Below are positions 1 through 64,000 of a stretch of DNA of 64,000 nt, piece by piece (positions within the stretch are counted from its first letter, which is position 1; each line of letters opens with the position of its first letter). The notes under the pieces were generated by a model. The model was not told the origin of the DNA, searched no databases, and saw only the letters and a program-made list of their open reading frames with translations. This DNA is from Saccopteryx bilineata (lineage: Eukaryota; Chordata; Mammalia; Chiroptera; Emballonuridae). The DNA is taken from assembly GCF_036850765.1 (NCBI RefSeq), contig NC_089495.1, positions 203,051,847 through 203,115,846 on the forward strand, read 5' to 3'. The translations under genes were made by a program, and so were the position numbers.

Positions 1-362
1 TGAATATCATTTAGCATTACTTGCCATTTACTAACTGTCTTTCTAAAGGATATCAATGAGCATACACAACTAGACCCTTGATTCTATGGCATGCTTATAT
101 CCACAGTTGCAAACCCTGACAGAAAGCTGCAATCTTATCTGTACTACTATACTTTATGTGCACATGTGATTTCCATTCTGAATAGAACACATGCCTCAAT
201 AACTTCACCCCTGGAAGAAAAACTTAGGGAAAAGGCACGTCTTAGTTACCTACAGAAAGATCATTCTTGGCCAAAATCTTAAATGTAAAACTACAGCTAG
301 AAAACCAACCTAAAAGGGCCTCTTGACACTTATCTGAGGATCAATTTCCCAAAAGAACATTA

Positions 363-1103
<741 letters not shown>

Positions 1104-1111
1104 ATCTAGAA

Positions 1112-1324
1112 CAGTGATTTTCAACCTTTTACAGTTGGGAACCAGTGAAAATAAAAGAATTTTTTCAGGGACCACTAAGGCAGAAATCACCCTGAGCATA
1201 AGTGAAGTCAACTAAGATCACTGGGTCTTTAATCTTCACACAACATCAAGGTGGTTAGCTCTTTCGTGGACCAGCAGGAAATTTCTGCTGGGCCAGTTCA
1301 TGGACCAGTAGTTGAAAAACACTG
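1112..1324. mobile_element. hAT MITE, 213 bp
   Basis: Terminal inverted repeats CAGTGATTTTCAAC and CAGTGTTTTTCAAC (right end, minus strand) bound a short non-coding element. A perfect 8-bp duplication ATCTAGAA lies at 1104-1111 and 1325-1332. It belongs to a different hAT family from the elements at 17.0, 20.9 and 36.0 kb, judging by its ends. Confidence 0.92.
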
Positions 1325-1675
1325 ATCTAGAAGAGAGGTGCCCAAAAGACCTCTTTAAAAGCAGCTATCGTTTCTTCAAAGCAATGACAGCAATTGGAAG
1401 GAAAGAAAGAGGGCAGAGGACACTAACAGGAACTGTCATTTTGAATTTTATTATTACTGTCAGCTAAATATAGCTGATTCCTTTTCCCAAGAGGAATCTA
1501 GTCATAGATTAGATAGAAAGCAGAACATGAGGTAGTCAGTTTGCAGATGTCTCAGCTAAGGCTTTGCTATCTACTATCTGGTAAGCAGCAAACAACTGCA
1601 TAGCATTAATCCATAATCCTAAACCAACAAGCCTGAACAAAATAAAAGCTAATACATTTAAGAAACCACAGTTGA

Positions 1676-2060
1676 GGCTCTGGCCGGTTGGCTCTGCAGC
1701 AGAGCATCGGCCCAGCATGTGGAAGTCCCGGGTTCAATTCCCGGCCAGGCTACATAGAAGTGTCCATCTGCTTCTACCCTCTTTCCTCTCTACTTCCTCT
1801 CTGTCTTTCTCTTCCCCTCCCACAGCCAAGATTCCACTGGAGCAAAGTTGGCCTGGGTGCTGAGGATGGCTCCATGGCCTCTGCCTTAGGCACTAGAATG
1901 GCTCCAGTTGCAACAGAGCAACGGTCCAGATGGGCAGAGCATCTCCCCTGGTGGGCATGCTGGTGGATCCTGGTCAGGCGCATGTGGGAGTGTTTCTCTC
2001 TGCCTCCCCACTTCTCACTTCAGCAAAATACACACACACAAAAATAATAAAAAAATAAAG
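1676..2060 (+). repeat. SINE family A
   Basis: tRNA-like head (TGGCTCTGCAGCAGAGCATC, box B GGTTCAATTCC), C/T-rich middle, A-specific body (GATTCCACTGGAGCAAAGTT) and A-rich tail. Confidence 0.9.
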
Positions 2061-2994
2061 TTCAAACTAGCTCTTAAGTAAAGGCATATGGGATGAGATG
2101 GGGTGACATCTCTAGCACATTCTGCACGCTTGGACTTTGTTATAGAACTGAAAAGATTTCCCATAATAATTTCTTTTAATCTAAGTAACACATCTTTATT
2201 CTGGTCTAGCACAGTCAGCATCACCAAGAAACTTATGTAACAAATCAGGAACTGAAGATGAGATTTAGCAATCTGTGGTCGAACAAGTGCTCCCGATAAT
2301 TCTTGTGTACTCCGAAGTTTGAGGAACATGCCTATACTAAAGCTTTGGCGGTTTATTTTACTTTTACAAGTGGGTGTGAAACTAAAACCTGAAATAGGAT
2401 TTTGGAAACCATCGGGGAAAGTAATATACTATACAAAATGATGAGTGTGAACACATTATACTATTGTCTTTAAAAGCAATGAGCTACTGATTATGTTCTA
2501 CTATACCTTTGTTACTTTGCTCCACTATATTACACCATACGTATATATCTGACCTATACATAAGATGTTATAGACAGGACAAAGAACCCTGGAGAACCAA
2601 GACAATAATACAATAAGGTCATAAGAAATACACAAATCAAAAAGTCACAGTCAAGAATACACAGCTAAGAAAAATTCTTGAACACTAGGCACCAATCACC
2701 TTGGTACTTCATAAAAATGACAGAAGACAACCCTGGGAAATATAAAACATCTACAGGGACATGCTACGGGGAAAAGCAGACCAAGAAGACATCACAATGC
2801 GTAGTGTTTGAAATAGGACAAAAAGGTGAAACAACCGAAAGCTGTTTAGTAAACTTCTTAAATGATAGCAGGGGCAGGAAAGAGTAGAAACCATTGTTCA
2901 CCGGATATGAACTGCCCTGTATTTTAGTTGTATAGTTATAAAGTCTGCAAATAAAAGCAAAGAGGAAAAGCAAGTCATGGCCATAATTGTGTAG
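2061..2994. other. ITCH intron 6, nothing recognised
   Basis: Unique-looking AT-rich sequence with no recognisable gene or repeat. The same holds for 3076-3430, 4264-4780 and 5203-5763. Confidence 0.5.
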
Positions 2995-3075
2995 TAACAT
3001 TTAAACAGCATTTGACAGTTTACAAAATGCTTTTCAAACCAATCATCTCAGTGATATGCTCTCTGAAGTAAGTTA
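2995..3075 (+). repeat. MIR-like fragment
   Basis: GACAGTTTACAAAATGCTTT and the following AATCATCTCAGTGATATGCT resemble a MIR segment. Weak, diverged. Confidence 0.4.
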
Positions 3076-3447
3076 ATGTAAAGGAATTCATGCATAACAC
3101 AGAAAACCTGCTCAAAGACCAGCTTGGCAGTCTCAGAGTCCTAGACGACATTGTTCCTCAGATTGCTTTTAACAATGATTCGGAAGATGCAAAGCACTGA
3201 TTAAATAAATGGCATGAAGCAAGGACTATAGCCATGCTTTTCCAAGAAATTTATGGTTATCTGGTGGTTTCATAAAGGCATTGTAAGAAAGATTTGCAAA
3301 AAAGAAACAAGTGGTTTACTAGAACCTTTCAATGGGCATATAAAATTCTATCACATTCTCACTTATTAATGCAAAAATATGGGATTTTTATACAAAAGAG
3401 GAGTTAATTGACCAAAGCAAGCAAATATTAAAACATTTTTATGGGGA

Positions 3448-3748
3448 GCCCAACCAGGCAGTGGCACAGAAGATAGAGCGTCGGCCTGGGATGCTCAAGA
3501 CCCAGGTTTGGAACCCTGAGGTTGCTGGCTTGAGCATGGGATCGTGTACATGACTCCATGGTCACTGGCTTGAAGCCCAAGGTCGCTGGATTGAGCCCAA
3601 GGTCACTGGCTTCAGCAAGGGGTCACTGGCTCAGCTTGAGCCCCCTGGTCAAGGAACATATGAGAAAGCAGTCAATGAACAACTAAGGTGCTGCAACAAA
3701 AAATTGATGCTTCTCATCTCCCTTCCAGTCTCTCTCTCTTACTTAAAA
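3448..3748 (+). repeat. SINE family B, long internal-repeat form
   Basis: B head (AGGCAGTGGCACAGAAGATA) and several tandem units of the GGTCACTGGCTTGA type. TSD AAACATWTTTATGGGGA at 3431-3447 and 3749-3765. Confidence 0.9.
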
Positions 3749-3871
3749 AAACATATTTATGGGGAAATTCTCAGGAATCTTCTATTAAACATAAAGCTAA
3801 AAAGAGGCACAAGAAGCATACGTTGTCTTCCTGTCTACAGAGACATTTATATAATTTTAAAAGCCTTTTCT

Positions 3872-4250
3872 GGCCCTGGCCGGTTGGCTCAGTGGTAGAG
3901 CATCGGCCTGGCATGCAGGAGTCCCAGGTTTGATTCCTGGCCAGGGCACACAGGAGAGGCGCCCATCTGCTTCTCCACCCCTCTTCTCCTTTCTCTCTGT
4001 CTCTCTCTTCCCCTCCCGCAGCCAAGGCTCCATTGGAGTAAAGTTGGCCGGGGCGCTGAGGATGGCTCCATGGCCTCTGCCTCAGGCGCTAGAATGGCTC
4101 TGGTTGCAACAGAATGGCGCCCCAGATGGGCAGAGCATTGTCCCCTGGTGGGCATGCCGGGTGGATCCCGGTCAGGCGCATGCAGGAGTCTGTCTGTCTC
4201 CCCATTTCCAACTTCAGAAAAATACAAAAAATAAAAATAAAATAAAATAA
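3872..4250 (+). repeat. SINE family A, one-unit form
   Basis: Full A copy with a single GGGCAGAGCATTG unit near 4127. TSD AAAAGCCTTTTCT precedes it and recurs at 4251-4263. Confidence 0.92.
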
Positions 4251-4797
4251 AAAAAGCCTTTTCTATTGCTTTTCAGTCACAGTGAGAAATAGTTATTTTT
4301 CTCTGGCCAAGAAATTACTACCCCTTAATATTCTACATCTCTTGTGAGATTAGTGTAGGAGATGATTCTTTGCCACAGGAGTGACTGTGAAGACAGATCT
4401 CCATTAGGTAAAACACAGCAATTTCATAAACTTTGATTTCTCTAAAGATCTTAATGAGTTGTCTTTTTAAAACTTTTTATTATGACATTTCCATACAAAA
4501 ATAACCAGACAAGTACAACAAACTCACATGTAGCTCTCAGCTCAGCCTCTCAACTACCCTTCTGTTTCCCTCTTCACCCCTTCTCCACTGCAGTATCTGC
4601 CACTCACATTTCCCACACTTCAGGGTATTTCCCCTGTATTCTGGGACACTATTTCCTGGTTCTTCTTCTCTGACTACTCCTTCCGTAGTTCATCTTCTTC
4701 CTACCCACTGCTTACCCGGGTTAGGAAAAACAAAGAATCTAGTGGGATCTGATAACTCTATTTAAGACATCATTTGCTGCTTTAAAACTATGATCAC

Positions 4798-5188
4798 GGC
4801 CCTGGCTGGTTGGCTCAGCAGTAGAGCGTCGGCCTGGCCTGCAGGGGACCCGAGTTCAATTCCCGGCCAGGGCACACAGGAGAAGCGCCCATTTGCTTCT
4901 CCACTCCCCCCCTCCTCTCTGTCTCTCTCTTCCCCTCCCGCAGCCAAGGCTCCATTGGAGCAAAGATGGCCTGGGCACTGGGGATGGCTCCTTGGCCTCT
5001 GCCCCAGGCGCTAGAGTGGCTCTGGTTGCGGCAGAGCGACGCCCCCGAGGGGCAGAGCACCACCCCCTGGTGGGCAGAGCATCGCCCCTGGTGGGCGTGC
5101 CGGGTGGATCCCGGTCGGGCGCATGTGGGAGTCTGTCTAACTGTCTCCCTGTTTCCAGCTTCCGAAAAATACAAAAAAAAACAAAAAC
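4798..5188 (+). repeat. SINE family A
   Basis: Full A copy with a duplicated CAGAGCA unit. TSD AAAACTAKGATCAC on both sides (right copy 5189-5202). Confidence 0.92.
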
Positions 5189-5763
5189 AAAACTAGGATC
5201 ACCTCCTCTCCTAATGCTATCTCTCACTGCCAGTTTCCAGGAAGACCAATCACCCTAAAGTCTGTTCTGTCAGTTAACATAACTCAGGCATTTGACACTC
5301 TCAGACCCTAAACTGAAGGCAAAGAGGCACGTGAAAATGCAAAACCTAGGCTCAGAGCAAACATCTGATTCAAACCTGTCCGTTCTAATGAAGGCCCAAA
5401 AGATACAACCACTAGTGGTGACCTTCACATGTGCCCAGAGCTTTTATCTTAGCTTTCCTGGAAAAGAAATTTAACAGCCCAGTGATAACCCTGAGATTCG
5501 GAACTCCTTGCCTTTGAAAGAATGCCAATTATCTTTACTTTCTACAAGCTGAAGGAAGTATTGGCAATTTGGGTATCCCTGGCCTACTCCACAGAACTGC
5601 AGTCAGATAAGCTGAGAGTCCTGAATCTTTCATAAACATTTCCTTTCTTCTCTTGAGCCCTGAACTTTTTAACACTCATTTATTCTTATATCAATGTGAA
5701 CTGGAAGTTCTGACTAAGTGAAATGATTCATTTTCCCTCATCATTTTATAAGTAAACTCTTAC

Positions 5764-5809
5764 CTCGTTTCATCTGTGGGTCTGGAGCCCTCATCATTCT
5801 GTGAAGCAC
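5764..5809 (-). CDS. ITCH: ITCH exon 6: 46-nt small exon
   Basis: This small exon encodes residues 159-174, peptide ASQNDEGSRPTDETR, matching the linker of the 862-residue human isoform (ASQNDDGSRSKDETR there). On the minus strand the acceptor is TTAAAG and the donor GTAAGAG. The 46 nt are 2+42+2, so it completes the A|GT serine codon of exon 5 and leaves AG for exon 7. Because 46 is not a multiple of three, skipping it would shift the frame. It lies between the C2 domain and the proline-rich segment in a disordered linker, which fits its faster divergence. Confidence 0.93.
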
Positions 5810-6577
5810 CTTTAACATAAATAAAATTTAGAAAGAAAATGAGGTTCAAAAGTGGTTTCATGTTCTCCTTAAATATGCTATGTAAGCAAAGCCTTTTATT
5901 AGTGTATCTTTCTACTAAAGAAAATACTAGTACTTAGTTAAATTCCAACATGACATTTAAAAAAAATGTGATAAATGTTCCTATGATTGAAATAAAAAAG
6001 GTTTCACTAAAATTTTGTGTAAATGCTTATTATGTGTAAAAAATACTAAGCAGTCAAGGTATACCCCTACTGGGCTACTTCTGCCTGTCTTAAAATATGT
6101 GTTTGCTTGATCCTAATACAAGTCTAATTATTTTAGCAGTTTTGTATTCCAAATACCTTACAGTAACATCTCTCTTATGCTACAACCTGGAAAACAGCTT
6201 CAAGAATAGGAAAGGCACTGAGCTACCCAGTCAGGGCATGAATAGGTCTTAAAGAAACCAAAATAAATGTCACAATATGCACACTTTCTTCAAATTTTAC
6301 TCATGGGAAATATTCCTAGGATTCAGTAAGGGCCTGTATACTATAAAACATTAAAAGAAGGCTGCTAGAGGTAGGCACACTGCCACAAAAACAGATGGAA
6401 AAACTATAAAATGCAGAAATAAAAATTCAAGTTTAATAGTCTGGGTCAATTTAGTTAAAAAACAACAGCCCCTTATGAATGCAGCCATAATTTTAAATGG
6501 TGAAATTATCACTATATTACTCCAAAGATTTCTAACACTGGAATTTTCAAATAGAGAATGTAAAAAATCTACACATC
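5810..6577. other. ITCH intron 5, nothing recognised
   Basis: AT-rich, unique-looking intron directly upstream of exon 6. Also blank in introns 3-5: 8218-8580, 9215-9706, 10275-10655 and 10781-11091. Confidence 0.5.
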
Positions 6578-6598
6578 AAAAGAAAATTATCAAGTAAG

Positions 6599-6796
6599 AG
6601 CCTGGCCTGTGGTGGTGCAGTGGATAGAGCAGCAATCTGGAACACTGAGGTCACCAGTCTGAAACCCTGGGCTTGCCTGGTCAAGGCACATACAACAAGC
6701 AAGCAATGCACAACTCAAATGAAGCAATGATAAGTTCATACTTCTCGCTTCCCTCCCCTCCTCTCTCTGTAAAATCAGTAAATAAAATCTTAAAAG
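6599..6796 (+). repeat. SINE family C, inserted in L1
   Basis: C head (GGCCTGTGGTGGTGCAGTGG) with short body. TSD AAAGAAAATTATCAAGYAAG on both sides. Confidence 0.9.
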
Positions 6797-7410
6797 AAAA
6801 AGAAAATTATCAAGCAAGAAGCAAGAAACTGTCAAAAATAAGCATCAGCAATTCCACTCCTAGGTATGTATCCAAGAGAAATGAAAACACGAACAAAGAA
6901 ACTTGTACATAAATGATTATAGCAGCATCATTTATAAGTCATTAATAGCCAAAATGTGGAAATAAGACAACTTTCCATCAGTGGATGAATTGATAAATAA
7001 ATTGTGGCATGCGCACATATATACAAAGACAATGGAATATTATTCAACTACAAAAAGGATGTATACTGATACATGCTTTGATTTGGATAAAGCTCAAAAA
7101 CAATATGCTAAGTAAAAGAATCCAGACACAAAAGGTCAGGTACTATATAATTCCTTTCCATCATATATCCATAATAGGCAAATCCAGAGACAAAAAAGCA
7201 AATTAGTGATTACCAGGGGATGGGGGAGAGGAGAGAATAGGGAGTAATAGGCAATGCTTTCCCCACGGGGTGATAAAAGTTTTGAAATTAGAGAGGAGTG
7301 GTAGATACCTATCATTGTTAATTCACTAAATGCCACTGATTTGTGTACATTATAAGGTTAACTGTATGTTATATAAATTTTTACCTTAATTAAAAGAATC
7401 ACAATAAAAA
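6797..7410 (+). repeat. L1 3' end fragment
   Basis: Starts around CAGCAATTCCACTCCTAGGT and continues with TTATAGCAGCATCATTTATA, CATCAGTGGATGAATTGATA and GGAATATTATTCAACTAC, the order of the L1 ORF2 end and 3' UTR. It ends before a B SINE at 7421. Confidence 0.85.
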
Positions 7411-7420
7411 AGCATATTTG

Positions 7421-7760
7421 TCTGACCAGGTGGTGGCACAGTGGATAGAGCGTCAGACTGGGATGCAGAAGGACCACCCAGGTTCAAGACCCCGAGGTGG
7501 CCAGCTTGACCGTGGGCTCATCTGGTTTGAGCAAAAAGCTCACTAGCTTGGACCCCAAGGTCACTGGCTCGAGCAAGGGGTTACTCGGTCTGCTGATAGG
7601 CCCATGGTCAAGGCACATATGAGAAAGCAATCAATGAACAACTAAGGTGTTGCAACGCGCAATGAAAAACTAATGATTGATGCTTTTCATCTCTCCATTC
7701 CTGTCTGTCTGTCCTTGTCTATCCCTCTCTCTGACTCTCTCTCTGTCTCTGTAAAAAAAA
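7421..7760 (+). repeat. SINE family B
   Basis: B head (CAGGTGGTGGCACAGTGGAT). TSD AAAAAGCATATTTG (7407-7420 and 7761-7774). Confidence 0.92.
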
Positions 7761-7821
7761 AAAAAGCATATTTGAAGAAGCAATAAATGGACCTATGGGG
7801 GCACAGTGGAAAAAGCATTAA

Positions 7822-8217
7822 GGCCCTGGCCGGCTGGCTCAGCGGTAGAGCGTTGGCCTGGCGTGCGGGGGACCCGGGTTCGATTCCCAGCCAGGGCACA
7901 TAGGAGAAGCACCTATTTGCTTCTCCATCCCCCACCCCTCCTTCCTCTCTGTCTCTCTCTTCCCCTCCTGCACCCAAGGCTCCATTGGAGCAAAGATGGC
8001 CCGGGCACTGGGGATGGCTCCTTGGCCTCTGCCCCAGGCGCTAGAGTGGCTCTGGACGCGGCAGAGCGACGCCCCGGGGGGGCAGAGCATCGCCCCCTGG
8101 TGGGCAGAGCATCGCCCCTGGTGGGCGTGCCGGGTGTATCCCGGTCGGGCACATGCGGGAGTCTGTCTGACTGACTCTCCTCGTTTCCAGCTTCAAAAAA
8201 AAAAAAAAAAAAAAAAT
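7822..8217 (+). repeat. SINE family A, two-unit form
   Basis: A copy with box B GGTTCGATTCC and two copies of the GCAGAGCATCGCCCC unit; long poly(A) tail. Confidence 0.92.
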
Positions 8218-8581
8218 TAAAATACAAAAGCTATGCCCACCCCTCGTATTCAGTTCTAATCCATTCAAACAATTCCCAGGTGCTAGAAATCCAATTTTAG
8301 TGAACTTTATAATTTTCATTTCTGGCTTATAGCTCAAGTTACAGAAATGGAACCAATCAAAGAAAAATACACATGCAGTTCCTACCACCCAGAACTGGGT
8401 CTTGTTTGTGCTCACAAGTAACTCAAGATGTAATTACATTTGCTAAGTTTTAAGTATGTGGAAAGAAAAGGAAACATAATGCCTTAAGGAAGTTGTGATG
8501 GTCAAATGAGTATACATGTAAACACACCAACATTGCATCTCACATAAGCATTCCAAAACAAAAACAAAAACAGTAGCTATT

Positions 8582-8905
8582 GGCCCTGGCCGGTTGGCTC
8601 AGTGGTAGAGAGTCCACAGGGTGTGTGGTGTCCTGGTTCAATTCCAGGTCAGGGCACACAGGAGAAGCGACCATCTGCTACTCCCCCATTCCTCCCCTCC
8701 TCCCCCCCTTTCCCTCAGTGCATGCCCCAGGGAGGCTCCACCTCAGGTGCTAAAAAATAGCTCAACTGCAGAGCAACAGCCCTAGACAGGCAGAGCATTG
8801 CCAGTAAGGCAAGGCCAGGAAGGGGCTTGTAACGGTGGATTCTGGGTCGAAGCACATCTGGGAGTGTCTCTCTGTCTGCCCTCCTCTCACTTTAAAAAAA
8901 AAGTT
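8582..8905 (+). repeat. SINE family A, diverged body
   Basis: A head (GGCCCTGGCCGGTTGGCTCA) followed by an older, shortened body (AACAGCCCTAGACAGGCAGA). Confidence 0.85.
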
Positions 8906-9071
8906 TTATTCAAAACAATGCACTAAAAGGGAAATAATGTTTAAAATGATCAATGTCTCTTTTTAAAAAGGAAATAACTTCTTTAATGTGAAAATAGTAA
9001 AAATGACATACAGCATTCTAGTGTGGCTAACGTGCAAGAAATTATTAAAGACCCTATAGAAAAAATGATTA

Positions 9072-9245
<174 letters not shown>

Positions 9246-9717
9246 TCATTTTCTTTTTCTTTAAATCATCTTAACTGTTAAAAATCTTGTGTAACAAAAA
9301 AACTACATACTGTTCACTTTTTTCCCTAAAGTCATCTGAACTGTTAAAAACAATGTGAGAAAAAAAAAAATTTATGTGTATGTAAATTGTTTTTAACACC
9401 TTCACCCAAGGTTCCAGTCAGGTCTTATGACACCAAAAAAATTTTTTAAATAGAACAAAATTTGCTAATACTTAATATTCATAATGTAAAATGCTAAATA
9501 GCTTGACCATCTCGTTTACTATATATATTCCATCCTTGTATAAAATGAGCCAGCAGGACAATCAAGATTATTATATTGACAGAAAATATATCACTTAAGA
9601 ATGGATTTAATCTCATAAGTTCTAAATGAGAAATAAAATTCTTGGATGTTTTAGATAGTCAAAAAGTAGAAAATATCTATTTTAAAATCATAATATATTA
9701 ATCAAAACAAGCATGTT

Positions 9718-10098
9718 GGCCCTGGCCAGTTGGCTCAGTGGTAGAGCGTCGGCCTGGCATGCAGAAGTCCCGGGTTCGATTCCCGGCCAGGGCACACAGA
9801 AGCGCCCATCTGCTTCTCCACCCCTTCCCCTCTCCTTCCTCTCTGTCTCTCTCTTCCCCTCCCGCAGCCGAGACTCCATTGGAGCAAAGATGGCCCGGGC
9901 GCTGGCAATGGCTCCTTGGCCTCTGCCCCAGGCGCTAGAGTGGCTCTGGTAGCAACAGAGTGACGCCCCGGAGGGGCAGAGCATCGCCCCCTGGTGGGCA
10001 GAGCATCGCCCCTGGTGGGCGTGCCAGGTGGATCCCGGTAGGGCGCATGTGGGAGTCTGTCTGACTGTCTCTCCCCGTTTCCAGCTTCAGAAAAAAAC
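9718..10098 (+). repeat. SINE family A, two-unit form
   Basis: Full A copy; TSD ACAAGCATGTT on both sides (right copy 10100-10110). Confidence 0.93.
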
Positions 10099-10140
10099 AA
10101 CAAGCATGTTCATGTTTCAAGTATATATATATATATTTTA

Positions 10141-10272
10141 GATGGTGTGGGGCAAAAGTAGGTTTACAATTTTGAGTACATGAAACAGAGTTTATTCTTG
10201 TATTATTATTTATCAATTGTTTTATTATTTTCCATATGAACAACTGTAAACCTACTTATGCCCTACCTTATA
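10141..10272. mobile_element. Mariner-like MITE, about 132 bp
   Basis: GGGGCAAAAGTAGGTTTACA at the left is mirrored at the right by GGGCATAAGTAGGTTTACAG on the minus strand. TA dinucleotides lie outside both ends (10139-10140 and 10273-10274). The short AT-rich centre has no coding capacity. Outer boundaries are uncertain by a few bases. Confidence 0.8.
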
Positions 10273-10557
10273 TAAATAAAAACCATCTCAAATGAGGAAA
10301 ATTTTAAAATAAACATTTAGAAAAGAAAATCTGTCAAAAAATTATATTCATATTAGTCTCTCTGAATTAGGATTATTTTTTCCTTTATCTCTGCTCTATA
10401 GTTCATAGTTTTCCATAACTGAGTATGTAGTACTTCGATAAATATCTATTTACTAAATGAATACTGGCTTCAAAATGAATGGTCAAACCAGGTTACTCAG
10501 AATGCTTTAAATAGTTTGAAATTCTTCCACCTGTTAATATATAACCAAGTAAACTTA

Positions 10558-10818
<261 letters not shown>

Positions 10819-11091
10819 TCACAATGGAATGCTACATAAATTACAATTGTTTTAATGTAAAGTCCAAATCTTACTACACCCCTCATAGTTTACTGTACAA
10901 CAAATACTGCCTATATTCATAATCTTATGAAAAATATCTGAATACTATAAGCTTGCATATGATCATTTTCCCTTAGGACTGAACCACAGTGGCAACTTCA
11001 TTCATGCATCATTAACAAAAGCAAAACCGCTTATCATGCCACAAACTGTTAGAATACTAGTTCTATTTTGGTATAAAAATGTAAATTTATA

Positions 11092-11368
11092 GCCTGACTG
11101 GTGGTGGCACAGTGGATATAGTGTCGAACTGGAATGCTGAGGTCCCTGGTTTGAAACCTTGAGGTTGTCAGCTTGAGTATGGGATCATCCACACAATCCC
11201 AAGGTCATTGGCTTGGGCAAGGGGTCACTGGCTCGGCTTGAGCCCCACTCCACCCTACTTCCCGCTCATCAAGGAACATAGAAGAAGCAGTCAATTAACT
11301 AAAGTAAAGCAACTACAAGTTGATGCTTCTCACTTGCTCTCTCCCACCCCTCTCTCTCTCTCTCAAAG
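11092..11368 (+). repeat. SINE family B, diverged
   Basis: B head (GACTGGTGGTGGCACAGTGG) with internal GGTCATTGGCTTGG-type units; tail runs into the next SINE. Confidence 0.8.
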
Positions 11369-11371
11369 AAA

Positions 11372-11697
11372 GATCCTAGAGAGCTGGCTTAGCAATAGAG
11401 TGTCAGCCTGGTGTGTGGAAGTCCTGGGTTCAATTCCCAGTCAGGGCACACAGGAAAAGCAATCATCTGCTTCTCCACAGCCCCCTTTCTTCCCCTCCCA
11501 CAGCTATGAGTTTAAGTGGCCCCAGGTGCTGAGGATGGTTCCATGGCCTCGCCTCAGGTGCTATAATAGCTCGGTTGCTGACCAACAGGGCAGTGGCCTG
11601 GACAGGCAAAGCATCACCTGGTAGGGGGCTTGCCAGGTGGATCCCCATCAGTCGAGCACATGCAGGAGTCTGTCTCTGCCTCTCCACCTCTCCCTTA
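11372..11697 (+). repeat. SINE family A, old diverged copy
   Basis: Head remnant GAGAGCTGGCTTAGCAATAG with box B GGTTCAATTCC and a shortened A body. Confidence 0.8.
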
Positions 11698-11719
11698 TTT
11701 TATGTCAGGTAGTGTGCTG

Positions 11720-11840
11720 AGCTTGAGATTACTTAGCACCCCCATCTTCAGGTACAGAAATTGATAATCAGGTTAAGCAAACTGCCTAACATTACATAGC
11801 CAGTCAGTGGTAGACTGTAATCCAAAGTCCTATCATTAAG
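11720..11840 (+). repeat. MIR fragment
   Basis: AAACTGCCTAACATTACATA, GCCAGTCAGTGGTAGACTGT and AATCCAAAGTCC follow the MIR core pattern (gone-over 'not in use, not recorded' style consensus of clearing and checking sequence). Confidence 0.5.
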
Positions 11841-11847
11841 ATTTATG

Positions 11848-13115
11848 TTAAAAAGTTCTTCAGTGGCCAACAGACTAATCATCAGAGTAATGTAAATTAA
11901 AACAATAATTAGGTGGCCCTGGCTGGTTGGCTCAGTGGTAGAGCGTCAGCCTGGCGTGCAGGAGTCCCAGGTTCGATTCCCGGCCAGGGCACACAGGAGA
12001 AGCGCCCATCTGCTTCTCCACCCCTCCCCCTCTCCTTCCTCTCTGTCTCTCTCTTCCCCTCCCACAGCCGAGGCTCCATTGGAGCAAAGTTGACCTGGGT
12101 GCTGAGGATGGCTCCATGGCCTCTGCCTCAGGCACTAGAATGGCTCTGGTCGCAACAGAGCGACGCCCCAGATGGGCAGAGCATCGCCCCCTGGTGGGCA
12201 TGCTGGGTGGATCCCGGTTGGGCGCATGCAGGAGTCTGACTGCCTCCCCATTTCCAACTTCAGAAAAATACAAAAAAAATAAAATAAAAACAATGATGAG
12301 GTATCATCTCACACCTGTAAGAATGGCTACCATTAATAAATCAACCAACAAAACGTGTTAGCAAGGATGTAGAGAAAAGGGAACCCTCAATGTCCTTCTG
12401 GTAGAAATGTAGATTGGTGCAGCCACTGTGGACAGCAGTATGGAGTTACCTCAAAAATTTAAAAATAAAACTGCCTTATAACTCAGAGTTTGCCCAAAGA
12501 AACCCGAAACACTTATTTGAAAGAATGTATGCACCCCTATGTTCACTATAGTGTTATTTAAGATATCCAAGATCTGGAAACAGCCCAAGTGTCCATCAAC
12601 AAATGAGTAGGTTAAAAAGTAGTAGTACATTTACACAATGGAATACTACTCAGCTGTAAAAAAAAAGAAGGAAATCTTACCCTGTGTGACAGCATGGATA
12701 AAACTAGAGAGCATTATGCTCAGTTTGAAATAAGCCAGTTAGAGAAAGACAAGCACCATATGATTTCACTCGTATATGGAATCTAATGAACAAGATTAAC
12801 AAGCAAAGGAGAGACAGACTAATAGACATATTGAACAGGCCGACAGCTGAAGTAGGTGGAGCTGGGAGAGAGGACTGAGCAAAAAGAAAAAAAGAGAGAA
12901 AACTCATGGACACAAACCACAGTGTGGTGAATGCCAGGGGAGAGGAGGAGGAGGGGTTCAAGGATGGTATGAGGGGATAAATGGTGTCGCACACAGGCTC
13001 GACTTGGGGTGGTGAACTCACAAATACAGTGTATAGATGACGTGTTGTAGAACTGTGCACCAGAAAACTGTGTAATTTTATTGACTAGCATAAAAATAAA
13101 TTCACTAAAAAGGAA
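11848..13115 (+). repeat. L1 3' end fragment, interrupted by an A SINE
   Basis: GTAATGTAAATTAAAACAAT (before the SINE) and GAGGTATCATCTCACACCTG, CCCAAGTGTCCATCAACAAA and GGAATACTACTCAGCTGTAA (after it) are L1 ORF2 terminal and 3' UTR sequence. The tail is A-rich near 13100. Confidence 0.88.
11914..12290 (+). repeat. SINE family A inside L1
   Basis: One-unit A copy. TSD AAAACAATRATKAGGT flanks it, cut into the L1 3' end. Confidence 0.92.
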
Positions 13116-13445
13116 AAAAAAGGTTCCTCTGTCAGCTACATAACGATTTGAGGATTATATTATGAAACCTCAAGTTTTGTACTACTAGAAGCAAAGTGTA
13201 CAGGACAACTGACAAATATATACTCATGATAAATGCCAATAACGAATATTATCTATAATAGTTTTTGCAATAAATTGTATTCAAATTATTTTATAGTCAG
13301 CAATTAGAAAAACAAACACTAGACAATCTGCCACAGTCCTATCATTCAACGCTATAAAGACAAATTTTTGGAATCTTTTAATTACTCTATACCTCATTCG
13401 GTCTAAAACATGATCAAATTTTGGGGAGAAACACTGTCTTCCTTA
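13116..13445. other. ITCH intron 3, nothing recognised
   Basis: No repeat recognised. The same holds for 13862-14400, 14830-15419, 16601-17010 and 19940-20372. Confidence 0.5.
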
Positions 13446-13459
13446 GAAGTCCACCTATA

Positions 13460-13848
13460 GGCCCTGGCCGGTTGGCTCAGCGATAGAGCGTCGGCCTGGT
13501 GTGCGGGGGGACCCGGGTTCGATTCCTGGCCAGGGCACATAGGAGAAGTGCCCATTTGCTTCTCCACCCCCCCTCCTTCCTCTCTGTCTCTCTCTTCCCC
13601 TCCCGCAGCCAAGGCTCCATTGAAGCAAAAATGGCCCGAGCGCTGGGGATGGCTCCTTGGCCTCTGCCCCAGGCGCTAGAGTGGCTCTGGTTGCGACAGA
13701 GTGACGCCCCAGAGGGGCAGAGCATCGCCCCCTGGTGGGCAGAGCGTCGCCCCTGGTGGGCGTGCCGGGTGGATCCCGGTCGGGCACATGCGGGAGTCTG
13801 TCTGACTGTCTCTCCCCATTTCCAGCTTCAGAAAAATACAAAAAAAAA
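13460..13848 (+). repeat. SINE family A, two-unit form
   Basis: Full copy; TSD AGTCCACCTATA on both sides. Confidence 0.93.
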
Positions 13849-14415
13849 AAAGTCCACCTATAACTGTAATCCTTCACCATACTTCCACCATCATTTTAAT
13901 AGTTAACAGGTATTTTGAACAAACCAAAAAATTTTCAACGTAACAATGCCTCTCACATTTTTGGTGGTGAGGAGGAGGTACAATGTATTCCTTCTCTTCA
14001 AAATTCTCAAATATTACTTTCAGGATAACATACAGTATATGGTAAGAAAACAATTCTCTATTAGTCATCTGGGAAATCATAACGAAGATGGAATAAAGAG
14101 CTGACATTTAATTTTACTTTAATTAGAGAGAGAATAAAGTATAATGTCAAATACAGTCTTATCTAAATTATTTCAATTCAACCCTAGAGAGAAGCCTGAA
14201 AAGTCAGCTACAAAACAATGAGAGCCATGTTAAAATCACAAGTCAATCTGCTGCAAATTAAAAATTCAGGAGAAGAACATGAACTATACGTTCCCTCAAA
14301 CATCTGGGCTCCAAAACAGCACTACCATATGGGACTGCAAGAAGAGTTTCTTTTTTGTTAAATTCTTAACCACAAAGTAGTTCATGTCACTATCAGCATA
14401 AGAGTGTAAAAGTAG

Positions 14416-14771
14416 GCCCTGGCCGGTTGGCCCAGTGGTAGAGCGTCGGCCCGGCGTGTGGAAGTCCCGGGTTTGATTCCCGGCCAGGGCACACAGGAGA
14501 GGTGCCCATCTGCTTCCCCACCCCTCTCCCTCTCCTTCCTCTCTGTCTCTCTTTTCCCCTCCTGCAGCCGAGGCTCCATTGGAGCAAAAGATGGCCCGGG
14601 CACTGGGGATGGCTCCTTGGCCTCTGCCCCAGGCACTAGAGTGGCTCTGGTCGCGACAGAGCGACGCCCCGGATGGGCAGAGCATCGCCCCCTGGTGGGC
14701 ATGCCGGGTGGATCCCGTCGGGCGCATGCGGGAGTCTGTCTGACTGCCTCCCCGATTCCAGCTTCAGAAAA

Positions 14772-14814
<43 letters not shown>
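14416..14814 (+). repeat. SINE family A with a (CA)n tail
   Basis: A copy whose tail has become a CA microsatellite (14774-14813). TSD AAGAGTRTAAAAGT on both sides. Confidence 0.92.
14774..14813. repeat. (CA)n microsatellite
   Basis: About 20 CA units grown from the A-rich tail of the A SINE at 14416. Confidence 0.95.
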
Positions 14815-14818
<4 letters not shown>

Positions 14819-15419
14819 AGTATAAAAGTGTGTGTCTGGTAAGCATAGACAACAGTTTGTAGAAAGTGGACAAGCATTCAGTCTACTATTCTGTTGAACA
14901 TCGCTAGTCATTATGGAGGCTAAGAAGTTTTATGGATTTCATTTGATTTTTAAAATATTTTTACTCACATATTGTTTGATTTAGATTCAATCTATAATGA
15001 GCCACTAATAAAAAAGCAAGTCTAAGAAACAATGGAATACAGATAAGGAGCATTACGATACTTTGCAAATAGGCCTCAAGATGATCTTCAGTACATTCTT
15101 GACTTTCACTCATTTGCTTTAAATCATCATGAAGTACATTAAGATGCCTCAGACCTTCAAAAATCCATGTTAAACAATAATATAGATATATCCAATTTGT
15201 TTTGTTACTTATTAGGAATGTACACTATCCACATAAGCACATATCATATAAAGAGCTTATTTCAAAAGTATCTCATCTGGCCACTTAAAAGTAAAACATT
15301 TTTTTAGTCAGTGGTTTATTTCTCTGAGGAAAAAAATAAATACCAAGAACTCCAAATGTTAGGAAATGAAAGTAAGTTGGGTATATCTGATATGTGATAA
15401 TTTAATTACATTTGAAATA

Positions 15420-16600
15420 TCTTTATTATATGCGGCTTAAGTGTCTGTCGCCGATAGCTTATTGGTTGCTTGCGTAACTGTACTAGCCAATGGGGTGAGG
15501 TTGCCACGGCTGAACGCAAATTGAGTGTGTCAGGGGGAAGGTGAACATTTGTTTGCATTGGCAATCATCTGTTTTACATAAAAACTACGTCTTAACGTAA
15601 TTTCTTTTAAGAATGCCTCCTAGAAAATACAGCACTGAAGAGGAGAGAAAGGAGCTAAAGCTGGACAAAAACCGCTTTCTCGACAAAAAGAAACCACTGA
15701 GCAGAGAAAGACAAGGCTTGCTTCAGTCGCAGAGCAAATGCGTCTTTCTCAGCAAAATGAGACTGATGAGCATAGAGAAACAAGGCTTGCCTCAGATGCA
15801 AGACAAAAAGCCTGTCTCGACAAAATAAGTCCCTTGAACAAAGGCAGGAAAGAAATGCAAAAAAACGACAGAGTGGCCCTGGCCGGTTGGCTCAGCAGTA
15901 GAGCGTCGGCCTGGCGTGCGGGGGGACCCGGGTTCGATTCCTGGCCAGGGCACATAGGAGAAGCGCCCATTTGCTTCTCCACCCCCCCCTTCCTTCCTCT
16001 ATGTCTCTCTCTTCCCCTCCCGCAGCCAAGACTCCATTGGAGCAAAGATGGCCCGGGCGCTGGGGATGGTTCCTTGGCCTCTGCCCCAGGCACTAGAGTG
16101 ACTAGGCTCTGGTCACGGCAGAGCGACGCCCCGGAGGGGCAGAGCATCGCCCCCTGGTGGGCAGAGCGTCGCCCCCTGGTGGGCAGAGCATCGCCCCCTG
16201 GTGGGCGTGCCGGGTGGATCCCGGTCGGGCGCATGCGGGAGTCTGTCTGACTGTCTCTCCCCGTTTCCAGCTTCAGAAAAATACAAAAAAACCCAAAAAC
16301 AAACAAACAAAAAAAACGAAAGAGTAATGCTGACCGAAAAGCAAAAAGGATTAAAAGTTTCAAACGGAGAAACTTTAATTTTTGAGCATTCCTCTGGTGA
16401 CATGAATATTAAATGTGAACACTGTCAGTCCTTAAACTTTAAGTTAGAAACTAATTGATTTCACCGTGGCAAGAAAGGATTTTCTCAATGTTGCAAGTAC
16501 GGAAACATTGTAGTTCCACTAATTGAGAATTATCCTGGGGCACTAAGTAAAGGGGCGTCCTCATCACCTGCCCTGGGTAATTCAGTTTGAATTAGCAGAC
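15420..16600 (+). mobile_element. Helitron 5' fragment with remnant RepHel N-terminus
   Basis: The left end begins TCTTTATTATATG directly after an A, matching the 5'-TC end and A|T insertion rule of Helitrons. From the ATG at 15613 (MPPRKYSTEEERKELKLDKN) two reading frames carry the arginine/glutamate-rich repeats typical of Helitron proteins (QNETDEHRETRLASDARQKA, then SLEQRQERNAKKRQ after a frame change). Past a nested SINE, 16400-16540 encodes NIKCEHCQSLNFKLE and GFSQCCKYGNIVVP. This is the paired CxxC and CCxxGxxxxP zinc-like motif of the Helitron-like N-terminal domain. Rep and helicase domains are absent, and the 3' CTRR end with hairpin was not found, so the right boundary is arbitrary. 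Most mammals lack Helitrons; some bats have them. Confidence 0.75.
15875..16312 (+). repeat. SINE family A, three-unit form, inside the Helitron
   Basis: Longest A copy, with three tandem GCAGAGCRTCGCCCC units (16134-16203). TSD AAAAAACGAMAGAGT on both sides. Confidence 0.93.
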
Positions 16601-17018
16601 ACCTTTGCACAAATCATTTTAATTACAATTTATAATATCTAGAACAGTGGTCATTTCGTATTACCGCAGGGCTTTCCAGTACTTTTATATATATTCAGGC
16701 CCCAAACTAAATACGCTCTATAATTTTAAAATCCCTTTGTTGATAAATCATGCCTTTTCTCTTATTTTAGTAAAAAATTTAAATTAACCTATCATTTCCT
16801 TCAATGAGTATTCAATACCAACATTTGGGGCTTTATCAGTAAGTACTGAAATTGAGCTATATCCTACTTCTATGAATTCATATTAGAGAGAACATCAACA
16901 TATAGATATATGCACATAGATATATATTGTAACTAAGAGCACAACATTAGAAACCAACTGATCAACAGGAAGCTAGTAAAATAAGTGATAGTCCATCCAC
17001 ATTAAGTACATCTTAGAT

Positions 17019-19477
17019 CAGGAGTTGGGAACTTATGGCTCATGAGCCAGATGTGGCTCTTTTGATGGCTGCATCTGGCTCACAGACAAATCTTAAATAA
17101 AAAAAATGTTAAAAATATAAAACATTCTCATGTATTACAATCCATTCATTTCCTACCCCTCATGTTCATGGTTGTGGGTGGCTGGAGCCAATCACAGCTA
17201 TCCTCTGGGACAACACCAAATTTTTATTGGATAATGCGTAAGGTACACGGGTCATTGTGAGATCAGAAAGTAAACTTCTTTCCTTTTAATCAAGTAGTCA
17301 GCTAGCTAGTTGAAGAAACCCTTTTGATGAAAAAGATGGCTAAAAGAAAAAAGGATGAGGAGTATTGTACATTTCAGCAGGAATGGACAGAGGAATTCAC
17401 CTTTGTGGAGAGAGCAGGTTCTGCAGTGTGTCTAATATTAATGATAAAATTGCACCAATAAAACGGTCAAATATAAAGTGGCACTTCGACACATGCCATA
17501 TTACATTTGCATCGAAATATCCAGCAGGGGACAGCAGGAAGAAAGCATGTCAAGAGCTACTGTGCAGAGTGCAAGCTAGTCAGCAGCAACTCCGTGTTTA
17601 GACCCAACCAGGTGACTGGAATTTGGCTAGCTTTGCTGGTGCTTTAGCAATTGTGAGAAACGGACAGCTATTCACAGATGGGGAGTATGCCAAAATATCC
17701 ATGCTTGATGTTGCCAGTGAACTTTTTGACAACTTTTCGGATCAAGACAAGATAATCAAATGAATAAAAAACATGCCTCTGTCGGCAAGAACTGTTCACG
17801 ATCGTACCATCATGATGGCAAATCAAACTGAGGCAACACAAGTGAAGGACATAAATGCAGCACCATTCTTTTCTCTTGCTTTGGATGAGTCAACGGACGT
17901 AAGTCATTTATCCCAGTTCAGCATGATTGCAAAGTATGCTGTCGGTGACACACTACATGAGGAAAGTCTTGCTGTTCTGCCTATGAGAGAGAGGGGAGGG
18001 TTTATTCAAGTCTTTCACTGAGTTCGCTAAAGAAAAAATCTACTGATGGATAAACTTATTTCGGTGTGTACTGATGGTGCTCCGTGCATGGTGGAGAAAA
18101 ACAGGATTTGTAGCGCTTCCTCGTGAACATGAAAAAAGACCCATCCTAAGTTTTCACTGCATCCTACATCAGGAGGCGCTCTGTGCTCAGATGTGTGGCA
18201 AGCAGCTTGGTGAGGTGATGTCGCTGGTCATTCGGGTGGTCAACTTTATTATTGCCCGAGCTTAACTGATCGCCAGTTTAAAATGCTGCTGGATGAAGTT
18301 GGGAATAATTATCCTGGTCTGCTTCTGCACAGCAGTGTCGTTGGTTTTCAAGAGGGAAGGTGCTCCGCCGTTTCGTAACTTGTCTGAGCAAAATCCGGAC
18401 TTTTCTTGAAATGAAAAACATCGAGCTTCCTGAGTTAGCTAACACTAAGTGGCTCCTGAAGTTCTACTATCTCGTGGACATGACTGAACATCTGAACCAG
18501 CTCAATGTAAAAATGAAAGGCGTTGAAAATACAGTTTTATCCCTTCAACAAGCAGTGTTTGCATTTGAAAAACAAGCTGGAACTCTTCAACGCTGACATT
18601 GAAACAGGTCGTTTACTACACTTTGAAAAACTGGGAGAGTTTAAAGATGCATGCACAGCAAGTGACCCTGCTCAACATCTTGATCTCCAGCAGCTAGCGG
18701 GCTTCACATCTAATCTGCAGTCATTCAAAGTGCGCTTTGGAGAATTTCGTGAGTGCACTTGTCTTTTTAAGTTCATCACCCATCCACACGAGTGTGCAGT
18801 GGACAGCGCTGACCTGAGTTACATTCCCCAGTGTCTCTGTCAGAGATTTTGAGCTACAAGCTGCTGACCTGAAGGCCTCAGACATGTGGGTGAATAAGTT
18901 CAAGTCACTGAATGAAGATTTGGAAAGACCTGCACAATAGCAAGCAGAGCTGGTGAGCAAACACAAGTGGGGAGAAATGAAAAAACTTCAACCCACCGGA
19001 CCAGCTGATTGTCAAAACTTGGAACGCGCTTCCTGTCACATACCACACACTGCAGCGTGTGAGTATTGCTGTACTGACAATGTTTGGCTCTACGTATGCA
19101 TGTGAGCAGTCTTTCTCACATCTAAAGAATGTTAAGACCAACCTACGATCATGTTTAATGGATGGAAGTCTCAATGCCTGCATGAAGCTTAACCTCACCA
19201 CATATCATTCAGACTACAAAGTCATCAGCAAAACCATGCAGCACCAGAAGTCGCATTAATGGTAAGAAGTACTTTATTCATCACTGGTTAGCAACAGCAT
19301 AACAACGTTATTAAAAAGAATTCAGAGACTTATTGTACTTTAAAGGTGTTGGTCTTACATAAAATGCAAACATTTACTTGTATTTAGTGTTAAACGTATT
19401 GTATGGCTCTCACGGAATTACATTTTAAAATACGTGGCATTCATGGCTCTCTCAGCCAAAAAGGTTCCCGACCCCTG
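17019..19477 (+). mobile_element. Decayed autonomous hAT transposon
   Basis: This is a 2.46-kb hAT-superfamily DNA transposon. Ends are inverted repeats: CAGGAGTTGGGAAC at left and CAGGGGTCGGGAAC (read on the minus strand) at right. They are flanked by 8-bp duplications TCTTAGAT (17011-17018) and TCCTAGAT (19478-19485), 7 of 8 matching. Between them is a broken transposase on the plus strand. It starts near 17334 (MAKRKKDEEYCTFQQEW) and has a BED zinc-finger remnant (NIKWHFDTCH) damaged by a small indel. Catalytic-core text such as FFSLALDESTDVSHLSQFSM (about 17858) follows. The C-terminal dimerisation region contains YACEQSFSHLKNVKTNLRS (about 19090), with KTMQHQKSH before TAA at 19257-19259. 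Several stops and frameshifts make it non-functional. It resembles the Charlie/ZBED-like branch; the exact family is not determined. Confidence 0.92.
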
Positions 19478-19555
19478 TCCTAGATATACTCAGCTAGAAA
19501 AATAACCATGTATGTATGCTAGCATAAAAACAGTTGTAGATTATATAGTATAATT

Positions 19556-19938
19556 TTTTTTTTTTTCCTGAAGCTGGAAACGGGGAGAGACAGTCAGACA
19601 GACTCCCGCATGCGCCCGACCGGGATCCACCCGGCACACCCACCAGGGGCGATGCTCTGTCCACCAGGGGGCGATGCTCTGCCCCTCCAGGGCGTTGCTC
19701 TGCTGCCACCAGAGCCACTCTAGCGCCTGGGGCAGAGGCCAAGGAGCCATCCCCAGCACCCAGGCCATCTCTGCTCCACTGGAGCCTCGGCTGCGGGAGG
19801 GGAAGAGAGAGACAGAGAGGAAGGGGGGGGGGTGGAGAAGCAAATGGGCGCTTCTCCTATGTGCCCTGGCCGGGAATTGAACCCGGGTCCCCCGCATGCC
19901 AGGCCGACGCTCTACCGCTGAGCCAACCGGCCAGGGCC
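19556..19938 (-). repeat. SINE family A
   Basis: Minus-strand A copy; TSD TAGTATAATTTTTTT on both sides. Confidence 0.92.
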
Positions 19939-20371
19939 TAGTATAATTTTTTTAAAGGAAAAATCCCTGTGTAGGTTCTGTGTGGGCACTGTAATAGATT
20001 TAAAAAGAAACTTAAAATTAAATTAAAAAATAAAGTGAGCTACGAATAGCCCTGTACTTCAACCCTAAGTCAAGGAAAGAGCTGCTAAGAGTGGCCCACG
20101 ACAATGGGCTCTTCCAGCTGCTATTCAGGGGCAACAGTGATACCATCATCAATTAAACTACAGAAAATAAAGAAAAGGAAAACCTAGAAAAACAGAACTA
20201 TCTAAAGAGAAACAAAAAGGGGACTAGAGGAAGGAATTCTAGAACGAGGAAGAAAAAAAAAGACGAGAGAGAGGGAAGAAGCAAAGAGAACAAGTGAGAA
20301 ACTTTTAAAAGCTGCATTGCTGCTCAGCCACTAAACAGACTATTCTGTAGTTTAAAATACTTTCAAACCTA

Positions 20372-20536
<165 letters not shown>

Positions 20537-20809
20537 TCAATATTTGAGATGTTAATTCATCTTCAAATCACTTTAATTTCATAAAGGTTATACAAAACAT
20601 TATTCATTTTACTCAGAGAAGCAGGTTTACTCTAAAATATTTACCAATTTTATTTGCTCTTGACCTTTGTTTCCTCCTATCCTAGTAAATAAAGAAATTA
20701 GGACTGCCCCACACCATCCACCCAAATTCCAGTCGGTATCATCGGTGTAACAGCCCACTATCAGTATCAATTGTCCCAGAAATCCGAGGTCAATTGAAAA
20801 GTACACTGA

Positions 20810-20908
20810 AGCCCTGGCCAGGTAGCTCAGTTGGTTAGTGTCATCCCAATACACCAAGGTTACAAATTTGATCGACAAACGTTTCTCTCTCTCTCCTCTC
20901 AGCCCCCC
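20810..20908 (+). repeat. VES-type SINE (family D), short
   Basis: GGTAGCTCAGTTGGTTAGTG head and a C/T-rich tail; lies against the L2 fragment. Confidence 0.75.
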
Positions 20909-20911
20909 TCA

Positions 20912-21645
20912 AGTCAATGCCTACTATGTATCAGATATCGCTCTAAACCAGGGGTCCCCAAACTTTTTACACAGGGGGCCGGTTCACCGTCCCTCAGACC
21001 ATTGGAGGGCCTGACTATAAAAAAAATTATGAACAAATCCCTATGCACACTGCACATATCTTATTTTAAAGTAAAAAAACAAAACGGAAACAAATATAAT
21101 ATTTAAAATAAAGAACAAGTAAATTTAAATCAACAAACTGACCAGTATTTCAATGGGAACAATGCTCCTCTCACTGACCACCAATGAAAGAGGTGCCCCT
21201 TCTGGAAGTGCAGCAGAGGCCGGATAAATGGCTCAGGGGGCCACATGCGGCCACGCCCCGTAGTTTGGGTACCCCTGCTCTAAACTGTGGATAGAACAGT
21301 TTACAGTGTAGAGAAGGCACTAGCTCTCAAGGAGATAAGATCCTTGTTAGAGAAATGTCCTTGTGATAAAAAAAAAAAGGCTAAAGTGGCACAATTACTG
21401 GGTAGTAAGGAAGGCCTCTGAGGAAGTACCTTTAAGCAACCATCTAAATAACAGGAAGCTAGTCATATGAAGATTGGGGCTGGGGACAGACAGGCCTGGC
21501 ATATCTGAGGGAAAGTGCAAGAACCAGGGAAGACTGGTAAATGAGGTGAGATCATGTTTAGTGTCGAAAGCCAAGATAAAGAATTTGGATTTTATTCTAA
21601 GCATGCTGGAAAGCCACTGAAGGAAGACTTATAAACTAAGATTAC
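20912..21645 (+). repeat. L2 LINE 3' fragment, split by a hAT MITE
   Basis: GCCTACTATGTATCAGATA and, after the MITE, AAGGCCTCTGAGGAAGTACC, AAGTGCAAGAACCAGGG and TTGGATTTTATTCTAAGCAT follow the order of the L2 3' region (sense on plus). Confidence 0.8.
20949..21277. mobile_element. hAT MITE, 329 bp (family shared with the 36.0-kb copy)
   Basis: Ends CAGGGGTCCCCAAACT and (minus strand) CAGGGGTACCCAAACT are inverted repeats. They are flanked by a perfect 8-bp duplication CTCTAAAC (20941-20948 and 21278-21285). The element is non-coding and splits an L2 LINE relic. Confidence 0.94.
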
Positions 21646-22174
21646 TTTCAGCATCTAATATATCTCATATCTTAGCATGAGCTTCCCACATTGTGCATCT
21701 TGAGACACTGACTACTTAGCTTTCACCCTTGAGTTAGTCACTTTTGCCATAAAACAGCCTTGTCCAAGTCCCTTGGAAGGCACATACAACAAAGAGATTC
21801 CACTCCAGCAGAGCACATGGTTTCCACATGTGATAACTCACTGTTTCCCTATAAATGAGGTGATCACAGCCAAGGAAATACTCGACCACCTAAATATCCA
21901 CTCCAGCAGAAGAGCTCAGAGAATGCCACTGCCCATCCAAGTTAAGGGACCATAGGAGTTGCCGGAGGAGTTTGTGTATTGGAAGTATATAGCAGAAGCT
22001 CTATATCCAAATCAGACAGTCTGGGCATCCTAGCAGGCACCGTTCCAGGTGGCTGCCATGGATCTCCTGACTTCACAGAGATCAAGCAATTCTGTCCTTT
22101 TGTGCTCCTGTGCCTTTTTGGCAGCATTTAAGCCAGCTGAAGACTTACTATTCTAACAATGTATGCACATTCTT
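21646..22174. other. ITCH intron 2, nothing recognised
   Basis: Unique-looking sequence after the L2 fragment. Also blank: 20515-20809, 22350-22995, 24741-25215, 25935-26250 and 30105-30386. Confidence 0.5.
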
Positions 22175-22347
22175 TTATTTTTTAAATTAATTTTAGCAAG
22201 AGGAGAGAGAGAAAGAGGGAAGAGCAGGAAGCATCAATTCATACTGTTTCCCATATGTGCCTTGACTGGGCAAGTCCAGGGTTTCGAACCAGCAATCTCC
22301 GCATTCCAGGTTGACACCCTATTCACTGTGCCACCACAAGCCAGGCA
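22175..22347 (-). repeat. SINE family C
   Basis: Minus-strand C copy; TSD AATGTATGCACATTCT on both sides. Confidence 0.9.
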
Positions 22348-23010
22348 ATGTATGCACATTCTATAAATTACAGCTAAAATCACAACTCTCCCTCTATAAA
22401 AAGGAGAGCTATGAGAGATAATGCTAGAAGTAGGCAATAAGGAGCCATGGAGGGCATTTAAGTAAGAGTGCTATTCAAAATTTACTGGGTGCCCAAAACA
22501 TATTAGGTATTGTATACAGCACTGAAAAAACAGATTATCAGATTAACATTCAAACATCACGCTTGCTATGGGAAAAATATGTTGAAAGGGAAACAGAAGT
22601 AGGGGTTAAGAGGCTGAAAGCCATCTAATCAAGAAATTGACTGATAGTTTAGACTAGCATAGCGAACATGGATAAGGGGAAGAATATTATTTTCTAAAGA
22701 GAACCAACAGGGCTGCATGAGGAAGTGAGGAAAAGACACAGCAAGAATAATTTCCAGGTTCCTGGAATGAACAGCTGGATGAAAGATGGTATCATTTAAT
22801 AAGATGGAAAAGAACAAGTTTGAGGAGGGTGGCATGGGCAGGAAATCAAGTTTTATAATAAATGTATAAAATTTGAGATTCTTGTGAGGTATCTAAGTGA
22901 AAACACTAAAGAAGAAGTGTTTTTCAGAACAGAGTACGTTTAAGTGGGAACCAGACCTACCCCTGATTAATGTGTAATACAAAGCTCTAACACTTAACAC
23001 AGAGCCCATT

Positions 23011-23318
23011 TTTTTTTTTTCCAGAGACAGAGTCAGAGAGAGGGATAGATAGGGACAGACAGATAGGAACGGAGAGAGATGAGAAGCATCAATCATCAGT
23101 TTTTCGTTGGACACCTTAGTTGTTCATTGATTGCTTTCTCATATGTGCCTTGACCGTGGGCTTCAGCAGACTGAGTAACCCCTTGCTCAAGCCAGCAACC
23201 TTGGCTTTGCTTAAACCAGATGAGCCTGCGCTCAAGCTGGCGACCTTGGGGTCTCGAACCTGGGTCCTCCGCATCCCAGTCCAACGTTCTATCCACTGCG
23301 CCACCACCTGGTCAGGCA
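23011..23318 (-). repeat. SINE family B
   Basis: Minus-strand B copy; TSD AACACAGAGCCCAWT on both sides. Confidence 0.92.
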
Positions 23319-23549
23319 ACACAGAGCCCAATTAAATCACAGCATTGCCACAGAAAAACATAAAATCCCCATTTTTAATTTATTTCTCGTCTCAGAAAAA
23401 GGGGAAACAAGCCAAACAATTATGCATAAACTCATTATATTTCTGGGGTTCTTGTAGTCCTCTGAAACTGATTAAACCTAGAACAAAGAGTAATTACAGG
23501 CCTGTCAGGAAGGAAATACTCTGCCTTCAGTAGCTTTTTAGGGTTCAAT

Positions 23550-23957
23550 TTTTTTTTTTTTTTTTTTTTTTGGTATTTTTCTGAAGCCGGAAACGGGGAG
23601 AGACAGTCAGATAGACTCCCGCATGCGCCCGACCGGGATCCACCCGGCACGCCCACCAGGGGGCGACGCTCTGCCCACCAGGGGGCAATGCTCTGCCCCT
23701 CCGGGCATCGCTCTGTTGCGACCAGAGCCACTCTAGCGCCTGGGGCAGAGGCCGAGGAGCCACCCCCAGCGCCCAGGCCATCCTTGCTCCAGTGGAGCCT
23801 CGGCTGCGGGAGGGGAAGAGAGACAGAGAGGAAGGAGAGGGGGAGGGGTGGAAAAGCAGATGGGCGCTTCTCCTGTGTGCCCTGGCCGGGAATCAAACCT
23901 GGGTCTTCCGCATCCCAGTCCGACGCTCTATCCACTGCGCCACCGCCTGGTCAGGCG
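23550..23957 (-). repeat. Mosaic SINE: B-family head on an A-family body
   Basis: Read on the minus strand it starts with the B head (GGCGGTGGCGCAGTGGATAG, GACTGGGATGCGGAAGACCC) and near box B (about 23890-23900) switches to A sequence (CCCGGCCAGGGCACACAGGA and the full A body). No clear TSD was found. Confidence 0.85.
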
Positions 23958-24179
23958 ACAGGAGAAATTATTTAAATGTTCAAATTCCAAAGTTCAGATT
24001 GCATAAAACTTCTATATAGTCTTACTATTATAAAGCACACCAATGTACTACCTTCCTGAAATTTAAATTCCCATAGTGAATTAACAGGATAAAAGAACAG
24101 TAAATTATAAACTGGAAGAAAAGGAACCAGAAAAAACTCAGTGTCATCTGTCACATGGGCTCTGGAAAGACTGTCTGGT

Positions 24180-24740
24180 TTTTGTTCTCATTTCTGTAAT
24201 CCAACCAGCCCCTCACAGATTCTAGGATTATCTTCCTAAAACAGATGTGATCTTGTCCATACTTTTCAGTGATTCTCTAATGTCTGCAGAAAAAAGTGTA
24301 AGCTCTCCTGGGGCATTCTACAGTGTTCACACTGCTGCTCCGGCCTCCTACACCTGATCCCACCCAGCGCCCTGGTATTCTAACCACCAGTAGCCGTTAG
24401 CTGTCCCTCACAAGGGCCATGCACTTTCATGCCGCTATGTGCTACTCTCTCCCTTTTCCACCCAATAAAATCATACTTCTTGAGGCGCAAATGCCCCTTT
24501 CTCTTTGCTGAATGCTTCTTTAAACCTAAGAAGTTAATTGTTCCTGCCTTTGTGCTTCCATAGCATTTTCATATTTATGAATGCCTCCTACAGCTTTTCA
24601 GTCTTAACTTTTTAGTAAGTTTATTAGTTTATAGTTGTTTAATTTAATTGGTAATAACCTTTATGGTAAGGATGTAACCAGTCTTTATAACATTTGTAAC
24701 TCTTAGTGACTTAAACCTAAGAAACATTTAATGCACTTGT
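24180..24740 (+). repeat. Probable old L2-like LINE fragment
   Basis: Segments such as ATGTGATCTTGTCCATACTT, CAGTGATTCTCTAATGTCTG and CCCAGCGCCCTGGTATTCTA resemble diverged L2 ORF2/3' sequence. The assignment is tentative and the ends are unclear. Confidence 0.45.
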
Positions 24741-25230
24741 TGAACCAAATGATTCATCACCAAAAACAAGTTTCTCTGCTTTATAGTGCCTCTCTCTCTC
24801 TCTCTCTCGTACACACTATACATCTCCTGCATATACATAGTGCTATGGTACGTACATACTGTGTGCTTCTGAACCTTCTGTTCTGAAGGTCAATGCTTTG
24901 ACTGGATTTCAGTTCTTCATCTTACCTCTCCAGTACAAAATAAAAACTTTGATAATTTAAATATAAAGGAAACAAAAGTGACTCCTTAACTTATCCAACC
25001 TATTTGGGGAACCAGGAGTCCATAGTGAACAAGGTAAAATAAATTAAGGGCACTGAGAGCAGAAAAACTAGCCATATTGATGAGCTGATAAGAGATAAAA
25101 CCAGTTATGCAAGGACTACCTCTGTGGTCAGAAGTCATGAAAGGCGTCCTTGGCAGAATTACATCTTGGCTACGCAGAATTGCATATATACTCCTTACTT
25201 TAAATTTTAAATATGAAAGACCAAGCAATC

Positions 25231-25647
25231 GGCCCTGGCCGGTTGGCTCAGCGGTAGAGCGTCAGCCTAGCGTGCGGAGGACCCGGGTTCGATTCCCGGC
25301 CAGGGCACACAGGAGAAGCGCCCATTTGCTTCTCCACCCCTCCGCCGCGCTTTCCTCTCTGTCTCTCTCTTCCCCTGCCGCAGCCAAGGCTCCATTGGAG
25401 CAAAGATGGCCCGGGCGCTGGGGATTGCTCTGTGGCCTCTGCTCCAGGCGCTAGAGTGGCTCTGGTCGCAACATGGCGACGCCCAGGATGGGCAGAGCAT
25501 CGCCCCCTGGTGGGCAGAGCGTCGCCCCTGGTGGGCGTGCCGGGTGGATCCCGGTCGGGCGCATGCGGGAGTCTGTCAGACTGTCTCTCCCTGTTTCCAG
25601 CTTCAGAAAAATGAAAAAAGAAAAAAGAAAAGAAAAAAAAAAAAAGA
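25231..25647 (+). repeat. SINE family A, two-unit form
   Basis: Full copy; TSD AAAGACCAAGCAATC on both sides. Confidence 0.93.
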
Positions 25648-25743
25648 AAGACCAAGCAATCAGAGCTAAATATATGGTATTCTAGTAAATTTGGAAAAAT
25701 ATAGTAATATTTAATTCTATTAGCAATAACTAAAATCAAGATG

Positions 25744-25920
25744 GATGCCTGACCTGTGGTGGTACAGTGGAAAAGGCTACAACCAAGAATGTTGAGGTTG
25801 CTGGTTCGAAGCCCCGGGCTTGCCTGGTCAAGGCACATCCGAAGAGCAACTATGAGTTGATGCTTCCCTCTCCTTCTCTCTCTCTCTAATAACAATAAAA
25901 TTATTATAAAAAAAAAAAAA
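25744..25920 (+). repeat. SINE family C
   Basis: C head (ACCTGTGGTGGTACAGTGGA); probable TSD AAGATGG. Confidence 0.85.
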
Positions 25921-26251
25921 GATGGTTTCTCTTCCTCAAATGATGGGTTTTGAGTTAAGACTGAGACTAAGAAATTTCTAAAAAATACCAAAGTAATTAT
26001 TTCGCCAACACAGTAAATGTTAGCATATAACAAACATTAAATAAAAAACAGACAAATTCAGTATAGCTGAGGTTATATATAGAACATAATTAAAAGGAAA
26101 TGGCTAAAGACAGAAAAGGATGTAAGAAAAGTCTTACATCCAAACTAAGGGACCTATGCAACAGGATTAGAGAAAAAGAGTAGATGATTCAGAAAATACA
26201 AAAGTAAAAATCAGCAGAATATAATGATAGACAGGGATGTGAAGGATAATG

Positions 26252-26832
26252 AGGCCATGGCTGGTTGGCACAGTGGTAAAGCATCAGCCTTGCCTGACCT
26301 GTGGTGGCGCAGTGGGTAAAGCGTCGACCTGGAAATACTGAGGTTGCCGGTTCAAAACCCTGGGCTTGCCTGGTCAAGGCACATATGGGAGTTGATGCTT
26401 CCAGCTCCTTCCCCCTTCTCCCTCTCTGTCTCTCTCTCTCTCCCTCTCTCTCTCCTCTCTAAAAATGAATAAATTTAAAAATAAATAAATAAAATAAAAA
26501 TAAAGCATCCTCCTGGTGTGTGGATGTCCTGGGTTCGATTCCTGGTCAAGAACCCAGGAGAAGCGACCATCTGCTTCTCTACCCCACCCATCCCCTTCTC
26601 TTTCACTCCCTCTTCCCCTCCCACAGCCAAGGCTCGATTGGTTCAAGCACATCACCCAGGGCACTGAGGATGGCCTCTGCCTCAGGCACTAAAAATAGCT
26701 CAGTTGGAGCATGGCCCCAGATGGGCAGAGTATGGACACCAGACAGGGGTTGCCAGGTGGAATCCTGGTGAGGGCACATGTGGGAGTCTGTCTCTCTAAT
26801 GCCCTCCTCTCTCTTGGCAAAGGAGAAAAAAA
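26252..26832 (+). repeat. SINE family A, split in its head by a C SINE
   Basis: Head up to AAAGCATCAGCCT (26290), then resumes at TAAAGCATCCTCCT (26501) with box B GGTTCGATTCC and a diverged A body. Confidence 0.88.
26291..26500 (+). repeat. SINE family C nested in an A SINE
   Basis: Full C copy (CTGTGGTGGCGCAGTGGGTA). TSD TAAAGCATCNKCCT at 26277-26290 and 26501-26514 comes from the host SINE. Confidence 0.9.
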
Positions 26833-26888
26833 AGATTAATGGGCAAACGTAAAAGAAAAATTTAAATATGTGATCTACCAGGTGGCTT

Positions 26889-27058
26889 CTTTTTTTTTTA
26901 AACTTTTATTTATTGATTTTAGTGAGAGAAGAAGGGAGAGACAGGAACATGAAGCTGTTCTTTTATGTGCCCTGACCAGTGTTCAAACTGGCAACATCTG
27001 CACTTCAGGACTATGCTCTAACCAGCTATCTATCTGCACAGTACCACCAGTTAGCTTC
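26889..27058 (-). repeat. Old tRNA-derived SINE
   Basis: Minus-strand copy of an older family: AATAAAAGTTT-type tail side, GTGCCCTGACCAGTGTTCAA box B region. Diverged. Confidence 0.65.
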
Positions 27059-27060
27059 TT

Positions 27061-27381
27061 TTTTTTTTTTACAGAGGCAGAGATAGACAGGGACAGACAG
27101 ACAGGAACGGAGAGAGATGAGAAGCATCAATCATCAGTTTCTCGTTGCGCGTTGCGACTTCTTAGTTGTTCATTGATTGCTTTCTCACATGTGCCTTGAC
27201 CACGGGCCTTCAGCAGACCGAGTAACCCCCTGCTGGAGCCAGCGACCTTGGGTCCAAGCTGGTGAGCTCTTTGCTCAAGCCAGATGAGCCCGCGCTCAAG
27301 CTGGCGACCTCGAGGTCTCGAACCTGGGTCCTTTCGCATCCCAGTCCGACGTTCTATCCACTGCGCCACCACCTGGTCAGG
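27061..27381 (-). repeat. SINE family B
   Basis: Minus-strand B; TSD CCAGTTAGCTTCTT on both sides. Forms an inverted pair with the B copy at 27608. Confidence 0.92.
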
Positions 27382-27607
27382 CCAGTTAGCTTCTTAATAA
27401 CAATGTTTACACTTCCATTCTGCCATAAATTAAACTTTTATAATAAATATCAATGGTCTTTCACAAAGCAGTACCACTCTTACCAGTTATTCTGGCTCCT
27501 TTTAAATAATAAAAAAAGAAAATGTAAGTAACAACATTAAGAAAGACCATGTAAAATAAGCAATGAACCTTATGAAAGATTTAGATTGCTGTTAAGATAT
27601 TAAATTA

Positions 27608-27892
27608 GCCTGACCAGGTGGTGGCGCAGTGGATAGAGCGTCGGACTGGGATGCAGAGGACCCAGGTTTGAGACCCCGAGGTCGCCAGCTTGAGCGTGGG
27701 CTCATCTGGTTTGAGCAAAGTTCACCAGCTTGGACCCAAGGTCGCTGACTCGAGCAAGGGGTTACTCGGTCTGCTGAAGGCCCACGGTCAAGGCACATAT
27801 GAGAAAGCAATCAATGAACAATTAAGATGTCGCAATGAAAAACTGATGATTGATGCTTCTCATCTCTCTTCGTTCCTGTCTGTCCCTATCTA

Positions 27893-27929
<37 letters not shown>

Positions 27930-27945
27930 GTAAAAAATAAAAATT
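27608..27945 (+). repeat. SINE family B
   Basis: Full B copy (AGGTGGTGGCGCAGTGGATA) with a (CT)n stretch before the A-rich tail. Confidence 0.92.
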
Positions 27946-28084
27946 AAAAAAAATTTTAAAAAAACCAACCAATTAAAAAAAATTTTTTAAAGGTATTAGA
28001 TTAGATATGAGTATTCCTAGATGAAGAAAGAAATAAGGAATTAGGGGAAAGAGAATATACTATTCTGTACTTAAACAATGTTTT

Positions 28085-28228
28085 GTAGTTTTCAAATTTA
28101 TATACCTGTCTTCCAACAACCATGTGTCAAAGATGTTAATAGCTTCAGTTCACAAATAAGAAAACTAAGGTTCAGAGATATTAGTGACCTGCTCAAGATT
28201 ATATTAAGTATCAAAAAATCCAGGAACA
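28085..28228 (+). repeat. MIR fragment
   Basis: TTCACAAATAAGAAAACTAA, GGTTCAGAGATATTAGTGAC and CTGCTCAAGATTATATTAAG match the MIR core order. Confidence 0.6.
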
Positions 28229-28572
28229 GCCTGACCAGGTGGTGGTGCAGTGGATAGAGCATCAGACTGGGATGCGGAAGGACCCAGGTTCGAGACCCCG
28301 AAGTTGCTAGCTTGAGCGCGGGCTCATCTGGCTTGAGCAAAGAGCTCACCAGCTTGGACCCAAGGTCACTGACTCCAGCAGGGGGTTACTCAGTCTGCTG
28401 AAGGCCCGCGGTCAAGGCACATGTGAGAAAGCAATCAATGAACAACTAAGAAGTCACAACGCACAACGAAAAACTGATGATTGATGCTTCTCATCTCTCT
28501 CCGTTCCTGTCTGTCTGATGCTTCTCATCTCTCTCCATCCCTGTCTATCTCTGCCTCTGTAAAAAAAAAAAA
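28229..28572 (+). repeat. SINE family B
   Basis: Full B copy; TSD AAATCCAGGAACA on both sides. Ends about 80 bp before the RPL4 retrocopy. Confidence 0.92.
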
Positions 28573-28635
28573 AAAAAATCCAGGAACATTAACTCCCCTG
28601 AAGATGAGAACTGTCAATCCATACAGATTTGTTGA

Positions 28636-30096
<1,461 letters not shown>

Positions 30097-30386
30097 AAAC
30101 TGGAAGTGGAGGATAGACGACCTCCCCAAGAGTTTCCCTGCAGAAGTTTTAATGGCACATTAATCAAAACATTGAAAGTATTTATGATTTCCTATTATAA
30201 CTTTTCATATATCTGACAAATCATACAAGTAAGCTAGCTAATGACCAAAAGAAGGATCAATACAGGTATGTTTAATACCAAAATAAATTATAAAAGATCA
30301 TTTAAATACCAGTGGAAGTTCCCAAAGGGGCTACCTCATGAACTGCCTTGATCTATGCAGCAGAGTAGCAGAGAAGACAATCTTCG

Positions 30387-30568
30387 GCCTGACCTGTGGT
30401 AGCTTAGTAGATAAAGAGTCGACCTAGAACCCTGAGGTCACCGGTTTGAAACCCTGGGCACATATGGGAACTGATGCTTCCTTCTCCTCCCCCCCTTCTC
30501 TCTCTTCCTGTTTCTGTCTCTCTCTCTCTCCTTTCTCTCTAAAAGTGAATTAAAAAAAAAAAAAAAAA
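30387..30568 (+). repeat. SINE family C
   Basis: C head (GACCTGTGGTAGCTTAGTAG); TSD AGAAGACAAYYTT on both sides. Confidence 0.88.
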
Positions 30569-30941
30569 AGAAGACAACTTTTCCTATTCAACTTAAATTT
30601 GAACAGCTAAATGACTATCAGGCTATGTCCATAAATTAGTTAGATTCAAATTATAGAAGGTATTGCTAATGCACTGATACTACATATTTTTATTTTATAT
30701 AAATGTTAAAAAGAAAAGGTGAGGCTGCCTGTCATTTGGTATTCCTATAAGTACTTCAGGAAAATTAAAACTCAAGTTTCTCTAAATAATCCATTTATCA
30801 ACAGCACTATGAATTATTCTTTTAACCTGTATTTTGCTACAATTTATAATACATGCCATTTCTCTGAAATTAAATGTTCCACTTGCCTTTCCTTAATCTG
30901 GTAAGGGAGATAAATTAGCAAATATATACTGTAAACAAATA

Positions 30942-31019
30942 TACTGCTTACAATAATTAGGGGATATTTTCAAAATGAATATGAAACAATAAAATATCCC
31001 CTAATTTCTGTGAGCAGTA
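30942..31019. mobile_element. Mariner-type MITE, 78-bp near-palindrome
   Basis: TACTGCTTACAATAATTAGG at the left and TACTGCTCACAGAAATTAGG (minus strand) at the right continue into GGATATTTT, giving about 30-bp inverted repeats around a 20-bp centre. TA duplications at 30940-30941 and 31020-31021 fit Tc1/mariner insertion. Confidence 0.85.
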
Positions 31020-31183
31020 TAGTTAACAGGAATATATGTATATGTGTATGTATGATAGTTAATAAAATAAATTTCATCAGAACCAGAATAGAATTTTCAC
31101 CTTTGACCTGAAATTCTATGTCTTGTGCATCAACTTTATAAAAACTCAAATCCAATTGATTGTTCTCTGTTAAAAACTCTGAT

Positions 31184-31572
31184 CAGCCCTGGCCGGTTGG
31201 CTCAGCGGTAGAGCGTCGGCCTAGCGTGCGGAGGACCCGGGTTCGATTCCCGGCCAGGGCACACAGGAGAAGCGCCCATTTGCTTCTCCACCCCTCCGCC
31301 GCGCTTTCCTCTCTGTCTCTCTCTTCCCCTCCCGCAGCCAAGGCTCCATTGGAGCAGAGATGGCCCGGGCGCTGGGCATGGCTCTGTGGCCTCTGCCTCA
31401 GGCGCTAGAGTGGCTCTGGTCGCAATATGGTGACGCCCAGGATGGGCAGAGCATCGCCCCCTGGTGGGCGGGCCGGGTGGATCCCAGTCGGGCGCATGCG
31501 GGAGTCTAACTGTCTCTCCCTGTTTCCAGCTTCAGAAAAAAAAATGAAAAAAAACAAACAAACAAAAAAAAA
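31184..31572 (+). repeat. SINE family A
   Basis: A copy close to the one at 25231 (both have CCTCCGCCGCGCTTTC). TSD AAAAACTCTGATCA on both sides. Confidence 0.93.
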
Positions 31573-31664
31573 ACTCTGATCACTTCCCATCTCCCTTAGA
31601 AATGCTATTTTTTATAGCCCTGACACACCTGAAGGAGCTGACCTGCTTCCATTAATTCTCATGG

Positions 31665-32013
31665 AGCCTGACCAGGCAGTGGAGCAGTGGATAGAGCGTC
31701 GGACTGGGATGCTGAGGACCCAGGTTCGAGACCTCGAGGTCCCTAGCTTGAGCGTGGGCTTATCTGGTTTGAGCAAAAAGCTCACCAGTTTGGACCCAAG
31801 GTCGCTGGCCCCAGCAAGGGGTTACTCGGTCTGCTGAAGGCCCGCGGTCAAGGCACATATGAGAAAGTAATCAATGAACAATAAGGTGTCACAGTGCGCA
31901 ATGAGAAACTGATGATTGACTGCTTCTCATCTCTCCGTTCCTGTCTGTCTGTCCCTGTCTATCCTTCTCTCTGATTCTGTCTCTGTAAAAATAAAAATAA
32001 AAATTAAAAAAAA
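31665..32013 (+). repeat. SINE family B
   Basis: Full B; TSD ATTCTCATGG on both sides. Confidence 0.92.
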
Positions 32014-32250
32014 AAATTCTCATGGCTCCCCGTCTGCACCAGTAGCTTTTGGGGCATGAAGGGAAGTCTTGCGCATCTTCTTCCTTCATGCCTCCTTGTC
32101 ATGTTCTCTTCTGAAAGGACCCTTTTTCACCTCTCTACATTTAAACAGTAGCAATGCTTGAAGCACCCCGTCTTTTCCCAGCAATTTCAGTCACATATTT
32201 TCCTAACCAAACTAATCTCTTCTTGCCATTACCATATACCAGGGCATTTA

Positions 32251-32627
32251 CTTTTTTTTTTTTTTTTTGGTATTTTTCTGAAGTGAGAAGCAGGGAGGCA
32301 GTCAGACAGACTCCCGCATGCACCCAACCGGGATCCACCTGGCATGCCCACCAGGGGGCGATGCTCTACCCATCTAGGCCACTGCTCTGTTGCAACCGAA
32401 GCCATTCTAGCACCTGAGGCGGAGGCCATGGAGCCATCCTCAGCTCCGGGGACAACTTTGCTGCAATGGAGCCTTGGCTGCAGGAGGGGAAGAGAGACAG
32501 AGAGAAAGTAGAGGGGAAAGAGTAGAGAAGCAGGTGGGTGCTTCTCTCGTGCGCCTTGCCTGGGAATTGAAGCTGGGACTTCTACACACCAGGCCAATGC
32601 TCTACTGCTAAGCTAGCTGGCAAAGGC
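32251..32627 (-). repeat. SINE family A
   Basis: Minus-strand A; TSD CCAGGGCATTTACTTT on both sides. Confidence 0.92.
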
Positions 32628-32845
32628 CCCAGGGCATTTACTTTCTTCACCTATTTATGCCTTCAATTCAAGAAAGATGCTTAAGCAGCTTACAATAAAA
32701 ACAATTACTATAACTGTAAAATACAATGTCATTAAGGAAATTTGTGAAAAAAATTAAAAAACCCACAAAAAAAACTTAGCTCTGTGGTTCCTAGCATCAA
32801 AAGCAAGCCAAAAAAGTTGCTCTTTTGGGTAAAAAATGAATATGG

Positions 32846-33228
32846 CCTGACTTGCAGTTGCACAGTGGATAGGGCATTGACCTGGGATGCTAAGGACCCA
32901 GGTTCGAAACCCCTAGGTTGCTGGCTTGAGTGCAGGCTCACCAGTTTGAGCGTGGGGTCGCTGACTTGAGAAGGGGATCACAGACATGACATCATGGTCA
33001 CTGGCTTGAAACCCAAGGTTGCTAGATTGAGCATGGGATCACAGACATGATGCAATGGTCGCTGGCTTGAGCAAGGGGTCACTGGCTCAGCTGGAGCTCC
33101 CTGGCCACAAGACGTATCAGAAAGCAATCAATGAACAACTGAAGTGCCACAACTAAGAGCTGATGTTTCTCATCTCTCTACCTACCTGTCTGTCTGTCCC
33201 TGTTTGTCTCTTAAAAAAATAAAAAATT
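32846..33228 (+). repeat. SINE family B, long internal-repeat form
   Basis: B-like head (GACTTGCAGTTGCACAGTGG) and many GGTCRCTGGCTTGA units with CAGACATGAY spacers. Confidence 0.85.
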
Positions 33229-33342
33229 ATGAAAGGTACCTGACTCTATTCAACTTGGCACTTTATTGTTTATTATCTTATGCTCTCCATTTATCTCATA
33301 GCTAATAATATATCTGCTAAATAGATAAGTTTTATCTCTGCT

Positions 33343-33562
33343 TCTACTGTCACCCTTTCTCTCTTTCTCTTTCTCTTCCCCTCTTGTATCCAGTGGCTTG
33401 ATTGGTTCAAGCTTGGCTCCAGCCACTGAGGATAGCTCCCTTGGAGCACATCAGCCTCAGGTGCTAAAAATAGCTCAGTACTCACGCACTGGCCCCAGAT
33501 GGGGTTGCCAGGGTGGATCCTGGTTGGGGCGCATGTGGGAGTCTGCCTGTCTCCCTTCAAAG
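33343..33562 (+). repeat. SINE family A, 5'-truncated old copy
   Basis: Only the body (CTGAGGATAGCTCCCTTGGA, GGTGGATCCTGGTTGGGGCG) remains. Confidence 0.7.
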
Positions 33563-33623
33563 TTTTAAATGGCTGAGAATTTTGTCTCTTAAGGTACATT
33601 CTGGCCTTTATTAAATATTTTTC

Positions 33624-33790
33624 ACCTGGCTGGGTAGCTCAGTTGGTTAAAGCATCATCCCACTATACCAAGGTTGCAGGTTTGGGCCCTAGTCAGGGCT
33701 CATACAAGATTCAACCAATGAATGCATAAATGGGTGGAACAAGTCAATGTCTCTCTTTGTATCTCTCAAATCAATAAATAAATTTAAAAA
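33624..33790 (+). repeat. VES SINE (family D)
   Basis: GGGTAGCTCAGTTGGTTAAA, then AACCAATGAATGCATAAATG, the canonical VES order. Confidence 0.9.
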
Positions 33791-34704
33791 TATCTTTCTT
33801 ACTAATATAATAATGATGATAGCAAATAAGATAGTTTATGCAAAGAAAGTCTAAAAGAATACCCTGTGTCTCTCTCTCCTCTCTAAAATGAATAAAAAAT
33901 AAAAATAAAATAAAAAAATAAAAATTAAAGGACTTTTTAAAAGATTATTCTAATTAAAGGTCTCAACATTAACCTGTCCCCCCCCAAAAAAGAAAAGCCA
34001 TAAGAAGCCTGGCCAAATTAAATCAGCTATTCAGGCTAGCTTGAGGATGGAGAGAGGGGAAATAATTAGAAATGGACTCTAGCAAAATAATAATAAATAT
34101 TTTTAATTAATATATTTCATTAGAAATCACTAATTGGAGTTAGTGAAGGAATTCTGAAAAATAAATTTTAGATCTTGTCATCTTAATAAAATGTTACTTT
34201 TATATATTTAATCACTTTTTAGGTTTTGAAGAGGACAATACAAGGCTATAGTTTTTGGTCTAATAATTCATAATCCATACATGTGTATAAACCAGGTATA
34301 GTAGAAACTAAAACAACATACAGAGGATGATGATTGTTCTATACTCAACAAATGCCATTAAATTTATGGGGCAGCAACTGAAGTTTCACTATGTGATAGA
34401 GACACATGCACTTCTGAAGACAATCCAGTGACTTACTTTTACTAGTGCAAATAATCATATATATATACACATATATATATGTATACACACACACACACAC
34501 ACACACAAAGATCTACAAAGAGACCATATGGAGCCAGACTAGTAAGGTCTTAACCCAGGCTAAAGAAATTCTATACAATAGTGAAGAGAAAAGCACTGAG
34601 GTTTTCTGAGCAGGAATGCAACATCAGGTGGCAGGTTAAGAACATTAACCTGAAAGCAACATGCTTGGTTAGTAGGGTTAGAGGAAGAAACAGGGATATT
34701 GGTT
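33791..34704. other. ITCH intron 2, mostly unique
   Basis: Apart from a C-type SINE tail remnant (33865-33930) and the CA repeat, nothing is recognised. Confidence 0.5.
34455..34507. repeat. (TA)n/(CA)n microsatellite
   Basis: Alternating AT then an uninterrupted run of about 13 CA units in ITCH intron 2. Confidence 0.9.
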
Positions 34705-35695
34705 AACAATAGCAACCAAAGGATTTAAACAGACATCTCACCAAAAAAGATATACAAATGGCCAATAGCACATGAAAAAGATGTTCAACATCATTAGCCA
34801 TCAGAAAAACACAAATCAGCCTGACCAGGTGGTAATGCAGTGGATAGAGCATTGGACTGGGACGCGGAGGACCCAGGTTTGAAACCCCAATGTTGCCAGC
34901 TTGAGCACGGGCTCATCTGGTTTGAGCAAGACTCACCAGCTCAAACCCAAGGTCGCTGGCTCGAGCAAGGAGTCACTCAGTCTGCTGTAGCCCCACGGTC
35001 AAGGCACATATGAGAAGGCAATAAATGAACAACTAAAGTGTCGCAACGAAAAACTAATGATTGATGCTTCTCATCTCTCTCTTTTCCTGTCTGTCCCCAT
35101 CTATCCCTCTCTCTGACTCTCTCTCTGTCTCTGTGAAAAAAAAAAAAGAAAGCAATCAATGAACAACTAAGGAGACTAAGGAGCCACAACGAAGAACTGA
35201 TGCTTCTCATCTCTCTCCCTTCCTGTTTGTCCCTATCTGTCCCTCTCTCTGCCACTGTCTCTATCTCTGTCAAAAAAAGGAAAAAGGCAAATCAAACATG
35301 CACAAGATACCACTTCACACCCACAAGGATGTCTGCCATGAAAAAGTAAAAAACAACATCGACAAGGATGTTGAAAAACCCTCATACATGGCTGGTGAGA
35401 ATGTAAAATGATGCAAGATGCTTGGAGAATCTGAAATTCCTCACAATGCTAAACATAACTGCACTTCTAAATATATTCCCAAGAGGACTGAAAATATACA
35501 TCTTCACAAAAGCTTGTACATGAATATTCATAGCATTATTCAGAAGAGCCAAAAAGTGGAAACAACCCAAACACCCATCAACTGATAAATGAATAAATAA
35601 AACATAGTATGTCCATACATAAAATATTATTTGGCAATAAAAAGAAATGAAATACTAACACATGCAAGAATATCCTGAAATAAAAATGTAATTTT
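34705..35695 (+). repeat. L1 3' end fragment, interrupted by a B SINE
   Basis: AAACAGACATCTCACCAAAA and GATATACAAATGGCCAATAG precede the SINE at 34818. CACTTCACACCCACAAGGAT and CCAAACACCCATCAACTGAT follow it. The order matches an L1 3' end. Confidence 0.88.
34818..35287 (+). repeat. SINE family B with duplicated tail
   Basis: Full B copy to a poly(A) run at 35136-35146, then a second B tail (AAGCAATCAATGAACAACTA) with its own A run. TSD ACAAATCA/GCAAATCA flanks the whole unit inside an L1. Confidence 0.85.
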
Positions 35696-35844
35696 TACAT
35701 ATCTACACTTTTATTCATTTGTTCATTCATTAAGCAAATATTAATTCAGTACCTGATATATAACAGCCACGAAAGATTTCCTTAAGATTATTTTTTATGC
35801 TGCGGGAGCGTGGGGGTAAAGTTGTGGCTCCTTTTAAGACTTAC

Positions 35845-35935
35845 CAGTGATCTGCAGTTGTGATTTCATGGTCAGGCTACCCATTGAACCAAGCTGTGAT
35901 CCACCACCAGACATACCACCAATAGGACTGCACAC
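35845..35935 (-). CDS. ITCH: ITCH exon 2: translation start
   Basis: This exon holds the end of the 5' UTR and the first 23 codons. The ATG is at 35914-35912, and the peptide MSGGGSQLGSMGSLTMKSQL QIT continues in exon 3. Human ITCH, as I remember it, begins MSDSGSQLGSMGSLTMK, so residues 3-4 are D-S there and G-G here. The donor GTAAGT follows CAGATCACTG. The coding part is 70 nt (23 codons plus one base). The acceptor is probably the TTCAG ending at 35936, after a pyrimidine-rich tract; an internal AG a few bases further in is less likely. A later in-frame ATG (M11) is the only other nearby start. A hAT MITE lies just 62 bp upstream of this acceptor, at 35998-36312. Confidence 0.95.
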
Positions 35936-35997
35936 CTGAACACGGCAAAGGAAACACTTGTAAACATCAAAAATTCCCATTTAAGAAATATGTAAAT

Positions 35998-36312
35998 CAG
36001 GGATCCCCAAACTACGGCCCGCGGCCCCTTGAGGCCATTTATCCGGCCCCCGCCGCACTTCTGGAAGGGGCACCTCTTTCATTGGTGGTCAGTGAGAGGA
36101 GCCTAGTTCCCATTGAAATACTGGTCAGTTTTTTTATTTAAATTTACTTGTTATTTCTTTTAAATATTGTATTTGTTCCCGTTTTGGTTTTTTACTTTAA
36201 GATATGTGCAGTGTGCATAGGGATTTGTCCATAGTTTATTTTATAGTCCAGCCCTCCAACGGTCTGAGGGACAGTGAACTGGCCCCCTGTGTAAAAAGTT
36301 TGGGGACCCCTG
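35998..36312. mobile_element. hAT MITE, 315 bp, close to ITCH exon 2
   Basis: This is a second copy of the 20.9-kb family, in inverted orientation. Ends are CAGGGATCCCCAAACT and (minus strand) CAGGGGTCCCCAAACT. A perfect 8-bp duplication ATGTAAAT flanks it (35990-35997 and 36313-36320). It begins 62 bp upstream of the presumed exon 2 acceptor of ITCH. Confidence 0.94.
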
Positions 36313-36413
36313 ATGTAAATAGTGGTAACTTGGACATTTCCACATCCCATTTAAGCCCACATAATAACCAGTGTCCTTCACATTGCTAAATATAATTGTC
36401 AATTCTTTGTTTT

Positions 36414-36740
36414 CGCCGGACCAGGCAGTGGCGCAGTGGATTGAGCGTCAGACTGGGATACAGAGGACCCAGGTTCGAGACCCTGAGGTTGCCAGCTTGA
36501 GCGTGGGCTCATCTGGTTTGAGCAAAAGCTCACCAGCTTGAGCCCAAGGTCGCTGGCTCGAGCAAGTGGTTGCTTGGTCTGCTGAAGGCCCACGGTCATG
36601 GCACATATGAGAAAGCAATCAATGAACAACTAAGGTGTCCCAAAGAAAAAAACTGATGACTGATGCTTCTTATCTCTCTCCGTTTCTGTCTATCTATCCC
36701 TATCTGACTCTCTCTCTGTCCCTGTTTAAAAAAAAAAAAA
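36414..36740 (+). repeat. SINE family B
   Basis: B copy; TSD TCTTTGTTTTC on both sides. Confidence 0.9.
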
Positions 36741-37061
36741 GTCTTTGTTTTCATCTGCTCAACATATCAGGAAAATCTGACATGGTTGATCATTCCTCCT
36801 TCCAACGTTTATCTTCTTCCCTTGAGTTCCCAAGACACATTCTCTAGGTTTATGACCTACCTCACTCACTGTTCCTTCTTAGTGTCCTCTGACATTTCTT
36901 CCCCTCCACTGTTAATGCTGGAATAAGGTCCTAGGGCTAAGTTATTGGTTCCTTCTTACCTCTCGATACTCATTTCCCCCAAAATATCATTCAGTAGTAT
37001 GGTTTTAAGTATCATCTAAATACCAAAGAGTCTCAACTTTACATTTCTAATCCTAGATTTC

Positions 37062-37277
37062 TTTTTTTTTTAATTTTTTTATTTATTCATTTTTTTAGAG
37101 AGGAAAGGGAGAGACAGAGACAGAGAGAGAGAGAGGAGAGACAGAGAGAGAGAAGGGGGGAGGAGCTGGAAGCATCAACTTCCATATGTGCCTTGACCAA
37201 GCAAGCCCAGGGTTTTGAACCGGTGACCTCAGCATTGCCAGGTCGACGCTTTATCCACTGCACCACCTCAGGTCAGG
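37062..37277 (-). repeat. SINE family C
   Basis: Minus-strand C; TSD CTAATCCTAGATTTC on both sides. Confidence 0.9.
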
Positions 37278-37369
37278 ACTCTAATCCTAGATTTCACTCC
37301 TCGACTCTAAACCACTTTACTTGAGTAATCATGGAAAGACACCACAATCTTTAACATATCCAAAACTGA

Positions 37370-38100
37370 CCTCGTCTTCCCTGTAAACTATGTCAGTTGA
37401 TTGCAACTCCATCCTTACAGATGCTCAAGCTAAAAACCTTGGAGTCATCTTTGACTCCTTTCTTTTATACATATTTCCTTTTCAACTTGAGGACAAATTC
37501 TGTTGTCTCTATTTGCAAAATATATCCAGAATCCAACCCTTTCTCACTACCTCTACCATCAATCTATTCAGAGCCAACTCTAACAGCCACCTTTTTCCTA
37601 GATTATGCTTCTCTCCTAGATTACTGCAATGACCTAACAGGTCTCCCTGTTTCTACCCTTGTCTAACTTCAGTACCTATTCTCAACACAACCAGGATGAC
37701 TCTTAAAATACTGAAAACCCATAAATCGCTTCCCTTTTTACTGAAACTAACAAAAGCCCAATTCCATACAATGCCCTAAAACACTTAACATGTGTGTTGC
37801 ACCTGCTTCCAACTTCCTGATCTTACTTCCTTCCGTTTTCCTCCTCTACCCCTAACCCAGGGAACCTATTTCCTTGTTATGCCAGCATGCTCTACCCTTA
37901 TGGACCTTTATTCTATTTGATCTCTATCCTAATCATTTTCTTATTCTTTAGAATAAATCACCTTCTGACATACTAAGTATATAATTTGCTTGGTAGTTTA
38001 TGGATTTTGACCCTCTGGCTTACAATATAAACTCCCTGTGAGCAAGGATTTTTTTATTGTTCACTGATGAAACCCAAACCCCAAAACAGTGCCTGACATA
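37370..38100 (+). repeat. L2/CR1-type LINE fragment with RT remnant
   Basis: The plus frame encodes NLGVIFDSFLLY and LYLQNISRIQPFLTTSTI, the LGVxxD and following region near the end of a CR1/L2 ORF2. It then runs into an L2 3' tail ending with ACAGTGCCTGACATACAGCA. Confidence 0.75.
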
Positions 38101-38249
38101 CAGCAAATACTTAAATATCTGTCCAATAAAGTGAACAAAGAAATAGATATTGAATTATGCAAAATGAAAAACTGTAACATATCTTCTACAGTTCCAATCA
38201 GGGAAGAGTTAATCGTCATGTGTAAACAACATGATTCATGTAACCAAGA

Positions 38250-38455
38250 TTTTTTTAAAGATTTTTTATTGATTTTACAGAGAGAGGAGAAGTAGGGGTA
38301 GGCGAACGAGAAGTATCAACTCATAGCTACTTCACTTTAGTTGTTCACAGACTGCTTGTCATATGTGCCTTGACCAGGCAGGCCCAGGGCTTCGAATCGG
38401 CAGCCTCAGCATTCCAGGTCAAGACTTTATCCACTGCGCCATCACAGGTCAGGCC
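38250..38455 (-). repeat. SINE family C
   Basis: Minus-strand C; TSD TAACMAAGATTTTTT on both sides. Confidence 0.88.
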
Positions 38456-38489
38456 ACATAACAAAGATTTTTTAAGACTAGGAACACTT

Positions 38490-38672
38490 GCCTGACTGGT
38501 GGTGGCGCAGTAGATAGAGAGTCAACCCTGGATGCTGAGGTCCCAGGTTTAAAAAGCCTAAGGTTGCTGGTTTGAGTGCGGGATCATCAATGTGATCCCA
38601 AGGTCACCGGCTTGAAGCCCAAGATAGCTGGCTTGAGCCCAAGGTCACTGGCTTGAGCAAAGGGTCACTAAC
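38490..38672 (+). repeat. SINE family B, 3'-truncated
   Basis: B head (GACTGGTGGTGGCGCAGTAG) and internal units; stops at AGGGTCACTAACTG without a tail. Confidence 0.8.
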
Positions 38673-39180
38673 TGCCCCCACAATAGTGACAACTTGGCTC
38701 TGAACATGTGCCACTGAAAGTTCCTTTCCCATTATCCAAACAAAGTTATCTACATGGACTCTAAAAAATAATCATAAAGAGATGATTATCTTATTCAAAG
38801 AGAAAAACAGGAAGGTACAACTTTCAAGGTTCAATAGTATAAAAACAGTTTAAGGAAACTGGCACCAAAACTGAACTTTTAGCATTCATTTGCTGGTCTG
38901 AACTCTGTACGAGGTATTTCAGAAGTCAATTTTTCCCTGTTCTCCAAATGGCTTTCCAACAAACATTTTAATATTAACTATTAATACAAGTTGTTTCCTA
39001 ACTTTCACTATTTACTGCTAGACTTTAAAGGATTTGACATGCCACAATAAATATAACTTTGTTGTGCTGCTATATGGTTCTTTTGCAAACAATGCTTGTG
39101 TACTGATATACATCCTAAATTATACAGCTGAATTTCCTGGCTCTCACAAAACTTATTTCTGACCATCTATCAATATCCAA
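38673..39180. other. ITCH intron 1, nothing recognised
   Basis: AT-rich unique sequence. Also blank: 36750-37060, 39373-39891, 49620-50137 and 51106-51671. Confidence 0.5.
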
Positions 39181-39372
39181 GCCTGACCTGTGGTGGCGCA
39201 GTGGATAAAGCGTTGACCTGGATCACTGAGGTCGCAGGTTCAAAACCCTGCACTTGCCTGGTCAAGGCACATATGGAAGTTGATGCTTCCTGCTCCTCCC
39301 CTTTCTCTCTCTCTCTCTCTCTCTCTTACTCTCTCTCTTCTCTAAAATGAATAAATTAAAAAATTAAAAAAT
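39181..39372 (+). repeat. SINE family C
   Basis: Full C copy; TSD ATATCCA on both sides. Confidence 0.9.
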
Positions 39373-39891
39373 ATATATATCCATGCAGTCTCAAGATGTA
39401 AGACCTTGATGGTCGCCATCCCCAATCTTCCAGCAAACCTTTCTCATATCATTTTGAAATTTTAAGAACTATCAAGTAAACGATGTAAATACAAATAAGT
39501 TACTGAGTAATATGTATGCTGAAGGAACAAATTCACCCATTTTTATTAAAATGAGTTAAAAAAAAACCCTGTTATTCAGATTAAAAACCAGAAAAAAATA
39601 TTAAAGAGATAATTTTTTTTTCACCAAGAGCCCTAAATACTGGTGGGAGGAAAGATGGGACAAATTATCACTTAACCTTTAGGAAATAAATAGGATTATG
39701 AAAGCAGAGCCTATTCCATACTACCCTCCCCCAAAAAATTGGGTGTGAAGACTTTCACCTTACTAGTTATTCTATTCCAAACCTATTCCCTCTACTTTGC
39801 CTGAATCTAAAAAGGAATTTAATACAAATATTATCCCAAAGAAGGTAAAACACCACACACATCTTTTTTATGCTCACAAGTAAACAACCTG

Positions 39892-40075
39892 AGCCTGACC
39901 TGTGGTGGCGCAGTGGATAAAGCGTCGACCTGGAACGCTGAGGTTGCTGGTTCGAAATCCCGAAGACACATACAACAAGCAACCAATGAATAACCAAAGT
40001 AACAAGGAGTTGATACTTTTCACTCCTTTCCTCCTCTCTCTAAAATCAATAAATAAAATCTTTAAAAACAAAAAA
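39892..40075 (+). repeat. SINE family C
   Basis: C head (GACCTGTGGTGGCGCAGTGG), short body; TSD AAACAAMCTGA on both sides. Confidence 0.88.
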
Positions 40076-40109
40076 CAAAAACAAACTGAAATCCAGGGAA
40101 GTTAAACAA

Positions 40110-40440
40110 ATTGCCCAATTAAGCAAAGAATTTTTACAAATGACACTAAATGTACCATCCACAAAAGAAAAATTTGAGAAATTAAGCTTTTTCAAAATTA
40201 GGAAATTCTCTTGAAAAGGCATTATTAAAAAAGTGACAAGATAAAGAAAATGGTGGGAAAATATAACTAAGACACATATTCGATAAGGAATTTATATCTA
40301 GAATTCACACACACAAAAAAACCCCTCTTACAAGTCGATAATAATAAGGCACACAACCCAATTAAATGGACTTTTCAAGATCAGAAGAGAAGACATCGCC
40401 AAAAAAATGAGAGCTCTAGCCTTGCTCAGTGCAATTTCCT
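40110..40440 (+). repeat. L1 ORF2 fragment
   Basis: TTTCAAAATTAGGAAATTCT, GGAATTTATATCTAGAATTC and ACAACCCAATTAAATGGACT correspond to the late L1 ORF2 region (diverged). Confidence 0.75.
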
Positions 40441-40459
40441 GATTTAAAAACCATAGTTA

Positions 40460-40585
40460 AGCCCTGGATGGATAGCTCTGTTGGTTAGAGCATCATCCTG
40501 GTACACAAAGGTTTCAGGGTTCGATCCCTGATCAGGGCACATACAGAAACAGACTGATGTTTCTCTCCCTCACTAAAAAAATAAT
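40460..40585 (+). repeat. VES-type SINE (family D)
   Basis: GATAGCTCTGTTGGTTAGAG head, box B GGTTCGATCCC, short C/T tail then AATAATAATA. Confidence 0.85.
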
Positions 40586-40609
40586 AATAATAATAATTAG
40601 TATATCAAT

Positions 40610-40765
40610 GGCCCTGGCCGGTGGCACAGTAGAGAGAGCATGTTCGAGCCCCAGTCAGGGCACATCTGAGAAGCAATCAGTGGCTGTACAACTAAGAGGA
40701 ATAACAAATTGATGCTTCTATCTCTCCCTTTTCTTCTCTCTCTCTCTCTCAAAAAAAAAAAAAAA
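40610..40765 (+). repeat. Diverged SINE with deletion in the head
   Basis: CCCTGGCCGGTGGCACAGTA joins straight to a TTCGAGCCCCAGTCAGGGCA box B; body is C/B-like. Confidence 0.7.
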
Positions 40766-40769
40766 TTAA

Positions 40770-41062
40770 AGCCAGACCAGGCAATGGCACAGTCGATAGA
40801 GCATCAAACTGGGACACAGAGGAACCAAGTTCGAAGCCCTGAGGTCGCCAGCTTGAGTACGGGCTCATCTGGTTTGAGCAGCTTGGACCCAAGGTCACTG
40901 GCTTGAGCAGGGGGTCACTTGGTCTGCTGTAGCCCCCAGGTCAAGGCACATATGAGAAAGCAATCAATGAACAACCCTGGTGCTCCAATAGAGAATTGAT
41001 GCTTCTCATCTCTCTCCCTTCCTGTCTGTCCCTCTGTTTCTGTCACACACACAAAAAAATAT
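40770..41062 (+). repeat. SINE family B
   Basis: B head (AGGCAATGGCACAGTCGATA), one internal unit deleted. Confidence 0.85.
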
Positions 41063-41271
41063 TGACTATACATGTGCATATTAGTAAAATGTTGTGACAA
41101 TATAAAAAAAATTTTTTTAAAGAAGTAAATCTCTAAAATGACCGAAACAGATTCCCCCCCCTCAGAATTACAACAGGTAAAACCTTTGTTTGAATAACTC
41201 AGACTGACTTATATTTTCTTAGGGAAACTAACAATAGCAAGTCCTCTAAGAAAAGAATCTAATTTCTTTTT

Positions 41272-41467
41272 TATTTTTTTATTTTATTTATTCATTTTAG
41301 AGAGGAGAGAAAGAGAGAGAGAGAGGAGAGACAGAAAGAGAGAAGGGAGGGAGGAGCTGGAAGCATCAACTCCCATATGTGCCTTGACCAGGCAAGCCCA
41401 GGTTTTGAACCGGCGACCTCAGCATTTCCAGGTCGACGCTTTATCCACTGCGCCACCACAGTCAGGC
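41272..41467 (-). repeat. SINE family C
   Basis: Minus-strand C; TSD AAAAGAATCTAATTTCTT on both sides. Confidence 0.9.
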
Positions 41468-41506
41468 GAAAAGAATCTAATTTCTTCTAATAAAATCCCG
41501 TATTTC

Positions 41507-41845
41507 TGCCTGACCAGGCAGTGGCGCAGTGGATAGAGTTGGATTGGGATGTGGAAGGACCCAGGTTCAAGACCCCGAGGTCGCCAGCTTGAGTGCGGGC
41601 TCATCTGGCTTGAGTAAAAGCTCACCAGCTTGGACCCAGGCTCGCTGGCTCCAGCAAGGGGTTACTCAGTCTGCTGAAGACCCGCAGTCAAGGCACATAT
41701 GAGAAAGCAATCAATGAACAACTAAGAAGTCACAATGCGCAACGAAAAACTAATGATTGATGCTTCTCATCTCTCCGTTCCTGTCTGTCTGTCCCTGTTT
41801 CTGACTCTCTCTCTGTCTCTGTAAAAAAAAAAAAAAAAAAAAAAA
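41507..41845 (+). repeat. SINE family B
   Basis: B copy with 24-bp poly(A); TSD AAATCYCGTATTT on both sides. Confidence 0.9.
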
Positions 41846-42087
41846 TCTCGTATTTTCCCTCTCCAAAGTAAAATTCAAATGACCCAGGAAAACTTCCTTG
41901 CCTAAAAGCTTAATCCTTCATAAATGTTTACCCCACCAAGTAAATGGTTAAAAGAATACAGAAATCCAAAACTAACAAAAAATGTAATGAAGGTCCTGTG
42001 CCAACCAACCTTCACCTTTAACCTCTCTGTTATCATCAAACATTTACCGAGGGACTATGTATTAGAGAGAATGGTTCCAGTAGCTTT

Positions 42088-42441
42088 TGTGTGTGTGTGT
42101 GACAGAGACAGAGAGAGGTACAGACAGACAGGAAGGGAGAAAGATGAGAAGCATCAATTCTTTGTTCCGGCACTTTAGTTGTTCATTGATTGCTTTCTCA
42201 TATGTGCCTTGACAGGAAGGAGGGGGGCGCTACAGCAGAGTGAGTGACCCTTTGCTCAAGCCAGTGACCTTTGGGCTCAAGCCAGCAACCATGGGACCAT
42301 ATTTATGATCCCACACTCAAGTCAGTGACCCCACACTCAAGCTGGTGAGACCACGCTCAAGCCAGCAACATCGGGGCCTCAAACCTGGGACCCCTTCATC
42401 CCAGTCTGACGTTCTATCCACTGAGCCACCACCTTGCCAGG
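42088..42441 (-). repeat. SINE family B with (TG)n tail
   Basis: Minus-strand B; tail side is a short GT repeat; TSD AGYAGYTTTT on both sides. Confidence 0.85.
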
Positions 42442-42697
42442 TCTAGCAGTTTTGTCAACAATAGGAAAGGAGGAGGTATAGCAGTAGACCACGAAGCAGA
42501 AAAGATATGGGCAGCAGCCTGGAAAATTATTTAGACACCAAAAAAATTAAATAGAACAATTAAATAATGGGCAAAGGACTTAGCTGACATAGGTGTGGAA
42601 AACGGAAACTCGTGCACTGCTGGCATAAATGTAAAATGGTATACCTGCTATGAAAAACAGTACATATAGTGGTTCCTCAAAAACTTAAACATAGGAT

Positions 42698-43035
42698 CCC
42701 TGGCCAGTTGGCTCAGTGGTAGAGTGTTGGCCTGGTATGTGGATGTCCTGGGTTCGATTTCTGACCAGGGCACACAGGAAAAGCACCCATCTGCTTTTCC
42801 ACCCTTCCCCCTTTCACTTCTCTCTCTTTTCTCCTCCCCTCCTGCAGCCATGGCTCAACTGGCCCCAGGCACTGAGGATGGTTCCATGGCCTCAGGAGTT
42901 AAAAAATGGCTCCTGTTACAACGGAGCAAGGGCCCTAGATGGGCAAAATATCGCCCCCTAGTGGGCTTGCCTGGTCAAGGCACATACAGGAGTCTGTCTC
43001 TGCCTCCCCTTCTCTCTCTAAAAAAAAAGAAAAAA
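42698..43035 (+). repeat. SINE family A, old one-unit form, in L1
   Basis: A head with box B GGTTCGATTTC and shortened body; TSD TTAAACATAG on both sides. Confidence 0.88.
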
Positions 43036-43252
43036 TTAAACATAGAATTACCATATGATCTAGCAATTCTATTTCTAGGAATACATCTAAAAATAATTAA
43101 AAGTGCCCTGGCTGGATAGCTCAGTTGGTTGTAGCGTCATACCGATGCACAGAGGTTGCCAGTTTGATCCCTGGTCAGGACATATACAGGAACAAACTGA
43201 TGTTCCTGTCTCTCCCTCTCTCTCTCCCCCTTACTCCCTCTAAAATCAATTA

Positions 43253-43997
43253 GGGTTTTACTGCTGGTTCGGTCCTCTGTGCTGTCGGTCCGTGTTCCCG
43301 CGGGTGCTACGCTCGCGAGCCATGGCCCTCGCGGTCCGAGTCGTGTATTGTGGTGCTTGAGGCTACAAGCCCAAGTATCTTGAGCTCAAGAAGAAGTTGG
43401 AAGATGAGTTCCCTGGACGCTTGGACATCTGCGGCGAGGGGACTCCCCAGGTTACAGGGTTCTTTGAAGTAATGGTAGCGGGAAAGCTGGTTCATTCCAA
43501 GCAGAGAGGTGATGGCTATGTGGACACCGAGAGCAAGTTTCTGAAGCTGGTAGCCGCCATCAAAGCTGCCTTGGCTCAGGGTTAATGTGCCCTGAAGGCG
43601 GAGTCCAGTGACCTTGGCCCAGCCCTCTTGGCAGACGCTTCATGATGGGATGGACTGAAATGTCTCCACGCGGGGTCTTTCCTTGATGTTCTGCGGCCGC
43701 CAGGTGGGGCAGAAGTCGATGCCCCTGGTCTTTGCCTGTGTGTGTGTGGGAGTGTGTGTGTGTCTCCCTGGAATGTTCCCCTTCCCTCCCCTCCACTTTT
43801 CACCATCTCCTGTAGTCCCCCGTGCCTCCCTGTGTCCCCTCTGGTGTGTGAGATGGCCCTGCTCAGGGCTTCCTTCTCAAGGGAGCTCAGAGAGGGAGCC
43901 GGATGCTTGAGGCTCAGATTTCAGCCATGTTTGCAACAGTACACCGTCAATATATGCTGAATAAATTTAAAATAAATAAATAAATAAATAAATAAAA
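43253..43997 (+). pseudogene. SELENOW: SELENOW processed retrocopy with intact Sec reading frame
   Basis: This is an intronless copy of selenoprotein W, a small thioredoxin-like redox protein. The frame runs 43322-43585 and encodes 87 residues, the usual length. It starts MALAVRVVYCGA, then an in-frame TGA at codon 13 (43358-43360), then [17 protein letters not shown] and so on to AALAQG and TAA. The TGA is the normal selenocysteine codon of the CxxU motif, so it is not a nonsense change. About six residues differ from the human protein as I remember it, and there are no frameshifts. The copy includes 5' UTR, 3' UTR, an AATAAA signal and an A-rich tail. It is bounded by a perfect 12-bp target duplication, TAAAATCAATTA (43241-43252 and 43998-44009), the mark of L1-mediated retroposition. 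It lies antisense in ITCH intron 1, inside the tail of a VES SINE. Whether it is transcribed is unknown; with no visible promoter of its own it is called a retropseudogene with an intact frame. Confidence 0.95.
43636..43697 (+). promoter_or_regulatory. SECIS element of the SELENOW retrocopy
   Basis: In the 3' UTR, 57 bp after the stop, ATGATGG (43642 on) can pair as the non-canonical quartet with TTGATGTT (about 43683-43690). Between them is a GACTGAAATG segment with the conserved unpaired A run of the apical loop. This is the arrangement of the SELENOW SECIS, the RNA hairpin that recodes UGA to selenocysteine by recruiting SECISBP2. Its key bases look intact. Confidence 0.8.
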
Positions 43998-44224
43998 TAA
44001 AATCAATTAAAAAAAGAAAAATAATTAAAAGAACACAAATCTATACTGTATTTGTACACCCATGTTTATAGCATCATTATTCAAAAAATAGCCAATGGAA
44101 GTAACCCAAATGTTCATCAACAGATGAACAGATGAACAAAATGTGGTATACAGATAAAATGGACTATTATTCAGCCTCAAAAAGAAATGAAACTGACATA
44201 TGCTACAACAATAATAGTCTTAAA

Positions 44225-44578
44225 GCCTGACCAGGCAGTGGCGCAGTGGATAGAGCGTCAGACTGGGATGCGGAAGACCCAGGTTTGAGACCCCAAGGTC
44301 GCCAGCTTGAGCACAGGCTCATCTGGTTTGAGCAAAAGCTCACCAGCTTGGACCCAAGGTCGCTGGCTCAAGCAAGGGGTTACTCGGTCTGCTGAAGGCC
44401 CGCGGTCAAGGCACATATGAGAAAGCAATCAATGAACAACTAAGGTGTCGCAATGCGCAACAAAAAACTAATGATTGATGCTTCTCATCTCTCCGTTCCT
44501 GTCTGTCTGTCCCTGTCTATCCCACACTCTGACTCTCTCTCTCTGTCTCTGTAAAAAAATAAAAAAAAAAAAAAAAAT
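44225..44578 (+). repeat. SINE family B in L1
   Basis: Full B; TSD AATAATAGTCTTAAA on both sides. Confidence 0.92.
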
Positions 44579-44913
44579 AATAATAATAATAGTCTTAAAG
44601 ACATTATACTAAGTGAAATAAGCCAGACAGAAAGAAAAAATATTATTATGATTCCACTTACATGAGGTATCTAGAATTCTAAATAGACACAAAAAAGTAG
44701 CACAGTGATTACCAGGGGTTGGGGTAGGGGTTGAAAGTTATTGTTTAATGGTAACAGTTTTAGTTTCTGATGATAAAAAAGTTTTGGAGATGCACAGTAG
44801 TAAACAATGTGAATATACCTAATTTCACTGAACCAAACACTTTAAAATGGTTAAAATGGTAAATTTTATGTATGTATATTTTACCATAATAAAAAACAAA
44901 AAATATAAATCAG

Positions 44914-45250
44914 GCCCTAGCCAGTTGGCTCTGCAGTAGAGCGTCAGCCCAGCGTGTGGAAGTTCCAGGTTCGATTCCTGGCCAGAGCACACAGGAGAAG
45001 GGCCCATCTGCTTCTCCACCCTTCCCCTTTCTCTCTATCTCTCTCTTCCCCTCCCACAGCCAAAGCTCCATTGGAGCAAAGTTGGCCTGGGCAATGAGGA
45101 CCTCTCCATGGCCTCCACCTCAGGCGCTAGTATGGATCCAATTGCAATGGAGCACTGCCCCCTGGTGGGCATGCCGGGTGGATACTGGTCAGGCACATGC
45201 GGGAGTCTGTCTCTCTGCCTCTCACTTCAGAAAAATACAAAAAAAAAAAA
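44914..45250 (+). repeat. SINE family A, internal deletion
   Basis: A copy lacking part of the body around GGAGCACTGCCCCCTGGTGG; probable TSD AATCA. Confidence 0.85.
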
Positions 45251-45302
45251 ATCAAGACAGATAAGTTCGTCATTTTCATTGTTCCTTAGAAATGAATATA
45301 TC

Positions 45303-45592
45303 AGCCTGACCAGGCGGTGGCACAGAGGATAGAGTGTCGGACTGGGATGTGGAAGGACCCAGGTTCGAGACCCCGAGGTCGCCAGCTTGAGCGCAGGCTC
45401 ATCTGGTTTGAGCAAGGCTTACCAGCTTGGGTTACTCAGTCTGCTGAAGGCCCGCAGTCAGGGCACATGTGAGAAAGCAATCAATGAACAACTAAGGTGT
45501 CGCAATGAAAAACTAATGATTGATGCTTCTCATCTCTCCGTTCCTGTCTGTCTGTCCCTATCTATCCCTCTCTCTGACTCTCTCTCTGTCTC

Positions 45593-45623
<31 letters not shown>

Positions 45624-45624
45624 G
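45303..45624 (+). repeat. SINE family B
   Basis: B copy with 27-bp poly(A) and an internal deletion; TSD AGAAATGAATWTATCA on both sides. Confidence 0.9.
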
Positions 45625-45642
45625 AAGAAATGAATTTATCAC

Positions 45643-45830
45643 CTGGCCTGTGGTGGCACAATGACTAGAGTGTCGACCTGGAATGCTGAGGTCACTGGTT
45701 CAAAACCCTGGGCTTGTCCCGTCAAGGCACATTAAGACAAGCAACCAATGAACAGCTAGAGTGAAGCAACTACTTCTCGTTCCCCATACCTCCCTTTATA
45801 AAATCAATAAAATCTTAAAAAGAAAAAGAA
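45643..45830 (+). repeat. SINE family C
   Basis: C head (GGCCTGTGGTGGCACAATGA); TSD AGAAATGAA-like. Confidence 0.82.
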
Positions 45831-46088
45831 ATGAAACATCAATCTATATGGTAAAAAAAAAAAAAACGAACAGGATACACTGAACACATGAACTCCATCT
45901 CCATTTCCTCCTGAGAGCCTGGCAAGAGGAGATACAGGAACAAACAGGGATCAACCCTCAAGGGCAGACAAAGGGGAAGGAGAGGTCTGCTGATAACTGT
46001 CAGCAGCATTCGGGCAATGAAAAGCAGTAGCTACATTCAGCACGTTTCCAAATACATAAAATACAGTTTTTAATTAAAACCTACAGTG

Positions 46089-46298
46089 ACCTGGCCAGGT
46101 AGCTCAGTTGGTAAAGCATAGTCCTGATATGCCAAGGTTGCAGATTCGATCTCCGGTCAGGGCACATACGAGAATTAACCAATGGATGCATAAAAGAATG
46201 AAACAACAAATTTTTCTCTCTCTCTCTCTCCCTACGTCCCCCCCACCCTTCCTCTCTCTCTAAAAGTTAATAAATAAAAATTAAGAAATAAAAAAAGA
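46089..46298 (+). repeat. VES SINE (family D)
   Basis: GGTAGCTCAGTTGGTAAAGC, AACCAATGGATGCATAAAAG and a (CT)n stretch. Confidence 0.9.
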
Positions 46299-46351
46299 AG
46301 ATGACCTGCTATTTACCTAATTCATCTGAACACTTTATAAAATTGTCTGAC

Positions 46352-46692
46352 TGCCTGACCAGGCAGTGGCGCAGTGGATAGAGCGTCGAACTGGGATGCC
46401 GAGGACCCAGGTTCGAGACCCCGAGGTCGCCAGCTTGAGCATGGGCTCATCTGGTTTGAGTAAAAAGCTCACCAGCTTGCACCCAGGGTCGCTGCCTCAA
46501 GCAAGGGGTTACTCGGTCTGCTGAAGGCCCGCCGTCAAGGCACATATGAGAAAGCAATCAATGAACAACTAAGGTGTTGCAACGTGCAATGAAAAACTAA
46601 TGATTTATGCTTCTCATCTCTCCTTTCCTGTCTGTCCCTGTCTATCCCTCTCTCTGACTCTCTCTCTGTCTCTGTAAAAAAAAAAAAAATTG
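46352..46692 (+). repeat. SINE family B
   Basis: Full B; its tail abuts the following C SINE. TSD ATTGTCTGAC/ATAGTCTGAC encloses both. Confidence 0.88.
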
Positions 46693-46905
46693 GCCTGACC
46701 TGTGGTGGCGCAGTGGATAAAAGCGTCGACCTGGAAATGCTGAGGTCGCTGGTTCGAAACCCTGGGCTTGCCTGGTCAAGGCACATATGGGAGTTGATGC
46801 TTCCAGCTCCTCCCCCCCTTCTCTCTATCTCTCCCCTCTCTCTCCCTCTGTCTCTCCCTTTCTTCTCTAAAATGAATAAATAAATAAATAATTAATTTAA
46901 AAAAA
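46693..46905 (+). repeat. SINE family C in the tail of a B SINE
   Basis: Full C copy directly after a B poly(A) run. Confidence 0.88.
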
Positions 46906-47166
46906 TAGTCTGACAGAGGCGGCAGCATTAATATTTAGTTATACTGATAATTAACCATCAACTATTTATATAGCACATTAAGAGCTTCCTCTTCTTTCTA
47001 CCTGTGCAAACTGGAAAATCATAAGACAATGTATGTGATCCATCGATACGGAGTGTGCTGGGGCTGAGAAAGTGATGAAGAAAGATTCACAACATGAAAA
47101 AAGAGGGATTGCCTGTACACAAAGTATTGTCCTCACATACCCCAGTTTTTAAAAAATGAATAGAAG

Positions 47167-47360
47167 GCCTGACCTGTGGTGGCACAGTGGATAAAGTGTC
47201 AACCTGGAAATGCTGAGGTTGCCGGTTCGAAACCCTGGGTTTGCCTGGTCAAGGCACATATGGGAGTTGATGCTTCCAGTTCCTCCCCCCCCCCCCTTCT
47301 CTCTCTCTGTCTCTCCCTCTCCTCTCTAAAATGAATAAATTAAAAAAAAACAAAAAAACA
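47167..47360 (+). repeat. SINE family C (first of three)
   Basis: C copy after AAAATGAATAGAAG; C-run CCCCCCCCCCCC in the middle. Confidence 0.9.
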
Positions 47361-47588
47361 GCCTGACCTGTGGTGGTGCAGTGGATAAAGCGTCAACCTG
47401 GAAATGCTGAGGTCGCCGGTTCAAAACCCTGGGCTTGCCTGGTCAAGGCACATATGGGAGTTGATGCTTCCAGCTCCTCCCCCCCTCCTCTCTCTCTGTC
47501 TCTCCTCTCTCTCTCTCTATCTGTCTCTCCCTCTCCTCTCTAAAATGAATAAATAAAAAATAAAAAAAAAATAAAAATTAAAAAAAAA
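47361..47588 (+). repeat. SINE family C (second of three)
   Basis: C copy sitting in the A-rich tail of the first. Confidence 0.9.
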
Positions 47589-47601
47589 AAAATGAATAGA
47601 A

Positions 47602-48000
47602 GGCCCTGGCAGGATGGCTCAGTGGTAGAGCATCGGCCTGGTGTGCAGGAGTCCTGGGTTCAATTCCCGGTCAGGGCACACAGGAGAAGCGCCCATCTGC
47701 TTCTCCACTCCTCCCCCTCTCCTTCCTCTCTGTCTCTGTCTTCCCTTCCTGCAGCCAGGGCTCCATTGGAGCAAAGTTGGCCCGGGCACTGAGGATGGCT
47801 CCATGGCCTCTGCCTCAGGTGCTAGAATGGCTCTGGTTGCAACAGAGCAACGCCCCAGATGGGCAGAGCATTGCCTCCTGGTGGGCATGCCGGGTGGATC
47901 CCGGTCGTGCGCATGCAGGAGTGTGTCAGACTGCCTCCCCGTTTCCAACTTCAGAAAAATACAAAAAATAAAAATAAAAAAAATTAAAAAGTAAAAATAA
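47602..48000 (+). repeat. SINE family A (third of three)
   Basis: One-unit A copy. TSD AAAATGAATAGAAG at 47589-47602 and 48001-48014. Confidence 0.92.
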
Positions 48001-48110
48001 AAAATGAATAGAAGAAAATCTTTCAAAACTGGTCTCTTATCTGCTGCAGGGTCCCACGGTCACAGGGTGACCCAAATACAAGCATTTGTCTCTAATAAAA
48101 GCTTTTCTCA

Positions 48111-48390
48111 CCTGACCAGAAGCAGAGCAGTGCATAGAGCATTGACCTGGGTCCTTGAGGTCTCAAGTTCAAAACCCCAAGGTCATTGGTTTCAGCACGA
48201 GGTTGCCAGCTTGAGCATGGAATCATGTATATGATCCCATGGATATTGGCTTGAAGACCAAAGGTCACTAGCTTGAGCCCCCCACCCCATCAGGAACGTA
48301 TGAGAAAGCAATCAATGAACTAAAGTGCTGCAAGGAAGAACTGATGCTTCTCATCTCTTTTCCTTCCTGTGTCTTGCTAAAAATTAAATA
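48111..48390 (+). repeat. SINE family B, diverged
   Basis: Head ACCTGACCAGAAGCAGAGCA with deletions, then GAGGTTGCCAGCTTGAGC units. Confidence 0.78.
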
Positions 48391-48578
48391 AATGAGCAAG
48401 TAAACTTTTCTCCCTTCCTATTATCATTACCACCTCCTTAGGATAGTCTCCCTGCCTCCAGACTCCATCAACCCTAATAAATACAGTCAAATGATATAAA
48501 ATAAATCTTAATAAAATACTACTCGGTTTTCTCAGCTAGTAGGACTTAAGGTTATCCCAACATAAGAAGGCTAGTCTT

Positions 48579-48903
48579 GCCTGACCAGGCAGTGGCACAG
48601 TGGATAGAGTGTCAGACTGGGCCATGGAGGACTCAGGTTCAAAACCCTGAGGTCATCGGCTTGAGCGGGGACTCACCACCTTGAGTGTGGGATCATAGAC
48701 ATGACCCGATGGTCGCTGGCTTGAGCAAGGGGTCACTTGCTCTGCTGTAGCCCCTCAGTCAGGACACATATGAGAAAGCAATCAATGAACAACTAAGGAG
48801 ACTAGGGAGCCACAAAGAAGAGTTGATGCTTCTCATCTCTCTCCCTTCCTGCCTGTCTGTCCCTATCTGTTCCTCTCTGTCTTTGTCACACATACATACA
48901 AAA
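48579..48903 (+). repeat. SINE family B
   Basis: B copy; TSD AAGGYTAGTCTT on both sides. Confidence 0.9.
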
Positions 48904-49213
48904 AGGTTAGTCTCTTAATTTCTCTAAACTTTCTCCTACTACAGGCTAACACAAAACCTCTTCAGACATCTAAATCCAATCTATCTATTCACTGTACTTC
49001 CACCATCTCAAGTCCATTTCTTCCTTGGCACCTTTTACCCATTCTGAATCCCAGTCTTAAATAATTATTCTGCCTTAATAATTATTCTGCATACCCCTCA
49101 TTCAGCCCTAGACTACTGATGTACTGCTTGAACCATTAAATCTTTATGTGGATAAAAACTTTCTTCCCAGAGGGCCAGGAATACGGGTTATGCTGCAAAA
49201 AGTCAAGCCTCAG

Positions 49214-49608
49214 GCCCTGGCCGGTTGGCTCAGCGGTAGAGCGTCGGCCTGGCATGCGGGGGACCCGGGTTCGATTCCCGGCCAGGGCACATGGGAGAGG
49301 CGCCCATTTGCTTCTCCACCCCCTCCCCCTCCTTCCTCCCTGTCTCTCTCTTCCCCTCCCGCAGCCAAGGCTCCATTGGAGCAAGGATGGCCCGGGCGCT
49401 GGGGATGACTCCTTGGCCTCTGCCCCAGGCGCTAGAGTGGCTCTGGTCAGGGCAGAGCGACGCCCCAGAGGGGCGGAGCATCGCCCCCTGTTGGGCAGAG
49501 CGTCACCCCCTGGTGGGCGTGCCAGGTGGATCCGGGTCGGGCGCTTGCGGGAGTCTGTCTGACTGTCTCTCCCAGTTTCCAGCTTCAGTAAAATACAAAA
49601 AAAAAAAA
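49214..49608 (+). repeat. SINE family A, two-unit form
   Basis: Full copy; TSD AAAAGTCAAGCCTCA on both sides. Confidence 0.93.
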
Positions 49609-50137
49609 AAGAAAAAGTCAAGCCTCAGCTTAGAGGCTGCAAAGCGGTAACCCACAAGACACATTCAGCCCACAGCAGTGATTTGTTTGGCCCACAGTGT
49701 TTATATTATGAAATCATAAGTTGCCAACATTAAAAATAAAGATCTCTCACAAAATGTGGATTTCCAGCTTCTCTTTAGAAAAAAGTTAAGATGTTCAGAC
49801 CACACTCAGTCTATACTCTCCACTAGACCAATAGTGAACCAACAATAAATTATATATTTTAAAATGGTTTAAAATAGTAAATTTTACCTCATTACAAAAA
49901 AAAATCAGTCCAAACTGCCTAACACCTGCCCCACTGGAGGGGCATAAATTCCCTCATTCACTTCAGTCCTGATATGATTATCATTACTACTTAAAATGTT
50001 CAGCTAGCCCTTAGCCCTTACAAGTATGTGAATTTATAATGCTCACCCTAAATAAGCTTACTAATTAACAAATTGATAATTTCCAGAATGACAAGGTTGG
50101 TGGTAATGATGTTAGTGACAAATTAACAATAATAGAA

Positions 50138-50335
50138 GTTAACATTTCATGCTTACTGTGAGACAACTATTCCTAATTTACAAACAAGGGAAACAAAGGC
50201 ACAAAGAAGTTAAGCAACTTGGGTCAAAGTCATACTATCAACACATGGTAGAGCCCAAATTCAAAATGAGGCAATCTAACTCCAGTATACATGGTTATTA
50301 ACCCTACTATGACTCCTTTAGACTATCCTTTCCTC
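50138..50335 (+). repeat. MIR fragment
   Basis: GGGAAACAAAGGCACAAAGA, AGTTAAGCAACTTGGGTCAA and AGCCCAAATTCAAAATGAGG follow the MIR core and 3' region. Confidence 0.7.
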
Positions 50336-50496
50336 TGTGACCAACTAAACTGATTCCCTGAAACAAGGAATCCAAGGATTAGATTTTAGAATCTATTCTT
50401 TCTTTGCACAAATGACTAAGAAGCAAACCCAAGTTCACCTAAATAAAAATGGCATTTCTGGATTCTTTCTTTTCTTATTTTAAAAGAAAAAATTCC

Positions 50497-50772
50497 CGCC
50501 TAGCTGTTCATGACACAAGGGACAGAGCATCAACCTAGAACACTCAAGTCCCAGGTTTGAAGCCCCGAGGTTGCCGGGCTCCTTGGCTTGAGCACGGGGC
50601 TTGCCAGTTTGAGCACAGGATCATCAACATGATCCTGAGGTCACTGGCTCGGCTTGAAGTCCCCCTCCCCCAATCAAACCATGTATGACAGCAATCAATG
50701 AACAATTAAGGAAAAGCAATCATGAATTGATGCTTATCACTCTCTCCCGTTTCATTTCTTTCTCTCAAATCA
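50497..50772 (+). repeat. SINE family B, old
   Basis: Diverged head (GTTCATGACACAAGGGACAG), internal AGCACGGGGCTTGCCAGTTT units. Confidence 0.75.
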
Positions 50773-50793
50773 ATTAAAGAAAAAAACTTTTCC

Positions 50794-51105
50794 CGTCTGA
50801 TCATGTGGTAGCACAGTGAATAGAGCGTCGAACTGGGATGTGGAGGACTCAGGTTCAAAACCCTGAGGTTGCATCCAGCTTGAGCAGAGGCTCACCAGCT
50901 TGAGCACGGGGTTGCTGGCTTGAGCCCAAGGTCGCTGGCTTGAGCAAGGGGTCACTCACTCTGCTGTAGCCCTCTGGTCAAGGCACATATGAGAAAGCAA
51001 TCAAAGAACAACTAAGGTGCCACAACAAAAAACTGATGCTCCTCATCTCTCCCCCTTCCTGCCTGTCTGTCCCTATCTGCCCCTCTCTGTAACTTAAAAA
51101 GAAAA
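50794..51105 (+). repeat. SINE family B
   Basis: Head ATCATGTGGTAGCACAGTGA and canonical tail CAATCAAAGAACAACTAAGG. Confidence 0.85.
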
Positions 51106-51334
51106 AATCTATACTTAGGTTCCATACAAGTCTCTCTTACCACTAATGTTTAAAGTAGAACTTAAAATGGCTACTCAATTATAAAGCACTGGATAGTTTG
51201 AGAAGTGCCAGTATTAGGTATTTCAAAGACCTGTCCTATATTGATATCAACAAAGGCCTGAAAAATTAGCGAGCCACATGAAGCCTAAGTATAATCAAAG
51301 CTGAGCTAGAAGGAACCCGAAGGATCACATTCAA

Positions 51335-51470
51335 TACTTGGAATAGGCAAGTGAAGAAACAGATGCCCAGAGAGACTCAGTGAATTGCCCAAGATCAGAG
51401 GATTTAGTAACAAGCAATCCAAGGCTAGAACCCAGGTCCTCTGAATGTTGGTCCAGTTCTTTCCACAAAG
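51335..51470 (+). repeat. MIR fragment
   Basis: GAAACAGATGCCCAGAGAGA, AATTGCCCAAGATCAGAGG and AGAACCCAGGTCCTCTGAAT match the MIR core order. Confidence 0.7.
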
Positions 51471-51671
51471 AACTACTTTGTGAGCTCAGGATGAAGTAGA
51501 TATTTTTAAAAATATTTTAAAGAAATTTAGTGCAGAGAATGATCTTTCCCAGAACATAAGTTTTTGTGAGGTATTACATCACCATTAAACAAATGAAAGC
51601 TGCCTTGTTCCTTACTGCAGATAACAACATCTCCTTTTCCCTTTTGCTCTACATATGTAATTTTCATTTTC

Positions 51672-51842
51672 TTTTTTAAGATTTTACTTCTGATTTGAGA
51701 GAGAGGAGAGAGAAAGAGAAAGAGGAGAGGGAAGGGCAGGAAGCACCAACTCACAGTTGGACCAGGCAAGTCCAGGGTTTTGAACCAGCGACCTCAGAAT
51801 TCCAGGTCGACACTTTATCCACTGTGCCACCACAGGTCAGGC
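51672..51842 (-). repeat. SINE family C
   Basis: Minus-strand C; TSD GTARTTTTCATTTTC on both sides. Confidence 0.88.
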
Positions 51843-51903
51843 TGTAGTTTTCATTTTCATGTCTTTCCTTTTCATTGTCAGATTATAAGAATTCTTCCTT
51901 TTG

Positions 51904-52212
51904 CCTGACCAGGTGGTGGCACAGTGAATAGTGTTGGACTGGGACATGGAGGACCCAGGTTCGAAACCCAGAGGTCGCCAGATTGAGCGCGGGCTCATCT
52001 GGTTTGAGCAAGGCTCACCAGCTTGAGTCCAAGGTCGCTGGCTTGAACAAGGGGTTACTCGGTCTGCTGTAGCCCCCTGGTCAAGGCACATATGAGAAAG
52101 CAATCAATGAACAACTAAGGGACCACAACGAAGAATTGATGTTTCTCATCTCTCTCTCTTCCTGTCTGTCTGTCCCTATCTGTCCCTCTCTTTCTGCCAC
52201 AAAAAAAAAAAA
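51904..52212 (+). repeat. SINE family B
   Basis: B copy; TSD AAGAATTCTTCCTTTT on both sides. Confidence 0.9.
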
Positions 52213-52420
52213 AAGAATTCTTCCTTTTAACCATCCCTTGTTTATGAACTTTTCCTCTTACTCATTCCCTTTCCTAGTATCTCTCACAAAACCCACCATC
52301 TCCTTTTCTCTCCATAATTATAAAAAAGAACAGATTAAGCACACATTTGATTTTAACACTGGCCTGGGACACCATAATAAGCAAATCATAGTCTTCGTCT
52401 CTTAAGAATTTATAGGGCAG

Positions 52421-53090
52421 CCTGACCAGGCGGTGGCGCAGTGGACAGAACATTGAACTGGGACGCAGAGGACCCAGGTTCGAGACCCCGAGGTTGCCAG
52501 CTTGAGTGCAAGCTCATCTGGTTTGAGCAAAGCTTACTAGCTTGAGCCCAAGGTCGTTGGCTTGAGCAAGGGGTCACTCAGTCTGCTGTAGCTTCCCCCC
52601 CAACTCCTGGTCAAGGCACATATAAGAAAGCAATCAGTCTGACCAGGCGGTGGCGAAGTGGATAGAGCGTCAGACTAGGATGCGGAAAGACCCAGGTTCG
52701 AGACCCCAAGGAGGTCGCCAGCTTGAGCGTGGGCTCATCTGGTTTGAGCAAAAGCTCACCGGCTTGAGCCCAAGGTCTCTGGCTCAAGCAAGGGGTTACT
52801 CAGTCTGCTGAAGGCCCATGGTCAAGGCATATATGAGAAAGCAATCAATGAACAACTAAGGTGTTGCTACGCGCAACAAAAAACTAATGATTGATGCTTC
52901 TCATCTCTCTGTTCCTGTCTGTCTGTCCCTGTCTATCCCTCTCTCGGACTCTCTCTCTGTCCCTGTAAAAAAAAAAAAAAAAAGCAATCAATGAATAACT
53001 AAGGTTCCAAAACAAAGAATTGATGCTTCTCATCTCTCTCCCTTCTTGTCTGTCCTCGACTCTCTCTATCACAAATAAAACAAACAAAAA
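52421..53090 (+). repeat. SINE family B, host of a nested B
   Basis: Head to 52638 and tail from 52984 (AGCAATCAATGAATAACTAA); TSD AGAATKTATAG flanks the whole. Confidence 0.9.
52639..52983 (+). repeat. SINE family B nested in a B SINE
   Basis: Full B copy in the AAGCAATCA segment of its host, with host-derived TSD AAAGCAATCA. Confidence 0.9.
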
Positions 53091-53419
53091 AAGAATGTAT
53101 AGAACAATTAGTTAACAAAAAATAAACACAAAGGGCACAAAGATGATTGAATAATAAGCACTGATGTTTTCAACGAAGCAATCTACGTATGGTGGACCAT
53201 GTGGATGGAACATTTATGTGAAGGAAGTAGCAATGACAATGACAACAAATAGTAGCAAGGTAAAAATCAAGCAAATGAAAGGGGCCACTCTCTTCCTATT
53301 TAGCTTTCTCATCTACCAATTCATCTGTTCTACTTCACTCATTCCCTATTCTCTTACTGCTTGTTTTTTTTTCTATGCTAATTTTTTTAATCCAGCATTC
53401 TTCCTTTTCTCTCTCCTCA

Positions 53420-53421
<2 letters not shown>

Positions 53422-53456
<35 letters not shown>
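53422..53456. repeat. (GT)n microsatellite
   Basis: About 17 GT units at the tail of a minus-strand B SINE. Confidence 0.95.
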
Positions 53457-53767
53457 CAGACAGAGAGAGGGATAGATAGGGACAGACAGATAGGAACCAA
53501 GAGAGATGAGAAGCATCAATCATCAGTTTTTCGTTGCGACACCTTAGTTGTTCATTGATTGCTTTCTCGTATGTGCCTTGACCAGGGGACTAACAGCACA
53601 CCGAGTAACCCCTTGCTCAAGCCAGCAACCTTGGGTTCAAGCTGGTGAGCTTTATTCTTGCTCAAACCAGATGAGCCCATGCTCATGCTGGCAACCTCAG
53701 GGTCTCAAACCTGGGTCTTCTGCATCCCATTCTGACGCTCTATCCACTGCACCACCGCCTGGTCAGG
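53423..53767 (-). repeat. SINE family B with (TG)n tail
   Basis: Minus-strand B; the tail side is a GT microsatellite (53423-53455). Confidence 0.9.
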
Positions 53768-53770
53768 CCT

Positions 53771-54141
53771 GATCTTTTTTTTTGAGATAGAGACAGAGAG
53801 AGGGACAGATAGGGACAGACAGAAAGGAAGGGAGAGAGATGAGAAGCATCAGTTCTTTATTGCAGCACCTTAGTTGTTCAGTGATTGCTTTCTCATATGT
53901 GCCTTGACCAGGGAGCTACAGCAGAGCAATTGACCCCTTGCTCAACCCAGCAACCTTGGTCTTCAAGCCAGCGACATTTGGGTTCAAGTCAGCGACCATC
54001 ATAGACATGACCCCACAATCAAGCCAGCAATCCCACGCTCAAGCCAGATGAGCCCACGCTCAAGTCAGCGACCTCGGTGTTTCAAACCTGGTCTTCTGCA
54101 TTCCAGCCTCATGCTCTATCCACTGTGCCACCTCCTATTCA
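53771..54141 (-). repeat. SINE family B, long internal-repeat form
   Basis: Minus-strand B with extra CAAGCCAGCRA-type units; TSD TGATCTTTT on both sides. Confidence 0.85.
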
Positions 54142-54159
54142 GGTTGATCTTTTAATTTT

Positions 54160-54342
54160 TCTTAAATATTTTATTTACTGATTTTGACAGAGAGAGAAAA
54201 GGGGGTGGGGAGGAGTGGGAAGCACCGACTCCTAGTAGTTACTTATCGTATGTGTCTTGATCAGACAAGCCCAGGGTTTCAAACCAGAGACCTCAGCATT
54301 CCAGGTCGACAATTTACCCACTACGTCACCAAAGGTCAGGCT
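54160..54342 (-). repeat. SINE family C, old
   Basis: Minus-strand C (tail side TTATTTACTGATTTTGACAG), diverged. Confidence 0.8.
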
Positions 54343-54373
54343 CTGTTCTGATCTTTTAAATTAAAGTGAATCT

Positions 54374-54575
54374 GCCTGACCTGTGCAGTGTATAGAACAC
54401 TGACCTGAACGCTGAAGTCCCCAATTCAAAACCCTGGGCTTACCCGGTCAAGGCACATACAACAAGCAACAAGCAAGCAGTGAACAACTAAAGTAAAGCA
54501 ACTATGAGTTGAACTTCTCACTCCCTCCTCCTGTAAAATCAATAAAGTCTTTTAAAAATAAAAATTAAAAAATAA
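54374..54575 (+). repeat. SINE family C, head deletion
   Basis: GACCTGTGCAGTGTATAGAA lacks the GGTGGC segment; TSD AAAGTGAATCTG on both sides. Confidence 0.85.
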
Positions 54576-54626
54576 AGTGAATCTGTCTTGTCCTCATGTC
54601 TTCCTTTTCAGTATTATTGCCAACTT

Positions 54627-54923
54627 GCCTGACCAGGCAGTGGCACAAGGGATAGAGCATCAGACTGGGATGCAGAGGACCCAGGTTTGAAACCCCAAGG
54701 TTGCCGCCTTGAGCGTGGAATTGCTGGCTTGAGCATGGGACCATAGACCAGACATCATGGTCACTGGCTTGAGCAAGGGGTCACTCACTCTGCTGTAGCC
54801 CCTGGTCAAGGTACGTATGGGAAAGCAATCAATAAACAGCTAAGGTGTCACAATAAAGAATTGATGCTTCTCATCTCTCTCCCTTCTTGCCTGTCTCTCT
54901 TTGGCTTAAAAAAAAAAAAAAAA
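54627..54923 (+). repeat. SINE family B
   Basis: B copy; TSD GCCAACTT on both sides. Confidence 0.9.
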
Positions 54924-54984
54924 GCCAACTTCTTCTACCGTGTAGATTAAGATGTCTTATGTTATCAGCTTATTTTTTTCTAAA

Positions 54985-55190
54985 AATTTAACATATATTA
55001 TTCTATCTAATCCTCACAATGCCAGGGAGACAGGTAAGAAGCAATAGATCTACTTTACAGATATAAATTGAGTCCTGGCAAGATTTAATAATCTGCAAAA
55101 AGTCACACAGCGGCAAATATCAAACCAGAACCCAGACCTTTTCTTTCCAATCTTCCATTCCTTTTCTACTACACCATGTTGCCTTTTTTT
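54985..55190 (+). repeat. MIR fragment
   Basis: TATTATTCTATCTAATCCTC, AAAAAGTCACACAGCGGCAA and CCAGAACCCAGACCTTTTCT follow MIR order. Confidence 0.7.
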
Positions 55191-56194
55191 AAATTCATAC
55201 ACTTTTTTTATTATACACACGCCTAGATAAGTACACAGAGATAAATGTTTATAAAACAGCACAAATGGGAAAAGTGTGTTATAACTAAGGGAGCTAGAAA
55301 AACAGAAGTGTCAGAGGACCCACATGTAGAGCACGGTGTGGCTCGTATGCTACTGCTCATTAAGGAGGCTCTGGCTCTCATACCTAGGTAGAAGCTGCCT
55401 ACTTCTTCAGCCAACTGATGCAGCCAGAACCAGCAGTGCTCTCTATCCAACCTCCCACAGCGGTTATGTGACCCAGGATCACCCTCTGCACCATTCTTGT
55501 GCCACAATCTCTCTCACAGGCATGCCACCGTACCTGAAGTTCTCACCTATCAAGACTCAAGTCACTTCTTTGGGTTAAGGCGTTGTCTCCAGAAGGCCGC
55601 TGTTAAATGCATGTTACCTGAGAGCAGAAGAAGGGTCCATTAACACATTGCATCTATGGTTAAATGCATCAAATTAGCAATGACCTTGTGAATCTGACAG
55701 CACATCTTTTATTTTAAAGTTTCATTGGATAGATCATTGTAAATAGGTCAGGCAGGATGAGGAGAGTAGTTGAAAATAACTCGTACATAGTGTGGGGTAA
55801 TGTACATCCGGGTATGATGGCTACATGTCAAAATGAGAATGGCCATATAAACACATACTCTACTTATTGGAGTCACCGTAAAAACAGTCCCTGATTCTAG
55901 GGATAAAAAAAGCAAATACTCCAAGGATCTGCCTATAGTGAGTTCTTAAAAGAAGCAAAAGAGCCAAGAGGCAGCAGTTTTCCAAGGACAGTGACTGCTA
56001 GACAAGAAGGACAGAAGCAGGAAGAGCTTCTGGTTAACTATGTACTTCTAGTTGTGAGGCAAGTTTCCAACCCAATATTTCTAGCTGAGGGCCAACCTCC
56101 CGACCAGAGAATGCTGCAATTCAAATCCCCAACCCCCTCTTGTTAATTTATATTGACTCAAAGCCAGTGTCATTTACAGCCACAAAAATCAACA
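55191..56194. other. ITCH intron 1, repeat-poor stretch
   Basis: About 1 kb with few recognised repeats, rather GC-richer around 55320-55620 than its surroundings. No gene similarity recognised; could hold conserved non-coding sequence or an alternative 5' exon. Confidence 0.4.
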
Positions 56195-56300
56195 TGATTT
56201 TACTGAGAGCTTATTAAAAGCCCAGAATTTGGCTAGGTGCTATAAATACAGAAAAAAAATAAACGTTATACACCTTTGCCTTAACTCATACAAAGGAAAC
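56195..56300 (+). repeat. L2/MIR-like 3' fragment
   Basis: GAGAGCTTATTAAAAGCCCA and TTTGGCTAGGTGCTATAAAT resemble the 'size-of-lesser-interval' terminal motif common to L2/MIR tails. Weak. Confidence 0.4.
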
Positions 56301-56432
56301 CAATCCCCAAAATCCAAAATTGAGATTTAGAACCAAGAAAAAAAGTTTTAAAAAAAAGAACAAAAAGGTAACTATTTATTATTATTAACACAAACTTATT
56401 AATCCAGAATAAATACAACAAAATTTTCTCTT

Positions 56433-56791
56433 TTTTTTTTCCTTAAGTGAGAAGCAGGGAGGCCGAGATAAACTTCCACATGCACCCCAACCGGGATCCA
56501 CCTCGCAAGTCCCGAACCAGGCGATGCTCTGCCCATCTGAGGCCATTGCTCTGTTGCTCTACAACCGAGTTATTTTAGTGCCTGAGATGAGACTATGGAG
56601 CTATCCTCAGCACCCGGGGCCAACATGCTCCAACCAAGTCATGGCTACAGGAGGGAAAAAGAGATAGAATGGAGAAGGGGAGGGGTAGAGAAGCAGATAG
56701 GCACTTCTCCTGTGTGCCCTGACCGGAATCAAACCCAAGGCATCCACACACCAGGCTGACACTCTACCACTGAGCCAACCGGCCAGGGCCT
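56433..56791 (-). repeat. SINE family A, old
   Basis: Minus-strand A; TSD AAATACAACAAAA on both sides. Confidence 0.9.
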
Positions 56792-56814
56792 AAATACAAC
56801 AAAACTTCATTCTA

Positions 56815-57352
56815 GTCCTGGCCGGGTAGCTCAGTTGGTTAGAGCATCATCCTAATATACCAAGGTTATGGGTTCAATCACCAGTCAGGACACATAAAAG
56901 AACCAACCAATGGTCTGACCAGTGGCACAGTAGATAGAGTGTCAAGCTGTGATGCTGAGGTCCCAGGTTCAAAACCTCAAAATTACCAACTTGAGTGTGA
57001 GCTCATCTAGCTTGAACTCAGGTTTACCAGCTTGAGCATGGGGGCTAAGCATGGAATTACGAACATAATCTCATGGTCACCGGCTTGAAGTCCAAGGTCA
57101 CTGGTTTGAGCAAGGGGTCACTGGCTCAGCGTGAGGGCGCACCCCTCACACCCATCCAGGCATATATGAGAAGCAATCAATGAACAACTAAAGTGATGCA
57201 ACTACGAGTTGATGATGCTTCTCTCTTTCTCTCTCAAACAACAACAAAAAGAATCAACCAATGAAGGCATAAATAGGTGGAACAACAAATCATTATTTCT
57301 CTCCATCTTTGCCTTGCTCTGTTTCTCTAAAATCAATCAATAAATTAAAAAA
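56815..57352 (+). repeat. VES SINE (family D), split by a B SINE
   Basis: GGGTAGCTCAGTTGGTTAGA to AACCAACCAATG (56912), then resumes CAACCAATGAAGGCATAAAT (57255). Confidence 0.9.
56913..57250 (+). repeat. SINE family B nested in VES
   Basis: B copy whose TSD (GAAYCAACCAATG) is VES sequence. Confidence 0.88.
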
Positions 57353-58094
57353 AAAAAAAACTTACTTCCAAAGTTCCTTGCTAAATTCTTGCCTAAAACA
57401 GTCAAGAGACAGACTAGAAACTCTTTTATTTTCTTTTGGTCTCATACCAAAAGCTCTTTAGTAGCACAAATCCATCTCGGTACACTGGAAAAGAGTTAAA
57501 AAACTTGGTTCTAGTTCAAGCTCTGAATCTTAACTAGTTTTAGATAAATAATCCAACTTGCTCAGGACTTTCTTAAAAAAAAACAAAACTAAGAGGATGG
57601 ACTAGTCTAAGAATAGCATATACCTGACACATATACCTCCCACAAGAGAACTGTGTCCATAGGTAGTATCACCAATCAATCATAACTCACTTTCCCAGAG
57701 AACCCATATGACCAAAATGATTCTCAACACATTGCTTCTAGAAGTACTTCAAACCTGAATTGGCACATAAAAACAATGTATTTGCCACTGTGGACTTGAT
57801 AATCTCTGCAATCTTTTCCAATTCTAAATTTCTAATACCAAGTTTCTGAGAGTGGAAGTGAAATACTTCCAACAGGCTTAGATCAATAATGTTGACAGTT
57901 ATAAATTTCAGTCTAATTAATCTCCAAGTTCTCCTTCAAACTGAACCAGATCTGATGCTAATGAACAATATACTTTGATACCATTAATATATATTGATAG
58001 TTTGACAATACTGTGCAGATTTGCTAGTGTGTTCTTTTGACAGATAATGAGCCTTCCCCAGACTTACCCTAAAAAAGTCCTCATCCAAAATCAT
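57353..58094. other. ITCH intron 1, nothing recognised
   Basis: AT-rich unique sequence, no repeat recognised. Confidence 0.5.
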
Positions 58095-58390
58095 GTCAAG
58101 GCCCAGGCTCAGTGGATACAGCATCAGGCCAGCGGGTGGATGTCCCGGGTTCTATCCCTGGTCAGGGCACACATGAGAAGCACCACCTGCTTCTCTCTCC
58201 CTTACTCTCCCCTTTCTCTCTCTTGTCCCCTCATGCAGCCAGTGGCTCAACTGGTTCAAGTATAGGCCCCTGGCTCTGAGGATAGCTCAGTTGATTCAAG
58301 CATCGGCCCCAGAAAAGGGTTGCCAGGTGGACCCCTGTTGGGGCACAAGTAGGGAGTCTATCTCCTCTCCTCCCACTTAAAAAATTTTTT
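58095..58390 (+). repeat. SINE family A, old diverged
   Basis: Head GGCTCAGTGGATACAGCATC, box B GGTTCTATCCC, body CAGTGGCTCAACTGGTTCAA. Confidence 0.75.
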
Positions 58391-58554
58391 TTCAATAATA
58401 TTCCACTAGTAAAAAACTAAATCCACTCTCCTGATTATTCCCAGAGCCTCTCTCCCAAGGTCAAAGCCTTTTCACCTCTCACCTAGACCTCTGCAATAGT
58501 CATTCTTCCATCCTTTCACTTATCAGGGCAATCTTTCTAAAAAACCATATGTAG

Positions 58555-58885
58555 CCTGACCGCGCACTGGCGCAATGGATAGAACGTAGGACTGGGACGT
58601 GGAGGACCCAGGTTCGAGACCCCAAGGTCGCCAGCTTGAGCACGGGCTCATCTGGTTTGAGCAAAGCTCACCAGCTTGGACCCAAGGTTGCTGGCTTGAG
58701 CAAGGGGTTACTCAGTCTGCTGACGGCCCGCAGTCAAGGCACATGTGAGATATCAATCAATGAACAACTAAGGTGTTGCAACAAAAAAACTAATGATTGA
58801 TGCTTCTCATCTCTCTCCATTCCTGCCTGTCTGTCCCTATCTATCCCTCTCTCTGACTCTCACTGTAAAAAAAAAACACACACAC
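58555..58885 (+). repeat. SINE family B
   Basis: B copy; tail contains a short CA run; TSD near CCRTATGTA on both sides. Confidence 0.88.
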
Positions 58886-59029
58886 AAAAAAAAACCCCGT
58901 ATGTATTCATACCACTTTCTTGTTTAAAATAGCACTAGCCCAGTAGTTCAGTTGGTTAGAGTGCCCTCCCAACATGCCAAGGTTGAGCGTTTGATCCCTA
59001 GCTGGGGCACATAACAAGAATCAACCAAG

Positions 59030-59195
59030 GTACCCTAGCTGGATGGCTCAATTAGAGCATTGTCCAAAAGCACAAAGGTTGCCGGTTCAGTTACCGGTCA
59101 GGGCACATACAGGAAGAGACTGATGTTCCCGTCTCTCTCTTGCTTGCTCTTTCCCTTCCTCTCTTTAATATCAATAAAAAATAAACATTAAAAAA
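59030..59195 (+). repeat. VES-type SINE nested in VES
   Basis: TAGCTGGATGGCTCAATTAG head and own A-rich tail; TSD ATCAACCAAGG/ATCAACCCCC. Confidence 0.82.
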
Positions 59196-59207
59196 AAGCA
59201 TCAACCC

Positions 59208-59375
59208 CCTGACCTGTGGTGGCGCAGTTGATAAAGCAGTGACCTGGAACGCTGAGGTCGCTAGTTTGAAACCCTGGGCTTGCCTGGTTAAGGCACATAT
59301 GGGAGTTGATGCTTCCTGCTCCTCCCCCTTTCTCTCTAAAAATGAATTAAAAAATAAAATTTAAAACTTTAAAAA
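59208..59375 (+). repeat. SINE family C nested in VES
   Basis: C head (CTGACCTGTGGTGGCGCAGT) and A-rich tail, between the nested D copy and the rest of the host. Confidence 0.85.
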
Positions 59376-59473
59376 AGAATCGACTAATGAATGCATAGAA
59401 AAGTGGAACAACAAACTGATGTTTCTCTCTGCCTTCCTCGTTCTCTAAAAATTAATTTTAAAATATCGATATT

Positions 59474-59660
59474 GCCGCCCGTGGTGGCGTAGTGGATAAA
59501 GCGTTGACCTGGAATGCTGAGGTCACCCGATCCAAACTCCAGGCTTGCCCGGTCAAGGTACATACAAAAAGCAACTACTGATAGTTGATGCTTCCCACTC
59601 TTATCCCCCCCCCTTTCTCTCTCTCTCTCCTCTAAATCAATAAATTAAACTTTTTAATAA
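59474..59660 (+). repeat. SINE family C
   Basis: Head GCCGCCCGTGGTGGCGTAGT; body CCAGGCTTGCCCGGTCAAGG. Confidence 0.85.
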
Positions 59661-59699
59661 AATGGATATTAATTGCTAACAACAAAAAAGTTAAGTTTT

Positions 59700-60000
59700 T
59701 TTAGCATTATACTTAGAAGTTTCACTGTAATTGCCTCCATTTACCTTTCTGGCCTCATACCCCATAATGCTCTCCTCCCCCATCCCACTCTGTTTCCTGA
59801 GAGCTTTTTCTTCCCCAGTCCTGCATTTACACACAGCATTAAGGGGTTTCCTCTGCCTGCCCTGTTCTTCCCTTTCCCTATCTACCACACTCCTGCTCAT
59901 CATCTAAGACCCAAATCAGGGCACTGTCAGTCCTGCCTCCTTCTCTGGCCAACACTCAGAACTGATCACTTCTGTCCTCCGTGTGTCCACTGTATGGTTT
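59700..60000 (+). repeat. Possible L2-like relic
   Basis: C/T-rich sequence with phrases such as CACCTAAGACC-like runs and CTCCTTCTCTGGCCAACACT resembles a decayed L2 3' part. This is a weak call. Confidence 0.3.
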
Positions 60001-60004
60001 GCCT

Positions 60005-60128
60005 CAGTGGTTCCCAAAACCATCAGAACTGCCTGGGGTAGATTTTAAAAGTAAATTCTTCAGGTCCAACCCTGAGGTACTAAATGAATCTCAGGAGATG
60101 AGAGCCTGGAATTTCTGTTTTTAAAAAG
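60005..60128 (+). mobile_element. MER5A-like hAT relic
   Basis: GGTTCCCAAAACCATCAGAA, TAAATTCTTCAGGTCCAACC and GGAATTTCTGTTTTTAAAAA follow the MER5A consensus order. A B SINE cuts it at about 60130. Confidence 0.6.
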
Positions 60129-60129
60129 T

Positions 60130-60467
60130 TCCCAGGCGGTTATGCAGTGGGTAGAGTGTCAGACTGGGATAGGGAGGAGACCCAGGTTAGAGACCCCAAG
60201 GTCGCCAGCTTGAGCACGGGCTCATCTGGTTTGAGCAAAGCTCACCAGCTTGGACCCAAGGTCGCTGACTCAAGCAAGGGGTTACTTGGTCTGCTGAAGG
60301 CCCACGGTCAAGGCACTTATGAGAAAGCAATCAATGAACAACTAAGGTGTCGAAACGAAAAACTGATGATTGATGCTTCTCATCTCTCTCCGTTCCTGTC
60401 TGTCTGTCCCTGTCTATCCCTCTCTCTGACTCTGTTTCTGTAAAAAAAAAAAAAAAAAAAAAAAAAA
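60130..60467 (+). repeat. SINE family B, 5'-shortened, in MER5A
   Basis: Starts inside the head (CCAGGCGGTTATGCAGTGGG). TSD AAAAAGTTCYCC on both sides. Confidence 0.88.
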
Positions 60468-61319
60468 GTTCTCCTAATTATTCTAAGGGTCAAATTTGGG
60501 GACTACTTGCCTGTCTGTCTCTTCCAGTAAGTGTAAAGATGCGTGTGTGTTTTAAAGGAATGTAGAAATGACTTCCACTAAAATGCACTAAAGGAGTACT
60601 CTGCCCTTGCTTTTTATTTTGTATCCTATTCTTGTTGACTTGACTCATACTGATTGGACCCATATCCCCCAAACTTGCATTCATTGTTCAAAAAGAAGCA
60701 ACTGAACTTCCACCTTTCATCTAATCTTTAAAAAAAACGAAGTTACTGTACCGTAAGTAAGCCCATGAATACACAGTGCTGGCTGTCTCACCAGATCTGC
60801 CATTAGAACTTTATTTTGGCTGAATAATAAACCCATCGCCGATTCTGAGCGTGGGAATACACACTGCCTTTACATACTTCGTAAACTCGATGTGCATTAA
60901 TAACTGATGCCGGAGACCCCAAGTGCAATGATAGCCGGTTGACTCCAGTGCCTCAGTAATTAAAAAAAAAAATTCCCATTCTCCCTTGCCCACCCCTCAC
61001 TCCACAAGTAAACTGAAGCTGTAGAGTAATGGCAAAAGACATAACAAGATTGACACAATATAACCAAGAAAACAAGCCGAGCTGTTCCTGGGGAATCTTG
61101 AATTATTTCGGGTAGTTTGCAAGCTCACCTGGTTACGTTTCTAATTTCAGGCCCACCCCCGAGGCACAGAGCCTTTATTTTTCTCTAAATCGAGGCTCCG
61201 AACTAAGCCTGAAATTTTGAGTTCCTTACAAAGTCACGTCCTCATCATGTTTCGACCCTGGGAATACGTTCACGGCTACTTTTTTTCTTTTCTCTACTAA
61301 AGAAAAGGGCACTCTAAGG
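60468..61319. other. ITCH intron 1 near the CpG island
   Basis: Repeat-free stretch leading up to the CpG island; contains a donor-like CAG|GTGAGC on the minus strand at 61128. No gene recognised. Confidence 0.5.
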
Positions 61320-61965
61320 AGAGAGGACAGTGACAGTTCCACGTCGGCAAAACTTAGCGCCGGGAGGCGCCGGCGGGGCCGTGGCCGAAGCGGGCACCAC
61401 GGAGGGCGCCGGGACGGGACCACCACGCCCGGGGACAATGGAGGGAGGCCAGCGGAGACGAGGGGAAGCAGCCGCTGTGCTAGGGCGCCCTCGCGACTGG
61501 GGGCTCCAAAAAGTCTCGGCAAGGCCAGCGGGTGGCAGGTGGGCCCAGCCACCGCCCCTTAAAGGGCCACGTCGCTCGCGCCGGCCGCTGCCGCCGGGCC
61601 CCGCGCAGAGGCCGGGCCGCGGGAGGGTGGCCCCGGGCAGCGCTGGGGGACGCGGGGCCGGATCCGGGCGCTTCCCGCTGCCGCACAGCCCTCCCACAAC
61701 GGGGCGGCAGCGAGGCGAGGAGCTCCGGGCGCCTCGGCCCGACAGTGGCCCGTCGGCGCGTCGGGCCGTCCCACCCCCCACCCGGCCCCAGGCACCAGCC
61801 CGAGCTCCCCGCGCCCCCACGGGCACCGGCTCTCAGAGGAAGACGGAGCAGCCGTGCCTGTCGGTCCCGGCCTGCGCGCCGCGCACCTCCACCCCTCGTT
61901 CTTCTCGGGCACTCTTAGGCCCCCTCTCCCCAGAAGTAACCCCGGCCCGCCAGGGGGGTGTTTAC

Positions 61966-62055
61966 CGGGACTCGGGGCGGCGGCGACTCCTCAGTCCCTC
62001 GACTAAGATGGCAGCCGGTCCCGAGCCCCGACCACAGCGACTATATCGAGTTGGC
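61966..62055 (-). other. ITCH: Putative ITCH non-coding exon 1
   Basis: No coding sequence is recognised here, so this is positional inference. ITCH has an untranslated first exon, and the only CpG-rich promoter-like region upstream of exon 2 is here. On the minus strand a GC-rich stretch contains GCTGCCATCTTAGTCGAGGG and then CCGAGTCCCG followed by GTAAAC, a usable splice donor (intron start 61965). The right-hand limit (transcription start) is only estimated from the promoter motifs immediately beyond it. If right, intron 1 is about 26 kb. Another donor-like site, CAG followed by GTGAGC at 61128, is outside the GC-rich core and could serve an alternative first exon. Confidence 0.5.
62005..62018 (+). 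promoter_or_regulatory. YY1-type site near the transcription start
   Basis: AAGATGGCAGCCGG fits the YY1 consensus AANATGGCGGC. Such sites often lie just downstream of the transcription start, which is consistent with its placement inside putative exon 1. Confidence 0.6.
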
Positions 62056-62059
62056 GGCC

Positions 62060-62073
62060 ACTGCGCAGGCGCC
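62060..62073 (+). promoter_or_regulatory. NRF1-type site
   Basis: ACTGCGCAGGCGCC matches the NRF1 half-site pair (TGCGCANGCGC), common in CpG-island promoters. It sits between the ZNF143-type and YY1-type motifs. Confidence 0.7.
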
Positions 62074-62094
62074 TCCAGCTCGGTAGCGATTCGC

Positions 62095-62120
62095 ACTACA
62101 ATCCCCAGAAGGCCTTGCGC
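62095..62120 (+). promoter_or_regulatory. ZNF143/THAP11 (SBS-type) site
   Basis: ACTACAATCCCCAGAAGGCC closely resembles the long ZNF143 element ACTACAATTCCCAGAATGC found just upstream of many bidirectional and housekeeping promoters. It lies 30-60 bp upstream of the estimated ITCH start. Confidence 0.8.
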
Positions 62121-62239
62121 ACTGGCCGCCTGCCCCAACTGGTGGTTCCACTAAAATCGGTTTGTTTGCCCCCAGGTGAGAGGGACTTTTGGACTGTTCC
62201 TAGTGCCTCTACACAGCACCTGAGCCTCTAGAGACTTTA

Positions 62240-62372
62240 GCTGTGGTCCCCAAACCATAGCGTGAATTTAAATCGCCTGAAGTTGTTAAATCTTAGACCG
62301 CTGGGCCCTACCCCCAGAGTTTCTCATTCGGCAGCTCTGGAATGGGATCTAATCATTTGCAACCACTGGATT
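62240..62372 (+). mobile_element. MER5A-like hAT relic upstream of ITCH
   Basis: TGTGGTCCCCAAACCATAGC, AATCGCCTGAAGTTGTTAAA and TGGGCCCTACCCCCAGAGTT match the order of MER5A; ends are diverged. Confidence 0.65.
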
Positions 62373-62469
62373 ACACCTTAGTCCTTAATAAAGTACACTC
62401 CAGAGTTAACATTGACTGGGTTCAAATCCATCTTTTAACAGGGTGCGCTTAGGGAAGATGAAAACAGCT

Positions 62470-62640
62470 TACACATAATTGGTTCCAACCTGGTAAGTGT
62501 TCTAAGAGCTGATCAATAAGCTTCTTCAATTCTCACAGCAAACCTACGAGGGAAGTACCTTCCTTATCCTCACTTTACAAATGCATTAGCCAGCTTGTCT
62601 GGCTTCAGAGTCCGTCCTCTTAACCTCCTTCATGGGTTCT
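62470..62640 (+). repeat. MIR fragment upstream of ITCH
   Basis: GTAAGTGTTCTAAGAGCTGA, TTCTCACAGCAAACCTACGA and CAGAGTCCGTCCTCTTAACC match MIR order; the core is partly deleted. Confidence 0.6.
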
Positions 62641-62779
62641 CTGGGAGAATGAATAGGCTGTGTGAGTAGGCTTAGAGACACAACCAGGTACTTAGTGACC
62701 TTTGTTACTATTGTTTAGCATGTTTCCTCCTAATGAAAATAATCTTTTACCATTTGAAAATCACTCTTTCATAATACTT

Positions 62780-62933
62780 TTTTTTTTTTTTTTTTTTTTT
62801 TTTGAGAATGGCAGGGAGAGAAAGACAGGAACGTGGAGCTGCTCCTTTATATGTCCTGACAGGGGAATTCAACCAGCAAGCTCCGTGTTCTGGCGCGACA
62901 CTCCAACCAAGGGAGCTATCCGGCCTGATAGCC
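62780..62933 (-). repeat. Old tRNA-derived SINE upstream of ITCH
   Basis: Poly(T), then GGAGAGAAAGACAGGAACGT and a CTCCAACCAAGGGAGCTATC head remnant on the minus strand. Confidence 0.7.
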
Positions 62934-62949
62934 AAGTAATTTTTATTTT

Positions 62950-63093
62950 ATTTTATTAAAATGTTTATTTTATTGATTTGGAAGAGAGCAGGAGAAAGAC
63001 AGGAACACCTGTTCCTCTGTGCCCTGACCGGAAATCCAACCGGGAACCTTTGCTTTTTGGAACGATGGCAATCCAGCTATCCAGCCAGGGTGC
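62950..63093 (-). repeat. Old tRNA-derived SINE
   Basis: Same family as the previous copy (AGGAGAAAGACAGGAACACC, CCAGCTATCCAGCCAGGGTG). Confidence 0.7.
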
Positions 63094-63100
63094 CAAGTAC

Positions 63101-63470
63101 TTTTTTTTTTTTGTATTTTTCTGAAGCTGGAAACGGGGAGAGACAGACAGACTCCCGCATGCGCCCTACCGGGACCCACCCGGCACGCCCACCAGGGGGT
63201 GATGCTCTGCCCCTCCGGGGCGTCGCTCTGCTGTGACCAGAGCCACTCTAGTGCCTGGGGCAGAGGCCAAGGAGCCATCCCCAGCGCCCGGGCCATCTTT
63301 GCTCCAATGGAGCCTCAGCTGCGGGAGGGGAATAGAGAGACAGAGAGGAAGGAGAGGGGGAGGGGTGGAGAAGCAGATGGGCGCTTCTCCTGTGTGCCCT
63401 GGCCGGGAATCGAACCCGGGACTTCTGCACGCCAGGCCGACGCTCTACCACTGAGCCAACCGGCCAGGGC
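63101..63470 (-). repeat. SINE family A, one-unit form
   Basis: Minus-strand full A copy with box B region GGGAATCGAACCCGGGACTT. TSD GCCAAGWAC-like. Confidence 0.92.
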
Positions 63471-63474
63471 CAAG

Positions 63475-63608
63475 ACATTTATTGATTTGAGAGAGAGAGA
63501 GACAAAAATATCAATCTGTTCCTGTATGTGTCCTGACTGAGGACCAAACCCACAACCTTAGTGTATCTAGACAACACTCTAACCAACTAAGCAACCAGAC
63601 CAGGGCCT
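63475..63608 (-). repeat. VES-type SINE (family D)
   Basis: Minus-strand short D copy (ACTCTAACCAACTAAGCAAC head). Confidence 0.82.
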
Positions 63609-63821
63609 ACTTACTGGATTTTAAAATGCTATTGTGTCTTTATATATGCAGTTTTCACAATAAAAATGTATGTCATAGATACCAATTTCATGACCTAGAA
63701 CAGTTGAATTAGCTAACCACAAAGAGGAACAGCTCTATGGTGAGTCACACCTGTTTCTATGCAGCCCACCTTCTTGGTGACTTCCCGCTGTTATGTAGAT
63801 TTTAAAGATCTACATGAAGTC

Positions 63822-64000
63822 CTTTTTTTTTTTTTTTTTTTTACAGAGACAGAGAGAGAGAGTCAGAGAGAGGGACAGACAGGGATAGACAAGAATGGAG
63901 AGATGAGAAGCATCAATCATTAGTTTTTCGTTGAGCATTGCAACACCTTAGCTGTTCATTGATTGCCTTCTCATACATGCCTTGACCGCGGGCCTTCAGC
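63822..64000 (-). repeat. SINE family B, cut by the window edge
   Basis: Poly(T) and B tail (TGATTGCCTTCTCATACATG) on the minus strand; the head lies beyond 64000. Confidence 0.9.

Follow-up and report, generated by a model that had tools for sequence, protein, structure and literature searches.

A recent, still coding-competent SELENOW retrocopy in the bat Saccopteryx bilineata

A selenoprotein copy can look whole because it is used or because it is young. Which of these applies to the processed SELENOW copy at positions 43253–43997, on the plus strand of a 64-kb stretch of contig C6 of Saccopteryx bilineata (the whole stretch analysed, hereafter the window)? The features of the locus, in window coordinates, are as follows.

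43241–43252, plus strand: 5' copy of the target-site duplication, TAAAATCAATTA, an exact 12-mer within the tail of an older SINE
43253–43321, plus strand: retrocopy 5' UTR; the match to the parent starts at 43257, and 43253–43256 (GGGT) lie outside it
43322–43585, plus strand: SELENOW coding frame, 87 codons and TAA; protein identical to the parent's
43358–43360, plus strand: in-frame UGA, Sec codon 13, CxxU
43586–43970, plus strand: retrocopy 3' UTR; differs from the parent by 7 substitutions and one 1-base indel
43634–43697, plus strand: predicted SECIS element (RF00031), 40.3 bits; C-to-U at 43683 relative to the parent element (42.7 bits)
43971–43997, plus strand: A-rich tail (AATAAATAAA...); the parent diverges after 43970
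43998–44009, plus strand: 3' copy of the target-site duplication, exact 12-mer TAAAATCAATTA

We started with the reading frame. When recomputed, it ran from the ATG at 43322 to the TAA at 43583–43585, with the UGA of codon 13 as the sole internal stop, just as a preliminary description made from the sequence alone had claimed. This UGA sits in the motif CGAU (CxxU). The translation scored 55.1 bits against the Rdx domain (Pfam PF10262) and 161.3 bits against PDB 2npb (Selenoprotein W; E 3e-47), and the coding sequence thus has both an Rdx domain and a CxxU encoded by UGA. In the 5' UTR, the ratio of observed to expected CpG is 1.1. With only the protein collection for comparison, residues E21 and Q61 of the copy appeared odd: E occurred at position 21 in 3 and Q at position 61 in 15 of 112 aligned proteins, some of which do not reach those positions. 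The parent gene has both residues, so they are not changes of the copy. Pattern scans for protein relatives gave 60 matches in viral contigs and 256 in genome contigs, none of them confirmed, as is expected of a mammalian gene. Public SELENOW-like gene models of some other bats (Cnephaeus, Molossus and Myotis; P0024, P0028 and P0035) have odd starts and C-terminal tails that differ beyond the usual ALAQ; they are either wrongly annotated near the UGA or have had their stop moved.

Next, we searched for the parent gene in the window's own assembly (2.61 Gb, 256 contigs). Nine matches were found: the copy, five pieces on contig C3 at 98–100% identity, and three short matches (36–39 bp, 92–95%) to the GT-rich stretch of the 3' UTR. 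The C3 pieces mark a SELENOW gene on the minus strand at C3:311060140–311065217, and aligning the fetched locus added a 26-bp match for the second exon. The parent has six exons and five introns of 2056, 101, 191, 103 and 1914 bp, all GT-AG and none present in the copy; projected on the window, the exon junctions fall after 43350, 43375, 43429, 43504 and 43603. The text excerpted from Mariotti et al., 2012 (PMC3316567) likewise gives SelW six exons and places the SECIS in the sixth. Searched with the protein, the genome returned the copy and two exons of the parent, three matches in total; searched with PF10262, it returned only the copy, the short parental exons being missed. Both searches score the best candidates only, and decayed copies could escape them.

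The match to the parent spans 43257–43970 with all five introns removed. The parent's genomic sequence does not read GGGT just before the match, as would be expected of the extra 5'-junction bases left by copying a full-length mRNA. At the other end, the tail at 43971–43997 stands where the parent has other sequence; it contains regular T, and is A-rich rather than pure poly(A). The 12-mer TAAAATCAATTA abuts both ends of the copy, and on the window's plus strand it occurs at 43241 and 43998 only. Intron loss, full-length ends, a tail and a target-site duplication are the marks of a processed copy made by LINE-1. Exact intron loss, a target-site duplication and a 3' A-rich tail were all found here, which bears out the earlier claim of a SELENOW retrocopy with a perfect 12-bp duplication and an A-rich tail. 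AATAAA (43960–43965) ends just 5 bases short of where the parent match stops, an unusually small distance for a poly(A) signal; the spacing would be better for a variant signal further upstream, at 43949–43954, which reads AATACA in the parent and AATATA in the copy.

The insertion target was the tail of an older SINE (43100–43252), which we take to be a bat SINE of the Ves type and which has several diverged relatives in the window. Six other window matches of at least 99 bp are 72–79% identical to it, so the SINE does not date the insertion tightly. Elsewhere, 12 Rfam tRNA matches (29.5–44.3 bits) between window positions 1682 and 63465 are probably tRNA-derived SINE heads, not tRNA genes.

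To place the copy in time, we compared it with its parent over 713 bases and found 11 substitutions and one 1-base indel, a divergence of ~1.5%. Two substitutions are in the 5' UTR, two in the coding sequence and seven in the 3' UTR. Both coding changes are synonymous (Thr45 ACG to ACA, Gly87 GGC to GGT). The copy-specific bases are at 43293, 43309, 43456, 43582, 43683, 43705, 43714, 43776, 43778, 43783 and 43953, and include 43456 A, 43582 T and 43683 T. In 10 of the 11 substitutions a C or G of the parent is a T or A in the copy (C-to-T or G-to-A), suggesting that most of them arose in the copy, as decay would give, if the direction is read correctly from these two sequences with no outgroup. 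The noncoding difference is 2.0% (95% interval 0.9–3.8%). Substitution rates are of the order of 1.5–3e-9 per site and year; assuming these, the point value of the noncoding difference corresponds to a rough age of ~3–13 My. Very high identity to a spliced parent would also result from an assembly or library artefact, in which contaminating cDNA had been joined into the contig. We give this almost no credence, since the target-site repeat, the A-rich tail and the 11 substitutions with an indel fit a real insertion and not cDNA; moreover, the window sits more than 203 million bases into its contig and the sequence is continuous through both flanks. The SELENOW copy is a real, recent, ordinary and still coding-competent retrocopy.

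We then examined the SECIS element. The Rfam covariance model SECIS_1 (RF00031) scored 40.3 bits at 43634–43697, against a gathering score of 35, and so predicts a SECIS in the copy's 3' UTR. The check proposed in the preliminary description, a SECIS predictor run on 43620–43710, is passed in this form, the Rfam model not being a dedicated SECIS predictor. The copy has ATGA at 43642, a run of A at 43658 and TGAT at 43684, with the quartet and the A run unchanged from the parent. Its score is 2.4 bits lower than the parent's, and the sole difference is the C to U at 43683, just 5' of the quartet's UGAU, by which one G-C pair in the model becomes G-U; the same two pairs are marked non-standard by the model in both elements. 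Minimum-energy folding of the 121-nt SECIS region gave z = 0.14, with 106 of 200 shuffles folding as well or better, and when the stem between the quartets was tested against 500 mononucleotide shuffles, 148 of them were at least as good, so that the SECIS was not singled out. Folding being uninformative, it is the covariance model and the near identity to the parent element that support the SECIS call. If the copy is transcribed, its mRNA would have all the parts needed for the same selenoprotein.

Near identity of the 3' UTR and SECIS to the parent's would also suit a transcript with a role as RNA and none as protein, for example by competing for SECIS-binding factors or for SELENOW regulators. 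An effect on SelW mRNA stability is named as a possibility for conserved pseudogenes in the partial text of PMC3316567. Nothing in the sequence calls for such a role, however, and we consider it very improbable.

How much does intactness say about function? We ran neutral simulations under three mutation settings, 4000 runs each, in which 11 substitutions were placed at random in the copy. The frame with its UGA stayed intact in 76–81% of runs, and the frame together with the SECIS core in 65–75%. Assumed indel rates of 0.05–0.15 per substitution multiply these figures by a 0.54–0.82 chance of no coding indel, which leaves ~35–61% intact overall. A neutral copy of this age would therefore be intact at roughly even chance, and intactness is no evidence of function. 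That UGA and SECIS both survive was correctly described, but their survival has little weight as a sign of function.

The protein was unchanged in 2.9–4.9% of the neutral runs, or ~0.04–0.06 given an intact frame. Binomial probabilities of no amino-acid change were 0.026–0.05 if 11 or 9 of the changes arose in the copy, and 0.10–0.19 if only 7 or 5 did. The comparison of dN and dS with the parent, also proposed in the preliminary description, came out in the direction of constraint (dN 0/201, dS 2/60), but it rests on two changes in all and gives a Fisher P of 0.052 for nonsynonymous against synonymous sites. Set against all other sites, nonsynonymous sites gave P 0.040; coding against noncoding sites overall gave P 0.34. 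The lack of amino-acid change is weakly suggestive of constraint, and it is a hint at most because the changes are so few and the copy was chosen for its intactness. Of the proposal that the copy is 'young, or under selection, or both', youth stands, at 1.5% from the parent; selection, at P ~0.03–0.05 on two changes, is at most hinted at.

The window contains a second retrocopy, of RPL4 (window ~28650–30050), whose frame is already split. PF14374 and PF00573 match its second piece, and the first piece has no Pfam match. Segment by segment, the copy is 95–100% identical to C4:53059325–53064385, which looks like the intron-bearing parent. RPL4 gave 59 genome matches, among them one of ~200 bp at 96% on C2 and others at 68–87% that look like older copies. 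A broken frame in the longer RPL4 copy and a whole one in the short SELENOW copy are as expected without selection, although this is a single pair and yields no statistic. A base-rate control with glutathione peroxidase gave 13 genome matches; exon-level matches of this kind cannot separate retrocopies from genes. At 61314–62154, both strands carry long overlapping frames whose translations abound in G, A, R and P; the region resembles a GC-rich island and may mark the start of a gene.

Altogether, we favour, at a probability of about 85%, a recent LINE-1-mediated SELENOW copy that is intact through youth and most likely silent or barely expressed, a neutral pseudogene in the making. A full-length, spliced and polyadenylated SELENOW mRNA would have been reverse-transcribed, and the cDNA inserted into the tail of the old SINE, presumably by the LINE-1 machinery. 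With only 11 substitutions from its parent, the insertion would be recent, and the short time elapsed would explain why frame, UGA and SECIS are all retained. The copied transcript would have arrived with no parental promoter, and the copy is thus most likely silent or barely expressed, and presumably neutral.

Could it instead be a young functional retrogene, with a borrowed promoter, that serves as a second source of selenoprotein W under purifying selection? The identical protein, the dN and dS given above and a SECIS still above the cut-off are what such a gene would have, and there are precedents. A murine GPx4 'functional retrotransposon' appears as a title in the reference list of PMC3316567. 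SPS2b (SEPHS2) is a functional exception noted in the excerpts of PMC3316567 and PMC12822975; like the bat copy, it is an intronless product of retrotransposition in which the Sec codon and SECIS of a selenoprotein gene were carried along, but it is ancient and replaced the original gene in placental mammals, whereas the bat copy is recent and its intron-bearing parent is present (PMC3316567, in the same excerpts). We nevertheless think a functional retrogene unlikely: P is only ~0.03–0.05 with two coding changes in total, the copy was picked for being intact, and the parent's upstream sequence was not copied.

Additional SelW copies are familiar in mammals. The available passages of Mariotti et al., 2012 (PMC3316567) report 19 SelW pseudogenes across 13 mammals, including one from a 'microbat', and the reference list includes a title on human SEPW1P, a SELENOW processed pseudogene. 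Most of the selenoprotein pseudogenes of that study have frameshifts or other disabling changes, and a primate SelW pseudogene covering two coding exons has lost the SECIS-quartet GA needed for Sec insertion. In contrast, the bat copy keeps its frame, UGA and quartet, most simply because it is young. Retrotransposed selenoprotein pseudogenes are described as abundant in mammalian genomes in the excerpted text of a more recent paper (PMC12822975, 2026), according to which some have neither stops nor frameshifts and so end up among the predictions. Typically they lack introns, most give no sign of being transcribed, and they show no conservation. The bat copy resembles those that Selenoprofiles lineage is designed to filter out, being intronless, without frameshift, with UGA kept and near-identical to the functional copy, and by these sequence marks, as opposed to conservation or transcription, we saw no difference in kind from the copies described in that excerpt. 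A search for papers combining 'selenoprotein w' and 'retrocopy' found none; this concerns the wording only and carries no claim on whether the copy is in print.

The locus is a clean case of a selenoprotein retrocopy that has not yet decayed and whose parent could be located in its own assembly; an intact copy of this kind is a concrete false-positive risk in selenoprotein annotation. Only expression or conservation of the copy would raise its importance. It is doubtful that the copy is a lineage-specific second SELENOW gene, a few My old, which would be transcribed, insert selenocysteine through its own SECIS and be kept by selection; if it were, this lineage would have two loci for the same selenoprotein.
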